The notes under the pieces are model-generated. The model ran no database searches. It was not told the DNA's origin and saw nothing but the letters and a program-made list of their open reading frames with translations. Below, piece by piece: positions 1-64,000 of a DNA stretch of 64,000 bases. Within the stretch, counting starts at the first letter, position 1. Every line of letters begins with the position of its first letter. The stretch lies in the NCBI GenBank assembly GCA_947625845.1, contig CANQQB010000005.1, positions 1 to 64,000 of the forward strand, in the 5' to 3' direction. Source of the stretch: an uncultured Oscillospiraceae bacterium (GTDB taxonomy: Bacteria; Bacillota; Clostridia; Oscillospirales; Oscillospiraceae). The translations under genes were made by a program, and so were the position numbers.

Positions 1-73
1 CGCCATAGCCAAGAGGTAAGGCAGCGGACTGCAAATCCGCGATTCTCCGGTTCAAATCCGGATGGCGCCTCCA
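1..73 (+). tRNA. tRNA-Cys (GCA), 5' end cut by window start
   Basis: Cloverleaf-like sequence CGCCATAGCCAAGAGGTAAGGCAGCGGACTGCAAATCCGCGATTCTCCGGTTCAAATCCGGATGGCGCCTCCA; anticodon loop CTGCAAA. Confidence 0.95.
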
Positions 74-79
74 CATAAT

Positions 80-155
80 GCGGGCATAGCTCATTTGGCA
101 GAGCGCCACCTTGCCAAGGTGGAGGTAGCGAGTTCGAATCTCGTTGCCCGCTCCA
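80..155 (+). tRNA. tRNA-Gly (GCC)
   Basis: GCGGGCA...TGCCCGC acceptor stem, anticodon loop TTGCCAA, GTTCGAATC T-loop. Confidence 0.95.
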
Positions 156-196
156 AAAAGAAAGACACGTCTTGCGACGTGTCTTTCTTTTTGGAG
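155..196 (+). terminator. Rho-independent terminator after tRNA-Gly
   Basis: AAAAAGAAAGACACGTC-TTGC-GACGTGTCTTTCTTTTT hairpin with T-tract. Confidence 0.85.
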
Positions 197-206
197 CACC
201 ATATTG

Positions 207-259
207 AAGCCCCCCTTGTCAAAGGGAGGTGGCCGCCAAAGGCGGCCGGAAGGGTTGTC
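207..259. repeat. Copy of dispersed palindromic element (AGCCCCCCTTGTCAAAGGGAGGTGGCCGCC...GGCGGCCGGAAGGGTTGTC)
   Basis: Reverse complement matches the ACAACCCTTCCG...CACCTCCCCTT...AGGGGAGGCTT element at 47783, 47895, 49741 and 55254, with a different inner stem. Confidence 0.7.
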
Positions 260-285
260 GCCGCCGTGAGCGGCGATTTTATTTT

Positions 286-3200
286 TCACGCCTCTTTTTC
301 CACCATATCCCCATACACGCGGCACATCATGTGGGAGGGCTCCAACGCCGCGGCCCGGTCGAGAAACGCCTTCGCCGCCGTTTTATCCCCCAGGCCCAGA
401 TGGCCCAGTGCCATCAGATAGTTACAGTGCGCGCGGTTTTTCCGTGTGTAGTCTTCGTCGAAGATGAGAAAGTCCGGCAGGGACACGGCGAAGTACCCGA
501 CCTTGCCCTCGTCGTCCAGATGCCGCTCGCCGTAGTCGATGAGCCGGTAAAATCTGGACCGTGCGGCCCGCACGTCGCCCAGCTTCAAGTATGCCAGCCC
601 CTGGTAGAGGATCATGTCCGCCGGCTGGTCGTTATAGTACATGGCGCCCGCCGGCTCGTCCGTGCCAGGCGTGGCCCGCCGGTAGTACGCCCGCGCCTCA
701 TCGGTCCGACCCTGACCCTCCAGGGCAAGGCCCAGGTGGTAATAGATATGGTTGTCCTTGGTTCCCTCCAGCTTGCCCTCGCCCAGGTTTTCCGGATAGA
801 CCAGCGCCCGGCGCAGCAGCGCCTCGGCCTTCTCATACTGTCCGTCCCGCAGCGCGTCCTGCGCCATAGCCAGCAGCGCCAGCGCGTACTGGGTCGTGAC
901 CTTTCCCTCGCCGCCCTCCCAGGGATGGAAGCGCCGGGACAGCATCAGGTCCAATGCCTTTTCATGCTCGCCGCACAGATTGACCAGCGTGACGTATTCG
1001 ATGAACAGATCGTCCCGGCTCTCCGCCAGACCCACGTGGGCGCGCATGTTTTCCAGCCGTTCCGCAAAGCTCCGTCCCAGCTTTTTATAGAGCTGGTCCA
1101 GCTCGAGAAACACGCGAGCGTCCTTCTCGTCCAGAGCGAAGGCCCGCTCCATGGCGGCCAGAGCCCGGTTCCCGTCGTGCAGCTTGTTGAAGTACACCAG
1201 CGCCAGATTCCGCCACACCGTGGGAAAGTCGGGCTTTTCCGCCGCGGACAGCTCCCACAGCTCTTTGGCCTTTTCCCATTGCAGCTTGTCGTAGTAAAGG
1301 CACCCCAGATAGTACGGCGCGCGCCGGCGGCAGCCGTTGTCGATGGCGTAGCGCAGCACGGCGACGTCCTCCAATTTGTTGGGGAAGCAGTAGTCCGGGC
1401 ACGCGTCCTCGGCGGTGTGCAGAAGCCCGTCGGCCTTTTCCGCATCGCCCAGCTTGTAGGCATAATAGGCGCCGTAATAGCCCAGCATGGGATAGTCCTG
1501 CCCGCAGCGGTCCAGCACGTCGAGCGCCTCGGCGTATGCGCCGAATTGGGCATAGTCCCGTGCGGTCATGAGATAATTTTCCCGGAAGCCCCGCATTTTC
1601 CCGCTCAGCTCCGACGGGTCCTGCGCGCCCAGCAGCACCGCCTCGTTGCCGGACACAAAGTCAAAGGGGTCCAGGTCCAAATTCTCCCGCACCCACGCGG
1701 CGGCCCGGTCATTTTTGCCCAGCCTGCGCAACAGATACGCCTTCAACCCCCGCGCCTTGACGCTGTGAGCGTTTTTCACCAGGGAGCGCTCCACGTGCTC
1801 CAGCGCCCGGTCAAATCTGCCCCGCCTGGCGTCGATGACGGCCAGGTAATAGTACGCCATCTCCTGCTGCTCGCCCGTCCAGGTGGCCTTATAAAAGGCG
1901 TCGTATGCCTCGTCGTCCCGGCCCAGATAGAGCAGGTCCAGCCCCAGATAGCAATATGTCTCGCTGTTATAGGGGTTGGGGTTGCGCTCCGTCAGCCGTT
2001 CCAGCGCCTTCCTGAAATACGCCTCCGCCTTATCGAACAGCCCCCGCCGCAGGAGCAGCATCCCGTAGGCGTTGTTGACCCGGATGTCGCCGGGGTCCCG
2101 CTTGAGCGCCTCCAAATAATAAGGGTCCGGCAAAAACGTGGCGTGCCGGTATTGCTCGATATGCCGCCCGGTGAGCAGCAGTTCTTCGTTCGTCCTGTAT
2201 TCCGTCGGGTCCTTCGCCGCCTTTGCCGGTTCCGGCAGCCTGGGTATCTCCGGCTTTTCCGGCTGATAGGCCACCAGACACGCCCCGTCCGCGTCATATA
2301 CCGCCAGCCGGCAGTCCTCCTCCCGTGCGCTGCCCACGGCCACGGTCGCGTCAAAAATGTCCATGGGGGACAGCCGCGCGCGCCTTTCCAGGACAGGCAC
2401 GCCGCCTGCGGTCAGCTCCACCCTGGCGTTCTCAAAGACCTGCGTGGCGTAGACGATGACGCGCGCCTGTCCGTCCGTCAGGTCCAGGTGCGCCGCCGCG
2501 TCCACGGTGGCGTTTTTCACCTGCCCCACGGCCTTGTAGGGCATGAAATATTGCTTGAAGACCTTTTCCTCAAAGGGCTTGAGCCAGGTGAAGTCCGGCT
2601 GGTTGTCCGTGTACACGCCGGTCATCAGCTCCACGTACGGCCCGTCGGCGTCCGTCAGGTTCCTGTCCCAGGCCCGGCCAAAGTCCCCGCAGCCCCAGGT
2701 CCACTGTTTCTTGCCGGGGGAGACGTGGTGGTCGGCCACGTGCAGGATACCGGCGCCCACGCCGTAGTCGTAACCGCCCACAAAGTCGTACTTGGACTTC
2801 TCCGCCATATAGGAGGTGGGCACGGGGATGTTCTTATACCGGGAGATGTCCACGCCCTCGCTGTAGTCCTTCTTGTAGTACACGCCCGTGGCGATGGGGA
2901 AGCGGGACACGTCCCGCTTGCCGTGGTCCATCACGGCGTGCACGTCCGGCGGGAACACGGACTGGGTGTCATCGTTCACCGCCACGGCCGGGTTTGCCCA
3001 CCACAAAAAGGTCTGGGGCAGGGAGGTGCGGTTATAGAGCTGGCCCGTGATCTCAATATAGGCCCTGCCCGGGTACAACGCGATGGTGGTCAGGCTCTTG
3101 GTGCCGTATATCTGGTCCACGTCGTGCAGCAGCACGGCGGCGCGGCCGTCCTCCCGGCGGATGGTGAAGTCCACCGGCAGGAACGTGGTGGGCCGGTGGT

Positions 3201-3564
3201 GCTGGGGCCAGTTGAACTCGATGCCCCCGGATATCCAGGGTCCGGTCAGACCCACCAGCGCCGGTTTTATCACATGGTTATAGTAGACGAAATCGTAGTT
3301 GTTGGTCTTGTCCAGTGCCCTCTGGATGCGCCCGCCCAGTTCCGGCAGGACCATCACCTTCAAATACTCGTTTTCCAGCCACACGGCGGTATACGTGTGG
3401 TCCCGCTTTTCGCCGCTGATGGTCTCCACGGCGGGGTAGGGATACACCTTGCCGCTGCTGCCCTGGTAGACCCGCTTGTCCAGATACAGCGGATTTTTCT
3501 CCGCCGGACCGACCTCGTATGTGGGGATGCTGATCTTTTCGACCCAGACCTTTGCCTTTTCCAT
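286..3564 (-). CDS. DUF5107 domain-containing protein with C-terminal TPR repeats
   Basis: 1092-aa ORF from MEKAKVWVEKISIPTYEVG; N-terminal half resembles DUF5107 (LPELGGRIQRALDKTNNYDFVYYN), C-terminal half has TPR-like A/Y/L-rich helix pairs. Confidence 0.8.
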   Translation of the reverse strand: MEKAKVWVEKISIPTYEVGPAEKNPLYLDKRVYQGSSGKVYPYPAVETISGEKRDHTYTAVWLENEYLKVMVLPELGGRIQRALDKTNNYDFVYYNHVIKPALVGLTGPWISGGIEFNWPQHHRPTTFLPVDFTIRREDGRAAVLLHDVDQIYGTKSLTTIALYPGRAYIEITGQLYNRTSLPQTFLWWANPAVAVNDDTQSVFPPDVHAVMDHGKRDVSRFPIATGVYYKKDYSEGVDISRYKNIPVPTSYMAEKSKYDFVGGYDYGVGAGILHVADHHVSPGKKQWTWGCGDFGRAWDRNLTDADGPYVELMTGVYTDNQPDFTWLKPFEEKVFKQYFMPYKAVGQVKNATVDAAAHLDLTDGQARVIVYATQVFENARVELTAGGVPVLERRARLSPMDIFDATVAVGSAREEDCRLAVYDADGACLVAYQPEKPEIPRLPEPAKAAKDPTEYRTNEELLLTGRHIEQYRHATFLPDPYYLEALKRDPGDIRVNNAYGMLLLRRGLFDKAEAYFRKALERLTERNPNPYNSETYCYLGLDLLYLGRDDEAYDAFYKATWTGEQQEMAYYYLAVIDARRGRFDRALEHVERSLVKNAHSVKARGLKAYLLRRLGKNDRAAAWVRENLDLDPFDFVSGNEAVLLGAQDPSELSGKMRGFRENYLMTARDYAQFGAYAEALDVLDRCGQDYPMLGYYGAYYAYKLGDAEKADGLLHTAEDACPDYCFPNKLEDVAVLRYAIDNGCRRRAPYYLGCLYYDKLQWEKAKELWELSAAEKPDFPTVWRNLALVYFNKLHDGNRALAAMERAFALDEKDARVFLELDQLYKKLGRSFAERLENMRAHVGLAESRDDLFIEYVTLVNLCGEHEKALDLMLSRRFHPWEGGEGKVTTQYALALLAMAQDALRDGQYEKAEALLRRALVYPENLGEGKLEGTKDNHIYYHLGLALEGQGRTDEARAYYRRATPGTDEPAGAMYYNDQPADMILYQGLAYLKLGDVRAARSRFYRLIDYGERHLDDEGKVGYFAVSLPDFLIFDEDYTRKNRAHCNYLMALGHLGLGDKTAAKAFLDRAAALEPSHMMCRVYGDMVEKEA

Positions 3565-3715
3565 GCCCGTTCCTCCCGTATCGTGCTGACTGGCAAACAG
3601 TATAACCTGTCCCGCTGTCTTTGGCAAGCAATTAGGAACTTTCAACAAATCTGTGGACAAGGAAAAGCGGTAAATGTTATAATGATAAATAATTGTTTTT
3701 TGTCGAAAGGGAGGC

Positions 3716-4477
3716 ATGCAGATGAAAAAGATCCGTACGCTGTCGCTGGCGCTGCTCATGGCGCTGGCCGTGAGCGTCTTTGTCGGCGGGCAGCGGGCGA
3801 TGGCGGAGGAACAGCCTCTGGTAGTAGGCGTTCGGGACGACATCGTGAATTTCGGCTTTCTCAACGAGACCACCGGCAAATACTACGGCCTGGAGATCGA
3901 CCTGGCCAAGGAGCTGGCCGATCGCCTGGACCGGGATGGGGTGGAATTTGTCACCGTGACCCCCACCACCCGTGAGGACGTGCTGCAAAGCGGCCAGGTG
4001 GATTGCCTCATCGCCTGCTACTCCATCAACGAGGAGCGGCAGGAGCTGTTCGATTTCTCCGCGCCGTACTATGACGACGACACGGTCTTCATGGTCCAGA
4101 CGTCCTCCTGCTTTGACCGGTGGATGGACCTGGGAGGCATGACCGTTGGTGTACTGGCCGGGTCCAACACCGGCGAGCTGGTGACGGAGACGATGAAAAA
4201 GTACAGCCACAAAGGCGTCCAGCTCCAGGAGGAAGACACCTATCAGGACCTCTCCGACGCCCTGGAGCGTGGCGATGTGGACGCGGTGTGCATGGACGGG
4301 TGCATTGCCCAGGCGTACATGAACGACGACCGGGTCTATCTGCCCGGCTCCCTGGCCACCCAGTACTATGGCGTGGCCACCCGGAAGGGCTCCGAGCTGA
4401 GCGAACAGGTGGCCGCGGCCGTGGACGACATGCTCGCCGACGGCACCGTCCGGGACTACATCGACAAGTGGGACTGA
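3716..4477 (+). CDS. Substrate-binding protein, amino-acid type PBPb fold, with signal peptide
   Basis: Signal peptide MKKIRTLSLALLMALAVSVFVGGQRAMAEEQ then VVGVRDDIVNFGFLNETTGKYYGLEIDLAKELADRL, typical of family 3 SBPs. No lipobox Cys. Confidence 0.85.
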   Translation: MQMKKIRTLSLALLMALAVSVFVGGQRAMAEEQPLVVGVRDDIVNFGFLNETTGKYYGLEIDLAKELADRLDRDGVEFVTVTPTTREDVLQSGQVDCLIACYSINEERQELFDFSAPYYDDDTVFMVQTSSCFDRWMDLGGMTVGVLAGSNTGELVTETMKKYSHKGVQLQEEDTYQDLSDALERGDVDAVCMDGCIAQAYMNDDRVYLPGSLATQYYGVATRKGSELSEQVAAAVDDMLADGTVRDYIDKWD

Positions 4478-4487
4478 GGGGGACGCC

Positions 4488-7400
4488 ATGAAAAAACTGA
4501 CGAAAAAAGCGATCGTCATGATCGTCATCGAGCTTATATGCCTCGTCGGCCTTGGCGTGTACCTCACTTCCATGCAGAACTATCTGTCCCTGAAGCAGCA
4601 GCGCCGGGACACGGAGCAGAAGATCACCCAGATACGGGAGCTGGTCCAGTCCACCGGGGAGTCCTCCCAGCGCCTGAAGCAGACCGTGGACGGCATCTAC
4701 CAGTCCAAGGCCATGAGCCTGGCGTACATGGTCCGGGAGAAGGTGGACCCGGAGCTGGACGACGACGTGATGCTGGGCTACCGGGAGCTGCTGGGCGTGG
4801 ACAACGTGTTCATCCTGGACATGGACGGCAACATCCTTTACAAGGCCCGGCCCGCCGGGACCGATTTCACCAGAGCCCGCTATAACCAGCTTCGCACCGT
4901 GTTCGGCGCGGACGAGCCCTCCCAGGCCTTCGAGGTGGACACGGGGGACAGCCAGCTTCGCTATTACGGCGCCATGATCGACCGGGGCCATATGGCCGTG
5001 GTGGCCCAGGACCCGGCGGAGCTGGACAGGCTGACGGAGGAGACGTCCTCCTGGAAGAGCGTGCTGGAGAACGTGAGCGTGGGTCTGGACGGCTATTCCT
5101 TCGTCATCTCCGCCAAGGACTATACCTTCCTGTACCACCCCGACGAAGCCCTGATCGGTCTGGACGCCCTGGACGCGGGCATCCGGGTGGAGGATCTGGA
5201 GGACGGCGGCTGCTGCTGGATGACCATCAACGGCGAGGAGCTGTACTGCGGCGTGGTCAAGGCCGACGACGTATATGTGCTGTGCGCGGTGACCAGGGGG
5301 GAGATCAACTCCGCCAACGCCATCACCGTCATCATCGTCCTGTTCGTGTTCTTCACCGTCATCACAGTCGTGGTGTTCTACGCCATCGTGATGCTGCGGG
5401 AGGAACAGACACGGGACAAGGCCGCCGCGGAGGAACAGCGGGCCGAGGACTATAAGGACGCAGGCGCGTTTCGCTGGCACCGGCGGGTAGGCCGGAAGCT
5501 GGTCACCGTGTCCGCCGTGGGCCTTATCTGCATCCTGGTCATATCCTACTACATGCAGACCCTCTATTGCATGAGCCGCGCGTCGCTGCAAAACACCCAG
5601 CGTCTGGAGGAAGTGGAGATGACCATGGGCCGGTATCAGGCCAACGTGGACATGCTCACCGACCAGTATAACAACAGCTACGTCAGCAAAGGCGAGACCG
5701 CCGCCTATATCCTGAGCCAGCGGCCGGACATTTTCCAGGACCGGGAGCGGCTGGCCGAGCTGAGCCGGGCCATCGGCGCGGAGTATCTGTTCGTCTTTGA
5801 CGACCAGGGCAAGATCGTCGCCACCGATTCGCCCTACACCAACTTCACCCTCAGCGAGGACCCGACCGAGCAGTCCTACGAGTTCCGGCAGCTATTGCAG
5901 GGCGTGCCCTATCTGGTCCAGCCGGCCCAGAAGGACGACGTGGGGGTATACCGCCAGTACGTGGGCGTCACCATCCGGGACGAGGACGGCCGCGCCAACG
6001 GCTTCGTGCAGGTATCCGTCCAACCGGAGCTGCTGGCCAACGCGGTGGAGCAGCTGAGCCTGAGCGCCGTGCTGCAAAATATCCGGGTTGGCGTCAACGG
6101 CTTTGCCTTCGCGGTGGACCGGGACACGAAAAACTTCATTTACTACCCGGAGGAACGGTATATCGGCCGCAGCGCCGCGGACTACGGCATGGGCGAGGAT
6201 ATGTTCCGGGACGGGGACAGCGGCTACCTCACCCTGGGCATGGACAAATATTACGGCGCGGCCATCGAGACGGACGGCGCGTTCGTATACGTGGTCATCC
6301 CGGCCGGCGAGCTGTTCGGGGACCGGGTGCTGCTCAGCCTGAGCACCACCGGCGTGAGCCTGGTGTGTCTGGCGCTGATGTGCCTGCTGCTGAGCCTGGA
6401 GCGCCGCCGGGACGATAAGAGCGAGCAGACCGGGGAAGAGACGCCCGCCGGACCTGACGGACCCATACCGCCGGCGGCCGGCGGAAAGCGGGCACGGATG
6501 GTGGACGTGGTCATGCCGGACGGGACCGTGAAAAAGACGGAGAGCGCCTTCAGCCGGTGGAGCAACCAGGCCCTGGGCTGGGGCGAGATGACCGCCGAGC
6601 AGAAGACCATGATGGTGCTGAAGGTGCTGCTGGGTCTTCTGGCGCTGTTCATCGTGGTGGCCGTGGCCAATAAGGAGGCCGCCTTTACCCGCACCAGCGT
6701 GTTCCGCTACGTGCTGGACGGCACCTGGACCAAGGGCGTGAACGTGTTCGCCGTCACCGCCAGCGTCATGATTTTGTGCGTGGTCAGCGTGGTGAGCATG
6801 CTGCTGCGCACCATCCTGAAGTTCCTGAGCCGGAGCATGGGCGCGCGGGGCGAGACGGTGATACGCCTGGTGAACAACCTGGTCAAATATGTGGCCGTGA
6901 TCGTGGCGCTGTACTTCTGCTTCGCCATGTTCGGCGTGGACACCGCCACGCTCCTGGCCTCCGCCGGCATCCTGAGCCTGGTCATCGGCCTGGGCGCGCA
7001 GGACCTGGTGAAGGACATCGTGGCCGGGCTTTTCATCATCTTCGAGGGTGAGTTCCGGGTTGGCGATATCGTGACCATCGGCGACTGGCGGGGCACCGTC
7101 GTGGAGATCGGCGTGCGCACCACCAAGATCGAGGAACCGGGCAAGAACATCAAGATCATCAACAACAGCGCCATCTCCAACGTGATCAACATGACCCGCA
7201 AGGAGTCCTTTGCCGCCTGCGACGTGGGCATCGAGTACGGCGAGAGCCTGGAGCGCGTCGAAGCCATCCTGGCCGAGGAGCTGCCCCATGTCCGGGAGCG
7301 GCTTCCCAAGATCACCGACGGCCCGTTCTACAAGGGCGTGTCCGAGCTGGCCGACTCCGGCGTGATCATCAAGATCGTGGCCCAGTGCGCCGAGGGCGAC

Positions 7401-7604
7401 CGCATCCAGATGGGCCGGGACCTGAACCGGGAGATGAAGCTGATCTTCGACAGGTACAAGATCAACGTGCCCTTCCCCCAGGTGGTGCTCAACCAGCCCG
7501 TGGAGTTCAAGGAGGCCACCGAGTGGCAAAAGCGCAGAGCGGAGCAGTTCGCCGAGGAACAGCGCGCTCTTGCCGAGGACCTGGAGACCACCGTCCAGTC
7601 CTGA
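4488..7604 (+). CDS. MscS-family mechanosensitive channel with two N-terminal extracytoplasmic sensor-like (Cache-like) modules
   Basis: 1038 aa. C-terminal MscS signature (TLLASAGILSLVIGLGAQDLVKDIVAGLFIIFEGEFRVGDIVTIGDWRGTVVEIGVRTTKI); N-terminal region has two TM-flanked periplasmic segments with related motifs (VSVGLDGYSFVISAKDYTFLYHP / IRVGVNGFAFAVDRDTKNFIYYP). Confidence 0.85.
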   Translation: MKKLTKKAIVMIVIELICLVGLGVYLTSMQNYLSLKQQRRDTEQKITQIRELVQSTGESSQRLKQTVDGIYQSKAMSLAYMVREKVDPELDDDVMLGYRELLGVDNVFILDMDGNILYKARPAGTDFTRARYNQLRTVFGADEPSQAFEVDTGDSQLRYYGAMIDRGHMAVVAQDPAELDRLTEETSSWKSVLENVSVGLDGYSFVISAKDYTFLYHPDEALIGLDALDAGIRVEDLEDGGCCWMTINGEELYCGVVKADDVYVLCAVTRGEINSANAITVIIVLFVFFTVITVVVFYAIVMLREEQTRDKAAAEEQRAEDYKDAGAFRWHRRVGRKLVTVSAVGLICILVISYYMQTLYCMSRASLQNTQRLEEVEMTMGRYQANVDMLTDQYNNSYVSKGETAAYILSQRPDIFQDRERLAELSRAIGAEYLFVFDDQGKIVATDSPYTNFTLSEDPTEQSYEFRQLLQGVPYLVQPAQKDDVGVYRQYVGVTIRDEDGRANGFVQVSVQPELLANAVEQLSLSAVLQNIRVGVNGFAFAVDRDTKNFIYYPEERYIGRSAADYGMGEDMFRDGDSGYLTLGMDKYYGAAIETDGAFVYVVIPAGELFGDRVLLSLSTTGVSLVCLALMCLLLSLERRRDDKSEQTGEETPAGPDGPIPPAAGGKRARMVDVVMPDGTVKKTESAFSRWSNQALGWGEMTAEQKTMMVLKVLLGLLALFIVVAVANKEAAFTRTSVFRYVLDGTWTKGVNVFAVTASVMILCVVSVVSMLLRTILKFLSRSMGARGETVIRLVNNLVKYVAVIVALYFCFAMFGVDTATLLASAGILSLVIGLGAQDLVKDIVAGLFIIFEGEFRVGDIVTIGDWRGTVVEIGVRTTKIEEPGKNIKIINNSAISNVINMTRKESFAACDVGIEYGESLERVEAILAEELPHVRERLPKITDGPFYKGVSELADSGVIIKIVAQCAEGDRIQMGRDLNREMKLIFDRYKINVPFPQVVLNQPVEFKEATEWQKRRAEQFAEEQRALAEDLETTVQS

Positions 7605-7707
7605 GCCGGGCTTATATTAAATAATTAAAAAATTTGTATTATTCCTGCAACTGTGGTAAAATACCAATGACCCGGAATTTTCTGGAAAACAAAAAAGGAG
7701 AACAATT

Positions 7708-8106
7708 ATGACCAAACCCAATACGCTTCTGAAAGTCGTCGGCATCATCTACATCGTCGTGTGCGTCCTGGGCCTGGTGCTGGCGGTCCTGACCGCCGTG
7801 CTGGGCGGCGCGGTGCTTGGCGCCGCGGCGGAGAGCGCCAGCGTCGGCATCGTGACCGGCAGCCTCGCGGCCCTGCTTCTGGGCGGCGGGTCCCTGTTTG
7901 GCCTGGTGGCCGGCATCTTGGCCGTGAAGGGCCAGTACACCGGCAGCAAGGTCCTGGGCGTCATCCTGCTGGTGATCGGCGTCATCAGCGCCGTGTCGGG
8001 CGTTTCCGTCAACGACAGCGTGGGCGGCATCGTCCTGTCCGTCGCCATGCCGCTGATCCTGCCGGTGCTGTACACGATCGGCGCGTTCAAGGGCCCGGCT
8101 GACTGA
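7708..8106 (+). CDS. Small multi-TM hypothetical membrane protein
   Basis: 132 aa, RBS AAAGGAGAAC, four hydrophobic segments. Confidence 0.7.
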   Translation: MTKPNTLLKVVGIIYIVVCVLGLVLAVLTAVLGGAVLGAAAESASVGIVTGSLAALLLGGGSLFGLVAGILAVKGQYTGSKVLGVILLVIGVISAVSGVSVNDSVGGIVLSVAMPLILPVLYTIGAFKGPAD

Positions 8107-8134
8107 GCCGGGGGATTTTCGGGAGGATAACGAT

Positions 8135-8689
8135 ATGCTTTTGCACGCAAAGAGCAAGATGCTCTCCATTCACAAGAAGATGGAGATCATGGACGAGGCC
8201 GACCAGGTGCTGTACACCGTGGAGAGCAAGGCCGTCTCCATCCATGACACCACGACCGTCCGCAACGCCGCGGGCGAGACCGTCGCCACCATCAAGCACA
8301 AGCCCATCTCCCTGCATGAGACCCACATCATCGAACTGGCCGACGGGGAGGAAGCGGAGGTCCGTACGGAGCTTTTCCACGTGATGCAGGACGTGATAGA
8401 CCTGGAGGGCCTGGGCTGGCAGATGCGGGGCGACATCCTCCAGCACAACTATGAGTTCGTCAACTCCCTGGGCGGCGTTCTGGCCCGGACTCACCAGAAG
8501 TGGGTGTCCCTGCACGACGTGTACTACATCGACGTGCTGGACGAGAGCCAGGTGGACAAGATCGTGTCCGTGTACGTGGCTCTGGAGCGTATCATCCGGG
8601 AGCGGGAGATCCGCCGGGAGAACGAGTCCGGCGTGATCGCCGCCGGCGCCGCCGCCGCCAGCCAGAGCAATAACACCCCCAACAACTAA
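8135..8689 (+). CDS. LURP-one-related/YxjI-like family protein
   Basis: MLLHAKSKMLSIHKKMEIMDEADQVLYTVESKAVSIHDTTTVRNAAGETVATIKHKPISLHETHIIELADG resembles the LURP-one fold repeat pattern. Confidence 0.65.
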   Translation: MLLHAKSKMLSIHKKMEIMDEADQVLYTVESKAVSIHDTTTVRNAAGETVATIKHKPISLHETHIIELADGEEAEVRTELFHVMQDVIDLEGLGWQMRGDILQHNYEFVNSLGGVLARTHQKWVSLHDVYYIDVLDESQVDKIVSVYVALERIIREREIRRENESGVIAAGAAAASQSNNTPNN

Positions 8690-8696
8690 AAACCGC

Positions 8697-8731
8697 AAAG
8701 CCCCCGGCTCACCGCCGGGGGACTTTACCTT
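8697..8731 (+). terminator. Hairpin terminator
   Basis: AGCCCCCGGCTCACCGCCGGGGGACTTT. Confidence 0.7.
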
Positions 8732-8741
8732 GTTCCCAGGG

Positions 8742-8771
8742 TTCCCAACGGGCACGCCTGCCCGTTGGGAA
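8742..8771. repeat. Perfect palindromic hairpin TTCCCAACGGGCA-CGCC-TGCCCGTTGGGAA
   Basis: 13-bp inverted repeat; related to the CCCC(N)GGCACGCTTGYC(N')GGGG hairpins at 46854, 49431, 49873 and 55296. Confidence 0.7.
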
Positions 8772-8774
8772 AAA

Positions 8775-8844
8775 GGCGAAAGACCCCTAACCGACGGATG
8801 AGGACCCGCTTGCGGGCCCTCATCGTCTTTAGGGGTCTTTCGCC
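8775..8844. repeat. Long imperfect inverted repeat with GCTTGC-capped inner hairpin
   Basis: GGCGAAAGACCCCTAA (8775-8790) pairs with TTAGGGGTCTTTCGCC (8829-8844); inner GATGAGG...CCCGCTTGCGGG...CTCATC. Confidence 0.75.
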
Positions 8845-8850
8845 GTGGTG

Positions 8851-8870
8851 CGAGTGTTCTTACAGCATTT
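8851..8870. repeat. Left copy of 20-bp inverted repeat flanking accessory island
   Basis: CGAGTGTTCTTACAGCATTT; exact reverse complement at 11447-11466. Confidence 0.85.
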
Positions 8871-8972
8871 TTTGAAAAAGTCCCTATTTTCAAGGGTTTG
8901 CGGGCAGACGCACAGCGATATTTTCTATAAAATCGAATTTGTCAGTAAGGGATAAGAATCGATCCTCAGCAA

Positions 8973-9038
8973 TAATAAGGTCGCATCTTGATATTATGGC
9001 CATATCATGGTATAATAAGGCCATATCAAGGAGGTGCC
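8973..9038 (+). promoter_or_regulatory. Putative TA operator/promoter
   Basis: TTGATATTATGGCCATATCATGGTATAATAAGGCCATATCAAGG: repeated GGCCATATCA plus TGATAT/ATATCA dyads next to a TATAAT box. Confidence 0.55.
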
Positions 9039-9041
9039 GGT

Positions 9042-9302
9042 ATGCCCCATATCATTCCTATAAAAGACCTGAAAGACACCGCTTCCATTTCCAGAATGTG
9101 CCAGGAATCCAATGATCCGGTGTATATCACGAAGAACGGCTATGGCGATATGGTCATTATGAGCATGAAAGCCTATGAGGAAAAGATGCTGATGCTGGAT
9201 GTCTATACACGTCTGGCCCAGGCGGAGGACGATATTCACAGCGGGCAGGTCAAGGACGCCCGAACTGCTCTGAAGGCGCTGCGCGAAAAGTACGATGTAT
9301 AA
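9042..9302 (+). CDS. Type II toxin-antitoxin antitoxin, Phd/YefM family
   Basis: MPHIIPIKDLKDTASISRMCQESNDPVYITKNGYGDMVIMSMKAYEEK is typical Phd/YefM. Confidence 0.85.
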   Translation: MPHIIPIKDLKDTASISRMCQESNDPVYITKNGYGDMVIMSMKAYEEKMLMLDVYTRLAQAEDDIHSGQVKDARTALKALREKYDV

Positions 9303-9603
9303 GGTGACAATCAGTGATGCCGCCGAGGGGGACTTGGACGAGATCATCGGGTATATCGCAACTGTGCTTGCCAATCCCCAGGCCGCCGCTTCTTTGGCTG
9401 ACAAAATAGCCGCGTGTTCTGATGATTTGTCGCGTACGCCATATATGTATGGCCAGTGCCTGAATCTGAGATTGCAAGCACTTGGTTACCGGCGGGTCAG
9501 CATCCAGAACTACATCATGGTGTACCGTGTTGACGAGGAACGAAAGACCGTCTATATTCTCCGTTTCTTCTATGGCCCCAGCGACTACGAGCGATTGATC
9601 TGA
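9295..9603 (+). CDS. Type II toxin, RelE/ParE family
   Basis: Start overlaps antitoxin end by 8 nt; MYKVTISDAAEGDLDEIIGYIA...YRRVSIQNYIMVYRVDEERKTVYILRFFYGPSDY. Confidence 0.85.
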   Translation: MYKVTISDAAEGDLDEIIGYIATVLANPQAAASLADKIAACSDDLSRTPYMYGQCLNLRLQALGYRRVSIQNYIMVYRVDEERKTVYILRFFYGPSDYERLI

Positions 9604-9649
9604 CGATGGGAACTCTGAAGGGTGAGCAATGGTTAATGTCTAAGAAATA

Positions 9650-11308
9650 GTGCTAGCTTTGAATAACAAGGGGCGACCTCTCGGTCGCCCCTTGTCGGCT
9701 CTAAACAGGCACACAATGGTACTCGTTCTTAGCGTTTCTTTTTCTCGTATAGGCAGAAGAATATTCTCTCATATCATCTTTGGTAGGAATTGGAATATAG
9801 TCTTCAGGAACAACAAACACAACATATTCACAAGAGATACTGAATGCACCATTTACGATTCTTTTGCCAAGGGGCTGCAAACTGAGATGGCCGACGCGGT
9901 CGCCGACAGGCCCCGTGCCGTTACGGTGGCGCTGTTTGTTGGCAAGGTCATCCAGGACGACAAGGGCAATGAGCAGGTGATCGACCAGGATACCGCTTCT
10001 GCGATCCACTATGACATGATCATCAATGGCTATATTGACCGCAAAGGTATCCTGACCGATAAATATTATGAGGACAAGGCAAACGGAGAGTTGAAAGTAG
10101 CCGAGGAAGTGGCTGATTCTGCCGCATCGGTCATTGAGATCGTGGATTCCGTATACGACGCCCGCAGTACACAACCTGAGAACGCCAGGAGCAACAATGT
10201 GGAGTTGCGCGTGGACGAGGACAAGCTGGCAATCTTCGACATGACCATCTCCGGCATGGGAGCTGAACAGATTGCTACAAAACTGGAGGCCGACAATGTG
10301 CTGACCCCTACCGCCTATTGGATTGCAAAGGGTGTCAGGCGTCCTGGACGGGGGCAAAAGCAGCCGCCAACGCATTGGAGCGGTTCAAGTGTCATCCACA
10401 TTCTCACGGCTCAGGAATACTGTGGTGACATCATCAATTTTAAGACCTACTCCAAGTCCTACAAGCTGAAAAGGCGCATTGATAACGCCCCAGAGAATTG
10501 GGCGATTTTCAAAGACGTACATACCCCTATCATTGAACGTGCGGTGTGGGAGAAGGTGCAGGAAAAGCGCGGCCAGATCCGCAAGCGGAAAAACTCTCAA
10601 GGCCAAGTCAGTATGTTTTCCGGCCTGCTGGTCTGTGCCGACTGCGGCTGCAATCTGCACTACCACTTCAATCAGGGAAACCCGGAGATCAGGTATTTCA
10701 ACTGTTCCAACTATAAGGGCAATCGCGGGACCTGCACTTCGACACATTACATCCGCGTTGACTTTCTGGAACAAGTGGTGCTGGGCGAGATCAGGCGACT
10801 GACGAAGTTTGCCAGCAAGTACGAGACGCTGTTTGCCCAGGCCGTCATGGGCTGTTCCCGGCAAAACGCCGAGACGGAGCGCGAGACGATGAAGAAAGAA
10901 GTTTACGCGCTGCAAGCCAGAAATCGGGAGTTGGATGTGCTGTTTGAAAAGCTCTATGAGGACAACGTGGCAGGCAAGATCACCGACGAGCGATTTGCCC
11001 GCATGAGCCAAAAATACGAGGCGGAGCAACACGACCTGACCGCCAGGATCAAAGAGCTGAAAGACGCTATCAACAAGTCCGGGAATCAATCTGTTACAGC
11101 CGATATGTTCATCTCCACCGTCCGAAAGTACACCCGTGCGAAGAAGCTGACACCCCGTATGCTCAACGAGCTGATCCAGTACATAGAGGTCCATCAAGCC
11201 GAAAAGGTGGATGGCGTGTGGGAACAGAAGCTGACGCTCCACTACAACTGCGTTGGCGTCATCGACATCCCTGCTGAACTGCCCTCCCTTATCCCGATGT
11301 TTCAGTGA
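9650..11308 (+). pseudogene. Chimeric remnant: C-terminal part resembling a type III restriction Res subunit joined in frame to C-terminal part of a large serine recombinase
   Basis: No resolvase catalytic domain; ORF start overlaps a hairpin. Recombinase/zinc-ribbon part recognisable (SGMGAEQIATKLEADNVLTPTAYW...SGLLVCADCGCNLHYHF...YFNCSNYKGNRGTCTSTHYIR). Confidence 0.6.
9667..9694. terminator. Hairpin CAAGGGGCGACC-TCTC-GGTCGCCCCTTG downstream of TA operon
   Basis: Perfect 12-bp stem; no strong T-tract. Confidence 0.5.
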
Positions 11309-11416
11309 ACACCCGGAGGGGAGTCACCGTTACCTATGCACCAAATGCTCTTGTCGCAAATGAGGCAGGCACGTAACAACATCATAATGAAATTCACTCT
11401 GCCTCGCTTTGGACAT

Positions 11417-11466
11417 GAAAAAGCGAGTGTTCTTTCAACATCGTTCAAATGCTGTAAGAACACTCG
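11417..11466 (-). terminator. Rho-independent terminator of tRNA-Leu
   Basis: On minus strand CGAGTGTTCTT...AAGAACACTCG followed by CTTTTTC. Confidence 0.75.
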
Positions 11467-11469
11467 TCA

Positions 11470-11556
11470 TGGTGCGGGGTATGGGACTTGAACCCACACG
11501 TCCTGACGAACACAGGCACCTCAAGCCTGCCTGTCTGCCAATTCCAGCAACCCCGC
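11470..11556 (-). tRNA. tRNA-Leu (GAG) with encoded CCA
   Basis: Reverse complement GCGGGGTTGCTGGAATTGGCAGACAGGCAGGCTTGAGGTGCCTG...GGGTTCAAGTCCCATACCCCGCACCA. Confidence 0.95.
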
Positions 11557-11623
11557 ATACGGTACCGCTGGCACCGCAACATTATAGCATCTTCCGGCCG
11601 TTTGTCAAGGGATTTTTCCCGCG

Positions 11624-14137
<2,514 letters not shown>

Positions 14138-14155
14138 GGTTTTCCCGCTCCCGGC

Positions 14156-16393
14156 TCAGACTACGGTGTGTCTGTATGCTTCCAGCGCGGCCCGGATATC
14201 CTTCAGTTCCTCCGCCGTCTGCCTTTGACCGGTGCGCAGCCTGGCCACGATGGAGCCGCATTTTTCCCCGAAGAAGGCGAACAGTCCCCGCTCGAAGCCC
14301 TCCATGCCGTCCAGCGGCACGCCGTCGGCGTACCCGTCCGACACGGCGAACAGCAGCAGCGCCTGCTGCCAGTCCTCCAACGGCCGGAACCGACCCTGCT
14401 TGAGCGCCTCCATCAGCCGCGCCCCGGCGTCCAGCGCCCGCCTTGTGTCCTCGTCCACGTCGGCGCCGAGCTGGGTGAAGTCCGCCAGCTCCCGGTACTG
14501 AGCCAGCTTTGTGCGCAGACTGGCCGACATCTGCTTCATCAGCTTTGTCTGTGCCGCGCCGCCCACGCGGGACACGGAGAGCCCCACGTTGATGGCCGGC
14601 CGCTGTCCCTCATGGAAAAGCTCGCTCTCCAAAAATATCTGTCCGTCGGTGATGGAGATGACGTTCGTCGGGATGTACGCGGAGATATCCCCGGCCTGTG
14701 TCTCGATGATGGGCAGCGCCGTGATGGACCCGCCGCCAAGAGCGGGGGACAGGTGCGCGGAGCGCTCCAAAAGCCGGGAGTGGAGATAGAAGATATCCCC
14801 CGGATATGCCTCCCGGCCGGACGGCCTGTGCAGCAGCAGGGAAAGCTCCCGGTACGCCACCGCGTGCTTGGAAAGGTCGTCGAACACGATCAGCGCGTCC
14901 CGGCCGGCGTACATGAAATACTCGGCCATAGCCATCCCGGCGAAGGGTGCCAGGTATTGGGTGGCGGCGGAGTCGGACGCTGCGGCCGCCACGATGGTGG
15001 TGTATTCCAGCGCCCCGTACTGAGCCAGACGGGAGCGTATCTCGGCGATGGTGGTCTCCTTCTGGCCGATGGCCACGTACACGCACACGGTATCCTTGCC
15101 CTTCTGGTTGATGATGGCGTCCAGGGCAATGGCGGTCTTGCCGGTCTGCCTGTCGCCGATGATAAGTTCCCGCTGGCCCCGGCCGATGGGCACCAGCGAG
15201 TCGATGGCCTTGAGACCCACGTGCAGGGGCTTGTCCACCGGCGCCCGGTCCAGGATACCGGGGGCACGGCATTCCACCGGCCGCTTTTCGCTGGCGTCTA
15301 TGTACCCCTCGCCATCTACCGGGTCGCCGATGGGGTTCACCACCCGGCCCAGCAGCGCCTCGCCCACCGGCACGGACGCGATGCGCCCTACCCGGCGGAC
15401 GCGGCTGCCGCTCTCGATCGTCTCGTATTCCCCGAACACCACGCAGCCCACCCGTTCCGGCTGGATGTCCAGGACCATGCCCCGCTCGCCCCGGTCGAAC
15501 TCCACCACCTCGCCGTACATGATGTCGATGAGCCCGTCCATCCAGCAGATGCCGTCGGATATCTGCAATACCCGGCCCAGCTGATAGATGTGCAGTTTCG
15601 GCTCGAACGTCCGGGCTTTTTGGGTAAACTCCTGGAGCACCGCGTCCATGATCTCGTCGCCGGTGACGGGAGCGCGGCTGATGCTTTTTTCATAGTGGTA
15701 TAATTCTTCCGCCACGGTGTGGTCATACACCGTGTCCCCGATGCGCAGCCGCACGCCGCCAATGAGCGACGGGTCCTGTAACACCCACAGGCTGGTCCGG
15801 CCGTTCACCGTCTCCAAAAGCCTTGTGGTGGCGTCGTCCACCTTTTTCACCAGCGCCGGGTCCAGGGTATAGGTAGAGGTCAGCGTCACGTACAGCACCC
15901 CGTGATAGCGCAGGTACGCCATATCACCGGCGGTCAGCTTGATATGGGCCAGGATGTCGTCGATCTGCGCCGCCTCTTTGGCCCGTATGCGGCTCAGGTA
16001 CGGCTCTTTGGAGAACGTCTCGGCCACCTTTTCCGTCATGACCTGGAAGAACTTGCGCTTTGTCTTCTGGATCATGATCCGGTGGATCTCGTGGCACTCC
16101 CGCTCGCCGAAGGCCTCGATCTCGGCCACGGCCGCGTCGGCGGTGTCCTGTTCCTGAGCCACCGCGGCACGGGCGGTCTGACCGGCCTTTTCCAGGCGCT
16201 CGTCGCTGACGGCGGCCCGGTCCGGGTCGGGCATGACCGGTGGGGCGGCGTGCTCGATGGCCTCCGCCTCGTCCAGCTGCCGCAGGATACGTGCCCGGCG
16301 GTCGGAGAAGACCCGCCGGAGCGTCTTTCGCCCCGCCAGCGCCAGCACCCCCGCCAGCAGCAGGAAGTTGATGATCACATACTGAATTTCCAT
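14156..16393 (-). CDS. atpA: F0F1 ATP synthase b'-like/delta/alpha fusion protein (745 aa)
   Basis: N-terminal TM helix plus charged coil (MEIQYVIINFLLLAGVLALAGRKTLRRVFSDRRARIL), delta C-terminal motif (VLQDPSLIGGVRLRIGDTVYDHTVAEEL), then full alpha with GDRQTGKTAIALD P-loop, in one uninterrupted ORF. Confidence 0.93.
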   Translation of the reverse strand: MEIQYVIINFLLLAGVLALAGRKTLRRVFSDRRARILRQLDEAEAIEHAAPPVMPDPDRAAVSDERLEKAGQTARAAVAQEQDTADAAVAEIEAFGERECHEIHRIMIQKTKRKFFQVMTEKVAETFSKEPYLSRIRAKEAAQIDDILAHIKLTAGDMAYLRYHGVLYVTLTSTYTLDPALVKKVDDATTRLLETVNGRTSLWVLQDPSLIGGVRLRIGDTVYDHTVAEELYHYEKSISRAPVTGDEIMDAVLQEFTQKARTFEPKLHIYQLGRVLQISDGICWMDGLIDIMYGEVVEFDRGERGMVLDIQPERVGCVVFGEYETIESGSRVRRVGRIASVPVGEALLGRVVNPIGDPVDGEGYIDASEKRPVECRAPGILDRAPVDKPLHVGLKAIDSLVPIGRGQRELIIGDRQTGKTAIALDAIINQKGKDTVCVYVAIGQKETTIAEIRSRLAQYGALEYTTIVAAAASDSAATQYLAPFAGMAMAEYFMYAGRDALIVFDDLSKHAVAYRELSLLLHRPSGREAYPGDIFYLHSRLLERSAHLSPALGGGSITALPIIETQAGDISAYIPTNVISITDGQIFLESELFHEGQRPAINVGLSVSRVGGAAQTKLMKQMSASLRTKLAQYRELADFTQLGADVDEDTRRALDAGARLMEALKQGRFRPLEDWQQALLLFAVSDGYADGVPLDGMEGFERGLFAFFGEKCGSIVARLRTGQRQTAEELKDIRAALEAYRHTVV

Positions 16394-16400
16394 CTTTATG

Positions 16401-16817
16401 TCACTTTGTCAGGCTCTTGGCGAAGGAAACGGCCAGCTCGTCCGCCTGTTCGCTCAGCCGGGTCAGCAGCTTTTCGCAGTCCGCCTCCGCCTTCACGCTG
16501 TACTGGTCCACCTTGCGCAGGCGCGTCTCATTGGCCGCCTTGAGCAGGGCCCGGTGGTCGGCCCGGAGCTTTTCCATCTCGGTTTTCAGCTCCTTTTGCT
16601 GCCTGGTCAGGCGCTGGGCCCGGTGCTTATCCAGCTCGGCGGCGTATTCCGCCTCCATGCACGCGTACTCCGCCTTTTTGGCCGCGGCGTTATCCAGGCG
16701 CTCCCGGCGCTTATCCAGCGTCCGAAGGACCGGCTTGAACAGCAAATTATGCAGTATCGCCACCAGCAGCAAAAAGCATATGACGGTCCACAGCAGGACC
16801 GATATCTGGATGGTCAT
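16401..16817 (-). CDS. atpF: F0F1 ATP synthase subunit b
   Basis: N-terminal TM helix then long charged helix (LFKPVLRTLDKRRERLDNAAAKKAE); position between c and delta/alpha. Confidence 0.9.
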   Translation of the reverse strand: MTIQISVLLWTVICFLLLVAILHNLLFKPVLRTLDKRRERLDNAAAKKAEYACMEAEYAAELDKHRAQRLTRQQKELKTEMEKLRADHRALLKAANETRLRKVDQYSVKAEADCEKLLTRLSEQADELAVSFAKSLTK

Positions 16818-16824
16818 GGCGGCG

Positions 16825-17052
16825 TCAGATCTTGGACACCAGCATGAATGCGATCAGCAGGCCGTAGATGGTCAAAGCCTCCATGAGGGCCAGGGCAACG
16901 ATGAGGGTGGAGCGGATGTCCTTGGCCGCGTCCGGCTGGCGGGCAATGCTCTCCATGGCGCTCCTGGCGGTGATGCCCTGGCCGATGGCCGGAGCGATGG
17001 TGCTGGCGGCGATGGCGATGGCGGCGGCGATGGCGATGATCTCTGATCTCAT
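16825..17052 (-). CDS. atpE: F0F1 ATP synthase subunit c
   Basis: 75 aa; [46 protein letters not shown]. Confidence 0.95.
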
Positions 17053-17090
17053 GATTCTATATCTCCTTTGTGTTATTCGTTATTCGTGCC

Positions 17091-17765
17091 TTATTCCAAT
17101 TCCGTGGCCTCTTCCAAATAGATGGCCGTGAGCATGGTGAACACCATAGCCTGCAATGCGCAGAACAGCAGGCTCAGCACCATCATCACCAGCGGCACCC
17201 CGATGGGGAAGATGTGGTACAGCTCCTCCGTGACCATCTCCTCGCCGAAGATATTGCCGAAAAGCCGCAGCGCCAATGACGCGGGCTTTATGAACTCGTC
17301 CAGAAGCAGCAGCGGCAGCATGAAGAACATGGGGCTCACGAAGCGCTTGAAGTAGTGCTTTGCCCCCACGCGCAGCCCGGCGACCTGCAAAAACAGGAAC
17401 GTGACGATGCCCAGCCCCGCCGTTACCGACAGGGAGGACGTGGGGGCTTTCAGCCAGGCCGTCTGTCCCACGCCGGGGAACAGCCCGGAGTAGTTGGCGA
17501 AGATGATGAAGATGAACAGCGACGCCAAAAACGCGAAGTATTTCCTGGCCCGCTCCCGGCCCAGGATATCGCTGAAAAACCCGTCCAAATATTCCACGCC
17601 CGTCTCGATCATGTTCTGGAACCGGCCCGGCCGCTCTTTAAGTCCCCGCCGCACCAGCAGGGAGATGACCAGCACGACGGCCAGGATGACCCACATCATG
17701 ACCACCTCGCCGGTCACGTCCAGTATCCCGCCCAGGCGTATCACCACAGGGGAGCTCTCACCCAT
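17091..17765 (-). CDS. atpB: F0F1 ATP synthase subunit a
   Basis: SLALRLFGNIFGEEMV and ALQAMVFTMLTAIYLEEA motifs; start overlaps atpI stop. Confidence 0.95.
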   Translation of the reverse strand: MGESSPVVIRLGGILDVTGEVVMMWVILAVVLVISLLVRRGLKERPGRFQNMIETGVEYLDGFFSDILGRERARKYFAFLASLFIFIIFANYSGLFPGVGQTAWLKAPTSSLSVTAGLGIVTFLFLQVAGLRVGAKHYFKRFVSPMFFMLPLLLLDEFIKPASLALRLFGNIFGEEMVTEELYHIFPIGVPLVMMVLSLLFCALQAMVFTMLTAIYLEEATELE

Positions 17766-18081
17766 CGTCCCGGTCCTCCTTTTCCGGCTTTTCATGCAGC
17801 GCGCCGTTGAGCCGGACCAGCTTTGGCGTGAACCACAGCAGCGGCAGCGTCACGCCCAGGCACCCGCCCGCCAGCAGCCACACCGTGTCCCAGGACGTAT
17901 GGGGGCCCAGGATAAGCAGCGCCGCCAGAAACAATATCTGCACGATCTGTTTTATGCTCTGAAAGACCACGTAGCCCTCCGGCTTTTTTTGCAGCACCCG
18001 CCGGCCGAGCAGGAAACCGGCCCCGGCCAGACCCACGCCCACGGCGAAGGCCAGCAGAGCGCCGACGAGATCGTTTCGCAT
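17758..18081 (-). CDS. AtpI-like small membrane protein of ATP synthase operon
   Basis: Position at operon head; ~107 aa, multiple TM helices. Confidence 0.6.
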   Translation of the reverse strand: MRNDLVGALLAFAVGVGLAGAGFLLGRRVLQKKPEGYVVFQSIKQIVQILFLAALLILGPHTSWDTVWLLAGGCLGVTLPLLWFTPKLVRLNGALHEKPEKEDRDDG

Positions 18082-18169
18082 CAGACACACCCTCTTTTTA
18101 TACAAAAAGGATTATAACACCCGCGGCCGCTTTTGACAAGCTGTGACACGGCGGCGGACGACGGTAGTA

Positions 18170-18212
18170 TGCCAGTCGCGCTCCCGCTTGCGCGGAACCG
18201 CGCGACATGGCA
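18170..18212. repeat. Structured hairpin element (diverged relative of the 43127/52223 repeat)
   Basis: TGCCAGTCGCGCTCCCGCTTGCGCGGAACCGCGCGACATGGCA. Confidence 0.6.
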
Positions 18213-18301
18213 CAAATGACATAAAATGTTGCAAAAAGCGCCCTTGTGTGATATGATTGGCGCGTTGATTATGGGAAACTACCCGCGCGGGAGAGGGACG
18301 G

Positions 18302-19060
18302 ATGAACCTGCAGATCGTGGTGGCCGCGCACAAGAGCTATCGGATGCCGGAGGACCCGGTCTATCTGCCGGTCCAGGCCGGCCGTGCGCTGCATGAGCCC
18401 TTGCCCTGGCAGGGGGACGACACCGGCGACAATATCAGCGCCAAAAACGCCGAATACTGCGAGCTCACGTGCCTTTACTGGGCCTGGAAGAATCTGGACG
18501 CGGACGCCATCGGCCTGTGCCACTACCGGCGGTATTTCGCCGGCCGGCGTTTTGGACCCCGGTGGTCCCGTGTGCTGACGGGCCAGAGGGCCGCGAAGCT
18601 TCTGGAGCGCGCGCCGGTGCTGGTCCCCCGGCCCCGGCGGTACTATATCGAGACGAACTACAGCCAGTACGCCCACGCCCACAACGGCGCGGACCTGGAC
18701 CTTGTGCGGGACATTTTGTCCGCCCAGGGTGCGCGCTGGACGGCGGCGTTTGACGCCGTGATGGCCCGGACCTGGGGCCACCGGTGGAACATGCTGATCA
18801 TGGACCGTGCCACTCTGGACAAGTACTGCGCCTGGCTTTTCGGCGTGCTCTTTGCATTGGAGCGGCGCGTAGACCTTTCCGGCTATGACGCCTATGGCCG
18901 GCGGGTGTTCGGCTTCATCGGGGAGCGGCTTCTGGACGTGTGGCTGGAGGCGGAGAACGTCCCGTACCGCCAGACGCCGCTTGTGAACATGGAGAGCCAG
19001 CACTGGCCCCGGAAGATCGCGGCGTTTCTGCGGCGGAAGTTTGCGAGGGAACATGGATAA
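18302..19060 (+). CDS. DUF4422 glycosyltransferase-like protein
   Basis: LQIVVAAHKSYRMPEDPVYLPVQAG...GDDTGDNISAKNAEYCELTCLYWAWKNLDADAIGLCHYRRYF. Confidence 0.85.
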   Translation: MNLQIVVAAHKSYRMPEDPVYLPVQAGRALHEPLPWQGDDTGDNISAKNAEYCELTCLYWAWKNLDADAIGLCHYRRYFAGRRFGPRWSRVLTGQRAAKLLERAPVLVPRPRRYYIETNYSQYAHAHNGADLDLVRDILSAQGARWTAAFDAVMARTWGHRWNMLIMDRATLDKYCAWLFGVLFALERRVDLSGYDAYGRRVFGFIGERLLDVWLEAENVPYRQTPLVNMESQHWPRKIAAFLRRKFAREHG

Positions 19061-19964
19061 TGGGAAGACGGTCGCCGCCGTGGTGGTGACGCGGGACAGG
19101 CTTGCGCTTTTGCAGGAGTGCGTGGCGCGGCTTCTGGCCCAGAGCCGGCCCTGCGACGTGCTGGTGATAGACAACGCCTCCGTGGACGGCACGGACAAGT
19201 GGCTGGCTCAGTGCGCGGCGCGGGAGCCGCGCGTCCGCTGCCGGCGGCTTGCCAACAACACCGGCGGCGCCGGCGGCTTCAACTGCGGCATGCGCTGGGC
19301 CGTCGAAGAGGGCTGGGATTACGTCTGGCTCATGGACGACGACTGCATGCCCGGCCCGGACGCGCTGGAAAAGCTTTTGGACGCGGACGCGCTGCTGGGC
19401 GGGCCGGAGCATTACGGCTTTGTATCCAGCCTGGTGCTGTGGACGGACGGGAACCCCTGCGTGATGAACCGCCAAAGACCCAGCCGGGAGAGAGCGCCGG
19501 AGGCCTTGGCGCAAAAGGGCGTGGTCCGGGTGGATCAGGCCACGTTTGTGTCGCTTCTTTTCCCGACGGAAACGGTCCGGTCTTTCGGTCTGCCCATCCG
19601 GGAATACTTCATCTGGGGGGACGACATCGAGTACACCCGCCGTATCGCGGTCCGGGGAGGCCGGGCCTGCTATCTGGTCCGGGACAGTCAGGTGACCCAC
19701 GCCATGGCCCGCAACGGCGGCAGCAACGTGGCCACAGACGCGCCGGCCCGTCTGGAGCGCTACCGCATATCCTTCCGCAACGAGAGCTACACATACCGTC
19801 AGGAGGGACTGCGCGGCGTGGCCCACTACCTGGCCCGCTGTGCCCGCAGCGCCTGGTGGATACTGACCCGCGCCCGGAACCACCGCCTGTGGCGGCTTTG
19901 GACCCTGGCGAAGGGTATGGCCCAGGGACTGGTCTTCCGGCCGAAGATCGAGTATATCCGGTAA
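19053..19964 (+). CDS. Glycosyltransferase family 2 protein
   Basis: VAAVVVTRDRLALLQECVARLL...LVIDNASVDGT...NTGGAGGFNCGM...VWLMDDDCMPGPDAL. Confidence 0.9.
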   Translation: MDNGKTVAAVVVTRDRLALLQECVARLLAQSRPCDVLVIDNASVDGTDKWLAQCAAREPRVRCRRLANNTGGAGGFNCGMRWAVEEGWDYVWLMDDDCMPGPDALEKLLDADALLGGPEHYGFVSSLVLWTDGNPCVMNRQRPSRERAPEALAQKGVVRVDQATFVSLLFPTETVRSFGLPIREYFIWGDDIEYTRRIAVRGGRACYLVRDSQVTHAMARNGGSNVATDAPARLERYRISFRNESYTYRQEGLRGVAHYLARCARSAWWILTRARNHRLWRLWTLAKGMAQGLVFRPKIEYIR

Positions 19965-19995
19965 CGGGAAAGTAGTGGGAAGGGGAGACAGCCAT

Positions 19996-20793
19996 TTGGA
20001 CGAACGGGACGACGCTCTGCGCGCCAGGCAGCTTGCTGAGCTGGCCGGGCTTTTGGAGCTTCACCGGGTGTGCCGGGCCAACGGCCTGCGCTATTACCTC
20101 ACCGGCGGCACGCTTTTGGGTGCGGTGCGCCACCGGGGCTTCATCCCCTGGGACGACGATATGGACATCATCGTCCCCCGGCCGGATTTTGACCGGCTCA
20201 TGGACCTGTGCGTGCATGGGCACGCCCTGGGACCGGACTACTACGTCCAGACGGCGGAGACGGACCAGACCTACCCCCACGTCTTTGCCAAGCTGCGCCG
20301 CGGTCCTGTCCGGCCGTACGCCCAGCTCATGGGGCGGGACGAGGGATTTATCGACATCTTCCCCCTGGACAAATGCCCGGACGGCAAAGTACTGGCCCAG
20401 TTTTATTTCGGCTGGCTGCACGTATTGAATAACGCCATTTTATACCACACGGAGGAAGGCTTTGTCTGCACGTTCAGGCATAGATATCTCTTCCCCCTGT
20501 GGCGGCTGATGCGCCGTTTTTCCGTGAAGCGCCTGACGGCCATGCGCGTTTGGCTGCGCCGGACGATGGATAAGCTGTCCAGCGGCAAGCTCTACGCCAA
20601 CGTAGGCGGCATCTACGGCTACCCTCGCGAGGTCTGCCAGGCGGACTGGTTCGCCAGGCCGGCGGAGCTCTCCTTTGAGGGCCATATGCTGTCCGTACCG
20701 GCCGGCTGGGACGGGCTTTTGACGCGCATGTTCGGCGACTATATGACCCCGCCCCCGGAGGAAGAGCGTCACGGCCATTCCCCCATGGGTTGA
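19996..20793 (+). CDS. LicD family protein
   Basis: YYLTGGTLLGAVRHRGFIPWDDDMDIIVPRPDFDRL; TTG start with RBS AGGGGAG proposed. Confidence 0.9.
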   Translation: MDERDDALRARQLAELAGLLELHRVCRANGLRYYLTGGTLLGAVRHRGFIPWDDDMDIIVPRPDFDRLMDLCVHGHALGPDYYVQTAETDQTYPHVFAKLRRGPVRPYAQLMGRDEGFIDIFPLDKCPDGKVLAQFYFGWLHVLNNAILYHTEEGFVCTFRHRYLFPLWRLMRRFSVKRLTAMRVWLRRTMDKLSSGKLYANVGGIYGYPREVCQADWFARPAELSFEGHMLSVPAGWDGLLTRMFGDYMTPPPEEERHGHSPMG

Positions 20794-20831
20794 CGGGGGA
20801 GCTCGAGGGGGGAGCCCGCCTCGAATGGGAA
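20794..20831. repeat. Dispersed repeat GGGGGAGCTCGAGGGGGGAGCCCGCCTCGAATGGGAA
   Basis: Near-identical to 26876-26916. Confidence 0.65.
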
Positions 20832-20853
20832 ATGATAAAGAGAAAGGTTTTTT

Positions 20854-22146
20854 ATGAGCGAGAGACAGATGCAGGCCGCGATCATAGCCCTGGCCGTTTT
20901 GTGGTTTATCACGTTCCTGCGGACGAAGACTGGCAGATGGCTGCGCAAGGCGGTCAAACGGACGCTGGTGGAGGCGGTGTATTACGCGCTGTGGCTCCTG
21001 CCCCGAGACAAAGATCTGGTCCTGTTCACGGCGGAGGAGGGCAACAGCTTTTCCGGCAACCCGAAGTATCTTTTTTTCCAGGCGCAGAAGTACGAAAACC
21101 TGCGCTGCGTGTGGGTCACGAAGAACCCCGAGGTGTGCAAGACCGTCCAGGCGCTGGGCTATGAGGCATGCATGCTCCAAAGCCCCCGTGGCCGTTGGCT
21201 CCAGCTCCGGGCCGGCACGCTTATCCACACCAACTCCCTGAAGGAGGAATTTGACTACGTACTGGCGGCCGGCGCGGTGAGCGTCAACACCTGGCACGGG
21301 GTAGGCCTGAAGCGGGTGTGGTACCGCAACCCCAACGCCTTTTCCGGCAAGTGGATGGCGGCGCCCCCGTCGCTGCGGCGGAGCTACAATCTGCGCTGGG
21401 CCGGCCTGAACGCCGCGCGGGAGAATTATTTCATCAGCACCAGCGAGGAAGTGAGCGCCTACTATCCCGCCACCTACAACGTCCCGGCCGACCACGTGCT
21501 TGACCTGGGGCAGGCCCGCAACGACGTGTTTTTCGACGACAGCCTGGAGGAGGGCCGGCTTCCCGAGCCGTTCAAAAAGGGTAAGGTCATCCTGTACATG
21601 CCCACCTACCGGGCCTATAACGTGCGCAAGCAGGGACCGGAGAGCGTGGGCAGCGCCATCGACTTTGAAAAGCTGTCCGCCATGCTGAAAAAATACGGTT
21701 ACACCTTTGTGGTGAAGCAGCACCGTTTCAACACCGGCGGCGAGGACAGGACCCAAAAATACGACAACATCGTGGACATCTCCGAGCTGAACTACGCGCT
21801 GGACCCGCAGATGCTTTTGAAGTACACCGACGTGCTGGTCACGGACTATTCCAGCTGCTATACGGATTTTTTGCTTCTGGACCGGCCGGTGGTGTTTTAT
21901 TGCTACGACATGGAGTATTATCTGTCCAAGTGGGACTTCAACTTTGCTTACGACTACGTGACCCCAGGCCCCCGCGCCTTTTATTCCGACCAGCTCATCG
22001 CCGAGCTTGAAAAGCTCTTACAGGGCCGGGACGAATACGAATCGGAGCGCCAGCGGGTCAAGCGGGTGTTCTATTCCCCGGAAAATCAGGGACCCGTGGC
22101 GGCGAAGCAGATGGACTACATCGTCAAGAATATCATGAAGAGGTGA
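20854..22146 (+). CDS. CDP-glycerol glycerophosphotransferase family protein (TagF/TarF-like)
   Basis: NTWHGVGLKRVW, KGKVILYMPTYR, VVKQHRF, YTDVLVTDYSSCYTDFLLLDRPVVFYCYDMEYY. Confidence 0.92.
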   Translation: MSERQMQAAIIALAVLWFITFLRTKTGRWLRKAVKRTLVEAVYYALWLLPRDKDLVLFTAEEGNSFSGNPKYLFFQAQKYENLRCVWVTKNPEVCKTVQALGYEACMLQSPRGRWLQLRAGTLIHTNSLKEEFDYVLAAGAVSVNTWHGVGLKRVWYRNPNAFSGKWMAAPPSLRRSYNLRWAGLNAARENYFISTSEEVSAYYPATYNVPADHVLDLGQARNDVFFDDSLEEGRLPEPFKKGKVILYMPTYRAYNVRKQGPESVGSAIDFEKLSAMLKKYGYTFVVKQHRFNTGGEDRTQKYDNIVDISELNYALDPQMLLKYTDVLVTDYSSCYTDFLLLDRPVVFYCYDMEYYLSKWDFNFAYDYVTPGPRAFYSDQLIAELEKLLQGRDEYESERQRVKRVFYSPENQGPVAAKQMDYIVKNIMKR

Positions 22147-22153
22147 CAAACAA

Positions 22154-22837
22154 GTGTACAGCGTAGTGATCCTGGCCGGCGGCACCGGCAGCCGGATGCA
22201 CCGGGAGGTACCGAAGCAGTTTTTGGCCCTGGCGGGCAAGCCCATGATCCTGCACACCCTGGAGCGCCTGGAGCGCATCGACCGGGTAGGCGAGGTGGTG
22301 GTGGCCTGCCACAGCCAGTATAAGGACCTGCTGAAAATGCACATCGCGGCTTATATGCTGAAAAAGCCCTATACGATCGTGGACGGTGGCGAGACCCGCC
22401 AGCAGTCTGCCTATCTTGGCGTCAGCGCGGCCAAATATGAGGACATCATCATCCATGAGGCTGCCCGGCCGTTCGTGACCACCGGGGAGTTTCAGGCGCT
22501 GATGGATTGCGACGCGCCCAGCGCCACCTACGGTCTGGACATCCCCTTCACCGTCTCCGTGCAAAAGGGCGGCATGATCGCCGGCATTTTGGAGCGGGAC
22601 AGTCTGGTGAACATCCAGCTTCCCCAGAAGCTCAAGCGCACGCCGCTGCTGGCCGCCTACGAAAAGGCGGCAAAGGACGGGCTCGTCTTCACCGAGGACA
22701 CCAGCCTTCTTTACCACTACACCAACGCTCCGATCCGGGTCCTGCCGGGCACGCCCAACAACATCAAGGTCACCGACTCCGTGGACCTGATAGCCGGCGA
22801 AGCGATATACAGAGAGTACATTGTCGGGAGGGACTGA
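22154..22837 (+). CDS. IspD/TarI-family cytidylyltransferase, probable D-ribitol-5-phosphate cytidylyltransferase
   Basis: VVILAGGTGSRMHREVPKQFLALAGKPMILHTLERLE; teichoic-acid context and adjacent SDR. Confidence 0.85.
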   Translation: MYSVVILAGGTGSRMHREVPKQFLALAGKPMILHTLERLERIDRVGEVVVACHSQYKDLLKMHIAAYMLKKPYTIVDGGETRQQSAYLGVSAAKYEDIIIHEAARPFVTTGEFQALMDCDAPSATYGLDIPFTVSVQKGGMIAGILERDSLVNIQLPQKLKRTPLLAAYEKAAKDGLVFTEDTSLLYHYTNAPIRVLPGTPNNIKVTDSVDLIAGEAIYREYIVGRD

Positions 22838-22840
22838 CGG

Positions 22841-23545
22841 ATGAGGACATGCATCATTACCGGTGCGGGCAGCGGCATCGGCCGCGCGGCGGCCATAGCC
22901 GTGGCGGCGGCAGGCGAGTATGAATACCTGGCGCTGATCGGCCGGTCGATGGATAAGCTGGAGGAGACGAAGAGCCGCATGCAGACCGCCTCCCAGGTGG
23001 AGCTTTTCGCCTTCGATCTGGCGGACCTGGAGGCCATCCCGGCGCTGGTGAAGGACATCTATGAAAAGACCGGGGAGATCACCTGCCTTTTGAACATCGC
23101 CGGCTATACGGACCCCCAGCCCCTTCTGACCACCTCTCTGGAGAGCATGCGCCTTACCTATGAGACGAACGTGTTCGCGCCGTTCATGCTGATACGGGAG
23201 TGCGCCCGGTACATGCGCCTGAACCGGGACGGGGCAAAGATACTGAACGTGGCGTCCACGGCGGGCATCACCCCCCGTCCCGGCTGGCTGAGCTACGCTT
23301 CCAGCAAGGCGGCGGTGGTGAGCATGTCCGAGACGCTGGCGGAGGAGCTGGCGGAGTACGGCATCCGTGTCTACTGCATCTCCCCCGGCCGGTGCGCCAC
23401 GGCCCTGCGCCGGAAGCTGGCCCCCAACGAGGACCAGTCGAAGATCATGCAGCCTGAGGACGTGGGCCGCATCATATGCACCCTTGTCTCCCGGAGCGAG
23501 CACTGTCTGGATGGGCAGAACATCATCGTCCGCAAGAAGCTATGA
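22841..23545 (+). CDS. SDR family oxidoreductase, possible ribulose-5-phosphate reductase partner
   Basis: CIITGAGSGIGRAAAIAV; YASSKAAVVSMSETLAEEL. Confidence 0.85.
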   Translation: MRTCIITGAGSGIGRAAAIAVAAAGEYEYLALIGRSMDKLEETKSRMQTASQVELFAFDLADLEAIPALVKDIYEKTGEITCLLNIAGYTDPQPLLTTSLESMRLTYETNVFAPFMLIRECARYMRLNRDGAKILNVASTAGITPRPGWLSYASSKAAVVSMSETLAEELAEYGIRVYCISPGRCATALRRKLAPNEDQSKIMQPEDVGRIICTLVSRSEHCLDGQNIIVRKKL

Positions 23546-24375
23546 GCGGGAGCAAGAGCGCGGGTGCCAAAAAGCCCGGCCTCATCAAGAGGCTTGGCCT
23601 TGCCCGCACCGCCAAAACACTGAAACGCTACCAGTTCCTCTTTGAGGAACTGGTAAAACGTGATTTTAAAAAGAAATATAAGCGCACCGTTCTGGGCATG
23701 GGCTGGAGCATCCTGGCCCCGCTGCTGCAATTGCTGGTGATGGCCATGGTGTTCACCCGCCTTCTGGGGAAGGACACGCCCCACTTTGTCATCTACATGT
23801 TCTGCGGCAACCTGGTTTTCACGTTCTTCAAGGACGCCACCAAGGGCGGCATGGGCACCATCATGGAAAACGCCGGCATCTTCACCAAGGTGAACGTGCC
23901 CAAGTACCTGTTCCTGCTGTCCCGGAACGTGCAGGCCCTCATAAACTTCGGCCTCATCCTGGTGGTGTTCTTTGTCTTTGTGGCCTTTGACGGCCTTCCC
24001 TTCACCTGGAAGTTCCTGTGCCTTATCTACCCCATATGCGGCCTGACGATCTTCAACATCGGCGTAGGGCTGATTTTGTCGGCGCTGTACGTCTTTTTCC
24101 GGGACACCCAGTACCTCTACGACGTGTTCACCCAGCTTTTGATGTACATGTCGGCCATCTTCTACCCCGTGACCCGCTTCCCGGAGCAGATCCAGCGGCT
24201 GTTCCTCATCAATCCGGTGTATGTGTTCATCCGCTATTTCCGGCTGATCGTGATAGACTCGGCGGTGCCCAGCCTGGCCTACCACATGCTGATTTTGGCG
24301 GACGTGGCGGTGGTGCTTGTCATCGGCTGCGCCATTTACAAAAAGTGCAACACCGAATTTTTATACTATGTGTGA
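23542..24375 (+). CDS. Polysaccharide/teichoic acid ABC transporter permease (TagG/Wzm-like)
   Basis: FEELVKRDFKKKYKRTVLGMGWSILAPLLQLLVMAMVF; ATGA overlap with SDR stop. Confidence 0.9.
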   Translation: MSGSKSAGAKKPGLIKRLGLARTAKTLKRYQFLFEELVKRDFKKKYKRTVLGMGWSILAPLLQLLVMAMVFTRLLGKDTPHFVIYMFCGNLVFTFFKDATKGGMGTIMENAGIFTKVNVPKYLFLLSRNVQALINFGLILVVFFVFVAFDGLPFTWKFLCLIYPICGLTIFNIGVGLILSALYVFFRDTQYLYDVFTQLLMYMSAIFYPVTRFPEQIQRLFLINPVYVFIRYFRLIVIDSAVPSLAYHMLILADVAVVLVIGCAIYKKCNTEFLYYV

Positions 24376-24387
24376 GGGTGGACTGAT

Positions 24388-25464
24388 ATGAGCATACTGG
24401 AAGTACGCGGCGTGTCCATCCGCTATATCTCCGGGGATTTCAAGAACATCGGCCTGAAAGAGTACGTCATGCGCCGCCTGACCCACAACTACCACGTGAC
24501 GGAGTTCTGGGCAGACAAGGACGTGTCCTTCACCCTGGACAAGGGGGAGATGCTGGGCATCATCGGCAGCAACGGCGCGGGTAAGAGCACGCTTTTGAAG
24601 GCCGTGTCCGGCATCATGGAGCCCACGGAGGGCACGGTGAAGCGCAAGGGCAACATCGCGGCCCTTCTGGAGCTGGCCAGCGGCTTTGACAAGGAGCTGA
24701 CCGTCCGGGAGAACACCTATCTGCGCGGCGCCATGCTGGGGTATACCCGCAAATTCATGGACGGCGCCTATGACGAGATCATCCAATTCGCGGAGCTGGA
24801 GGACTTTCAGGACCGTCCCTTCAAGCAGCTGTCCAGCGGCATGAAGAGCCGCCTGGCCTTTTCCATCGCCTCCATGGTCCAGCCGGACATCCTCATATTG
24901 GACGAGGTACTCTCGGTTGGCGACGGAGCCTTTCGCGCCCGGAGCGAGGCCAAGATGCGCCAGATCATCGCCGGCGGCGCGGCCACCATTCTGGTGTCCC
25001 ACTCTCTGACCCAGGTCCGGCAGCTTTGCACCAAGGTCCTGTGGCTGGAAAAGGGCCAGCAGATCGCCTTGGGGGACACGGCGGTGCTGTGCAGCCTATA
25101 CCAGCAGTTTTTGGACAAGACCCTGAAGCTGGACGGAGCCAAAAAGGCGTGGGAGTGGCTCCACGGCCATTACGACTGTCTCGTCGTTGGCGCGGGATCC
25201 TATGGCGCGTCTTTTGCCCGGGAGACGGCGGACCGGGGCTGCACATGCCTGGTGATAGACGGGCAGGACCTACAGGAGGGCCACGGCGACGGGAAGAAAA
25301 AGAACGACCCGCCGGCCCCGGAGGACCTCCGGGTGAAGGAGCTTCTGAAAGGAATCCCCACCGTGCGCGGCGTGAGCTATGAGACGCTGGCGAACGCCTT
25401 TCCCGGTATCGCGGACAAGGTGATTTTTGAACCCACCGCCGCCGGCGCAGGAAGCGAGACATGA
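24388..25464 (+). CDS. Polysaccharide/teichoic acid ABC transporter ATP-binding protein (TagH/Wzt-like) with C-terminal Rossmann-like extension
   Basis: Walker A GSNGAGKST, signature LSSGMKSRLAFSIA, LILDEVLSVGD; C-term HYDCLVVGAGSYGASFARETADRGCTCLVIDGQ. Confidence 0.9.
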   Translation: MSILEVRGVSIRYISGDFKNIGLKEYVMRRLTHNYHVTEFWADKDVSFTLDKGEMLGIIGSNGAGKSTLLKAVSGIMEPTEGTVKRKGNIAALLELASGFDKELTVRENTYLRGAMLGYTRKFMDGAYDEIIQFAELEDFQDRPFKQLSSGMKSRLAFSIASMVQPDILILDEVLSVGDGAFRARSEAKMRQIIAGGAATILVSHSLTQVRQLCTKVLWLEKGQQIALGDTAVLCSLYQQFLDKTLKLDGAKKAWEWLHGHYDCLVVGAGSYGASFARETADRGCTCLVIDGQDLQEGHGDGKKKNDPPAPEDLRVKELLKGIPTVRGVSYETLANAFPGIADKVIFEPTAAGAGSET

Positions 25465-26849
25465 TAAGAGAAAACCAGAAGATACTGAATAATCTGCACG
25501 TGCTCAGCGACGGCGCGATCCTTTTCCTGTCCTTCCCGCTGGCCTACTGGTTCCGGTTCACCGTCCTGCACGGAGTGGCGCTGATCCCACTTGGCAGCTA
25601 CGTGCTGATGGGTGCGGTGTACACGGTCGCGCAGCTTTTCACCTACGCCGCCTTCGGCCTTTACCAGAGCTACCGCCGGGCAAGTCTTGGCCGGGAGCTG
25701 AAGCGCCTGTGGGAGGCCACGGCCCTGGTCATGGCGGTGCTGCTGGGCTGGATGTTCCTGGACAAGCGCATGGTGAACTACTCCCGCGGTCTGCTGGCCG
25801 TGGCGTTCGTGCTGAGCGGCGGGATATTGAGCCTAAAGCGCTGCGTCCTGCGCGGCGCGCTGCACAAGGCCCGCAGCGAGGGGTACAACCAGAAGCACGT
25901 GCTGCTGGTCGGCGGCGGACCCCTGGCGCAGAAATACCTGCGGGAGATACAGGCCGAGAGGGAGCTGGGCTATAACGCCCTGGGCTACGTGTCCGAGGAG
26001 GACGAGAACAACGGTCTTCGCCGCCTTGGTGGCTTTGGGGAGCTTGCCCGGCTCTTGGACGAGACCGCCCCGGACGAGGTGGTGGCCGCTCTGGAGCCCG
26101 CGGACGTGTGGCGCATGCCGAAGATCATCACCTTGTGCAACCAGGCCGGCGTGCGGCTTTATATCATCCCCTTTTACGAGGAATACATGTCCCCCAACCC
26201 CCAGATCGACTCTCTGGACGGCATCCCCCTGATGAACATCCGGTACATCCCGCTGGACAGTTGGGTGAACGCGTTCGTCAAGCGCGCGGAGGATATTATC
26301 GGTTCCGCGCTGTTGCTGCTGCTGCTGTCGCCTGTGATGCTGGTGTGCGCCATTGGGGTGAAGCTATCCTCCCCCGGCCCGGTGATCTTCAAGCAGGAGC
26401 GGGTAGGCAAGGACAACAAACCCTTCACCATGTACAAATTCCGCTCCATGCGCGCCAACGACCGGGAGCAGGACGGCTGGAGCGGCCAGGCGGACGACCG
26501 GCGCACGAAATTCGGCGCGATTTTGCGCAAGTGTTCTCTGGACGAGCTTCCCCAGCTCTGGAACGTGCTGAAGGGGGACATGAGCCTGGTAGGCCCCCGG
26601 CCGGAGGTACCCCACTTCGTGGAGAAGTTCCGTGGTGAGGTACCCATGTACATGGTCAAGCACCAGGTCCGTCCCGGCATGACCGGCTGGGCACAGGTCC
26701 ACGACCTGCGGGGGGACACCTCCATCGAAAAGCGTGTCGAGCACGACATCTACTACATAGAGAACTGGAGCGTCTGGCTCGATATACAAATTTTGTTCCT
26801 GACGGTATTTGGCGGCAAGTTCATCAACGACGAGACGGGTGGGACTTAA
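25461..26849 (+). CDS. Exopolysaccharide polyprenyl glycosylphosphotransferase (WbaP/bacterial sugar transferase)
   Basis: GPVIFKQERVGKDNKPFTMYKFRSM...KCSLDELPQLWNVLKGDMSLVGPRPEVPHFV. Confidence 0.95.
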   Translation: MIRENQKILNNLHVLSDGAILFLSFPLAYWFRFTVLHGVALIPLGSYVLMGAVYTVAQLFTYAAFGLYQSYRRASLGRELKRLWEATALVMAVLLGWMFLDKRMVNYSRGLLAVAFVLSGGILSLKRCVLRGALHKARSEGYNQKHVLLVGGGPLAQKYLREIQAERELGYNALGYVSEEDENNGLRRLGGFGELARLLDETAPDEVVAALEPADVWRMPKIITLCNQAGVRLYIIPFYEEYMSPNPQIDSLDGIPLMNIRYIPLDSWVNAFVKRAEDIIGSALLLLLLSPVMLVCAIGVKLSSPGPVIFKQERVGKDNKPFTMYKFRSMRANDREQDGWSGQADDRRTKFGAILRKCSLDELPQLWNVLKGDMSLVGPRPEVPHFVEKFRGEVPMYMVKHQVRPGMTGWAQVHDLRGDTSIEKRVEHDIYYIENWSVWLDIQILFLTVFGGKFINDETGGT

Positions 26850-26875
26850 AAGACGCGGGACCGTACGTCAAGCAA

Positions 26876-26990
26876 GGGGGAGCTCGAGGGGGGCGGGAGC
26901 CCCGCCTCGAATAGGATCTGACGCCCCGCGCTTTGCGCGGCGAGCGTAGCGAGGACTTTTGCGCCGTTTACGGCGCGAAAGTACTGGCGT
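26876..26990. repeat. Composite hairpin-rich repeat between two copies of the WbaP 3' end
   Basis: Contains GGGGGAGCTCGAGG...GCCTCGAAT (cf. 20797) and GCGCCGTTTACGGCGC hairpin. Confidence 0.6.
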
Positions 26991-26995
26991 CATTA

Positions 26996-27070
26996 AGAAC
27001 TGGAGCGTCTGGCTCGATATACAAATATTGTTCCTGACGGTTTTTGGCGGCAAGTTCATCAACGACGAAA
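26996..27070 (+). pseudogene. Partial duplicate of the 3' end of the WbaP-like gene
   Basis: AGAACTGGAGCGTCTGGCTCGATATACAAAT.TTGTTCCTGACGGT.TTTGGCGGCAAGTTCATCAACGACGA matches 26761-26835 almost exactly. Confidence 0.9.
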
Positions 27071-27111
27071 TCGGCGCTTCGGAATAGGACGCGCCACAAA
27101 GGAGATAGGGT

Positions 27112-27825
27112 ATGAAAAAGGCAGCCATCGTCATTCTGGTGCTGGTGCTGATCGCGGTGATCGGCATGGAGGCGTTTTTATTCGTGGAGGTGAAGAACCT
27201 GGCGGGGGAGCGAGGCCTGTCCCTGGCCGAGCTCTTCACGGCTGGCCCTGCGGCCGCCGTGAGCGCGGCCAACACGCCGGAGCCCAAAAAGGAGTCGCCC
27301 ATCCTGACGCCCACGCCGGAACCCACCGCCACCCCGGAGCCCACGTCCACGCCGGAGCCCACCGCCACGGCGGAACCCACGCCGGAGCCCACGGCCGTGC
27401 CCACCCAGGGACCGCCTCCCACCATGGTACCGGTCACGCCCACCCCGGAGCCCACCCGCGTGCCCTCCCGTTCGGGAAGCTGCGCGTCCGAAACCGGCAC
27501 GCCCATGGACATCCTGGTGGACTGGTCCACGGAGGACCTTGGCGGCGGCACCACCCGCGTGACGATCACCGGCACGGTCAGCTCCTACAGCCTGAACATC
27601 GGCCGCACCACCGTGGACGTGACGTTAGGCGACCAGACCGCCAGCTATGACATCGGCCGGCTGCGGGTAGGGCAGAACGTGGAGACGAAGACGGACCTTT
27701 TCAAGATCACCATGGACGTGCCCACCGGCGGTGAATACCCCCTGACGGTGGACTGGAACTTCGGCGCGACCTACAGCGGCGTCCGCCTGGACAAGCTCAC
27801 GGCCACCGACACGGTGACGACCTGA
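27112..27825 (+). CDS. Secreted or membrane-anchored hypothetical protein with TPEP-rich linker
   Basis: N-terminal TM anchor; PTPEPTATPEPTSTPEPTATAEPTPEP linker; C-terminal beta-rich domain. Confidence 0.75.
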   Translation: MKKAAIVILVLVLIAVIGMEAFLFVEVKNLAGERGLSLAELFTAGPAAAVSAANTPEPKKESPILTPTPEPTATPEPTSTPEPTATAEPTPEPTAVPTQGPPPTMVPVTPTPEPTRVPSRSGSCASETGTPMDILVDWSTEDLGGGTTRVTITGTVSSYSLNIGRTTVDVTLGDQTASYDIGRLRVGQNVETKTDLFKITMDVPTGGEYPLTVDWNFGATYSGVRLDKLTATDTVTT

Positions 27826-27838
27826 GAAAAAGTACATA

Positions 27839-27873
27839 ACAAAGCCCGGGAACTTCTGTTCCCGGGCTTTTTG
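27839..27873 (+). terminator. Bidirectional-looking terminator
   Basis: AAAGCCCGGGAACTTCTGTTCCCGGGCTTTTTG. Confidence 0.85.
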
Positions 27874-27882
27874 CTATCGTCG

Positions 27883-28920
27883 TCACAGTATCTTCCTGAA
27901 CACCGGCAGCCGCCGCAGCACCCACTCCGTTGCGTACCCCAGCAGGAACGCCGCCAGCGCCACCGCCAGCACGCCGGGTATGATCCCGATGGTAAAGGGG
28001 TCAAAGTGCAGGTGCTTGTAAATAAGGCGTATGTAGGCCATGTGGATGAGATACACGCCGAAGGAATGTCTGTCGATATTCCCCAGCACCTTTCCCACGA
28101 CGCCGGTGCCGTCGGACCTGCTCTGGAAGAACCAGCCCGCCAACCCTCCGGCCTGGACGATGACCAGGGGGGAGGAATAGCCAAACAGCCCGTCCAGCGT
28201 GAGATGCCGCCATGTGGCGGCGAAGCTCACAACCGCTATCACCACCGTGGCCCCTATGAACGCCGCACCGTACGCCGCCCGCGGGAACCTCCCGCCCCAC
28301 CGGCGCAGCCAGTAGCCCAGCAGCAGCCAGAAGGGATAGATGCTGGACACGTGGATATAAAACCCGCACTGGATGTTCCATATCCCCAGCAGCGGCAGCA
28401 CCGCCTCGAACAGCGCGTACACCGCCAGCACATACAGCACGTCCTTCTCGTCCGCGCCGGCCGTGAACCTCTTGTATACCGGCAGCAGCAGGTACAGCCC
28501 CAGCAGGCAGTACAGATACCACATATGGGACCACCCGCCGCCGTTGAAGACCTCGTAAAGCCCCTCCAGCGCATGTTGCACGGTCCGCTGCTCGGGGTTA
28601 AAAATCATCTCCAGCGCCACGAACAGCACGCCGAACAGCACGATAGCCTTGACCACCCTGGCGATATACCCGGTGAACAGCCGCCGGTAGCCCACTTCCT
28701 TTTCCGCCGGCAGCAGCAGCGCCCCCGTCACCATCACGAAGCAGGGCACCGCCCACATCAGCTCGTTGGTCGCCGCCTGGAATCCGGCCACCAGAAAGTA
28801 GGTGTTGAGCCTGTCGCCGTACATCAACGTGGTGGAGTAGACCGTGTGCAGCAGCACGATGAACAGGCATGCCACGGCCCGCAGTTGGTCGAAGCCGTGC
28901 TGGCGTTGTTGCGAACCCAT
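27883..28920 (-). CDS. Acyltransferase family (acyltransferase 3/OafA-like) membrane protein
   Basis: FDQLRAVACLFIVLLHTVYS; many TM helices. Confidence 0.88.
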   Translation of the reverse strand: MGSQQRQHGFDQLRAVACLFIVLLHTVYSTTLMYGDRLNTYFLVAGFQAATNELMWAVPCFVMVTGALLLPAEKEVGYRRLFTGYIARVVKAIVLFGVLFVALEMIFNPEQRTVQHALEGLYEVFNGGGWSHMWYLYCLLGLYLLLPVYKRFTAGADEKDVLYVLAVYALFEAVLPLLGIWNIQCGFYIHVSSIYPFWLLLGYWLRRWGGRFPRAAYGAAFIGATVVIAVVSFAATWRHLTLDGLFGYSSPLVIVQAGGLAGWFFQSRSDGTGVVGKVLGNIDRHSFGVYLIHMAYIRLIYKHLHFDPFTIGIIPGVLAVALAAFLLGYATEWVLRRLPVFRKIL

Positions 28921-28935
28921 CGCCCGCGCGCGCCC

Positions 28936-29664
28936 TTACCAGAACAGCCCGTCGTCCAGACAGCCCTCGTCACCGCCGCCGCCGGACGCGCCGGTATCGG
29001 TCCCGCCGCCGCTGTTGTCGGCCGTCCATGTCCAGCCGCCGCCGTTGTCGGAGGAAGACCCGCCGCTGTTGTCCTCTCCGCCGGAGACGCTGGCGGTCAG
29101 GTCCGCCTCGGCCCTGGCCTGTTCAGCCTCGGCGGTATCCACTTTCTCGCCGGACTCCACGCTGGTGTACACCAGATAGGTCAGGCCATTCTCCTGCCGG
29201 CACAGCCTTGCGTTCTCCACGTCGGCGAAGTCCACGTCATGCACGGCGCTGCCGGTGTAGTTGGAGAAGACGAACTGGATGTCGTACAGCGTATCCTCCG
29301 CCGGCTCGAAGCACAGCACCGCCAGCGCCTCCTGCTCGAACAGCTCCCCGTCCTCCAGCAGGTTCAGCGACCACTCCGTCTGGCCGGCCGCGCGGATGTT
29401 GACGGACATGATGTCGCCCTCGGCGTCGTTGAAGAGCACCAGTTTCGCGCATTCCTCCGTCTCCTCGCCGATACGGGGCAGAGCGGCCAGCTCCTCCTCG
29501 GTCAGCTCGAAGACCTGGTCTTCCTCCTCGTCGACCGCCGCCGCGTCGGCTTCCCCGTCCGTTTCCCCGTCCGTTTCCCCGTCCGCGAAGGCGGCGCAGC
29601 CCAGGCCCAGCGCCATCGCCATAGCCAGCAGCATGGCCACCAGCTTCTTCACGTTCTTCTTCAT
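28936..29664 (-). CDS. Secreted hypothetical protein with Gly/Ser-rich tail ending GDEGCLDDGLFW
   Basis: Signal peptide MKKNVKKLVAMLLAMAMALGLGCAAFADG; no family recognised. Confidence 0.7.
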   Translation of the reverse strand: MKKNVKKLVAMLLAMAMALGLGCAAFADGETDGETDGEADAAAVDEEEDQVFELTEEELAALPRIGEETEECAKLVLFNDAEGDIMSVNIRAAGQTEWSLNLLEDGELFEQEALAVLCFEPAEDTLYDIQFVFSNYTGSAVHDVDFADVENARLCRQENGLTYLVYTSVESGEKVDTAEAEQARAEADLTASVSGGEDNSGGSSSDNGGGWTWTADNSGGGTDTGASGGGGDEGCLDDGLFW

Positions 29665-29700
29665 GGTCAAAACCCCTTTCTCTCTGCGCTTACGCATCGG

Positions 29701-32376
29701 TCAGTCGACCCGCGTCCAGTTGGCATATTGCCAGGTCATGTGCTGGCCGTACTGGACCATATAGCCGTTGAGGCCGGTCTCATTGTGGAAGTTGGAATCG
29801 CACACGTAGGTGGTGCCGTCCTGGATGATCTCGCACCAGCCGTGGGGTGCCAGGCCGCCGTGGCTGTTGCGCACATAGCCCTCCACGAAATACACCTCAT
29901 AGCCCAGCAGCTTTGTCATCTGATAGAGCATGGAGTTCATCACATAGCAGTTGCCGGTCTTATTGGTGAAGCCGTAATTGGCGTACCACTCGGTGTGAAC
30001 GGCGCCCGCCTCGGCCCGCATCCACCGGTTGGAGTAGGGGATGGAGGCGGCCTTCAGATAGGCGGCGTGCAGGTCCCATCCGCACTCGTCCAGCCATGTC
30101 TTGGCCAAGCGGGAGGCGGCCGTCATATAGCCCTCTATCACGCCGTTGTCGTCGACGTGATAGCTCCTGCCCAGCAGGGTCCTTTCGTCGTTGGTGACCA
30201 GAAGGCCGTCGGACTCGAACATATACATATCGCCGCCGCCCTTGTCGTCGACGAAGGTGGGGCCGTTGGCTGCCTTGCCGTCGGCCAGGAAATAGTATTG
30301 CTGGCCGGTGATGGTCTGCCAGCCGGTGAGCATGGCCCCGCCGCTGTCCGGGTCAAAGTACCGGGTAGCCCCGTCGGCTGTCTGCCAGCCGGTCTTCAGC
30401 TCGCCGGTGCTCCCGTCCAGCAGATAGTACCTGTTCCCGATCTGTTTGAAGCCGGTGGCCATCGCCCCGCCGTCCCTGGGGTCAAAGTACCGGGTAATGC
30501 CGCCGTCGCTGGTGTGCCAGCCGGTGAGCAGCGCCCCGCTGGGCAGATAGTACCACTTGCCCTCTATCTTGTTGAACCCGGTGAGCACGCCGCCGGTGGT
30601 CTTGTCGAAATAATAGGTCGCGTCGCCGATGGTGTGCCAGCCCGTGAACCGTGTGGCGCTCTTCCCGGCGGTATCATAGGCGCTGACGTAACCGCTGCCG
30701 TCGTCTGCCAGGCACCGGACCGTGAACGAATACGCCACGCCGCCCTTTGCCTTGGTCCAGGTGAAGCTGGTACCGTCGGTGTCGCCGGCCTTCGTCCATT
30801 TGGTCACGCCGCCGCCCTTATAGAACACCCGGTAATTTTCCGCGCCGTCCGCCGCCTCCCAGGCGATACGCAGACCCGTCACGGTGTTGGTCACGCCGCC
30901 CAATTTTGGCGCGGCGACATACCGCAGGGTGTGGCTGGCCTTATAGCCGCTGAGCAGCGTGGTCTTGTTTTCCTTGCAGACCCGCACCGTGAAGGCGTAC
31001 TCCACGTTGCTTTCCGCCCGCGGCCAGGTATAGCTTGTGGCGGTGGTGGTACCGATACGGGTCCACGCCCCGCCGCCTTCCCTGTAATACACCGCGTACC
31101 GCGGCGCGCCGGCTATCCTGGTCCAGCTTACCTTGACGCCCTTTTCGGCGTTGGCGGCCGTCACCGTCGGCGCGGCGTAGTATGTAAGGGACTTGCCGGT
31201 CTTGTCGTACCCGCTGGCGTAAGCGCTCCTGTCGGCGCTGATGGAGCGGACCGTGAAGGTGTATTTGACGTTGCTCCTGGCCCCTGTCCAGGTGTAGGAG
31301 GTGCCCGTGCTGTCCCCCAGCCGCTTCCAGCTCGTCACGCCGCCGCCCTTATAAAACACCCGGTAGACCGCCGCGCCGTTCACCGCGTTCCATGCGATCT
31401 TCACGCCGTCCGCCTCACTGGTGACGGCGCTCACCCTGGGCACGGCCGTGTACTGCACGGTGTTGCTGCTTTTATAGCCGCTGAGCACCGTGACCTTGTC
31501 GCTCCGGCAGGTGCGGACGGTGAACTGATAGCTGTTGCCGGCCTTTGCCTTTGTCCAGGTATAGGCGGTATTGGCGGTGGTGCCGATCTTCTGCCAGGCC
31601 CCGCCGTTTTGCTTATAATACACCGCGTACCTTGCCGCGCCGGATATTTTGTTCCAGGTGACCTTGACGCCGCCCGCGTCGTTGACGGAGATCTTCACCG
31701 TTGGCGCGGCGTAGTAGGTGAGGGTCAGCCCGCTGGTATCGTAGTCGCTGGCATAGCGCTCCCCGTCGGCGCTGACGCACCGGACCGTGAAGGCGTACCG
31801 GGTGGCGTTCTCGGCCTCCGCCCAGACAAAGCTGGTGTCGGCCGTATCCCCGGCCGCCCGCCAGGGGCCGCTGCCGGTCTTATAAAACACCCGGTACCGG
31901 ACCGCGCCGGCTACCGGCTCCCAGGCGATACGCGCGCCGCCGCCGTCGTTGGAAACGCCTGTCAGCACCGGCGCGTCACACCATGCGGCCGGGGTCGGCG
32001 CCGGACTGGCCGTCGGCTCGGGACTGGTCGTGGGCTCCGGACTGGCTGTCGGTTCCTCCGTAGTCGTAGGTCCCGCCGTAGCCGTCGGTTCCTCCGTGGT
32101 CGTCGGCTCCGCCGTAGTCGTCGGTTCCTCCGTAGCCGTCGGTTCCTCCGTAGTCGTAGGTCCCGCCGTAGCCGTCGGTTCCGCCGTAGTCGTAGGTTCC
32201 GCCGTAGTCGTAGGTTCCGCCGTGGCCGTCGGCTCCGCCGTAGCGGCAGGTTCCTCTGTAACTGTGGGCTCCGCCGTGACCGTCGGTTCTTCCGCGGCCC
32301 CCTGGTCCGCCAGCGCTGGAGCGCTCAGCGATATCACCGTGATCACAGCCAGCAGCAGGCTCACCATACGCTTCAT
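29701..32376 (-). CDS. Secreted surface protein: PT-repeat linker, five Fn3-like repeats, cell-wall-binding repeats, transglutaminase-like domain
   Basis: Signal peptide; (TAEPT)n; five W/YTWTKA...FTVR repeats; GWHTIGDATYYFDKTTGGVLTGF type repeats; GNCYVMN...PHGWCEI...VCDSNF triad-like motif. Confidence 0.85.
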   Translation of the reverse strand: MKRMVSLLLAVITVISLSAPALADQGAAEEPTVTAEPTVTEEPAATAEPTATAEPTTTAEPTTTAEPTATAGPTTTEEPTATEEPTTTAEPTTTEEPTATAGPTTTEEPTASPEPTTSPEPTASPAPTPAAWCDAPVLTGVSNDGGGARIAWEPVAGAVRYRVFYKTGSGPWRAAGDTADTSFVWAEAENATRYAFTVRCVSADGERYASDYDTSGLTLTYYAAPTVKISVNDAGGVKVTWNKISGAARYAVYYKQNGGAWQKIGTTANTAYTWTKAKAGNSYQFTVRTCRSDKVTVLSGYKSSNTVQYTAVPRVSAVTSEADGVKIAWNAVNGAAVYRVFYKGGGVTSWKRLGDSTGTSYTWTGARSNVKYTFTVRSISADRSAYASGYDKTGKSLTYYAAPTVTAANAEKGVKVSWTRIAGAPRYAVYYREGGGAWTRIGTTTATSYTWPRAESNVEYAFTVRVCKENKTTLLSGYKASHTLRYVAAPKLGGVTNTVTGLRIAWEAADGAENYRVFYKGGGVTKWTKAGDTDGTSFTWTKAKGGVAYSFTVRCLADDGSGYVSAYDTAGKSATRFTGWHTIGDATYYFDKTTGGVLTGFNKIEGKWYYLPSGALLTGWHTSDGGITRYFDPRDGGAMATGFKQIGNRYYLLDGSTGELKTGWQTADGATRYFDPDSGGAMLTGWQTITGQQYYFLADGKAANGPTFVDDKGGGDMYMFESDGLLVTNDERTLLGRSYHVDDNGVIEGYMTAASRLAKTWLDECGWDLHAAYLKAASIPYSNRWMRAEAGAVHTEWYANYGFTNKTGNCYVMNSMLYQMTKLLGYEVYFVEGYVRNSHGGLAPHGWCEIIQDGTTYVCDSNFHNETGLNGYMVQYGQHMTWQYANWTRVD
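31985..32300 (-). repeat. In-frame tandem repeat array (about 18 bp units) encoding TAEPTT/TEEPTA
   Basis: Repeated GCCGTCGGTTCCTCCGTAGTC-type units. Confidence 0.85.
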
Positions 32377-32558
32377 TTTTCTTTCCTTCCCCCTGTGTAC
32401 ATTTGGGTCAAACCCCAATATATTGCGCTTATAAATTAATGTATACCGCCCATATTCTACCCCTCTCGCATAACACTGTCAAGGCGGTATTTATCACTTT
32501 CCCCACAAAATCGCCCCGGAACACACATCGTGTTCCGGGGCTTATGGTTACGTTTTCC

Positions 32559-33275
32559 TCAGCCGTGGGTCTTGCCCAGATAGGCCTCCTTGATGCGCTC
32601 GTCGGCCAGAAGCTGTTCGCCGGTGCCGGTCATGGTGATACGCCCGGTCTCCAGCACATAGGCGGTGTGAGCCGCCTGGAGGGCCATGTTGGCGTTTTGC
32701 TCCACCAGCAAAATGGTGACGCCCTGCCGGTTGATACGGTGGATGATGTCGAAGATGCCCTTCACCACGATAGGCGCCAGGCCCAGACTTGGCTCGTCCA
32801 TCATCATCAGTCTCGGCTTTGCCATCAGGGCCCGTGCCACGGCCAACATCTGCTGCTCGCCGCCGGACAGCGTGCCGCCAAGCTGCCACTCCCGCTCCTT
32901 GAGCCTTGGGAACAGGTCGTACACCATCTCGTAGTCGGCGCTCAGATCGTCCTTCCTGAGGTACGCGCCCATGCGCAGGTTCTCTTTGACGGTCATGTCC
33001 GGGAATATCCGCCGCCCCTCCGGAGCCATGGTGATGCCCTTTTTCACGATGGACGTGGGGTCCAGGCCGGTGATATCCTCCCCGGCGAAGGTGATGGAGC
33101 CGCTCCGGGGCTTGACCAGCCCGGATATGGTCCGCAGCGTAGTGGACTTGCCCGCGCCGTTGGCCCCGATCAGGGTCACGATCTGGCCTTCCTCCACGGA
33201 CAGGCTTATGCCCTTGACGGCCTCGATGCCGCCGTAGTTCACCTTCAGGTCCTCTATCTTGAGAAGCTCGCTCAT
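32559..33275 (-). CDS. livF: Branched-chain amino acid ABC transporter ATP-binding protein LivF
   Basis: GANGAGKST, LSGGEQQMLAVARALM, order livFGMHJ. Confidence 0.93.
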   Translation of the reverse strand: MSELLKIEDLKVNYGGIEAVKGISLSVEEGQIVTLIGANGAGKSTTLRTISGLVKPRSGSITFAGEDITGLDPTSIVKKGITMAPEGRRIFPDMTVKENLRMGAYLRKDDLSADYEMVYDLFPRLKEREWQLGGTLSGGEQQMLAVARALMAKPRLMMMDEPSLGLAPIVVKGIFDIIHRINRQGVTILLVEQNANMALQAAHTAYVLETGRITMTGTGEQLLADERIKEAYLGKTHG

Positions 33276-34123
33276 TCCTCACTCACCCCCAGATAGGCGT
33301 CTATGACGCGCTGGTTGTTCTGGATCTCCTGGGGCACACCCTGGGCGATCTCGCTGCCGAAGTCGATGACGTAGATATAATCGGAGATACGCATGACCAG
33401 GTCCATGTGGTGCTCGATGAGGAACACGGTCAAGCTGTACTCGTCCCGTATCTGCTGGATGAACGCCGCCAGCTCCTGTGTCTCCTGGGGGTTCATGCCC
33501 GCCGCCGGCTCGTCCAGCAGCAGCAGTTTGGGGCTGGTGGCCAATGCCCTGGCGATCTCCAGACGCCGCTGCAAGCCGTAGGGCAGGCTGGTGGCCAGCT
33601 CGTCCCTGTATTGCAGCAGCCCCTGCTCGGCCAAAAGCGCCTCGGTTTCCTCCCGCATGCGCTTTTCCTCTTTGGCGTTGGCCCGGAAGGTGGCGGAGAA
33701 CACGTTCTGGTCGGCCCGCATATGCTTGGCGGTGAGCACGTTATCGAACACGGTCATGCTCTTCCACAGCCGGATATTCTGGAACGTCCTTGCGATACCC
33801 AGCTCGGTGATCTTATCGGGGGAGGGAGCGATGGCGGGATCGTGGGCATATTTATCCGCCTCCGTGCCCTGGTACTGTTTTTTCATCTTCCCGTGGGGGA
33901 AGTTGCGCACCATGGGCAGGCCGCAGAACTCCACCAGCCCGTTTGTCGGCTCGTACACGCCGGTGATGCAGTTGAAGGCGGTTGTTTTGCCGGCGCCATT
34001 GGGGCCGATAAGAGCGATGATCTTACCCTCCGGCACGTCCAGGGACAAATCGTTCACGGCCATGACGCCGCCGAATTGCATGGTGACGTGCTCCACGTGC
34101 AGCACGATATCGGTCTTGCTCAT
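33272..34123 (-). CDS. livG: Branched-chain amino acid ABC transporter ATP-binding protein LivG
   Basis: GPNGAGKTTAFNCITGVYEPTNG; GIARTFQNIRLW. Confidence 0.93.
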   Translation of the reverse strand: MSKTDIVLHVEHVTMQFGGVMAVNDLSLDVPEGKIIALIGPNGAGKTTAFNCITGVYEPTNGLVEFCGLPMVRNFPHGKMKKQYQGTEADKYAHDPAIAPSPDKITELGIARTFQNIRLWKSMTVFDNVLTAKHMRADQNVFSATFRANAKEEKRMREETEALLAEQGLLQYRDELATSLPYGLQRRLEIARALATSPKLLLLDEPAAGMNPQETQELAAFIQQIRDEYSLTVFLIEHHMDLVMRISDYIYVIDFGSEIAQGVPQEIQNNQRVIDAYLGVSEE

Positions 34124-35316
34124 TTCCCGGCGCCTCCTTTCGCCCCGTCAGGGGACTTTTTCCTCTGGAATTTTCGCACCATCCCGGCGAAGGACAGCTC
34201 CTTATCGCCCATGATGCCCCGGGAGAAGAACAGCACGATGACCATGATGAGCACGGAGAAGACCACCTTGCGGAACCCGTCCCGGAAGAAGGGCACGGCG
34301 ATGGTCTTGCCGAACAGGGACACGCTGCCGCTGTCCAAAAACCGCAGCCACCACTCGTTGCACGCGATGTACAAAAACGACGCGATGCAGCTGCCGGACA
34401 CGGAGCCGATGCCGCCTATCACCACGATGAGAAGTATCTCATAGGTCATAGCCGATTTGAACGCGCTTGCCTGTATGGTCGTCTGGTACATGGCCAGCAG
34501 CGCCCCGCCCACCCCGGCGAAGAAGCTGGAGATGACGAAGGAGAGCATCTTGTGCTTGAAAAGGCTGATGCCCATAGCCTCGGCGGCCACCTCGTCATCC
34601 CGGACGGCTTTGAACGCCCGGCCGTAGGAGGAGTTTATCAGCAGCACGATAAGCCCGATGCAGACCATGGAGATCAAAAACGGGAACGCCGTGGACAGCT
34701 TCAAACTGCCGACGCAGATGTCGGAGAAGTTGGTGTACTTGCGCAGCATATTGGACCCGTTGGTGATGGGACCCAGGCTGTTCCACTGGAAGATGGCCCT
34801 TATGATCTCGGCGAAGCCCAGCGTTGCGATGGCCAGATAGTCGCTCTTGAGCCGCAGCACGGGGATGCCGATCAGCGCGGCAAAGGCGGCGGCCACCAGT
34901 CCGGCCAGGATGATGCACACCACCGCGCCGATGAAGTTCCCGGCGTTTTCGCCCAGGAGCTTGCCCAGCGCCTCCGGGATGGAGAAGCGGATGGCCCCGC
35001 CGTCAAAGTACTGGTACACGGCGTTGTGCTGCTCCGCGGGCACGGAGAAGATGGCGTAGGTGTACGCGCCCACCAGCAGGAACCCAGCCTGCCCCAGGGA
35101 GAAAAGCCCCGTGAAGCCGTTTAAGAGGTTCATGCTCACGCAGATAAGCGAATAGATGGCGCCTTTTTTCAGCACCGGTATCAGCATCAGCGTAAAGCCG
35201 TTGGCGGGCAGCACGTTATCCAGCAGGATAAGGAACGCGTACAGCGCGGCCACCAGGCACCAGGCTATCACGCTGCCGGCCTTTTTGGCGGCGTTTTTCT
35301 GCAAAGTATTTTCCAT
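34120..35316 (-). CDS. livM: Branched-chain amino acid ABC transporter permease LivM
   Basis: LKSDYLAIATLGFAEIIR; GGIGSVSG motif. Confidence 0.92.
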   Translation of the reverse strand: MENTLQKNAAKKAGSVIAWCLVAALYAFLILLDNVLPANGFTLMLIPVLKKGAIYSLICVSMNLLNGFTGLFSLGQAGFLLVGAYTYAIFSVPAEQHNAVYQYFDGGAIRFSIPEALGKLLGENAGNFIGAVVCIILAGLVAAAFAALIGIPVLRLKSDYLAIATLGFAEIIRAIFQWNSLGPITNGSNMLRKYTNFSDICVGSLKLSTAFPFLISMVCIGLIVLLINSSYGRAFKAVRDDEVAAEAMGISLFKHKMLSFVISSFFAGVGGALLAMYQTTIQASAFKSAMTYEILLIVVIGGIGSVSGSCIASFLYIACNEWWLRFLDSGSVSLFGKTIAVPFFRDGFRKVVFSVLIMVIVLFFSRGIMGDKELSFAGMVRKFQRKKSPDGAKGGAGK

Positions 35317-35329
35317 GTTCACCGCCTCC

Positions 35330-36223
35330 TCAGACCTTATCCGTGGCCTTCTCGCCAAAGATGCCGGTGGGCTTGACGAGCAGGACGATGATGAGCAGCA
35401 CGAACGTGAACGCGTCGGAGAAGATGGTCCAGTTGGAGCCCAGGCCCTTGATGATGTTCTCGCAGATGCCGATCAGAAACGCGCCGATGACCGCGCCGGG
35501 GATGGACCCGATGCCTCCGAAAACCGCCGCCACGAAGGCCTTCAGCCCCGGCATAGCGCCGGAGGTGGGGATGACGGAGGGGTAGTTGGTGAAGTACAGC
35601 AGCGACCCCACCGCTGCCAGACCGCAGCCAATGACGAAGGTCATGGATATGACGGAGTTTATCTTGATGCCCATGAGCTGGCTTGTCTCAAAGTCCTTGG
35701 ACACGGCCCGCATGGCCATGCCGATCTTGGTCTTCTGGATGAACAGCACCAGCGCGAACACCAGCGCCACCGTCAGCACGGGGGTGACCAGCGTGACGAC
35801 CTTGGTGGTGGCGGAACCGATGCTGACGGAGTTGGAAAGCCATGGGATGGCGGGGTACATCTGCGCCAGACCGCCGGTGAAGTACAGCGCGCAGTTTTGC
35901 AGCAGATAGCTCACGCCGATGGCGGAGATCATGACGGACATACGGGGCGCGGAGCGCAAAGGCTTGTACGCCACCCGCTCGATGGTGAAGCCCAGCGCCA
36001 CCGTGACCACGATCACCAGCGGGATGGACAGGTACATGGGCATGGACGCGCTGGCGTACACCATCACCAGCCCCGCCACCATGAACACGTCGCCATGGGC
36101 GAAGTTAATGAGCCGCAATATGCCGTAGACCATCGTATAGCCTATGGCGATCAGGGCGTATTGCCCGCCCACGGATATGCCCGAGAGCAGATAGGGCAGA
36201 TTCGCCTGGAAGAATGAAGACAT
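35330..36223 (-). CDS. livH: Branched-chain amino acid ABC transporter permease LivH
   Basis: YALIAIGYTMVYGILRLINFAHGDVFM. Confidence 0.93.
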   Translation of the reverse strand: MSSFFQANLPYLLSGISVGGQYALIAIGYTMVYGILRLINFAHGDVFMVAGLVMVYASASMPMYLSIPLVIVVTVALGFTIERVAYKPLRSAPRMSVMISAIGVSYLLQNCALYFTGGLAQMYPAIPWLSNSVSIGSATTKVVTLVTPVLTVALVFALVLFIQKTKIGMAMRAVSKDFETSQLMGIKINSVISMTFVIGCGLAAVGSLLYFTNYPSVIPTSGAMPGLKAFVAAVFGGIGSIPGAVIGAFLIGICENIIKGLGSNWTIFSDAFTFVLLIIVLLVKPTGIFGEKATDKV

Positions 36224-36253
36224 AGAGGGGACCCTCCGATCGTACAAGAATGA

Positions 36254-36353
36254 GAGCGCATAGACCCGCCTCCCGAAAGACGCGGCGGGGGACGCGTCTA
36301 TGCGCTCCGGGTCATGCAAGTCCCGGCAAGCGGGAGCGCCGAAGCGCTCCCGC
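36254..36353 (-). promoter_or_regulatory. Two stem-loops between livJ and livH
   Basis: GAGCGCATAGAC/GTCTATGCGCTC (36254-36307) and GCGGGAGCGC/GCGCTCCCGC (36330-36353). Confidence 0.65.
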
Positions 36354-36384
36354 CGCCGAAAGATTCAACTTGCTTAAGCCAGAC

Positions 36385-37551
36385 TTACTCGGCCACGGAC
36401 TGAGCGGCCACGAAGTCCCAAACGCCGGTCTCGGCGTTGGCCTGCTTGATGAAGGCGCTGTCACGGATGGCGTCGCCGATGTCGTCGAAGGCGATAGCGC
36501 CGGACACGCCGGTGTAAGTCGTGGTGGGCAGAGCGGCCATGATGTCGGCGGGGTCGGCGGAGCCGGCGGCCTTGATGGCCTCCAGAGCGGTGAAATAGGC
36601 GTCATAGCCCATGACGGACACGGCCGCGATCATGTCGTTGCCGCCGTTGTTGGCCAGGGCGTTGGAGTCGCCGTTCAGATAGGCCTTGAAGCCCTCTTCG
36701 AACTCGGGGTCGCCGCCCTCGGCGTAGAAGGTGGTGCAGTAGACCTGCAGGTCGGTGCCCTGCACGGCGGCCATGACCACGTTGGAGTCCCAGGTGTCAG
36801 GAGCGGTGATGGGGATGTCGATGCCCTGCGCCGCGGCCTGCTCCACGATAAGCTGCGCATAGCTGATGGAGGTGGGGGCGAAGATGACCTCAGCGCCCGC
36901 GTTCTTGGCGTTGGTCAGGTAGGAGGTGAAGTCGGAGTTGCCCTCGGGGAAGGACTCGGCGGTGACCTCCATGCCCAGCGCCTCGGCGGCCTGGGTGTAG
37001 TAGTTGATCAGGCCCTGGTCATAGTCGTTGCCAAGCTGGCCCAGGCAGTAGGCCTTGGTGGCCTTCAGCTCGTCGTGAGCGAAGTTGGCCTGGACGGTGC
37101 CCTGGAAGGGGTCCAGGAAGCAGATGCGGAAGTAGTGGTCGTTGCCCTCGGTGACCTGGGGGTTGGTGCAGGTGACGCCGATGACGGGGATGCCGGCCTC
37201 ACCGAAAGTATCGGAACCGGCGATAGCCACGGCGGAGCCGTAGGTGCCCAGGACCACGGAGGACCCGGCGGCCACGAGCTGGGTAGCGGCGGAGACGGCC
37301 TTGTCGGTGGAGGACTCGTTGTCCACGATCTCCAGCTCCACGTTGTAGGTCACGCCGTCGATCTCCACGGTGGGAGCCACGGAGTTGGCGTACTGGATGC
37401 CCAGAGTCTCCTGCTTGCCGCCGGCGCCGTTATCGCCGGACAGGGGCTCAAAAACGCCGATGGTGATGGTCTCCGCTCCGTCGGCAAAGGCCGGCGCGGC
37501 CAGCGCCAGGACCATCACGACGGCCAGAACGAGCGCGAAAAGCTTTTTCAT
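36385..37551 (-). CDS. livJ: Branched-chain amino acid ABC transporter substrate-binding protein
   Basis: Signal peptide then ETITIGVFEPLSGDNGAGGKQETLGIQYAN. Confidence 0.92.
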   Translation of the reverse strand: MKKLFALVLAVVMVLALAAPAFADGAETITIGVFEPLSGDNGAGGKQETLGIQYANSVAPTVEIDGVTYNVELEIVDNESSTDKAVSAATQLVAAGSSVVLGTYGSAVAIAGSDTFGEAGIPVIGVTCTNPQVTEGNDHYFRICFLDPFQGTVQANFAHDELKATKAYCLGQLGNDYDQGLINYYTQAAEALGMEVTAESFPEGNSDFTSYLTNAKNAGAEVIFAPTSISYAQLIVEQAAAQGIDIPITAPDTWDSNVVMAAVQGTDLQVYCTTFYAEGGDPEFEEGFKAYLNGDSNALANNGGNDMIAAVSVMGYDAYFTALEAIKAAGSADPADIMAALPTTTYTGVSGAIAFDDIGDAIRDSAFIKQANAETGVWDFVAAQSVAE

Positions 37552-37826
37552 GATGTTTCCTCCCAATATCGTTTGAATGATCTTGCGGTGTCCACGATAC
37601 AAAGACATATGTACACTGCATATGTATTTTATCATCCCGAATCCCACATTACAATAGGCGTAAATGCCCATATTCGCCCCGATAATTTCGACCGGATTGT
37701 TCATTCAGTACAATAAAGCGCTGAAATTTTCCATCCTGCGCCCGCCCATTTGGCCCGCGGCGATTGACAAACGCGCTCCCATCCCCTACAATCGTGATAT
37801 CACCGACGACAAGGGGGGACCCATCC

Positions 37827-38273
37827 ATGGACGGCACGGAGCTTATGCGCCCCATACAGGCGCTGTACCAGGCGTATATGGAGAGGACCCGCCGGTTGGA
37901 GCGGGACAAGAAGCTGGGGGACGGCTGGATGGGTTTGAAGCCCGGCCCCAAGGACGACCCCTGCCACGGCCAGTTCGCCCGGGACCTGGAGCAGGCGTTG
38001 GGGGAGTTGTTGGCGCTGGAGCCATCCTCCGCCCAGACCCGGGAGATCCTGGCCTACATCTACCGTGCGCCCAAAGCGCTTTCCGCGCCGGAGACGGCCC
38101 TGTGGATGTTCCAGGCGGTCCACGGCCTGACCGTGCCGCTGACAGCGCGGCTTAACGCCGCCGACGCCCTGGCTCTGCGGGACGAGTACAAGCGCCTGTA
38201 CAGACGCCGCTGGGACCGCCTCCCGGCCCAGCAGCGCACCCTGGACGCGCTGACAAAAGCCGCCAAAGGATAA
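37827..38273 (+). CDS. Hypothetical protein (about 148 aa)
   Basis: ORF with ATG preceded by AAGGGGGG; no family recognised. Confidence 0.6.
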   Translation: MDGTELMRPIQALYQAYMERTRRLERDKKLGDGWMGLKPGPKDDPCHGQFARDLEQALGELLALEPSSAQTREILAYIYRAPKALSAPETALWMFQAVHGLTVPLTARLNAADALALRDEYKRLYRRRWDRLPAQQRTLDALTKAAKG

Positions 38274-38276
38274 AAA

Positions 38277-38310
38277 ACGGCCCTCCGGACCACGGTCCGG
38301 AGGGCCGATG
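38277..38310. terminator. Hairpin terminator between convergent genes
   Basis: CGGCCCTCCGGACC-AC-GGTCCGGAGGGCCG. Confidence 0.8.
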
Positions 38311-38325
38311 CATATACGGGAGGGT

Positions 38326-39405
38326 TCACTTTCTCGCCAAATACTTGCGCATATCCAGCGAGCAGGCCGCCAGGATGATGCCGCCCTTGATGATGAACTG
38401 CAAATTGGGGTTGATGCCCAGCATATTCAGCGCCACGAAGATGATACGCAGCACGAACACGCCCACCACGATGCCGCCGATATTGCCGGTGCCGCCCACG
38501 AAGCTGACGCCGCCGATGACGCATGCCGCGATGGCGTCGCACTCGTTATTCAGGCCGGTGGACGCGGTGATGGAGCCCAGCCGCGCCGCCTCCACGAACC
38601 CGGCGAAGCCGTACAGCGCCCCGGCCAAAGTGTGCACGGTCACGGTGGTCCTGAACACGTTGACGCCGGAGACCCGAGCCGCCTCGGGGTTGGAGCCCAC
38701 GGCGAACATGTTCTTGCCGAAGGTGGTCTTGTTCCACACGAACCACATGATGAGCACCAGCGCGAAGGCGTAGACCACGTACCAGGGGATGGCCACGTTT
38801 TTCGACTCGATCCGGATGACGGGACCGGACACGGCGTCCTTGAACAGCTTTGCCACGTTGCTGATGGGGCCGCCGCCGTTTCCGTTGATCTGGAAGAACA
38901 TCAGGATGACGCCGTATGTAATGAGCTGTGTGGCCAGGGTGACGATGAAGGGGTGCAGGCTGAACTTGGCCACGAAGAAGCCGTTGACCAGGCCGATGAC
39001 CGCGCCCGCCAGCATCACCAGCGCCAGCACGGCGATGATCCAAGGACCGGTCGTATTGGGCAGGTGCTCGAAGATGAGCTTGGTGGCCGCCCGGTTTTGC
39101 AAAAACGCCGCGGACATAGCCGCCGCCAGGCCGAACACGCGTCCGCCGGACAGGTCCGTACCGGTCAGCACGATGCACCCGCCGATGCCCAGCGCCATGG
39201 GCAGCGAGGCCGCCGCCAGCGTCAGCACGTTTGCGATGGCGCTGGCGCTGAGGAAGTTGCTGTTGACCACGGCGGTGAAGATGATGAACGCGGCCATCAG
39301 GATATACAGCGCGTTATTGAGCAGCCCGTCTATCCAGTACCGGCGCTTATCGGCGCTGTCCAGGGAGCGGTATTCCTCCGTTTTTCTTTTCAAATATCCG
39401 TTCAT
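38326..39405 (-). CDS. mglC: Galactose/methylgalactoside-type sugar ABC transporter permease
   Basis: GIGGCIVLTGTDLSGGRVFGLAAAMSAAF; order mglBAC. Confidence 0.88.
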   Translation of the reverse strand: MNGYLKRKTEEYRSLDSADKRRYWIDGLLNNALYILMAAFIIFTAVVNSNFLSASAIANVLTLAAASLPMALGIGGCIVLTGTDLSGGRVFGLAAAMSAAFLQNRAATKLIFEHLPNTTGPWIIAVLALVMLAGAVIGLVNGFFVAKFSLHPFIVTLATQLITYGVILMFFQINGNGGGPISNVAKLFKDAVSGPVIRIESKNVAIPWYVVYAFALVLIMWFVWNKTTFGKNMFAVGSNPEAARVSGVNVFRTTVTVHTLAGALYGFAGFVEAARLGSITASTGLNNECDAIAACVIGGVSFVGGTGNIGGIVVGVFVLRIIFVALNMLGINPNLQFIIKGGIILAACSLDMRKYLARK

Positions 39406-39423
39406 AGCTTATTCCCTGCCTTC

Positions 39424-40923
39424 TCAGACATATTTTGCCGCCAGCGTCATGATCTGCTCCTGGGTGGTGTTTTTGGCGTCCACCTCGCCGGCCAGCCGTC
39501 CGCCGGACATGACCAGGATGCGGTCGCATATACCCAGCAGCTCCGGCATTTCGGAGGATACCACCAGCACGGTCTTGCCCCGGCTGGCCAGGTCCAGGAT
39601 GAGCTGGTAGATCTCGTATTTCGCGCCCACGTCGATGCCGCGGGTGGGTTCGTCCAGCAGCAGCACCTCCGGGTCGGTGAGCAGCCACCGGCCGATGATG
39701 ACCTTTTGCTGGTTGCCGCCGGACAGACTGCGCATTTTCGTCTCCTGGGACGGCGTTTTGGTGCGCATGGCGTCGATGGACCACTGGGTGTCCTTGCGCA
39801 TGGACGCCTTGCTCAGGATAAATCCGGCCCGCAGATGTTTTTTCAGGCTTGCGATGACGGTGTTCTCCCGCACGTTCAAAATGGAGAAGATGCCGGTGGC
39901 CCGGCGTTCCTCGGTGAGCAGGGAGAAGCCGTTTTTGATGGACTCCCGGGGGTTTCGGTTCCGGCAGGGCTTTCCGTCCAGCGTGACGGCGCCGGATTTG
40001 CGGGTGGCCACGCCGAAGATGCACTCCAGCGTCTCGGTCCGGCCGCTTCCGTCCAGGCCGGCCAGTCCCAGCACCTCGCCCCGGCGCGCCTCGAAGGACA
40101 CGTCCCGCAGCAGGGAGTACTGGCCCGACAGGTCCTGTACCTTCAGATACACCTCGCCCGGTACGTTGGTCTTGGGCGGGAACTGGTTGGTCAGCTCCCG
40201 GCCCACCATGAGCCGGATGATGTCGTTGACCTCCAGCTCGTCCGCGGGTCTGGTGGCCACGTTGGCCCCGTCCCGCATGACGGTGATGGTGTCGGAGATA
40301 CGCTTGATCTCCGCCATTTTATGGGAGATATAGATGATGCCGATGCCCCGCGACCGGAGCATGTCGATGATACGGAACAGGTGCTCCACCTCTTCCTCGG
40401 TCAGGGAGGAAGTGGGCTCGTCGAAGACGATGACCTTGGAATTGTAGCTGACGGCCTTGGCGATCTCCACCATCTGCCGCTGGCTGACGGGCATGGTGCT
40501 CATGACCCGCCGGGGGTCCACGTGGATCTCCAGCTCCTCGAACACGGCCATGGTGTCCTTGTACATCCTTCTCTCGTCCACCATGACGCCGCCCTTTTTG
40601 GGGTAGCGGCCCAGCCATATATTGTCCATGACGGTGCGCTTGAGGGCCTGGTTCAGCTCCTGGTGCACCATGGCCACGCCGTTATCCAGCGCCTCCCGGC
40701 TGTTTTTGAAGTTGATCTCCCGGCCCTCCAGCTCGATCTTGCCGCTGTCCTTGCTGTAGATGCCGAAAAGGCACTTCATCAGCGTGCTCTTGCCCGCGCC
40801 GTTTTCGCCCATGAGGGCGTGGACCGTGCCCCGCTCCAGATCCAGGGACACGTGGTCCAGCGCCTTGACGCCGGGGAATGTTTTCGTGATATCCGTCATC
40901 CGAAGCAGGACGTCCTGCTGCAT
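39424..40923 (-). CDS. mglA: Sugar ABC transporter ATP-binding protein (tandem ABC)
   Basis: MTDITKTFPGVKALDHVSLDL; GENGAGKSTLMKCLFG; LSGGNQQKVIIGRWL. Confidence 0.93.
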   Translation of the reverse strand: MQQDVLLRMTDITKTFPGVKALDHVSLDLERGTVHALMGENGAGKSTLMKCLFGIYSKDSGKIELEGREINFKNSREALDNGVAMVHQELNQALKRTVMDNIWLGRYPKKGGVMVDERRMYKDTMAVFEELEIHVDPRRVMSTMPVSQRQMVEIAKAVSYNSKVIVFDEPTSSLTEEEVEHLFRIIDMLRSRGIGIIYISHKMAEIKRISDTITVMRDGANVATRPADELEVNDIIRLMVGRELTNQFPPKTNVPGEVYLKVQDLSGQYSLLRDVSFEARRGEVLGLAGLDGSGRTETLECIFGVATRKSGAVTLDGKPCRNRNPRESIKNGFSLLTEERRATGIFSILNVRENTVIASLKKHLRAGFILSKASMRKDTQWSIDAMRTKTPSQETKMRSLSGGNQQKVIIGRWLLTDPEVLLLDEPTRGIDVGAKYEIYQLILDLASRGKTVLVVSSEMPELLGICDRILVMSGGRLAGEVDAKNTTQEQIMTLAAKYV

Positions 40924-40998
40924 ATGTGCTTCCCTCCCTTGTTCAAAAAATCTCCGACCGCTCCCCAGCGACCGGAGATTGGAACGTCAATATCGGAC

Positions 40999-41027
40999 GG
41001 AGCAGCCGCCGTCCTGGCGGCTGCTCC
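40999..41027 (-). promoter_or_regulatory. Strong stem-loop between mglB and mglA
   Basis: GGAGCAGCCGCC-GTCCT-GGCGGCTGCTCC. Confidence 0.65.
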
Positions 41028-41053
41028 CTGCGATGGTCATTGCGATGTGACGC

Positions 41054-42169
41054 TTATTCGCCGGTGAAGGGGGCGTAAGCCACGTACAGCTTGTTGGCAA
41101 AGCCCTCGGCCACGGAGAACATGTCGTCGGACTCGGCCACGGCGGCCACGGCGTCAGCCATGGCGTCGCCGGCGGCGATGCCCTTCAGGGTGCCGGTGAT
41201 GGCGGAGGCCATGCCCACGTTATCCTGCTTGACGGTGCCGGTCATCTGATCGGCCGCGATGGCGTCCTGGGCCACCTGGGTGGCGTCCACGCCGAAGACG
41301 GGGATCTTGGTGCTCTCGCCGTCGCCCATGTTGTAGCCGGCGGCCTGGAGAGCGGCGATGGCGCCCAGGGCCATATCGTCGTTGTTGGCGATGACCAGCT
41401 CGATCATGTTGCCGTTGCCCTCGCTGTACTCAGCCAGGTTGGTGCTCATGAAGTCGAAGGCGGCCGCGTTGGACCAGGCGCCGTTGGGGTCGAGCTGATA
41501 CTTGTCGGTGTTGCTCTCGTTGAAGTACACCAGTTCGGGCTTGTCGTTCTCGGCCAGGACCGCGTTGGCGTCCTCCACGCCGTACTGGGTGCGGTAGATG
41601 GCCTCCACGTTGGCCGCGTCGCCCATGAACATGGCGTAGGAGATGGAGCCGTCCTTGTTCAGGTCGATATCGTCATAGTTCTCCACCAGGAACTCGCCGA
41701 TCATCTTGCCCTGCATGTGGCCGGCCTCGGGGGCGTCGGTGCCGATGAAGGAGATGTTCTCATGCTCGTCCAGAACGGTGTGCTCTTCCCCGTCGCCCTC
41801 CACGGCCCGGTTGAAGAAGATGACGGGCAGGTCGCCGGCGGCCTGCAGGATCTGCTCGGCGGCGTCGGCGGAGCCGGAGGTGACCAGGTTCACCACCAGC
41901 ACGTTGTAGCCGTTGGTGACGGCGGTCTGCACCTGCTCCAGCTGGGTGGCCTGGGTGTTGTTGGCGTCGAAGTCGTCATAGGCGATGCCGGCTTCCTCCA
42001 GCTGCTCGTTGAGAGAGGCGCGGACGGTGGACAGGAACGGGTCGCTGAACGCGTACCAGAACACGCCCACCTTCAGGCCGCTCACGTCGACCTCTTCCTC
42101 CGCGAACGCGGCGGCGCCCAGGCTGAACACCATGGTCAGGGCGAGCAGAAGCGCGAGAATTTTCTTCAT
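41054..42169 (-). CDS. mglB: Galactose/glucose-type ABC transporter substrate-binding protein
   Basis: Signal peptide; LKVGVFWYAFSDPFLSTVRASLNEQLEEAG; periplasmic-binding type 1 fold. Confidence 0.9.
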   Translation of the reverse strand: MKKILALLLALTMVFSLGAAAFAEEEVDVSGLKVGVFWYAFSDPFLSTVRASLNEQLEEAGIAYDDFDANNTQATQLEQVQTAVTNGYNVLVVNLVTSGSADAAEQILQAAGDLPVIFFNRAVEGDGEEHTVLDEHENISFIGTDAPEAGHMQGKMIGEFLVENYDDIDLNKDGSISYAMFMGDAANVEAIYRTQYGVEDANAVLAENDKPELVYFNESNTDKYQLDPNGAWSNAAAFDFMSTNLAEYSEGNGNMIELVIANNDDMALGAIAALQAAGYNMGDGESTKIPVFGVDATQVAQDAIAADQMTGTVKQDNVGMASAITGTLKGIAAGDAMADAVAAVAESDDMFSVAEGFANKLYVAYAPFTGE

Positions 42170-42407
42170 GGTTTTTTCCTCCATTATAAATTTAGGTAAA
42201 TCCTTACCTTTCGTCAATTTTACCAAAATGCGGCGCGAAAAAGCAACTGTAATTATCACGAAATGCAAGAGTGATTTTTGTAACAATTCCACATTTCCAC
42301 AAATCGACACGGACCGCCCGATAGCCGGGTCCTGGCGGGGCTTGTATTTTCCGGCGTGATTTGCTATGCTGTTGCCGCCCGGAAAGGGCGGGAAGGAGCG
42401 AGCAGAC

Positions 42408-42929
42408 ATGCGAAAGCTGTTATTGGTCATCGACATGCAGAACGATTTCATCGACGGGGCCCTGGGAACGCCGGAGGCGGTCGCCATCGTGGACCGGGTG
42501 GCGGAGGAGATCGGCAAATACCCGCCGGAGAACATTTTTGCCACGCGGGACACCCACCCGGCCGACTATCTGGACACCCAGGAGGGCCGCAATCTGCCGG
42601 TGCTCCACTGTGTTCAGGGCACGCCGGGCTGGGAGCTGGAACCCAGGATTTCCAAGGCTTTGCGGGGCGCCCAGATCATCGACAAGCCCACCTTCGGCTC
42701 GGTGGCGCTGGCGGAAAAGCTGGCGGAAATGGCGAAATCTGAAGACCTGGAGATCACGCTGGTGGGGCTTTGTACGGACATCTGCGTGGTGTCCAACGCC
42801 CTGCTGGCGAAGGCATTTCTGCCGGAGACGCCGGTACGGGTGATCGCGGACTGCTGCGCGGGGGTCACGCCCCAAAGCCACGCCGCCGCGTTGGAGACCA
42901 TGAAGATGTGCCAGGTGCAGATCGTGTAA
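42408..42929 (+). CDS. Isochorismatase/nicotinamidase family cysteine hydrolase
   Basis: LLVIDMQNDFIDGALGT; LVGLCTDICVVSNALLAKAF. Confidence 0.9.
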   Translation: MRKLLLVIDMQNDFIDGALGTPEAVAIVDRVAEEIGKYPPENIFATRDTHPADYLDTQEGRNLPVLHCVQGTPGWELEPRISKALRGAQIIDKPTFGSVALAEKLAEMAKSEDLEITLVGLCTDICVVSNALLAKAFLPETPVRVIADCCAGVTPQSHAAALETMKMCQVQIV

Positions 42930-43126
42930 ATCAATTGACATAACAACCGCGCAATTTGCGCCCAATGCGGGACATTTTGGGACATTGTGGGACATTTCAA
43001 GGCTTTTTCGGGCCATTTCCGGCCGTTTTAGGCCATTTGGAGGGCGCACTTGGGCGCTTGTTGGGCGCTTATTGGGCGTTTCGGGCAGGAGACGGACAAA
43101 ATGCCGGTGCAAATCTCCGGCGAGTG

Positions 43127-43234
43127 TGCTATAATGGCCGTAAGCGGCCATTATATTTGATTTAAGGCGGTTTTGCTCCCGGCTTGCGCCGGAACCGCAA
43201 AACGTGCCATATTATAGCACATTCGTGCTATAAT
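43127..43234 (+). repeat. 108-bp structured dispersed repeat, copy A
   Basis: TGCTATAATGGCC...GTGCTATAAT; 105/108 identical to the reverse complement of 52223-52330; three stem-loops. Confidence 0.9.
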
Positions 43235-43271
43235 TAACGCTCGGTAAAAACAGTGCCGTCGGCGGGAAGAG

Positions 43272-44540
43272 GTGCGCGTGGTGAAGCGGCTGGGAGAGGA
43301 ACTGAAAAACGCCTGCGGCAACTGCGTGCAATTTCTCCGCTGGGTGGCGCTTTCCGGCGCCACGGGCGTGGTCGTGGGCCTGGTGGCGGTGGCCTTCCAT
43401 GAGGGCATCGGCACGGTGACGGCCCTGCGGACCATGTACCCCTGGCTGATATGGTTCCTGCCCCTGGCCGGCGCGGGCATCGTGGGATTATATAAGGTCT
43501 GCGGCATGGAGCACGACCGGGGCACCAATCTGGTGCTGGTGGCCGTGCGGGACGCGGAGCCCATGAAGCTGCGGACCGCGCCGCTCATATTCATCTGCAC
43601 CATCCTGACCCACCTGGTGGGCGGCTCCGCCGGCCGGGAGGGGGCGGCATTGCAGCTGGGCGGGTCCATGGCCTCCCGGGCTGCCCACGCCATCGGCCTG
43701 GACGAAAAGGACCGGCGGATCATGGTCATGTGCGGCATGGCGGCGGCGTTCTCGGCCCTGTTCGGCACGCCAATCACCGCCGCGCTGTTCGCGATGGAAG
43801 TCGTGAGCGTGGGGGTCATGTACTACGCGGCGCTGGTGCCGTGCCTGTGCGCGTCCCTGAGCGGGTTTATGCTGGCCCGGGCCATGGGCCTGCACGGCCT
43901 GGTGGGCTACGCTGCCGGCACGCCGGCGGCGCTGGGCGTGGTGTCGGTCCTTCAGACCGCGGCCCTGGGGGCGCTGTGCGCGCTGGTGGCCATCCTCTTT
44001 TGCGTGGTCATGCACGGGACCCATAAGCTCTATGAGAAATACATCCCCAACGCCGCGGTCCGGGCGGCCGTGGGCGGGGCGCTGGTGCTGGCGCTGACGC
44101 TGCTGTCGGGCGGCCAGCTCTATAACGGCGCGGGGGACGACCTGGCCCGAAAGCTGCTGGACGGGCAGACCATCTGGTACGCGTTTTTATTGAAGATACT
44201 GTTCACGGCCCTGACCCTGGGGGCCGGGTTCCGGGGCGGCGAGATCGTGCCGGTGCTGTGCGTGGGGTGCGCGTTCGGCACCTGGATGGGGCCGCTGCTG
44301 GGCCTGCCTCACGGCTTCGGCGGGTCCCTGGCCATGACGGCGGTGTTCTGCGGCGTCACCAACTGCCCCATCACCGCCATTTCCCTCAGCTACGAGCTGT
44401 TCGGCGGCCAGGCGGTGGCGCTGTACGCGCTGTGCGCGGCGGTGAGTTATATGCTCTCCGGCTACTTCGGCCTTTACAGCGAGCAGAAGATCATGTACTC
44501 CAAATTCCGAACGGAATGGATCAATACAAAGGCAAAATAA
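43272..44540 (+). CDS. CLC-type antiporter, likely CLC-F fluoride/proton subtype
   Basis: GREGAALQLGGSMAS and RGTNLVLVAV in place of GSGIP-type motif; multiple TM helices. Confidence 0.85.
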   Translation: MRVVKRLGEELKNACGNCVQFLRWVALSGATGVVVGLVAVAFHEGIGTVTALRTMYPWLIWFLPLAGAGIVGLYKVCGMEHDRGTNLVLVAVRDAEPMKLRTAPLIFICTILTHLVGGSAGREGAALQLGGSMASRAAHAIGLDEKDRRIMVMCGMAAAFSALFGTPITAALFAMEVVSVGVMYYAALVPCLCASLSGFMLARAMGLHGLVGYAAGTPAALGVVSVLQTAALGALCALVAILFCVVMHGTHKLYEKYIPNAAVRAAVGGALVLALTLLSGGQLYNGAGDDLARKLLDGQTIWYAFLLKILFTALTLGAGFRGGEIVPVLCVGCAFGTWMGPLLGLPHGFGGSLAMTAVFCGVTNCPITAISLSYELFGGQAVALYALCAAVSYMLSGYFGLYSEQKIMYSKFRTEWINTKAK

Positions 44541-44581
44541 TACTGATCCTTGATAGAAACATCACACGGGTTTTCGAGGAT

Positions 44582-44658
44582 GATTTGTGCAGGGCGAGGC
44601 GAACGACGCAGGCGGGCTGTCGCCCGGCGAGGAGGACAACGACGCCATGTGCAAATCA
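44582..44658 (+). ncRNA. Putative structured RNA between CLC and ATP-grasp genes
   Basis: Outer TGATTTGTGC/GTGCAAATCA stem (with G-U pairs), inner GGGC-TGTC-GCCC hairpin, two GCGAGG...AACGACGC repeats. Confidence 0.35.
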
Positions 44659-44735
44659 GCCCGAAAAGAGTGGATGCTTTTTATCAAGGAGCAGTATAAA
44701 ACACTAAACACTTTCAGAAAGGAATCGGCGGACCT

Positions 44736-45929
44736 ATGAATTTTGTGTTTATCTCACCCAATTTCCCCCGTACATACTGGAACTTTTGCGACCGACTGGC
44801 GAAAAACGGCGTGAACGTACTGGGCGTGGGGGACTGCCCCTACGAGGGCCTGGATCAGGAGCTGAAGGACGCGCTCACCGAATATTATAATGTGGACAGC
44901 CTGGAGAACTACGACCAGGTGTTCCGGGCCGTGGCATACTTCTCCTTCCGGTACGGGAAGATCGACTGGCTGGAATCCAACAACGAGTACTGGCTGGAGC
45001 AGGACGCCAGGCTGCGCACGGACTTCCATATCACCACCGGCGTGGACAGCAAGGCCGTGGCGGCCTTCAAGAGCAAGTCCGGCATGAAGAAATTCTATGC
45101 CGCCGCCAAGGTGCCCACAGCCCGCTGCCACAAGGTCACCACGCCGCTGGCGGCGAAACGGTTCATCGCCAGGGTGGGCTGGCCCGTCATCGTCAAGCCG
45201 GACATCGGCGTGGGCGCGGCCCACACCTGGAAGCTGGAAAATGAGGACGATCTGGCCCGGTTCTTCGCCGAAAAGCCGGACGTGCCCTACGTGATGGAGG
45301 AATTCATCTTCGGCAACATCCGCTCCTACGACGCGGTTCTGGACGCCGACTGCGAGCCGCTGGTCGAATCCTCGGCCCTGTTCCCGCCGTCCATCGCGGA
45401 CATCGTGAACGACCAGGGGGATCTGGCTTACTACGTGGTGGACAAGGTCCCTGAGGCGCTGGCCGACATGGGCCGCAGGACCGCCAAGGCCTTCCACGCC
45501 GCCAGCCGGTTCGTGCACTTTGAGTTCTTTGAGCTTACCCAGGCCAAACCCGGCCTGGGGGACGTGGGGGATTTCGTGGGCCTGGAAGTCAACATGCGTC
45601 CCGCGGGGGGCTATACCCCGGACATGATCAACTTTGCCCACTGTCTGGACGTGTACCAGATCTGGGCGGATATGGTGGTGTATAACGAGCGGCGGATGCA
45701 GGCCGGCGGGGAGGACCACTTCTGCGCCTACGCCAGCCGGCGGGACAGCGCTCAGTATGTCCACTCCCATGAGGAGGTGCTGGAGCGCTACGGGGCGCAG
45801 ATGGCTATGTGCGAGCGCATGCCGGACGCCATCGCCGACGCCATGGGCAATCAGATGTACACCATCCACGCTTCCGGCGAGGCGGAGGCAAAAGATTTTA
45901 TCCAATTCGTGCTGGAGCGCGCGCAATAA
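44736..45929 (+). CDS. ATP-grasp domain-containing protein (carboxylate-amine ligase-like)
   Basis: RFIARVGWPVIVKPDIGVGAAHTWKL...FVGLEVNMRPAGGYTPDM. Confidence 0.85.
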   Translation: MNFVFISPNFPRTYWNFCDRLAKNGVNVLGVGDCPYEGLDQELKDALTEYYNVDSLENYDQVFRAVAYFSFRYGKIDWLESNNEYWLEQDARLRTDFHITTGVDSKAVAAFKSKSGMKKFYAAAKVPTARCHKVTTPLAAKRFIARVGWPVIVKPDIGVGAAHTWKLENEDDLARFFAEKPDVPYVMEEFIFGNIRSYDAVLDADCEPLVESSALFPPSIADIVNDQGDLAYYVVDKVPEALADMGRRTAKAFHAASRFVHFEFFELTQAKPGLGDVGDFVGLEVNMRPAGGYTPDMINFAHCLDVYQIWADMVVYNERRMQAGGEDHFCAYASRRDSAQYVHSHEEVLERYGAQMAMCERMPDAIADAMGNQMYTIHASGEAEAKDFIQFVLERAQ

Positions 45930-45960
45930 CGCAGAGCGGATATTTTTCAACAAGGAGTGA

Positions 45961-46707
45961 GTGCGAGTGAATACGCGGTATTTCAAGGAATACAGCAGCA
46001 TCCTGGGCCGGGACATGGAGTTCAAGCTCTACGGCGACGGGGGCAAGCCCTGCTTCGCCTTCCCGCCGCAGGACGGCCGGTTCTTCGACTTTGAAAACTA
46101 CGGCATGGTGGACACCATCGCTCCATGGGTCGAGGACGGCCGGGTGATGGTGGTGGGCGTGGACGCCATCGACGGGGAGACCTGGTCCAACGTCAACGGC
46201 GATCCCCGTCAGCGGCTGGAATTGCAGGAGCGGTGGTTCGCCTACGTGACGGACGAGCTGCTGCCCAGGGTGTACCAGCTGGGGGCGGCGCCGGTGAAGG
46301 GCATGACCACCGGGTGCAGCATGGGCGCGCTGCACGCGGGCAACTTCTTCTTCCGGCGGCCGGACCTGTTCGACACGGTGATATCCCTGAGCGGGCTTTT
46401 CGACGCCAACTTCTTCTTTGGGGATTACCACGACGATCTGACCTACGCCAACTCGCCGCTGCAATTTTTGCCCAACATGCCCCACGACCATCCGTGGCTG
46501 GACCTGTACCGCCAGGCGAACATCGTCATTTGCTCCGGACAGGGGGCGTGGGACGAGGAGATGATGGCCCACGAACGGCGGCTGGAGTCCATTTTGCACG
46601 TGAAGGGCGTGCCTGTGTGGGCGGATTACTGGGGGTTCGACGTGTGCCACGACTGGCCGTGGTGGCGGAAACAACTGCCGTATTTCTTTAGCAATCTGCC
46701 ATTGTGA
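45961..46707 (+). CDS. Esterase-family alpha/beta hydrolase
   Basis: MTTGCSMGALHAGNFFFRRPDLFDTVISLSG nucleophile elbow; C-terminal GFDVCHDWPWWRKQLPYF. Confidence 0.85.
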   Translation: MRVNTRYFKEYSSILGRDMEFKLYGDGGKPCFAFPPQDGRFFDFENYGMVDTIAPWVEDGRVMVVGVDAIDGETWSNVNGDPRQRLELQERWFAYVTDELLPRVYQLGAAPVKGMTTGCSMGALHAGNFFFRRPDLFDTVISLSGLFDANFFFGDYHDDLTYANSPLQFLPNMPHDHPWLDLYRQANIVICSGQGAWDEEMMAHERRLESILHVKGVPVWADYWGFDVCHDWPWWRKQLPYFFSNLPL

Positions 46708-46721
46708 GCGAGAGCGGGGTT

Positions 46722-47014
46722 TTTCTCTCCCCCAGTCAGCGCCGGGGGCGCTGACAGCCCCCTCGTCAGAGGGGGCCGGCCCCTGCCGGGGCCGATTTCG
46801 GGGGCGAAGCCCCCGCCTCCCTCTGACGAGGGAGGTGGCGCGGCCATCGGGGTCCCCAAAAGGCACGCTTGCCTTTTGGGGAGAGGAGACGCCGCGGGCT
46901 ACTCGGGGTTTGCCGCTTGCGGCAAATCACGACCTAGCCCAGCGAGCGGCGACGAAGACGGAGGGAGAGAAGCATTAAAATCCAACGCGTCTCCGGCGGA
47001 GCCGGAGACACCAT
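46722..47014. repeat. Composite palindromic repeat block
   Basis: CAGTCAGCGCCGGGGGCGCTGACAGCCCCCTCGTCAGAGGGGGCC...GTCCCCAAAAGGCACGCTTGCCTTTTGGGG...TTTGCCGCTTGCGGCAAAT...TTAAAATCCAACGCGTCTCCGGCGGAGCCGGAGACACC. Confidence 0.85.
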
Positions 47015-47033
47015 TATGCCGGAGGCGCTGCCA

Positions 47034-47741
47034 ATGAAAATACGGTGCGTATGGGAGCATAACGGCGGGGACAGTTTGCTGTTTGCGGACGACTATATCG
47101 GTGCGTTTACCCGCGGCGCTTCCAGGGAGCAGGCGTTGGAGAAGATGCCGGCGGAGGTCCGGTCCTATATCCGGTGGATGGGCGGGCCGGTCCCCGAGGC
47201 GTTCGACTGTGAGATCGTCCAGGAAAAGCGGTCGGAGCTGACCGTCTCCGACGCCGATTCCGACGTGATCTTCGATTCGGAGAGGGAAGCGCTGGACCCG
47301 GCGGCGTATGGGGCCCTGAAAGCCCTCGCCCTTAAATCGGCCCATGATCTTTACGCGCTGTATCAGGCGATCCCTGACAAAGATAAGAGCTGCCTGCCGG
47401 GCAGGGAGACGTTCTACGGGCCCGTGCCGCGGACGGCGCGGGAGATGTATGAGCACACAAAGAACGTCAACGCGTATTATTTCGGGGAGATCGGCGTGCG
47501 CGCGGATAACGAGGGAACGATCGCACAGTGCAGAGAGCGCGGGTTCATGGCGCTGGAAAGCCAGCCGGGGTTTTTGAAAAATCCGGTTTATCCGGGCAGC
47601 TACGACGAGGAATGGTCGCTGCGGAAGGTGCTGCGGCGGTTTGTCTGGCACGACAGGATCCACGCAAAGGCGATGTATCGGATGGCGGTAAAGACGTTTG
47701 GGCCGGACGTGGCGCCAAATGTGTTTTGGTTCGATATTTAA
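47034..47741 (+). CDS. Hypothetical protein; HicB-like N-terminus and possible DinB-like four-helix region
   Basis: MKIRCVWEHNGGDSLLFADDYIGAFTRGASREQALEKMP; C-terminal HDRIHAKAMYRMA. Confidence 0.5.
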   Translation: MKIRCVWEHNGGDSLLFADDYIGAFTRGASREQALEKMPAEVRSYIRWMGGPVPEAFDCEIVQEKRSELTVSDADSDVIFDSEREALDPAAYGALKALALKSAHDLYALYQAIPDKDKSCLPGRETFYGPVPRTAREMYEHTKNVNAYYFGEIGVRADNEGTIAQCRERGFMALESQPGFLKNPVYPGSYDEEWSLRKVLRRFVWHDRIHAKAMYRMAVKTFGPDVAPNVFWFDI

Positions 47742-47747
47742 TTTTTC

Positions 47748-47955
47748 TCTCCCCCAGTCAGCGCGGGGCACATGATCGACAACCCTTCCGTCAGCGCGGA
47801 GCGCTGACACCTCCCCTTACACAGGGGAGGCTTTCGATGAGGAAGAGGATTTAATATATCTCTCCTCCAGTCAGCGCGGGGGCGCATGATCGACAACCCT
47901 TCCGTCAGCGCGGAGCGCTGACACCTCCCCTTACACAGGGGAGGCTTTCAAAATG
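47748..47955. repeat. Two tandem copies of dispersed palindromic element
   Basis: CTCTCCYCCAGTCAGCGCGGGG...CATGATCGACAACCCTTCCGTCAGCGCGGAGCGCTGACACCTCCCCTTACACAGGGGAGGCTTTC occurs twice. Confidence 0.9.
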
Positions 47956-47980
47956 GAGACACCATTTGGGAGGAAACAAT

Positions 47981-49201
47981 ATGAGAGCGTATGAACGGTT
48001 TTTGCGGTATGTGCGCGTGCACACCAAGTCGGACGAGAACAGCGGGGTCACGCCGTCCTCGGCGTGCCAGTGGGATCTGGCGCGGGCGCTGGTGGAGGAA
48101 TTAAAAGCGCTGGGGCTGGAAAAGCCCGGCGTGGACGAAAACTGCATCGTCACGGCATGGATACCGGCAACGGCCGGGTGCGAGGACGCGCCGGCGTTGG
48201 GCTTTCTTGCCCACATGGACACGTCCCCGGCCTTCTCCGGCGAGAACGTGTCGCCGATCGTGCATGAAAATTACGACGGAGGCGATATCGTCCTGCCCAA
48301 AGAGGGCCGGGTCATTCGCGTGTCGGACTTTCCGTATTTGAAGGGCATGGCCGGCAAGACCATCATCACCGCCGACGGGTCTACCCTGCTGGGGGCGGAC
48401 GATAAGGCCGGGGTGGCGGAGATCGTGACCGCGTGCGAACGGCTGCTGGCGGGGGATATGCCCCACGGGCGGGTGTGCGTGGCGTTCACGCCGGACGAGG
48501 AGATCGGCCAGGGGCCGGACCATTTCGACGTGGCAGCCTTCGGGGCCAAATACGCCTACACCGTAGATGGGGGCCGGGCCGGGTCCATCGAGTACGAGAA
48601 CTTCAACGCCGCCAGCGCCGTGGTGACCATCGAGGGCGTGTCGGTTCACCCCGGTACCGCTAAGGGTATCATGGAAAACGCTCTGCTTATTGCCCAGGAA
48701 ATAAACGCGCAGCTCCCGCCGGACGAGATACCCGGCCGGACCGCGGGGTATGAGGGGTTCTTCCACCTGGACGGGCTCACGGGCACCGCCGCAGCCGCAA
48801 GGATGGGGTACATCATCCGGGACCACGACCGGGAGAAGTTTGAGGCGCGCAAGGCACTGATGGCCGAGATATGCCGGCGGGTGGGCGAGAAGCATCCCAC
48901 GGCCAGGGTGACGCTGGACATGAAGGACAGCTACTACAATATGAAGGAGAAGCTGGCCGGGTGCATGCACCTCATCGACAATGCCAACCAGGCGGCCAGG
49001 ATGGCCGGGGCGGAGCCGGTGACGGAGGCCATACGGGGCGGCACCGACGGGGCGCGGCTCAGCTTTATGGGGCTGCCTTGCCCCAACCTGGGCACCGGCG
49101 GGTATAACTGCCACGGGCCTATGGAGCTGGCCGTGGCGGAGGAAATGGACACGATGGTTGACATAATTTTAAACATCGTGAAGCTTTACAGCGGAAAGTG
49201 A
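47981..49201 (+). CDS. pepT: Peptidase T
   Basis: GFLAHMDTSPAFSGENVSP; LLGADDKAGVAEIV; FTPDEEIGQGPDHFD. Confidence 0.96.
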   Translation: MRAYERFLRYVRVHTKSDENSGVTPSSACQWDLARALVEELKALGLEKPGVDENCIVTAWIPATAGCEDAPALGFLAHMDTSPAFSGENVSPIVHENYDGGDIVLPKEGRVIRVSDFPYLKGMAGKTIITADGSTLLGADDKAGVAEIVTACERLLAGDMPHGRVCVAFTPDEEIGQGPDHFDVAAFGAKYAYTVDGGRAGSIEYENFNAASAVVTIEGVSVHPGTAKGIMENALLIAQEINAQLPPDEIPGRTAGYEGFFHLDGLTGTAAAARMGYIIRDHDREKFEARKALMAEICRRVGEKHPTARVTLDMKDSYYNMKEKLAGCMHLIDNANQAARMAGAEPVTEAIRGGTDGARLSFMGLPCPNLGTGGYNCHGPMELAVAEEMDTMVDIILNIVKLYSGK

Positions 49202-49204
49202 GAT

Positions 49205-49247
49205 AAAAAAACAGCGCCCCGGAGAGATGAACTCTCCGGGGCGGTTT
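49205..49247 (+). terminator. pepT terminator
   Basis: CGCCCCGGAGAGATGAACTCTCCGGGGCGGTTTTGT. Confidence 0.85.
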
Positions 49248-49261
49248 TGTGTGTGGAGGAA

Positions 49262-49712
49262 GAGGACAACCCTCCAGTCACGCATACGCGTGACAGCCCC
49301 CCTTACACAGGGGGGCCGGCGATAAGGAAGAGGATTTAAATATCTCTCCCCCAGTCTCGTCGGAGCACGCATGGCTAGGCCGGGATTCGCCGCAAGCGGC
49401 AAATCCCGGATAGCCAGCGGCTCCTCCTCTCCCCACGCGACAAGCGTGCCGCGTGGGGACCCCAAAAGTGGCGCTGACAGCCCCCTCGTCAGAGGGGGCC
49501 GGCCCCTCTGGGGCCGATTCGGGGGCAACGCCCCCGCCTCCCCCCTGACGGGGGAGGTGCCAAGCAAAGCGAGACTGGGGGGTTGTCCTTAGCCCCACGG
49601 CAATCCCCCCCGCCCGCCGATGGCGGGCACCCCCCTTTGACAAGGGGGGCTTTCAAAATGGAAAAGGGATTTAAAATCCAACGCTGTCCCCGGCGTAAGC
49701 CGGGGACACCTT
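49262..49712. repeat. Composite palindromic repeat block
   Basis: Contains GCCGCAAGCGGC, CCCCACGCGACAAGCGTGCCGCGTGGGG, GCCCGCCGATGGCGGGC and TTAAAATCCAACGCTGTCCCCGGCGTAAGCCGGGGACACC modules. Confidence 0.85.
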
Positions 49713-49740
49713 TGGTGCGGCGGACGCGGGCGCACTACTG

Positions 49741-50030
49741 TTACAACCCTTCCGTCAGCGCGGAGCGCTGACACCTCCCCTTGCACAGGGGAGGCTTGCG
49801 TCGGAAGAATTTCGAGGATGCTGGCGTCCGGCAAGCCGGACGCCGTCATCGGTCGAAATCCTTCCTCCTTCTCCCCACGCGACAAGCGTGCCGCGTGGGG
49901 ACCCCGAACAATAAGGAAGAGGATTTAATTATTCTCTCCCTCAGTCAGCGCCAAGGGCGCTGACAGCCCCCTCGTCAGAGGGGGCCGCGCTGCGGCGCGA
50001 AGGACGACGAGGGGCGTAAGACGGGGACCT
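49741..50030. repeat. Composite palindromic repeat block
   Basis: ACAACCCTTCCGTCAGCGCGGAGCGCTGACACCTCCCCTTGCACAGGGGAGGCTT; GGCGTCCGGCAAGCCGGACGCC; CCCCACGCGACAAGCGTGCCGCGTGGGG. Confidence 0.85.
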
Positions 50031-50031
50031 T

Positions 50032-50916
50032 TTATAATGCGTCTTCGTTCACGCGCTCGGGGGGATGCTCCAGGGCGTCGGGGTTGGCCAGGTAATAGCG
50101 GAAATAGCGGAAGGCGGAGCCTACGTAGGAGCTTTCCGCGATGCGGGTGTCGTAGGTTACGGCAAAGTCCATGTACTTGCGCTCACGGGGCTTGCCCAGC
50201 CGGTCCAGCTCCGTGACGGAGCGGATGCGGCCTACGGACAGCGTTACCGGCAACGCGCCGGTGCTGTTCAGGCTCCGGCGGACCGGGGGCAGGTGGAAAC
50301 CTCCCTCGTCGGAGATGAGGGCAGAGCCGTGGTAGGGGCTTTTTTCCGTCAGGCTCCGGCGCAGAAGACCGTGGTAGTCAAGCCAGCGCAGCACCGCGAT
50401 GGCGAAGCGCAGGATGAACCTTGGCGTCTTCACCAGCGTGGAGGCCACCCGCTCCATCCGGTCCGCGGACTGGTCGGCCTTCAGGTTGTCCACCTGGGTG
50501 TTGATCTTCCGGTACACGTCGGTGATGGTGTCCGAGGGCCGGAAACGGACGGTCACGTTCATGCCGCCGGCGTCCGCAGCGCCGCTGCCGCCGGAGGATA
50601 ATACGATGTCGATATCGTCCCGTGCGTACAGGAACCGGCCGGACACGAAGCGGTTCATGGCCGGACGCAGGGCCAGCATGCGCACATAGGCGGCGATGAC
50701 CACGTGCAAAAGGGACATGCTCTCGTCCCCGGCGGCACGGCGGCCTTTCAGCCAGGACTCGATCTCCGTCACGTCCGCCGTGTCATAGAAGCTGCCGGCG
50801 GCGTCGGCCGGGGTCAGGACGGTGAAGGGGGAGAGCTGGAACAGCGGGGAGATGGTGCGCAGACGGCGGCCGTCCTTCCGGTCCGTCATACGCCGGCGGG
50901 TGTATTGGTCGGGCAT
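50032..50916 (-). CDS. 2-oxo acid dehydrogenase E2 catalytic-domain-like protein, no lipoyl domain
   Basis: MSLLHVVIAAYVRMLALRPAMNRFVSGRFLYARDDIDIVLSS and C-terminal YMDFAVTYDTRIAESSYVGSAFRYFRYYLANP resemble E2 acyltransferase fold. Confidence 0.65.
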   Translation of the reverse strand: MPDQYTRRRMTDRKDGRRLRTISPLFQLSPFTVLTPADAAGSFYDTADVTEIESWLKGRRAAGDESMSLLHVVIAAYVRMLALRPAMNRFVSGRFLYARDDIDIVLSSGGSGAADAGGMNVTVRFRPSDTITDVYRKINTQVDNLKADQSADRMERVASTLVKTPRFILRFAIAVLRWLDYHGLLRRSLTEKSPYHGSALISDEGGFHLPPVRRSLNSTGALPVTLSVGRIRSVTELDRLGKPRERKYMDFAVTYDTRIAESSYVGSAFRYFRYYLANPDALEHPPERVNEDAL

Positions 50917-50931
50917 ATTGGGGCCTTCCTG

Positions 50932-52164
50932 TCAGGAGTAGATGTCGGGCTGCTCGATGATCTCACCGGCACGAACGCGGGCCATCATGTCCTTGGCAAA
51001 GGCGATATCGTCGTCGCTCAGCCAGAAGACGAACTGAGGGCCGGAGTCGGGCAGGGAGTAGGTGACCTGGTGGCCCTCCACACTGTGCACCAGCGTGTAG
51101 CACACCACGTTCCAGTCGCCGCCGTAGGCCAACTGGTCCCGGACGAGCTCCGCCAGCAGGTCGTAGGGGACGGTCGTCTCATACTCGCCTTCCAGGCCGT
51201 CCAGAATGCCGGACCAGTTCGCCAGCAGGTCGGGGGACAGGACCTTCTCCACCATGCCCTTGACCAGCTTCATCTGGTCCCGGCCGCGCTGGATGTCCCC
51301 GTCGGGGAAGGATTTGCGCTCACGGGCAAATACCAGCGCCTGGTCGCCGTTGAGGGTGTTCTCCCCCTGGGGGAAGGTGTACACCTGGTCGGCAAAGTCG
51401 AATTCCCAGGAGGTGAAGGTGTAGTCGGAGTCCACCGTCACGCCGCCAAGAGCGTCCACCACGTCCTCAAAGCCGGTGAAGCCGATGCGGAACCAGTAGT
51501 CGATGTCCCCGTACTGGGATTCCATGGTCTCCATCAGCATGTCGATGCCGCCGAAGTTGCCGATGTGGGTCAGCTTGTCCCGCGTCTCACCCTGGCCGGG
51601 CACGCAGAGGAAGCCGTCACGGGGCGTGGTGACCACCAGGATCTGGTGGGTGGTCCGGTTCACCGTGAAGACCATGTTCACGTCGGAATAGCACAGGTCC
51701 ACAAGACCGTGGCGGCTGTCGATGCCGCTGACGTAGACGGTGAACGTCTCGGGGAACTGGGAGGCCGGCTCGGCCTCAGGCTCCGCCTCCGGCTCGGCGG
51801 CGGGCTCCGCCTCCGGCGCGGCCTCCGGCTCGGGGGCGGGCTCGGCCGTGGCGGCGGGGGGCATGGTGGGGGAGATGTTCACCACGGCGTCGTGCAGGAC
51901 CCGGGCGGTGCGGTTGGCCAGGGTGAAGCCGCTGACGGTCAGGAATATGTACGGCGCGGCCAACAGCATGCCGGCGCACAGACGCAGCTTTCTTCCGCCG
52001 CGGACGATCAGCGCGATCAGTCCCGCCAGCAGCGCCAGGCCGATGCCAAGCGCGGCCAGCCAGGTCGCCGGGAGCATCTTCGTGGCGGCCACGGCGGCGA
52101 ACATCGCCGCGCCGCACACGGCCACGACTGCGGTGAGGATGGTGCGGATGCGTTTTCCAGTCAT
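50932..52164 (-). CDS. LytR-CpsA-Psr (LCP) family protein
   Basis: FTVYVSGIDSRHGLVDLCYSDVNMVFTVNRTTHQILVVTTPRDGFL; FARERKSFPDGDIQRGRDQMKLVKGMV. Confidence 0.92.
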   Translation of the reverse strand: MTGKRIRTILTAVVAVCGAAMFAAVAATKMLPATWLAALGIGLALLAGLIALIVRGGRKLRLCAGMLLAAPYIFLTVSGFTLANRTARVLHDAVVNISPTMPPAATAEPAPEPEAAPEAEPAAEPEAEPEAEPASQFPETFTVYVSGIDSRHGLVDLCYSDVNMVFTVNRTTHQILVVTTPRDGFLCVPGQGETRDKLTHIGNFGGIDMLMETMESQYGDIDYWFRIGFTGFEDVVDALGGVTVDSDYTFTSWEFDFADQVYTFPQGENTLNGDQALVFARERKSFPDGDIQRGRDQMKLVKGMVEKVLSPDLLANWSGILDGLEGEYETTVPYDLLAELVRDQLAYGGDWNVVCYTLVHSVEGHQVTYSLPDSGPQFVFWLSDDDIAFAKDMMARVRAGEIIEQPDIYS

Positions 52165-52222
52165 AATGATACCTCCATAGTGATTTCTGTGGGTCAATGG
52201 GCAAATGTCTATAATTTAGGCC

Positions 52223-52330
52223 ATTATAGCACGAATGTGCTATAATGCGGCACGTTTTGCGGTTCCGGCGCAAGCCGGGAGCAAAACCGCCTTAAATCAA
52301 ATATAATGGCCGCTTGCGGCCATTATAGCA
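52223..52330 (-). repeat. 108-bp structured dispersed repeat, copy B (inverted relative to copy A)
   Basis: Reverse complement is 105/108 identical to 43127-43234. Confidence 0.9.
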
Positions 52331-52465
52331 TACACGGATGGAAAAGTCGACGAAAAAAACGCGGGCGGCGCCGGCAACTGTTGGAATTTTCGGACGGACC
52401 CACTTGCAATTGGGCGCGGGACATTATAAAATAGGAAGGTCATTTTGATAACAAGAGGGACAGTC

Positions 52466-53539
52466 ATGAGCCGAGAAGTGAAAAAGAAGAATAAAGCCCC
52501 CGGCAACGCGGCGGTGCGCTGGCTGGGGCGGACAATGTTTTTCCTGTTGTGGACCCTGGTGCTGACGGTGGGGGTCCTTTTTGGTGTGATATGGGTGATG
52601 GAAAAAGGGCCGTCGCCTACGCTGACGGCCACCTTCTGCCGGTCCATGCGGGAGACCAGCGCCATCCGGTGGATACCCAATATCTTCCTGTCCGACGAGG
52701 AGATCGACGCGCTCAAGAGCACCGATACCCAGGACGTGCAGACCGAGGCGGTCAATACGTCCCTGATCCATATCGCTGAGGGGGACGGGCCGGCCGAGGA
52801 ACAGGAGGCGGCGGAGGAGGTGCCCGACCTGGAGGTCATCGACATCGCCGACGGGACCATCAAGGGCAAGCTGCTCATCGTCCGGGATCCGTCGCGGGTC
52901 ATACTGGGCACGTCCGACAACCTGGGCCATCAGGCGGGGTTGCAGCTTACGGACCTGGTGGCGAAATATGACGGCGTGGCCGGTATCAACGCCGGGGGGT
53001 TCAACGACGAAAACGGCCTGGGCAACGGGGGTATCCCACAGGGCCTGGTGATAACCGGCGGGGAGCTGGTGTGGGGCAGCGCCGGGAATACATACAACGT
53101 CATCGGTTTTGACAGCGACAATATTTTGCACGTGGGCCGCATGAGCGGCCAGGAGGCCATGGACCTGGGCATCCGGGACGCGGTGAGCTTCGTCACCCAC
53201 GACGGGCTGGCGTCCTCGCTGATCATCAACGGAGAGGTCCAGACCCAGAACCTGGCCAGCGGCGTCAACCCCCGGACCGCGATAGGTCAGCGGGCGGACG
53301 GCGCGGTGCTGCTGCTGGTGCTGGACGGCCGGTCCATCAATACGTTGGGCGCCACCATGGAGAACGTGTGCGACGTGATGCTCAGCTACGGCGCGGTGAA
53401 CGCCGGGAACCTGGACGGCGGGTCCTCCACCGTCATGGTGTATGAGGGCGAGATCATCAACAACTGCGCCTCGGTCACGGGGCCGAGGAACATCCCCACA
53501 GGCTTTGTGGTTTTGCAGGAGGACGGGTCCAATGGCTGA
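52466..53539 (+). CDS. Phosphodiester glycosidase (NAGPA-like) family protein, membrane anchored
   Basis: AGINAGGFNDENGLGNGGIPQGLVITGGE; NPRTAIGQRADGAVLLLVLDGRS; AGNLDGGSSTVMVYEG. Confidence 0.9.
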   Translation: MSREVKKKNKAPGNAAVRWLGRTMFFLLWTLVLTVGVLFGVIWVMEKGPSPTLTATFCRSMRETSAIRWIPNIFLSDEEIDALKSTDTQDVQTEAVNTSLIHIAEGDGPAEEQEAAEEVPDLEVIDIADGTIKGKLLIVRDPSRVILGTSDNLGHQAGLQLTDLVAKYDGVAGINAGGFNDENGLGNGGIPQGLVITGGELVWGSAGNTYNVIGFDSDNILHVGRMSGQEAMDLGIRDAVSFVTHDGLASSLIINGEVQTQNLASGVNPRTAIGQRADGAVLLLVLDGRSINTLGATMENVCDVMLSYGAVNAGNLDGGSSTVMVYEGEIINNCASVTGPRNIPTGFVVLQEDGSNG

Positions 53540-55199
53540 CGAGAAGCATAACGACCTCTGGGACGATTACGACCCCTGGGAGGCATATAATAATCAGGCA
53601 AAGCAAGCGCCGGCAGCCGCGCCGGTCCGGAAGCAGCCGGAGCCGGTGAAGGAACCGATGCAGGAGCCGGTGGAAGAGCCGACGGAAGAGCCGGCGGAAA
53701 TTCCCGTTAAGCGCAGGCGCGTTCAGGATAAGGCAGCAAAAACGTCGGAGGAAGCGCCGACGGAGGAACCGGAAGAAACGTCCGTAAAGCGCAGCCGCGT
53801 TCAGGATAAGGCAGAAAAGGTCCGGCGGGGCAAGCGCCGCTGGCGGATATTCCTGCTGGTGTATTCGGTGCTGTTTTTGATCGCCGGGGCGGTGGGGTGC
53901 TATGTGCTGTACCGGTACACCGGGGCCTATGAGGCGTCGCTGCCGGAGCACGTGATGGACGAGTTCATGGCCACGACCACGGGGGAACAGTGGTACGACT
54001 ATGTACACGACGGGGCGGATTTCACCGTGTCCGAGTTCGAGGACGGCGAGGAGCTGTACCTGTCCTATTATAACGCCGCGATCGCCGGGAAAAGTCTGTC
54101 CTACTGGAAGGATCTGGAACACTATACGGATATGGCCCCGGTGTACAAGGTCCGGGGCGGCGGGCTGGACCTGTGCCTGGTGTACCTGACGCCTAAGGGG
54201 CAGGACGCGGCCGGGTTCGGCCGGCAGCTGTGGCAGGTGGACCACGTGCAGTCCCTGCTGTCCGTGAAGGGGCTGGAGAGCGTGGCCGTGGAGATCGACG
54301 CGCCGAAGGATGCGGAGGTTTGTCTGAACGGCGTGCCGCTGGACAGCTCCTACATCGCCGAGGAAGTGCCCGCGGCGGACATGACGGAGCTGGAGAGCCG
54401 CTTTACCCAGCCGCCTTCTTACGTGCGCTACCGGGTGGGAGCCATGTACGGGGACATCGTGGTCACCGATTCCCAGCTTCGGGTGCTGGATCCGGAGGCG
54501 GAGGAGAACGGGCTGGTGCGCTACGTGCTGCATGAGTCCAAGGACTACGCCGTCACCGTCCGGGCGCCGTCCACCGTGACCGTGGCCGTCAACGGCGCGG
54601 CGCTGGGCGACGGGGAAGTCACCGCCACCGAGGACGGTATTCTGGCCGGGCTGGGGGACTATACCGGCGGCGCGGGCTATCAGACGCTGACGTACACCGT
54701 GGAGGACCTGCGCCAGCCGCCGGAGGTCACCGCCACCGGTCCGGAGGGCCAGGCGCTGACGCCGCTGGTCAACGAAAAGGGGGAGCTCATCTTCTTCCCG
54801 GCGCAGGACGATGCGCTGGCCGCGGAAGTCGAGGGCCGGGTACAGGAGTTCTTCGATAGGTATATGAACTATTCTTCCCAGGCGTTCAGCTACGACAGGC
54901 AGAACGCGCTGCTGTCGTGCATCCTGCAGGGCACGGAGCTTTACAGCTACGTGCAGAACAGCCGGGACGCCATGATCTGGGCCTCCGCTACCCAGGTAAG
55001 CTACGACGAGCTGACCTTCGGGGACTTCGCCAGGGTGGGGGACAACTGCTTCACCTGCACCATCCGGTACAAGGCCGATTTCGCGGCTCAGTCTTGGTAT
55101 CAGCAATATAACTACGACATGCAAAACGCCTACGAGGTGGCCTTCGTCCGCTCCGGCGACAACTGGTACGCCGCCGCTATGTCGGTGGTGGCGGGGTAA
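53532..55199 (+). CDS. Membrane-anchored hypothetical protein with EP-rich cytoplasmic region and large extracytoplasmic part
   Basis: Overlaps upstream stop; KRRWRIFLLVYSVLFLIAGAVGCYVLYRY TM; NTF2-like C-terminal region possible. Confidence 0.75.
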   Translation: MADEKHNDLWDDYDPWEAYNNQAKQAPAAAPVRKQPEPVKEPMQEPVEEPTEEPAEIPVKRRRVQDKAAKTSEEAPTEEPEETSVKRSRVQDKAEKVRRGKRRWRIFLLVYSVLFLIAGAVGCYVLYRYTGAYEASLPEHVMDEFMATTTGEQWYDYVHDGADFTVSEFEDGEELYLSYYNAAIAGKSLSYWKDLEHYTDMAPVYKVRGGGLDLCLVYLTPKGQDAAGFGRQLWQVDHVQSLLSVKGLESVAVEIDAPKDAEVCLNGVPLDSSYIAEEVPAADMTELESRFTQPPSYVRYRVGAMYGDIVVTDSQLRVLDPEAEENGLVRYVLHESKDYAVTVRAPSTVTVAVNGAALGDGEVTATEDGILAGLGDYTGGAGYQTLTYTVEDLRQPPEVTATGPEGQALTPLVNEKGELIFFPAQDDALAAEVEGRVQEFFDRYMNYSSQAFSYDRQNALLSCILQGTELYSYVQNSRDAMIWASATQVSYDELTFGDFARVGDNCFTCTIRYKADFAAQSWYQQYNYDMQNAYEVAFVRSGDNWYAAAMSVVAG

Positions 55200-55251
55200 A
55201 CCATCGCGGCGAGAACAAGGGGGCCTTTGAATAAGGAAGAAGGATTTAAAT

Positions 55252-55482
55252 AACAACCCTTCCGTCAGCGCGGAGCGCTGACAGCCCCCTGGGGTCCCCA
55301 AAAGGCATGCTTGCCTTTTGGGGAGAGGAGACGCCGCAGGCTATCCGGGGTTTGCCGCTTGCGGCAAATCCCGGCCTAGCCCAGCGAGCGGCGACGACAG
55401 AGGGGGCCGCGCTGCGGCGCAAGGGAAGGAGAGAAGCATTAAAATCCAACGCAGTCCCCGGCGGAAGACGGGGACACATTAC
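55252..55482. repeat. Composite palindromic repeat block
   Basis: GTCCCCAAAAGGCATGCTTGCCTTTTGGGG; TTTGCCGCTTGCGGCAAAT; TTAAAATCCAACGCAGTCCCCGGCGGAAGACGGGGACAC. Confidence 0.85.
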
Positions 55483-55519
55483 CGGATGCACCAGTATAAG
55501 TGCGAAAGGTGTTGATACG

Positions 55520-55744
55520 GTGGACGTTTCCTATGAAAAGGCGCTGGGGCAAAATATACGGAGGCTGCGGATGGAGCGGGGTCTGTCTCAGGAGCAGCTA
55601 TCCGCTCAGCTTCAGGTGCGGGGGTGCGATATCACGCGCAGCGCGCTGGCAAAGATCGAGGTCGGACAGCGCCACATATACGCCGACGAGCTTATGCATC
55701 TGCACGCGGTCTTTGGCGTCAGCTACGAGGAAGTATTTCCATAA
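55520..55744 (+). CDS. Helix-turn-helix XRE-family transcriptional regulator
   Basis: ALGQNIRRLRMERGLSQEQLSAQLQVRGCDITRSALAKIEVGQRHIYADELMHLHAVFGVSYEEVF; GTG start proposed. Confidence 0.88.
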   Translation: MDVSYEKALGQNIRRLRMERGLSQEQLSAQLQVRGCDITRSALAKIEVGQRHIYADELMHLHAVFGVSYEEVFP

Positions 55745-55814
55745 TTTCACCGCCCCGGGGAAACCCGGGGCAGTTTGTTGTGGAAAGGCCACGGGGGAGG
55801 TGGAGGTTATCTGT

Positions 55815-55992
55815 CTCTCCCTCAGTCAGCGCGGAGCGCTGACAGCCCCCTCGTCAGAGGGGGCCGCGCTGCGGCGCGAGGGGGCAATCCCCCCGCCCGC
55901 CGATAGCGGGCACCCCCCTTTGACAAGGGGGGCTTTTGATAAGGTAAAGGGATTTAAAATCCAGCGCTGTCCACGGCGTGAGCCGGGGACAC
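55815..55992. repeat. Composite palindromic repeat block
   Basis: CAGTCAGCGCGGAGCGCTGACAGCCCCCTCGTCAGAGGGGGCC; GCCCGCCGATAGCGGGC; TTAAAATCCAGCGCTGTCCACGGCGTGAGCCGGGGACACC. Confidence 0.85.
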
Positions 55993-56000
55993 CATAATGA

Positions 56001-56046
56001 AAACGACCCCTTGGAACGGTCAACGCGTTCGCAGGGGGTCGTTCAT
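56001..56046 (-). terminator. Terminator downstream of ireB
   Basis: AACGACCCCCTGCGAACG...CGTTCCAAGGGGTCGTTTT on minus strand. Confidence 0.7.
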
Positions 56047-56057
56047 GTGGTCATTTT

Positions 56058-56300
56058 TTACTTTTGCAGATAGGAGGAAACCAGTTCCTGGAGCAGATCG
56101 TCCCGGTCCAGACGGCAGATGAGCGCACGGGCATTGTTGTAGTTGGTGATGTAGGTGGGGTCCTCGGAGAGAATGTAGCCCACGATCTGGTTGATGGGGT
56201 TATAGCCCTTCACAAGAAGTGAGCTGTATACGCTCGCCATGATCTCCCGGATCTCCGCGCTGTGGTCCATGACCTTGAACTTGCGGGTGGACTCTTCCAT
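56058..56300 (-). CDS. ireB: IreB family regulatory phosphoprotein
   Basis: ASVYSSLLVKGYNPINQIVGYILSEDPTYITNYNNARALICRLDRDDLLQELV. Confidence 0.95.
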   Translation of the reverse strand: MEESTRKFKVMDHSAEIREIMASVYSSLLVKGYNPINQIVGYILSEDPTYITNYNNARALICRLDRDDLLQELVSSYLQK

Positions 56301-56405
56301 GCTCGTACACCTCCTTTGGTTCCGCTAAAGAAAGTATAACACATTTGAACGCGGGAAGATATTACAAAAGTATTAAAAATTGTGTCTATTTTCTTTAAAT
56401 GAGGC

Positions 56406-58784
56406 TCAGCGGATGACCGCGCCGTGCTTTTCCTTCAGGGCGGTCAGGATGGCGTTCATGGTCTCCGCGGCGTGGTCCTCGGTGAGGGTCTGGTCCGCCG
56501 CCCGGAGGGTCAGGGAGAAGGCCACGCTCTTTTGCCCGTCGGGGATGGGCGCGCCCTTGTACATGTCGAAAAACCGCACGCTCTCCAGATAGGGCTTGCC
56601 GGCGGCAATAATGGTGTCGGACAGCTCCGCAACGGAGACCTCGTCGGCGCAGACCAGGGCGATGTCCCGGCTGACGGCGGGGAAGCGGGGCAGGGCGGTA
56701 AAGGTGCGCTCCGGGCCCTGGTGGGCGCGCATGGCGGAGACGTTCAACTGGGCGTAAAAGCTGCCGGCGTCCAGGCCGTAGGCGGCGCAGACGGTGGGGT
56801 GGACCTGGCCAACGATGCCGATAGTCTCCCCGCCGGCGGCGATGCGGGCGCAGCGGCCGGGGTGGAAGGCGGCGTCAACCGTCTCGGCGGCGAAGGACAC
56901 GTCCTGCACCCGCGCGTCCTTTAAGATGGCCTCCACGCAGCCCTTGAGCCGGAAGAAGTCGGCCTTGTCGCCGTACTCTCCCAGGACCAGCCACAGTTCC
57001 TCGTCGGCCAGGGGGCTTTCCTGTTGCGGGTGGAAGACCTTGGCGCGCTCATAAAGCCGGACGGAGGGATTGCGGCGGGCGGCGTTGTTGGACATGATGT
57101 CCAGCATGGAGGGCATGGGGGTGGTGCGCATGACGCTCCGGTCCTCTCCCAGGGGGTTCTGGATGATCAGGGCCTGGCGGAGAGGGGAGTCGGCGGGCAG
57201 ACGTATCTTGTCCCAGGCGGATTTGCTGCCGAAGGAGTAGGTCAAAATCTCGTTGAAACCCATGGCCTGGCACAGGGAGTTGAGCCGGTTTTCAAAGCGC
57301 TGCTTTTCGTTCCAGCCGCCTTGGGAGGTCCGGCCGCGGATCATGGTGGATTGGACGGTGTCGTAGCCGTAGAACCGGGCCACTTCCTCGGCGATGTCGG
57401 AGTAGTGCTCGATGTCGCTGCGCCAGGAGGGGACGTGGATGGTGTCGCCGGTCAGGGTGAAGCCCAGCTTTTCCAGGACCTTTACCATGAAGGACCGGTC
57501 GATGCTTGTCCCCAGAAGGGCGTTGACCTTCTCCGGCTCCAGGAGCACGGTCTTTTCCACGTAGGGCGCGGCCACCACGTCGATGGTCTCGTCGATCACC
57601 TCGCCGCAGCCCAGCAGCTCCACCAGCTCGCAGGCGCGCTGCACGGCGGGGACGGTCCCCTCCGGGTCCAGACCCTTCTCAAACTTGCCGGAGGCGTCCG
57701 TGCGCATGCCCAGGGCGATGGCGGTCTTGCGGATGGACGTGCCGTTGAAGTTGGCCGACTCGAAGACGATCGTGCTGGTGTCGTCCACGATCTCGGAGTT
57801 GCCGCCACCCATGACGCCTGCCACGCCGATGGGCTTTTCATCGTCGGCGATGACCAGCATGTTGGGGGTGAGACTGCGGGTGTTGCCGTCCAGGGTCACC
57901 AGACTCTCGCCGGGGGCCGCGCGGCGGACCACGATGGTGTTGCCGTGCACGCAGCTATAGTCAAAGGCGTGCATGGGCTGGCCGTATTCCTGCATCACGT
58001 AGTTGGTGATGTCCACGATGTTGTTGATGGGCCGGATGCCGCAGGCGCGAAGCCGCCGGCGCAGCCAGGCGGGGGAGGGCTCGATCTTGATGTTCTTCAC
58101 CATGCGGGCGGTGTACCGGGGGCAGAGGGTGGGCTCGTCGATGCGGATGGTGAGATATTTGTGGATGTCGTCGCCGGAACCCTTGACTTGCGGTGTGGGG
58201 ATGTTCAGCTCGGTGCCGAAGGTGGCGGCGGCCTCACGTGCCAGGCCGATCACGCTCAGACAGTCGGGCCGGTTGTTGGTGATCTCAAATTCCACCACGC
58301 TGTCCCCCAGACCCAGGACCTTCCTGATGTCGTCGCCGGGCTCGCAGGGCTCGCGCATGATGAAAATGCCGTTTTCGATGGCGTAGGGGTAATCGTGGGT
58401 GTCCAGACCCAGCTCGGAAAGAGAGCAGAGCATGCCCTCGCTCATGACGCCGCGAAGCTTGCTGGTGCGTATCTCCTTGCCGCCGGGGAGCCTGGAGCCG
58501 TCCAGGGCCACGGGGACCATATCGTCCACGGACACGTTCTGCGCGCCGGTGACGATGGTCAGGTCGCGGGCGCCGCCAACGTCGAGCTTGCACACCCACA
58601 TGTGGTCGGAGTCCGGGTGGGGGCTCATGAAGGTGACCCGGCCGGCCACTACGTTCTCGATGCCGTCGCCGGTGACGGAGAGGCTCTCCACCTTGGAGCC
58701 GGACATGGTCATCCGATCGCAGAATTCCTTGTCCGACGCGTCGATACGGGTGAAATCACCCAGCCAATCTCTTGATAGATCCAT
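56406..58784 (-). CDS. pheT: Phenylalanine--tRNA ligase subunit beta
   Basis: Full-length PheT with VTGAQNV, RADASGKFEKGLDPEG-like motifs, followed upstream by pheS. Confidence 0.97.
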   Translation of the reverse strand: MDLSRDWLGDFTRIDASDKEFCDRMTMSGSKVESLSVTGDGIENVVAGRVTFMSPHPDSDHMWVCKLDVGGARDLTIVTGAQNVSVDDMVPVALDGSRLPGGKEIRTSKLRGVMSEGMLCSLSELGLDTHDYPYAIENGIFIMREPCEPGDDIRKVLGLGDSVVEFEITNNRPDCLSVIGLAREAAATFGTELNIPTPQVKGSGDDIHKYLTIRIDEPTLCPRYTARMVKNIKIEPSPAWLRRRLRACGIRPINNIVDITNYVMQEYGQPMHAFDYSCVHGNTIVVRRAAPGESLVTLDGNTRSLTPNMLVIADDEKPIGVAGVMGGGNSEIVDDTSTIVFESANFNGTSIRKTAIALGMRTDASGKFEKGLDPEGTVPAVQRACELVELLGCGEVIDETIDVVAAPYVEKTVLLEPEKVNALLGTSIDRSFMVKVLEKLGFTLTGDTIHVPSWRSDIEHYSDIAEEVARFYGYDTVQSTMIRGRTSQGGWNEKQRFENRLNSLCQAMGFNEILTYSFGSKSAWDKIRLPADSPLRQALIIQNPLGEDRSVMRTTPMPSMLDIMSNNAARRNPSVRLYERAKVFHPQQESPLADEELWLVLGEYGDKADFFRLKGCVEAILKDARVQDVSFAAETVDAAFHPGRCARIAAGGETIGIVGQVHPTVCAAYGLDAGSFYAQLNVSAMRAHQGPERTFTALPRFPAVSRDIALVCADEVSVAELSDTIIAAGKPYLESVRFFDMYKGAPIPDGQKSVAFSLTLRAADQTLTEDHAAETMNAILTALKEKHGAVIR

Positions 58785-58800
58785 TTTTCCTCAACCTCCC

Positions 58801-59829
58801 TCAGAACTGTTCCAGGAACCGCACGTCGTTTTCAAACAGCAGCCGCAGGTCGCTGATGTTGAAGCGGAACATGGCGAGCCGGTCCGAGCCGAAGCCAAAA
58901 GCGAAGCCGGAGTATTTCTCCGTGTCGATGCCGCAGCCTTCCAGCACCTTGGGGTGGACCATGCCGCCGCCAAGAAGCTCGACCCAGCCCTCGCCTTTGC
59001 AGACGGGGCAGCCGGCGCCGTGGCACTTGAAGCACTCCACGTCCATCTCGCAGCTCGGCTCGGTGAAGGGGAAGTGGTGGGGCCGGAAGCGGGTCTTCAA
59101 ATCGCTGCCGTAAAGCCGGTGGACCAGCTCGTTCAGCGTGCCCTTCAGGTCGCCGAAGGTGATGCCCTCGTCGATCACCAGACCCTCGATCTGGTGGAAC
59201 ATGGGGCTGTGGGTGGCGTCCACCTCGTCCTTGCGGTAGACGCGGCCGGGGGCGATGATGCGGATGGGCAGGGGGTAATTCTCCATCACGTGGATCTGCA
59301 CGGGGCTGGTCTGGGTGCGCAGAAGGACGGAATCGTCGTCGGTGAAATAAAAGGTGTCCTGCCTGTCCCGGGCGGGGTGGCCGTCGGGGGTGTTGAGCTT
59401 GTCAAAGTTGTAGCTGGAAAGCTCCACCTCCGGGCCCTCGGCGATGGTGAAGCCCATGCCGATGGCGATCTCGGAAAACTCGCTGATCACCCGGTTCAGG
59501 GGGTGGGGACGGCCCAATGTCACCGGCTTGCCGGGGATGGTCACGTCCTCCCGCTCGGCCGCCAGGCGCATTTCCAGGGCCTTTTCGCTCAGGCGCCTCT
59601 TGCCGTCCTCCAGGGCGGCGGTCAGCTCCTCCCGGATGGCGTTGGCAAGCTGGCCCATTTTGGGCCGTTCCTCGGCGGACAGACCACCCATCTGCTTGAG
59701 CACGGCGGTGAGCTCGCCTTTCTTGCCCAGGTACTTCACGCGCACGGCGTCCAGCGCGTCCAGCGCGCCCGCGTCCCGGATGGCCTGTAATGAGGCCTCC
59801 CGCAGCTGCCGCAGTTTTTCTTCCATCAT
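58801..59829 (-). CDS. pheS: Phenylalanine--tRNA ligase subunit alpha
   Basis: SHSPMFHQIEGLVID-type motif (DATHSPMFHQIEGLVIDEGITFGDLKG); GFAFGFGSDRLAM. Confidence 0.97.
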   Translation of the reverse strand: MMEEKLRQLREASLQAIRDAGALDALDAVRVKYLGKKGELTAVLKQMGGLSAEERPKMGQLANAIREELTAALEDGKRRLSEKALEMRLAAEREDVTIPGKPVTLGRPHPLNRVISEFSEIAIGMGFTIAEGPEVELSSYNFDKLNTPDGHPARDRQDTFYFTDDDSVLLRTQTSPVQIHVMENYPLPIRIIAPGRVYRKDEVDATHSPMFHQIEGLVIDEGITFGDLKGTLNELVHRLYGSDLKTRFRPHHFPFTEPSCEMDVECFKCHGAGCPVCKGEGWVELLGGGMVHPKVLEGCGIDTEKYSGFAFGFGSDRLAMFRFNISDLRLLFENDVRFLEQF

Positions 59830-59976
59830 GTCTGCTCCTTTGTGTTTCAAAGAGAATTAATGCTAACCTTAACTTATAACACAATTTTCCGCGTTTCGCA
59901 ACGGGCGGAATTGAATTTGACGAATTATTTCCAGGCGATTATAATAAACGAAATCATACAAATATGGCCAAGGGGG

Positions 59977-60861
59977 GTGACGCGCGTGGAAACGAGCGAC
60001 GTGCGGGATATACGCCGGGAGGACGTGTCCCTGCCCGTCCGGGACCCCATGACCCACAAGGGCGACTACGGAAAGCTTCTCGTCCTGGCCGGGGCCGTGG
60101 GCTATACCGGGGCGGCAAGCCTGTGCGCAAAAGGGGCCGTCCGGGCCGGGGCGGGACTGGTCTATCTGGGCGTGCCGGAGGATATATATGAGATAGAGGC
60201 CGTCAAGAACGACGAGGCCATGGTCTTCCCCCTGGCGGGCAACGGCCGGGGCCGGGTGAGCGCGGACGCCATCGGCGTCATCGAGAGAAGGCTGGAGGCC
60301 TGCGACGTGTGCGTGCTGGGGCCGGGCCTGGGCCGGGACGGGGACACGGCGGCGGTGACCGCGGCGGTGCTCCGGGCTTCCCAGGGGCCGCTGGTGCTGG
60401 ACGCGGACGCGCTGTGGGCCGTGAGCCGGAACCTGCCGCTTTTAAAAGAGGCGGCGGGGCCTGTGGTCCTGACGCCGCATGAGGGGGAGTTTGCCCGGCT
60501 GCTGGGCCGTCCTGTACAGGACAGGCTGGCGGACGCGCTGGGGTTTGCCCGAGAGCACCGGTGCGCGGTGGTCCTCAAGGGCCACAGGACCGTGTGCGCG
60601 TTCCCCAACGGCAGGGCGTATATCCCCGACGCGGGCAACGCCGGCATGGCCACCGGCGGCACGGGGGACGTGCTGGCGGGGGTGCTGGGCGCGCTGCTGG
60701 GGCAATTGGCTCCGGCGCGGGCGGTGGTGACGGGCTGCTGGCTCCACGCGCGGGCGGGGGACCTGGCGGCGGAAAAATACGGCCAGTATGGCCTCAAGGC
60801 CGGGGATATCATTGAGTTTCTGCCAATGGCGGAAAAGGAAATCACGGGACAAGGGAGTTAA
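59977..60861 (+). CDS. nnrD: ADP-dependent NAD(P)H-hydrate dehydratase
   Basis: THKGDYGKLLVLAGAVGYTGAASLCAKGAVRAGAGLVYL; NAGMATGGTGDVLAGVLGALL. Confidence 0.93.
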   Translation: MTRVETSDVRDIRREDVSLPVRDPMTHKGDYGKLLVLAGAVGYTGAASLCAKGAVRAGAGLVYLGVPEDIYEIEAVKNDEAMVFPLAGNGRGRVSADAIGVIERRLEACDVCVLGPGLGRDGDTAAVTAAVLRASQGPLVLDADALWAVSRNLPLLKEAAGPVVLTPHEGEFARLLGRPVQDRLADALGFAREHRCAVVLKGHRTVCAFPNGRAYIPDAGNAGMATGGTGDVLAGVLGALLGQLAPARAVVTGCWLHARAGDLAAEKYGQYGLKAGDIIEFLPMAEKEITGQGS

Positions 60862-60868
60862 ATACCGC

Positions 60869-61429
60869 ATGCGGAAAAGAGCTGTTTCCGCACTGATGAT
60901 GATCCTCCTGCTCCTGAGCGGATGCGGGGAGCGGGAGAAACGGTTGGAGGAGGGCTTCCAGGCCCTGCGGGACGCCGTGACGGCGGCGCAGAGCATCCGG
61001 TTTAGGGCGGCGGTGACCGCCGACTATGGCGACAGCGCGGCGGAGTACACCATGAACGTGGCGTATAACGGGAGCCAGACTACCATCGAGCTGCTCTCGC
61101 CGGAGATCCTGGCGGGGGTGAAGGCCGTCGTGAGCCGGGGCGAGAGCCAGGTGGGCTACGACGGGGTGATGCTGGGGGCCGGACCGCTGGACGGGGAGGG
61201 CCTGACGCCGGTGGGCGTGCTGCCGGCGATGCTGGACGCGCTGGCCAGCGGGTATGTGGAGCTTCTCTGGTGGGACGGCGAGAGCATGGCCGCGCGGCTG
61301 TACGTGGGGGAGAGCTCCGTGCTCACCGTGTGGCTGGACGGGGACACGCTGGCGCCTGCGGCGGCGGAGATAGCTTCCGAGGGCCGGACCGTGGCGAAGG
61401 TACACGTCGAGGGTTGGGAAATCAGTTGA
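60869..61429 (+). CDS. Hypothetical lipoprotein
   Basis: Lipobox MMILLLLSGCGER; about 186 aa. Confidence 0.75.
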   Translation: MRKRAVSALMMILLLLSGCGEREKRLEEGFQALRDAVTAAQSIRFRAAVTADYGDSAAEYTMNVAYNGSQTTIELLSPEILAGVKAVVSRGESQVGYDGVMLGAGPLDGEGLTPVGVLPAMLDALASGYVELLWWDGESMAARLYVGESSVLTVWLDGDTLAPAAAEIASEGRTVAKVHVEGWEIS

Positions 61430-61457
61430 CATGATCATACACAGGAGATAAACGGAA

Positions 61458-62579
61458 ATGGACGATCTGACAAAGCGGACCTGGGCGGAGATAAGCCTGG
61501 GGGCCATCGAGCACAACTACCGGGCTATGCGGGAAAAGCTGGCGGCCGGGACCAAGTACATGGGCATCGTGAAGGCCAACGCCTACGGCCACGGGGCGGT
61601 GCGGGTGTCGCGGCTTTTAGAGGACGCGGGCTGCGACTACCTGGCCGTGGCGTGCCTGGACGAGGCGGCGGAGCTGAGAAGGGCGGGGATAAAGCTGCCC
61701 ATTCTGATACTGGGCTATACGCCGCCGGTATATGCCGGTGTGCTGGCGGAGAACGACGTGACCCAGGCGGTGGGGAGTTTGGAGATGGCGCAGGCGCTGT
61801 CCAATGCACTGGCCGGGACGGGGCTGACCTTAAAAGTGCACTTCAAGCTGGAGACCGGCATGGGCCGGACCGGGTTCCGGGCATACGGGGAGGATTCCCT
61901 GTCCGACGCGGCGAAGGCGGTAAAGCTGCCAAATTTGGAGCCGGAGGGGGTGTTCACCCACTTCTGCGTGTCCGACGGGGAGCCGGGGGAGCGGGACTTC
62001 ACCTGGGAGCAGCTAAAGCGCTTCAAGGCGGGCTTTGAGGCGGTGGAGGCGATAGCGGGGAAACGCTTTGAAATCCACCACTGTACCAACTCCGGGGCGA
62101 TGATCGCCTTCCCGGAGACGTATATGGACATGGTGCGGCCCGGCGTGGCGCTGTACGGCATGTACCCTGGGCCGGACAGGGGGGAGCTGGACCTCATTCC
62201 CGCGATGACGCTGAAAAGCCGGGTGGCGTGCCTGGAAAAGCACGCGGCCGGCGATACCATCAGCTACGGCCGGACCTTCACCGTGGAAAAGCCCAGCACG
62301 ATCGCCGTGCTGCCGATAGGGTACGCCGACGGGCTGCACCGGGTGCTCAGCAATCAGCTCACCGTGGACCTGGACGGCCGGCGGGTCCGTCAGGTGGGGC
62401 GCATCTGCATGGACATGTGCATGCTGGACGTGACGGGCATGGACGTGAAGAGCGGCGACGTGGCGGAGATATTCGGCCGACGGATAAACTGCGGCGAGGT
62501 GGCGGCGCTGGCCGGGACCATACACTATGAGCTGCTGTGCGCCGTGAGCCCCCGTGTGCCAAGAGTGTACACCGCGTAA
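61458..62579 (+). CDS. alr: Alanine racemase
   Basis: RTWAEISLGAIEHNYRAMRE; MGIVKANAYGHGAVRV PLP-Lys motif. Confidence 0.96.
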   Translation: MDDLTKRTWAEISLGAIEHNYRAMREKLAAGTKYMGIVKANAYGHGAVRVSRLLEDAGCDYLAVACLDEAAELRRAGIKLPILILGYTPPVYAGVLAENDVTQAVGSLEMAQALSNALAGTGLTLKVHFKLETGMGRTGFRAYGEDSLSDAAKAVKLPNLEPEGVFTHFCVSDGEPGERDFTWEQLKRFKAGFEAVEAIAGKRFEIHHCTNSGAMIAFPETYMDMVRPGVALYGMYPGPDRGELDLIPAMTLKSRVACLEKHAAGDTISYGRTFTVEKPSTIAVLPIGYADGLHRVLSNQLTVDLDGRRVRQVGRICMDMCMLDVTGMDVKSGDVAEIFGRRINCGEVAALAGTIHYELLCAVSPRVPRVYTA

Positions 62580-62671
62580 AGGACAGGTATAAAAAACCCG
62601 CCTCCGTGGGAGAATAGAGGCATGTCCGTACATAGAATGTACCGGGCGACTCTTTCACGGAAGGTGCTCTC

Positions 62672-63040
62672 ATGACAAATCCGGTTCGACGCGGAGACAT
62701 CTATTATGCCGATCTCAGCCCCGTGGTGGGCTCGGAACAGGGCGGCCTGCGGCCGGTGCTCATCATACAAAACGACACGGGCAACCGCCACAGTCCTACG
62801 GTGATCGCGGCGGCCATCACGTCCCAGGTGGGGAAGGCGCGTCTGCCGACCCACATCGAGATACAGGCCCCCGACAGCGGCCTTACACGGGACAGCGTGA
62901 TATTGCTGGAACAGGTGCGCACGCTGGACAAATCCCGTCTGCGGGAGCGGATGGGGAAATTGAGCGGCGACGCCATGACCCGCGTGGACGACGCCATCGC
63001 CGTCAGCTTCGGGCTGAATCTGAACGCGCCGCAGTCGTAA
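62672..63040 (+). CDS. MazF/PemK family mRNA interferase (EndoA-like)
   Basis: [48 protein letters not shown]. Confidence 0.94.
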
Positions 63041-63041
63041 A

Positions 63042-63084
63042 ACCAGACCCCCGGTCATACACTGAGTGTGACTGGGGGTTTTAT
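63042..63084 (+). terminator. Hairpin after mazF
   Basis: AAACCAGACCCCCGGTCATACACTGAGTGTGACTGGGGGTTTT. Confidence 0.7.
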
Positions 63085-63085
63085 C

Positions 63086-63442
63086 ATGTTATTACCGATC
63101 TATATCGACGGCAATCAGGAGGGGACGCTCACCGTGGAGCGCCAGGGGGCGTTGACGGTGATGCGGGTCGACATGCGGGACGTGGGAAGGGTGGTGCGGC
63201 TGAGCGTATACGGGGAAAAGAGCGGGTATCTGGGCGTGCCGGAGCCGTCAGAGGGGCGGCTGCGGCTGACGAGGCGGTTCACCAATCTGGACATGCTGCG
63301 CTTTCCCCAGCGCATCGAGTACGCCGCCGAGCGGCCTCTGCCGGGCAGGAATACGCCGCCGTCCCCGCAGGAGCCGCCGCGGGAGGAACAGAGCGAGAAG
63401 CGGCATGTGCTCTGGATGGGCGGAAAACCGTATTATTTCTAG
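63086..63442 (+). CDS. Hypothetical protein (118 aa)
   Basis: ORF MLLPIYIDGNQEGTLTVERQGALTVMRVDMRD; no family recognised. Confidence 0.65.
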   Translation: MLLPIYIDGNQEGTLTVERQGALTVMRVDMRDVGRVVRLSVYGEKSGYLGVPEPSEGRLRLTRRFTNLDMLRFPQRIEYAAERPLPGRNTPPSPQEPPREEQSEKRHVLWMGGKPYYF

Positions 63443-63515
63443 TAGCTAAATGGTGGAAAGTGTGCTATACTATGGAAAAATAATTGCGCAAATTGCACAA
63501 ATGAGGTGAATGAAC

Positions 63516-64000
63516 ATGCGGATGACGGACCTGATAGGCAAAAAACGGGACGGCGGCGCGCTCAGCCGGGACGAGATACGCTGGATGATCGAGGGGTATA
63601 CGAAGGGCGATATCCCCGATTATCAGATGAGCGCCATGTGTATGGCGATCTATTACCAGGGCATGGACAGCGAAGAGACGTACGAGCTGACCATGGCCAT
63701 GCTGGACTCCGGGGACAAGATCGATCTTTCCGGCGTGGCCGGCGTGAAGGCCGACAAGCACTCCACCGGCGGCGTGGGGGACAAGACCAGTCTGGTGCTG
63801 TGCCCCATGGTGGCGGCGTGCGGGGTGCATATGGCGAAGCTGTCAGGCCGGGGTCTGGGCCATACCGGCGGCACCATCGACAAGCTGGAGAGCTTCCCCG
63901 GCTTCTCCACCGCTATCGCGGAGGACGCCTTTATCCGGCAGGTCAATGAGGTGGGCTTCGCCATCGCGGGCCAGACGGCGGAGCTGTGTCCGGCGGACAA
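63516..64000 (+). CDS. Pyrimidine-nucleoside phosphorylase, 3' end beyond window
   Basis: [50 protein letters not shown]...[25 protein letters not shown]. Confidence 0.95.

Follow-up and report, generated by a model that had tools for sequence, protein, structure and literature searches.

The window, the whole 64,000-nucleotide stretch analysed here, is part of contig C5 (71 kb) in the draft genome (2.5 Mb, 78.5% complete) of an uncultured Oscillospiraceae bacterium, and it raises the question of why a gene for a secreted substrate-binding protein (SBP) should be followed directly by a gene for a mechanosensitive channel of the MscS family. The first-pass annotation had placed the SBP gene 10 nt upstream of a 1038-aa MscS protein; this is confirmed, with the SBP start shifted from 3716 to 3722, and a 10-nt spacer separates the SBP stop from the start of the co-directional channel gene (Table 1). 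As discussed below, this rabbit-gut Oscillospiraceae pair suggests a bacterial channel under the joint control of pressure and a nutrient signal.

Table 1. Features of the SBP-channel locus, in window positions
Feature	Position	Strand	Basis
Sigma-70-type promoter-like site, TGGACA-18-TATAAT with extended -10 TG	3654..3683	+	Consensus match only; just upstream of the SBP gene
Secreted SBP, SBP_bac_3 family, 251 aa	3722..4477	+	Pfam SBP_bac_3; relative of PEB1a (2v25); ribosome-binding site at 3710-3714
Tandem-Cache MscS channel, 1038 aa	4488..7604	+	Three MscS Pfam domains; closest solved structures 3udc/3t9n
Extracytoplasmic module 1 (residues 30-278), divergent double-Cache-like	4575..5321	+	Between TM ~8-26 and TM ~279-297; hhalign, weak dCache_1, model, hydropathy
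Extracytoplasmic module 2 (residues 358-622), dCache_1-like	5559..6353	+	Between TM ~338-356 and TM ~614-632; dCache_1 matches, Foldseek
MscS pore helix, beta domain and C-terminal domain (residues 797-993)	6876..7466	+	Pfam positions; 72% of residues 796-905 invariant in 16 homologues

The binding protein and its neighbourhood

The SBP matches Pfam SBP_bac_3 with 94.6 bits (5.3e-27; cut-off 26.4), and its N-terminus is a Sec-type signal peptide that ends in AMA/EE and has no lipobox Cys. A GGAGG at 3710-3714 lies 7 nt from the ATG at 3722 and only 1 nt from that at 3716, and because of this ribosome-binding site the start at 3722, which gives 251 aa, is the more likely one. The promoter-like site further upstream agrees with the consensus at 11 of 12 positions, in a region that holds five such sites against 1.0 expected. 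The dN/dS values of the SBP (0.15-0.36) indicate that it is under purifying selection.

The closest solved relative is PEB1a (2v25, "an aspartate and glutamate receptor"; E=2.3e-30). Five residues of the SBP, R38, R84, R106, D192 and Y216, are invariant in 19 homologues, and R106 and D192, the signature of an alpha-amino-acid pocket, align with the family's alpha-carboxylate Arg and alpha-amino Asp (R77 and D161 of LAO). Where LAO has D11 the SBP has R38, and the reversed charge fits a ligand with an acidic side chain; at the corresponding places PEB1a aligns with a Lys (for R38) and an Arg (for R84). On account of these pocket residues and the PEB1a alignment, our best guess for the predicted ligand is an acidic amino acid, most likely Glu or Asp. 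The structure model of the SBP (pLDDT 58) is too poor for pocket geometry and was used for fold assignment alone. Beside the predicted pocket lie four cysteines, C99 and C190 (invariant in the 19 homologues) and C95 and C194 (in 18), which possibly form a disulfide, metal or redox feature.

No ABC permease (BPD_transp_1) was found across the whole 71-kb contig, which bears out the annotation of an SBP without a permease gene, and the locus thus does not have the make-up of an ABC importer. The remaining SBP_bac_3 genes detected in this genome either lie no more than a few kb from an ABC permease or are fused, to such a permease or to a histidine kinase. Some of these proteins are composite: L039 (contig C9) is a single SBP-SBP-permease-ATPase chain, L042 (contig C54) is an SBP-permease-ATPase chain that resembles it, and L045 (contig C30) is an SBP-histidine kinase-receiver hybrid, all three in this genome (G000). 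The argument that an SBP with no lipid anchor must be held by the channel was discarded, as the permease-associated SBPs L038, L041, L043 and L044 of the same genome also lack the lipobox Cys.

The pair is flanked by a DUF5107/TPR protein gene on the opposite strand, and downstream of it are a small membrane protein and a LURP-one-related protein. At 8 of 19 loci the latter (LURP-one-related/DUF6593, 8135-8689) is present on the downstream side. Further along, positions 8988-11308 carry genes for a Phd-like antitoxin and a ParE-like toxin, followed by a serine recombinase in which the catalytic N-terminal domain was undetected, which may point to the remains of a mobile element close by.

A pair that co-occurs

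A scan of GTDB genomes gave 15 channel loci, 14 in rabbit-gut Oscillospiraceae MAGs and one in a Clostridia MAG, with channel identities of 58-95%, and the SBP gene is directly upstream of the channel at all 15. Within the genus, 18 of 35 genomes contain the channel and the same 18 contain the SBP, while the remaining 17 have neither; these counts come from MAGs, many of them incomplete, so that single absences weigh little, and they are uncorrected for kinship. The matched presence and absence over the 35 genomes is nevertheless the solid part of the evidence. Each of the 19 SBP copies from the genus search adjoins a channel (one of the channels is truncated at a contig edge), including both copies in G210, a genome with two pairs, and for this reason the arrangement is not a chance one. 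The synteny with which the first-pass annotation had proposed to check its reading is therefore present in every relative of the clade that has the SBP.

Intergenic spacers measure 9-13 nt, except for a 13-nt overlap at L018 and L019. The pair is retained while the flanking genes have mostly been reshuffled: among locus pairs at 70-80% channel identity, upstream sequence is shared in only 6 of 45 and downstream sequence in 13 of 49, and the divergent Clostridia MAG (L023) keeps the pair at 58% identity for the channel and 49% for the SBP. Taken together, a common function of SBP and channel is well supported, although pairing within one genus could in principle reflect co-transfer. The correlation between SBP and channel distances (r=0.95) was dropped as evidence of interaction, being expected for any two co-inherited genes.

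Two of the pairless genomes of the genus (G206 and G208) contain a short, plain MscS instead. A match to MscL is absent from eight genus genomes (G095, G164, G201-G205 and G207), all of which also lack the SBP-channel pair, and in G095, G164 and G201 the MscS beta-domain match is absent too.

A channel with two related ectodomains

The channel belongs to the MscS family by all three of its Pfam domains (MS_channel_2nd, 1.2e-17; MS_channel_1st, 3.1e-9; MS_channel_3rd, 2.2e-4), with scores of 37.1 bits for the TM2/3 helices, 64.1 for the beta domain and 22 for the C-terminal domain against cut-offs of 23.1, 20.2 and 21, respectively. Its closest solved relative is TtMscS (3udc/3t9n, E=8e-38), which is also matched by Foldseek from the channel model (3udc, E=8.9e-10). 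The AlphaFold2 model has low overall confidence and is good in the ectodomains only; its MscS part is poor because only 16 related sequences could be aligned. In the draft genome this is the sole MscS gene found, and an MscL gene was found as well.

Hydropathy places a TM helix at residues 8-26, an ectodomain, a TM helix at 279-297, a cytoplasmic linker, a TM helix at 338-356, a second ectodomain, a TM helix at 614-632 and a further linker ahead of the MscS TM region and cytoplasmic domains. The first-pass annotation saw related motifs in the two TM-flanked modules, and in profile-profile comparison the modules are related (hhalign probability 98.9, E=1.8e-17), the profile of either one retrieving the other. 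By these comparisons the modules are homologous, which shows an internal duplication.

That both modules are Cache-like, as the same annotation held, is true in part at the level of sequence. Module 2 matches Pfam dCache_1 (PF02743) with 41.1 bits (E=1.9e-10, full protein) and does so in 16 of 16 homologues (best 2.1e-10), whereas the match of module 1 is weak (16.7 bits, E=0.005; 10 of 16 homologues, best 1.8e-4), and neither reaches the curated cut-off of 45 bits. Structure prediction, which the annotation had named as a check, gives dCache matches: Foldseek searches with the whole channel model retrieve the dCache domains of Mlp37 (1.7e-8), Tlp3 (6.9e-8), PctA (1.1e-7) and DctB (1.3e-7), at TM-scores by target of about 0.3-0.44. 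In the model each ectodomain begins with a long helix and continues with two alpha/beta lobes, with pLDDT mostly 70-86. The predicted ectodomains thus have a double-Cache fold, with the reservation that Foldseek names no module in its alignments, so that module 1 is assigned through its homology to module 2 and its secondary structure (a long helix at 3-83, then alpha/beta). When the modules by themselves were searched as profiles against PDB sequences, no Cache matches appeared. The dCache_1AA domains that sense amino acids carry an R-x-W-Y core motif, and this was found in neither ectodomain sequence.

The architecture extends beyond the genus. Two other genera of the family have complete MscS proteins with two ectodomains each (L046, L047, L048 and L122), and their module 2 matches the module-2 profile of the window (a six-sequence search, in which E-values are relative only); a further genus has one of this type that is cut by a contig end (L049). 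At none of the four complete loci is an SBP gene adjacent, and the SBP is therefore not needed for the tandem-ectodomain architecture. At L122 (2587-6471; 990 aa, another genus) the frame that lies 9 nt upstream encodes no SBP but 300 aa that match FG-GAP weakly. The sensor channel is rare, since nearly all MscS proteins from a sample of 394 genomes of the order are short; the long MscS frames L179 and L180 (G081 and G662) were rejected as apparent artefacts, in which a short MscS gene seems to have been extended too far upstream.

Proposed gating by a loaded binding protein, its rivals and its parallels

Of the overall reading in the first-pass annotation, a ligand-gated channel to which the SBP delivers a solute signal, the SBP, the MscS core, the Cache-type ectodomains and the synteny hold up, and the signalling itself is what we propose here. 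We give an even chance to a two-gene sensory channel whose Cache modules serve as docking site for the loaded SBP, docking in turn altering how much tension the MscS pore needs to gate. The secreted SBP would bind glutamate, aspartate or another acidic amino acid; its ligand-closed form would dock on the membrane-anchored Cache modules; and the ensuing Cache movement would pass via the TM helices and the two cytoplasmic linkers to the MscS core. This movement would change, in one direction or the other, the tension needed to open the pore, and release of glutamate, other anions or osmolytes might thereby be tuned to the outside nutrient level.

Cache domains normally function as dimers and MscS pores are heptameric, and it is because of this mismatch that we propose the duplicated module as a pseudo-dimer within one chain, compatible with any subunit number. 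The tandem modules probably form such a pseudo-dimer around the heptameric pore, an idea that fits the presence of two modules in the window channel and in all four complete relatives. The fuller version, that gating is set by a separate, ligand-loaded SBP through tandem Cache modules and that the duplication settles the mismatch between sensor and pore, has in our view slightly less than an even chance. Since MscS-type channels export glutamate in other bacteria (MscCG and the Bacillus methanolicus MscS; PMC6110860, PMC12541555), a natural guess by analogy is that outside Glu or Asp feeds back on Glu or osmolyte release.

It is also conceivable, though rather unlikely, that the Cache modules sense their ligand directly, as in chemoreceptors, and that the SBP is a neighbouring but separate protein which, for instance, captures the same amino acid or lowers its free concentration at the surface. 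Most dCache domains do bind small ligands directly, and tandem-ectodomain MscS proteins without an SBP occur in genomes G110, G175 and G080; given the SBP-free channels of the two other genera, direct sensing is conceivable there, and the SBP could be an input confined to its own lineage. Against this stand the occurrence of SBP and channel in exactly the same genomes, always adjoining, and the missing R-x-W-Y core in both modules.

We regard it as improbable that the SBP is an ordinary part of an ABC transporter, serving a permease encoded elsewhere and placed by the channel through coincidence or shared osmotic regulation. This would agree with the mostly transport-related roles of SBP_bac_3 proteins and with the many BPD permeases of this genome, several of them with amino-acid SBPs, but not with a 71-kb contig free of permeases, with the persistence of the pair through turnover of its flanks, or with the 17 genus genomes that lack both genes even though several carry many other SBP-like candidates. 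Quite improbable, too, is a plain tension-gated valve whose N-terminal half is structural or a mechanical envelope sensor, as may be the case for the large N-terminal regions in MscK and YbiO. Within the channel, conservation is highest in the MscS core, which is also close to TtMscS, as such a valve would have it, yet the ectodomains are conserved as well (37-39% invariant positions, versus 3% in the first cytoplasmic linker), and a valve needs neither homologous Cache-like modules nor a dedicated SBP. Furthermore, MscL is already there as a valve, so the sensor channel need not be the main one.

If gating by a loaded SBP is correct, SBP-mediated signalling would have a pore as its output, a single channel would combine chemical with mechanical input, and a natural two-gene system would be at hand for direct tests of MscS ligand gating. 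No paper that combines "Cache domain", "MscS" and "mechanosensitive channel" was found in the literature searched. According to a 2022 review of SBPs (PMC9602780), the receptors that SBPs activate include chemoreceptors, sensor kinases, c-di-GMP enzymes and Ser/Thr kinases; nowhere does the paper use the word "channel". Such receptors, together with the two SBP-receptor systems discussed last, are the precedents on which the docking and gating proposal is founded.

Known channels share parts of the arrangement. TtMscS (3udc/3t9n) is homologous in pore and beta domain but has neither ectodomains nor an SBP partner. The ligand-binding domain of GluR0 is SBP-like. In GluR0, a bacterial channel of the glutamate-receptor kind (PMC13099474), it is fused to a K+ channel, whereas the window encodes its SBP as a protein of its own and has a pore of the MscS type. 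The glutamate exporters MscCG and B. methanolicus MscS are gated by tension or lipid, and sensor modules are not reported for them in the accessible parts of the papers (PMC6110860, PMC12541555). Among receptors, the dCache_1 cyclase STM1987 requires the amino-acid SBP ArtI for arginine sensing (PMC8846402); its output is a diguanylate cyclase, unlike the window channel, which ends in a pore, has two ectodomain modules per chain and adjoins its SBP gene. The closest parallel is GlnH-GlnX of Corynebacterium, in which GlnH, an SBP_bac_3 protein that binds Asp or Glu, signals to GlnX, a receptor with four TMs and two periplasmic domains (PMC9769921). This is the topology of the N-terminal half of the channel, which likewise has an SBP_bac_3 partner; GlnX, however, is all-helical and acts on the kinase PknG, while the channel has predicted Cache-type alpha/beta domains and carries its MscS pore on the same chain.
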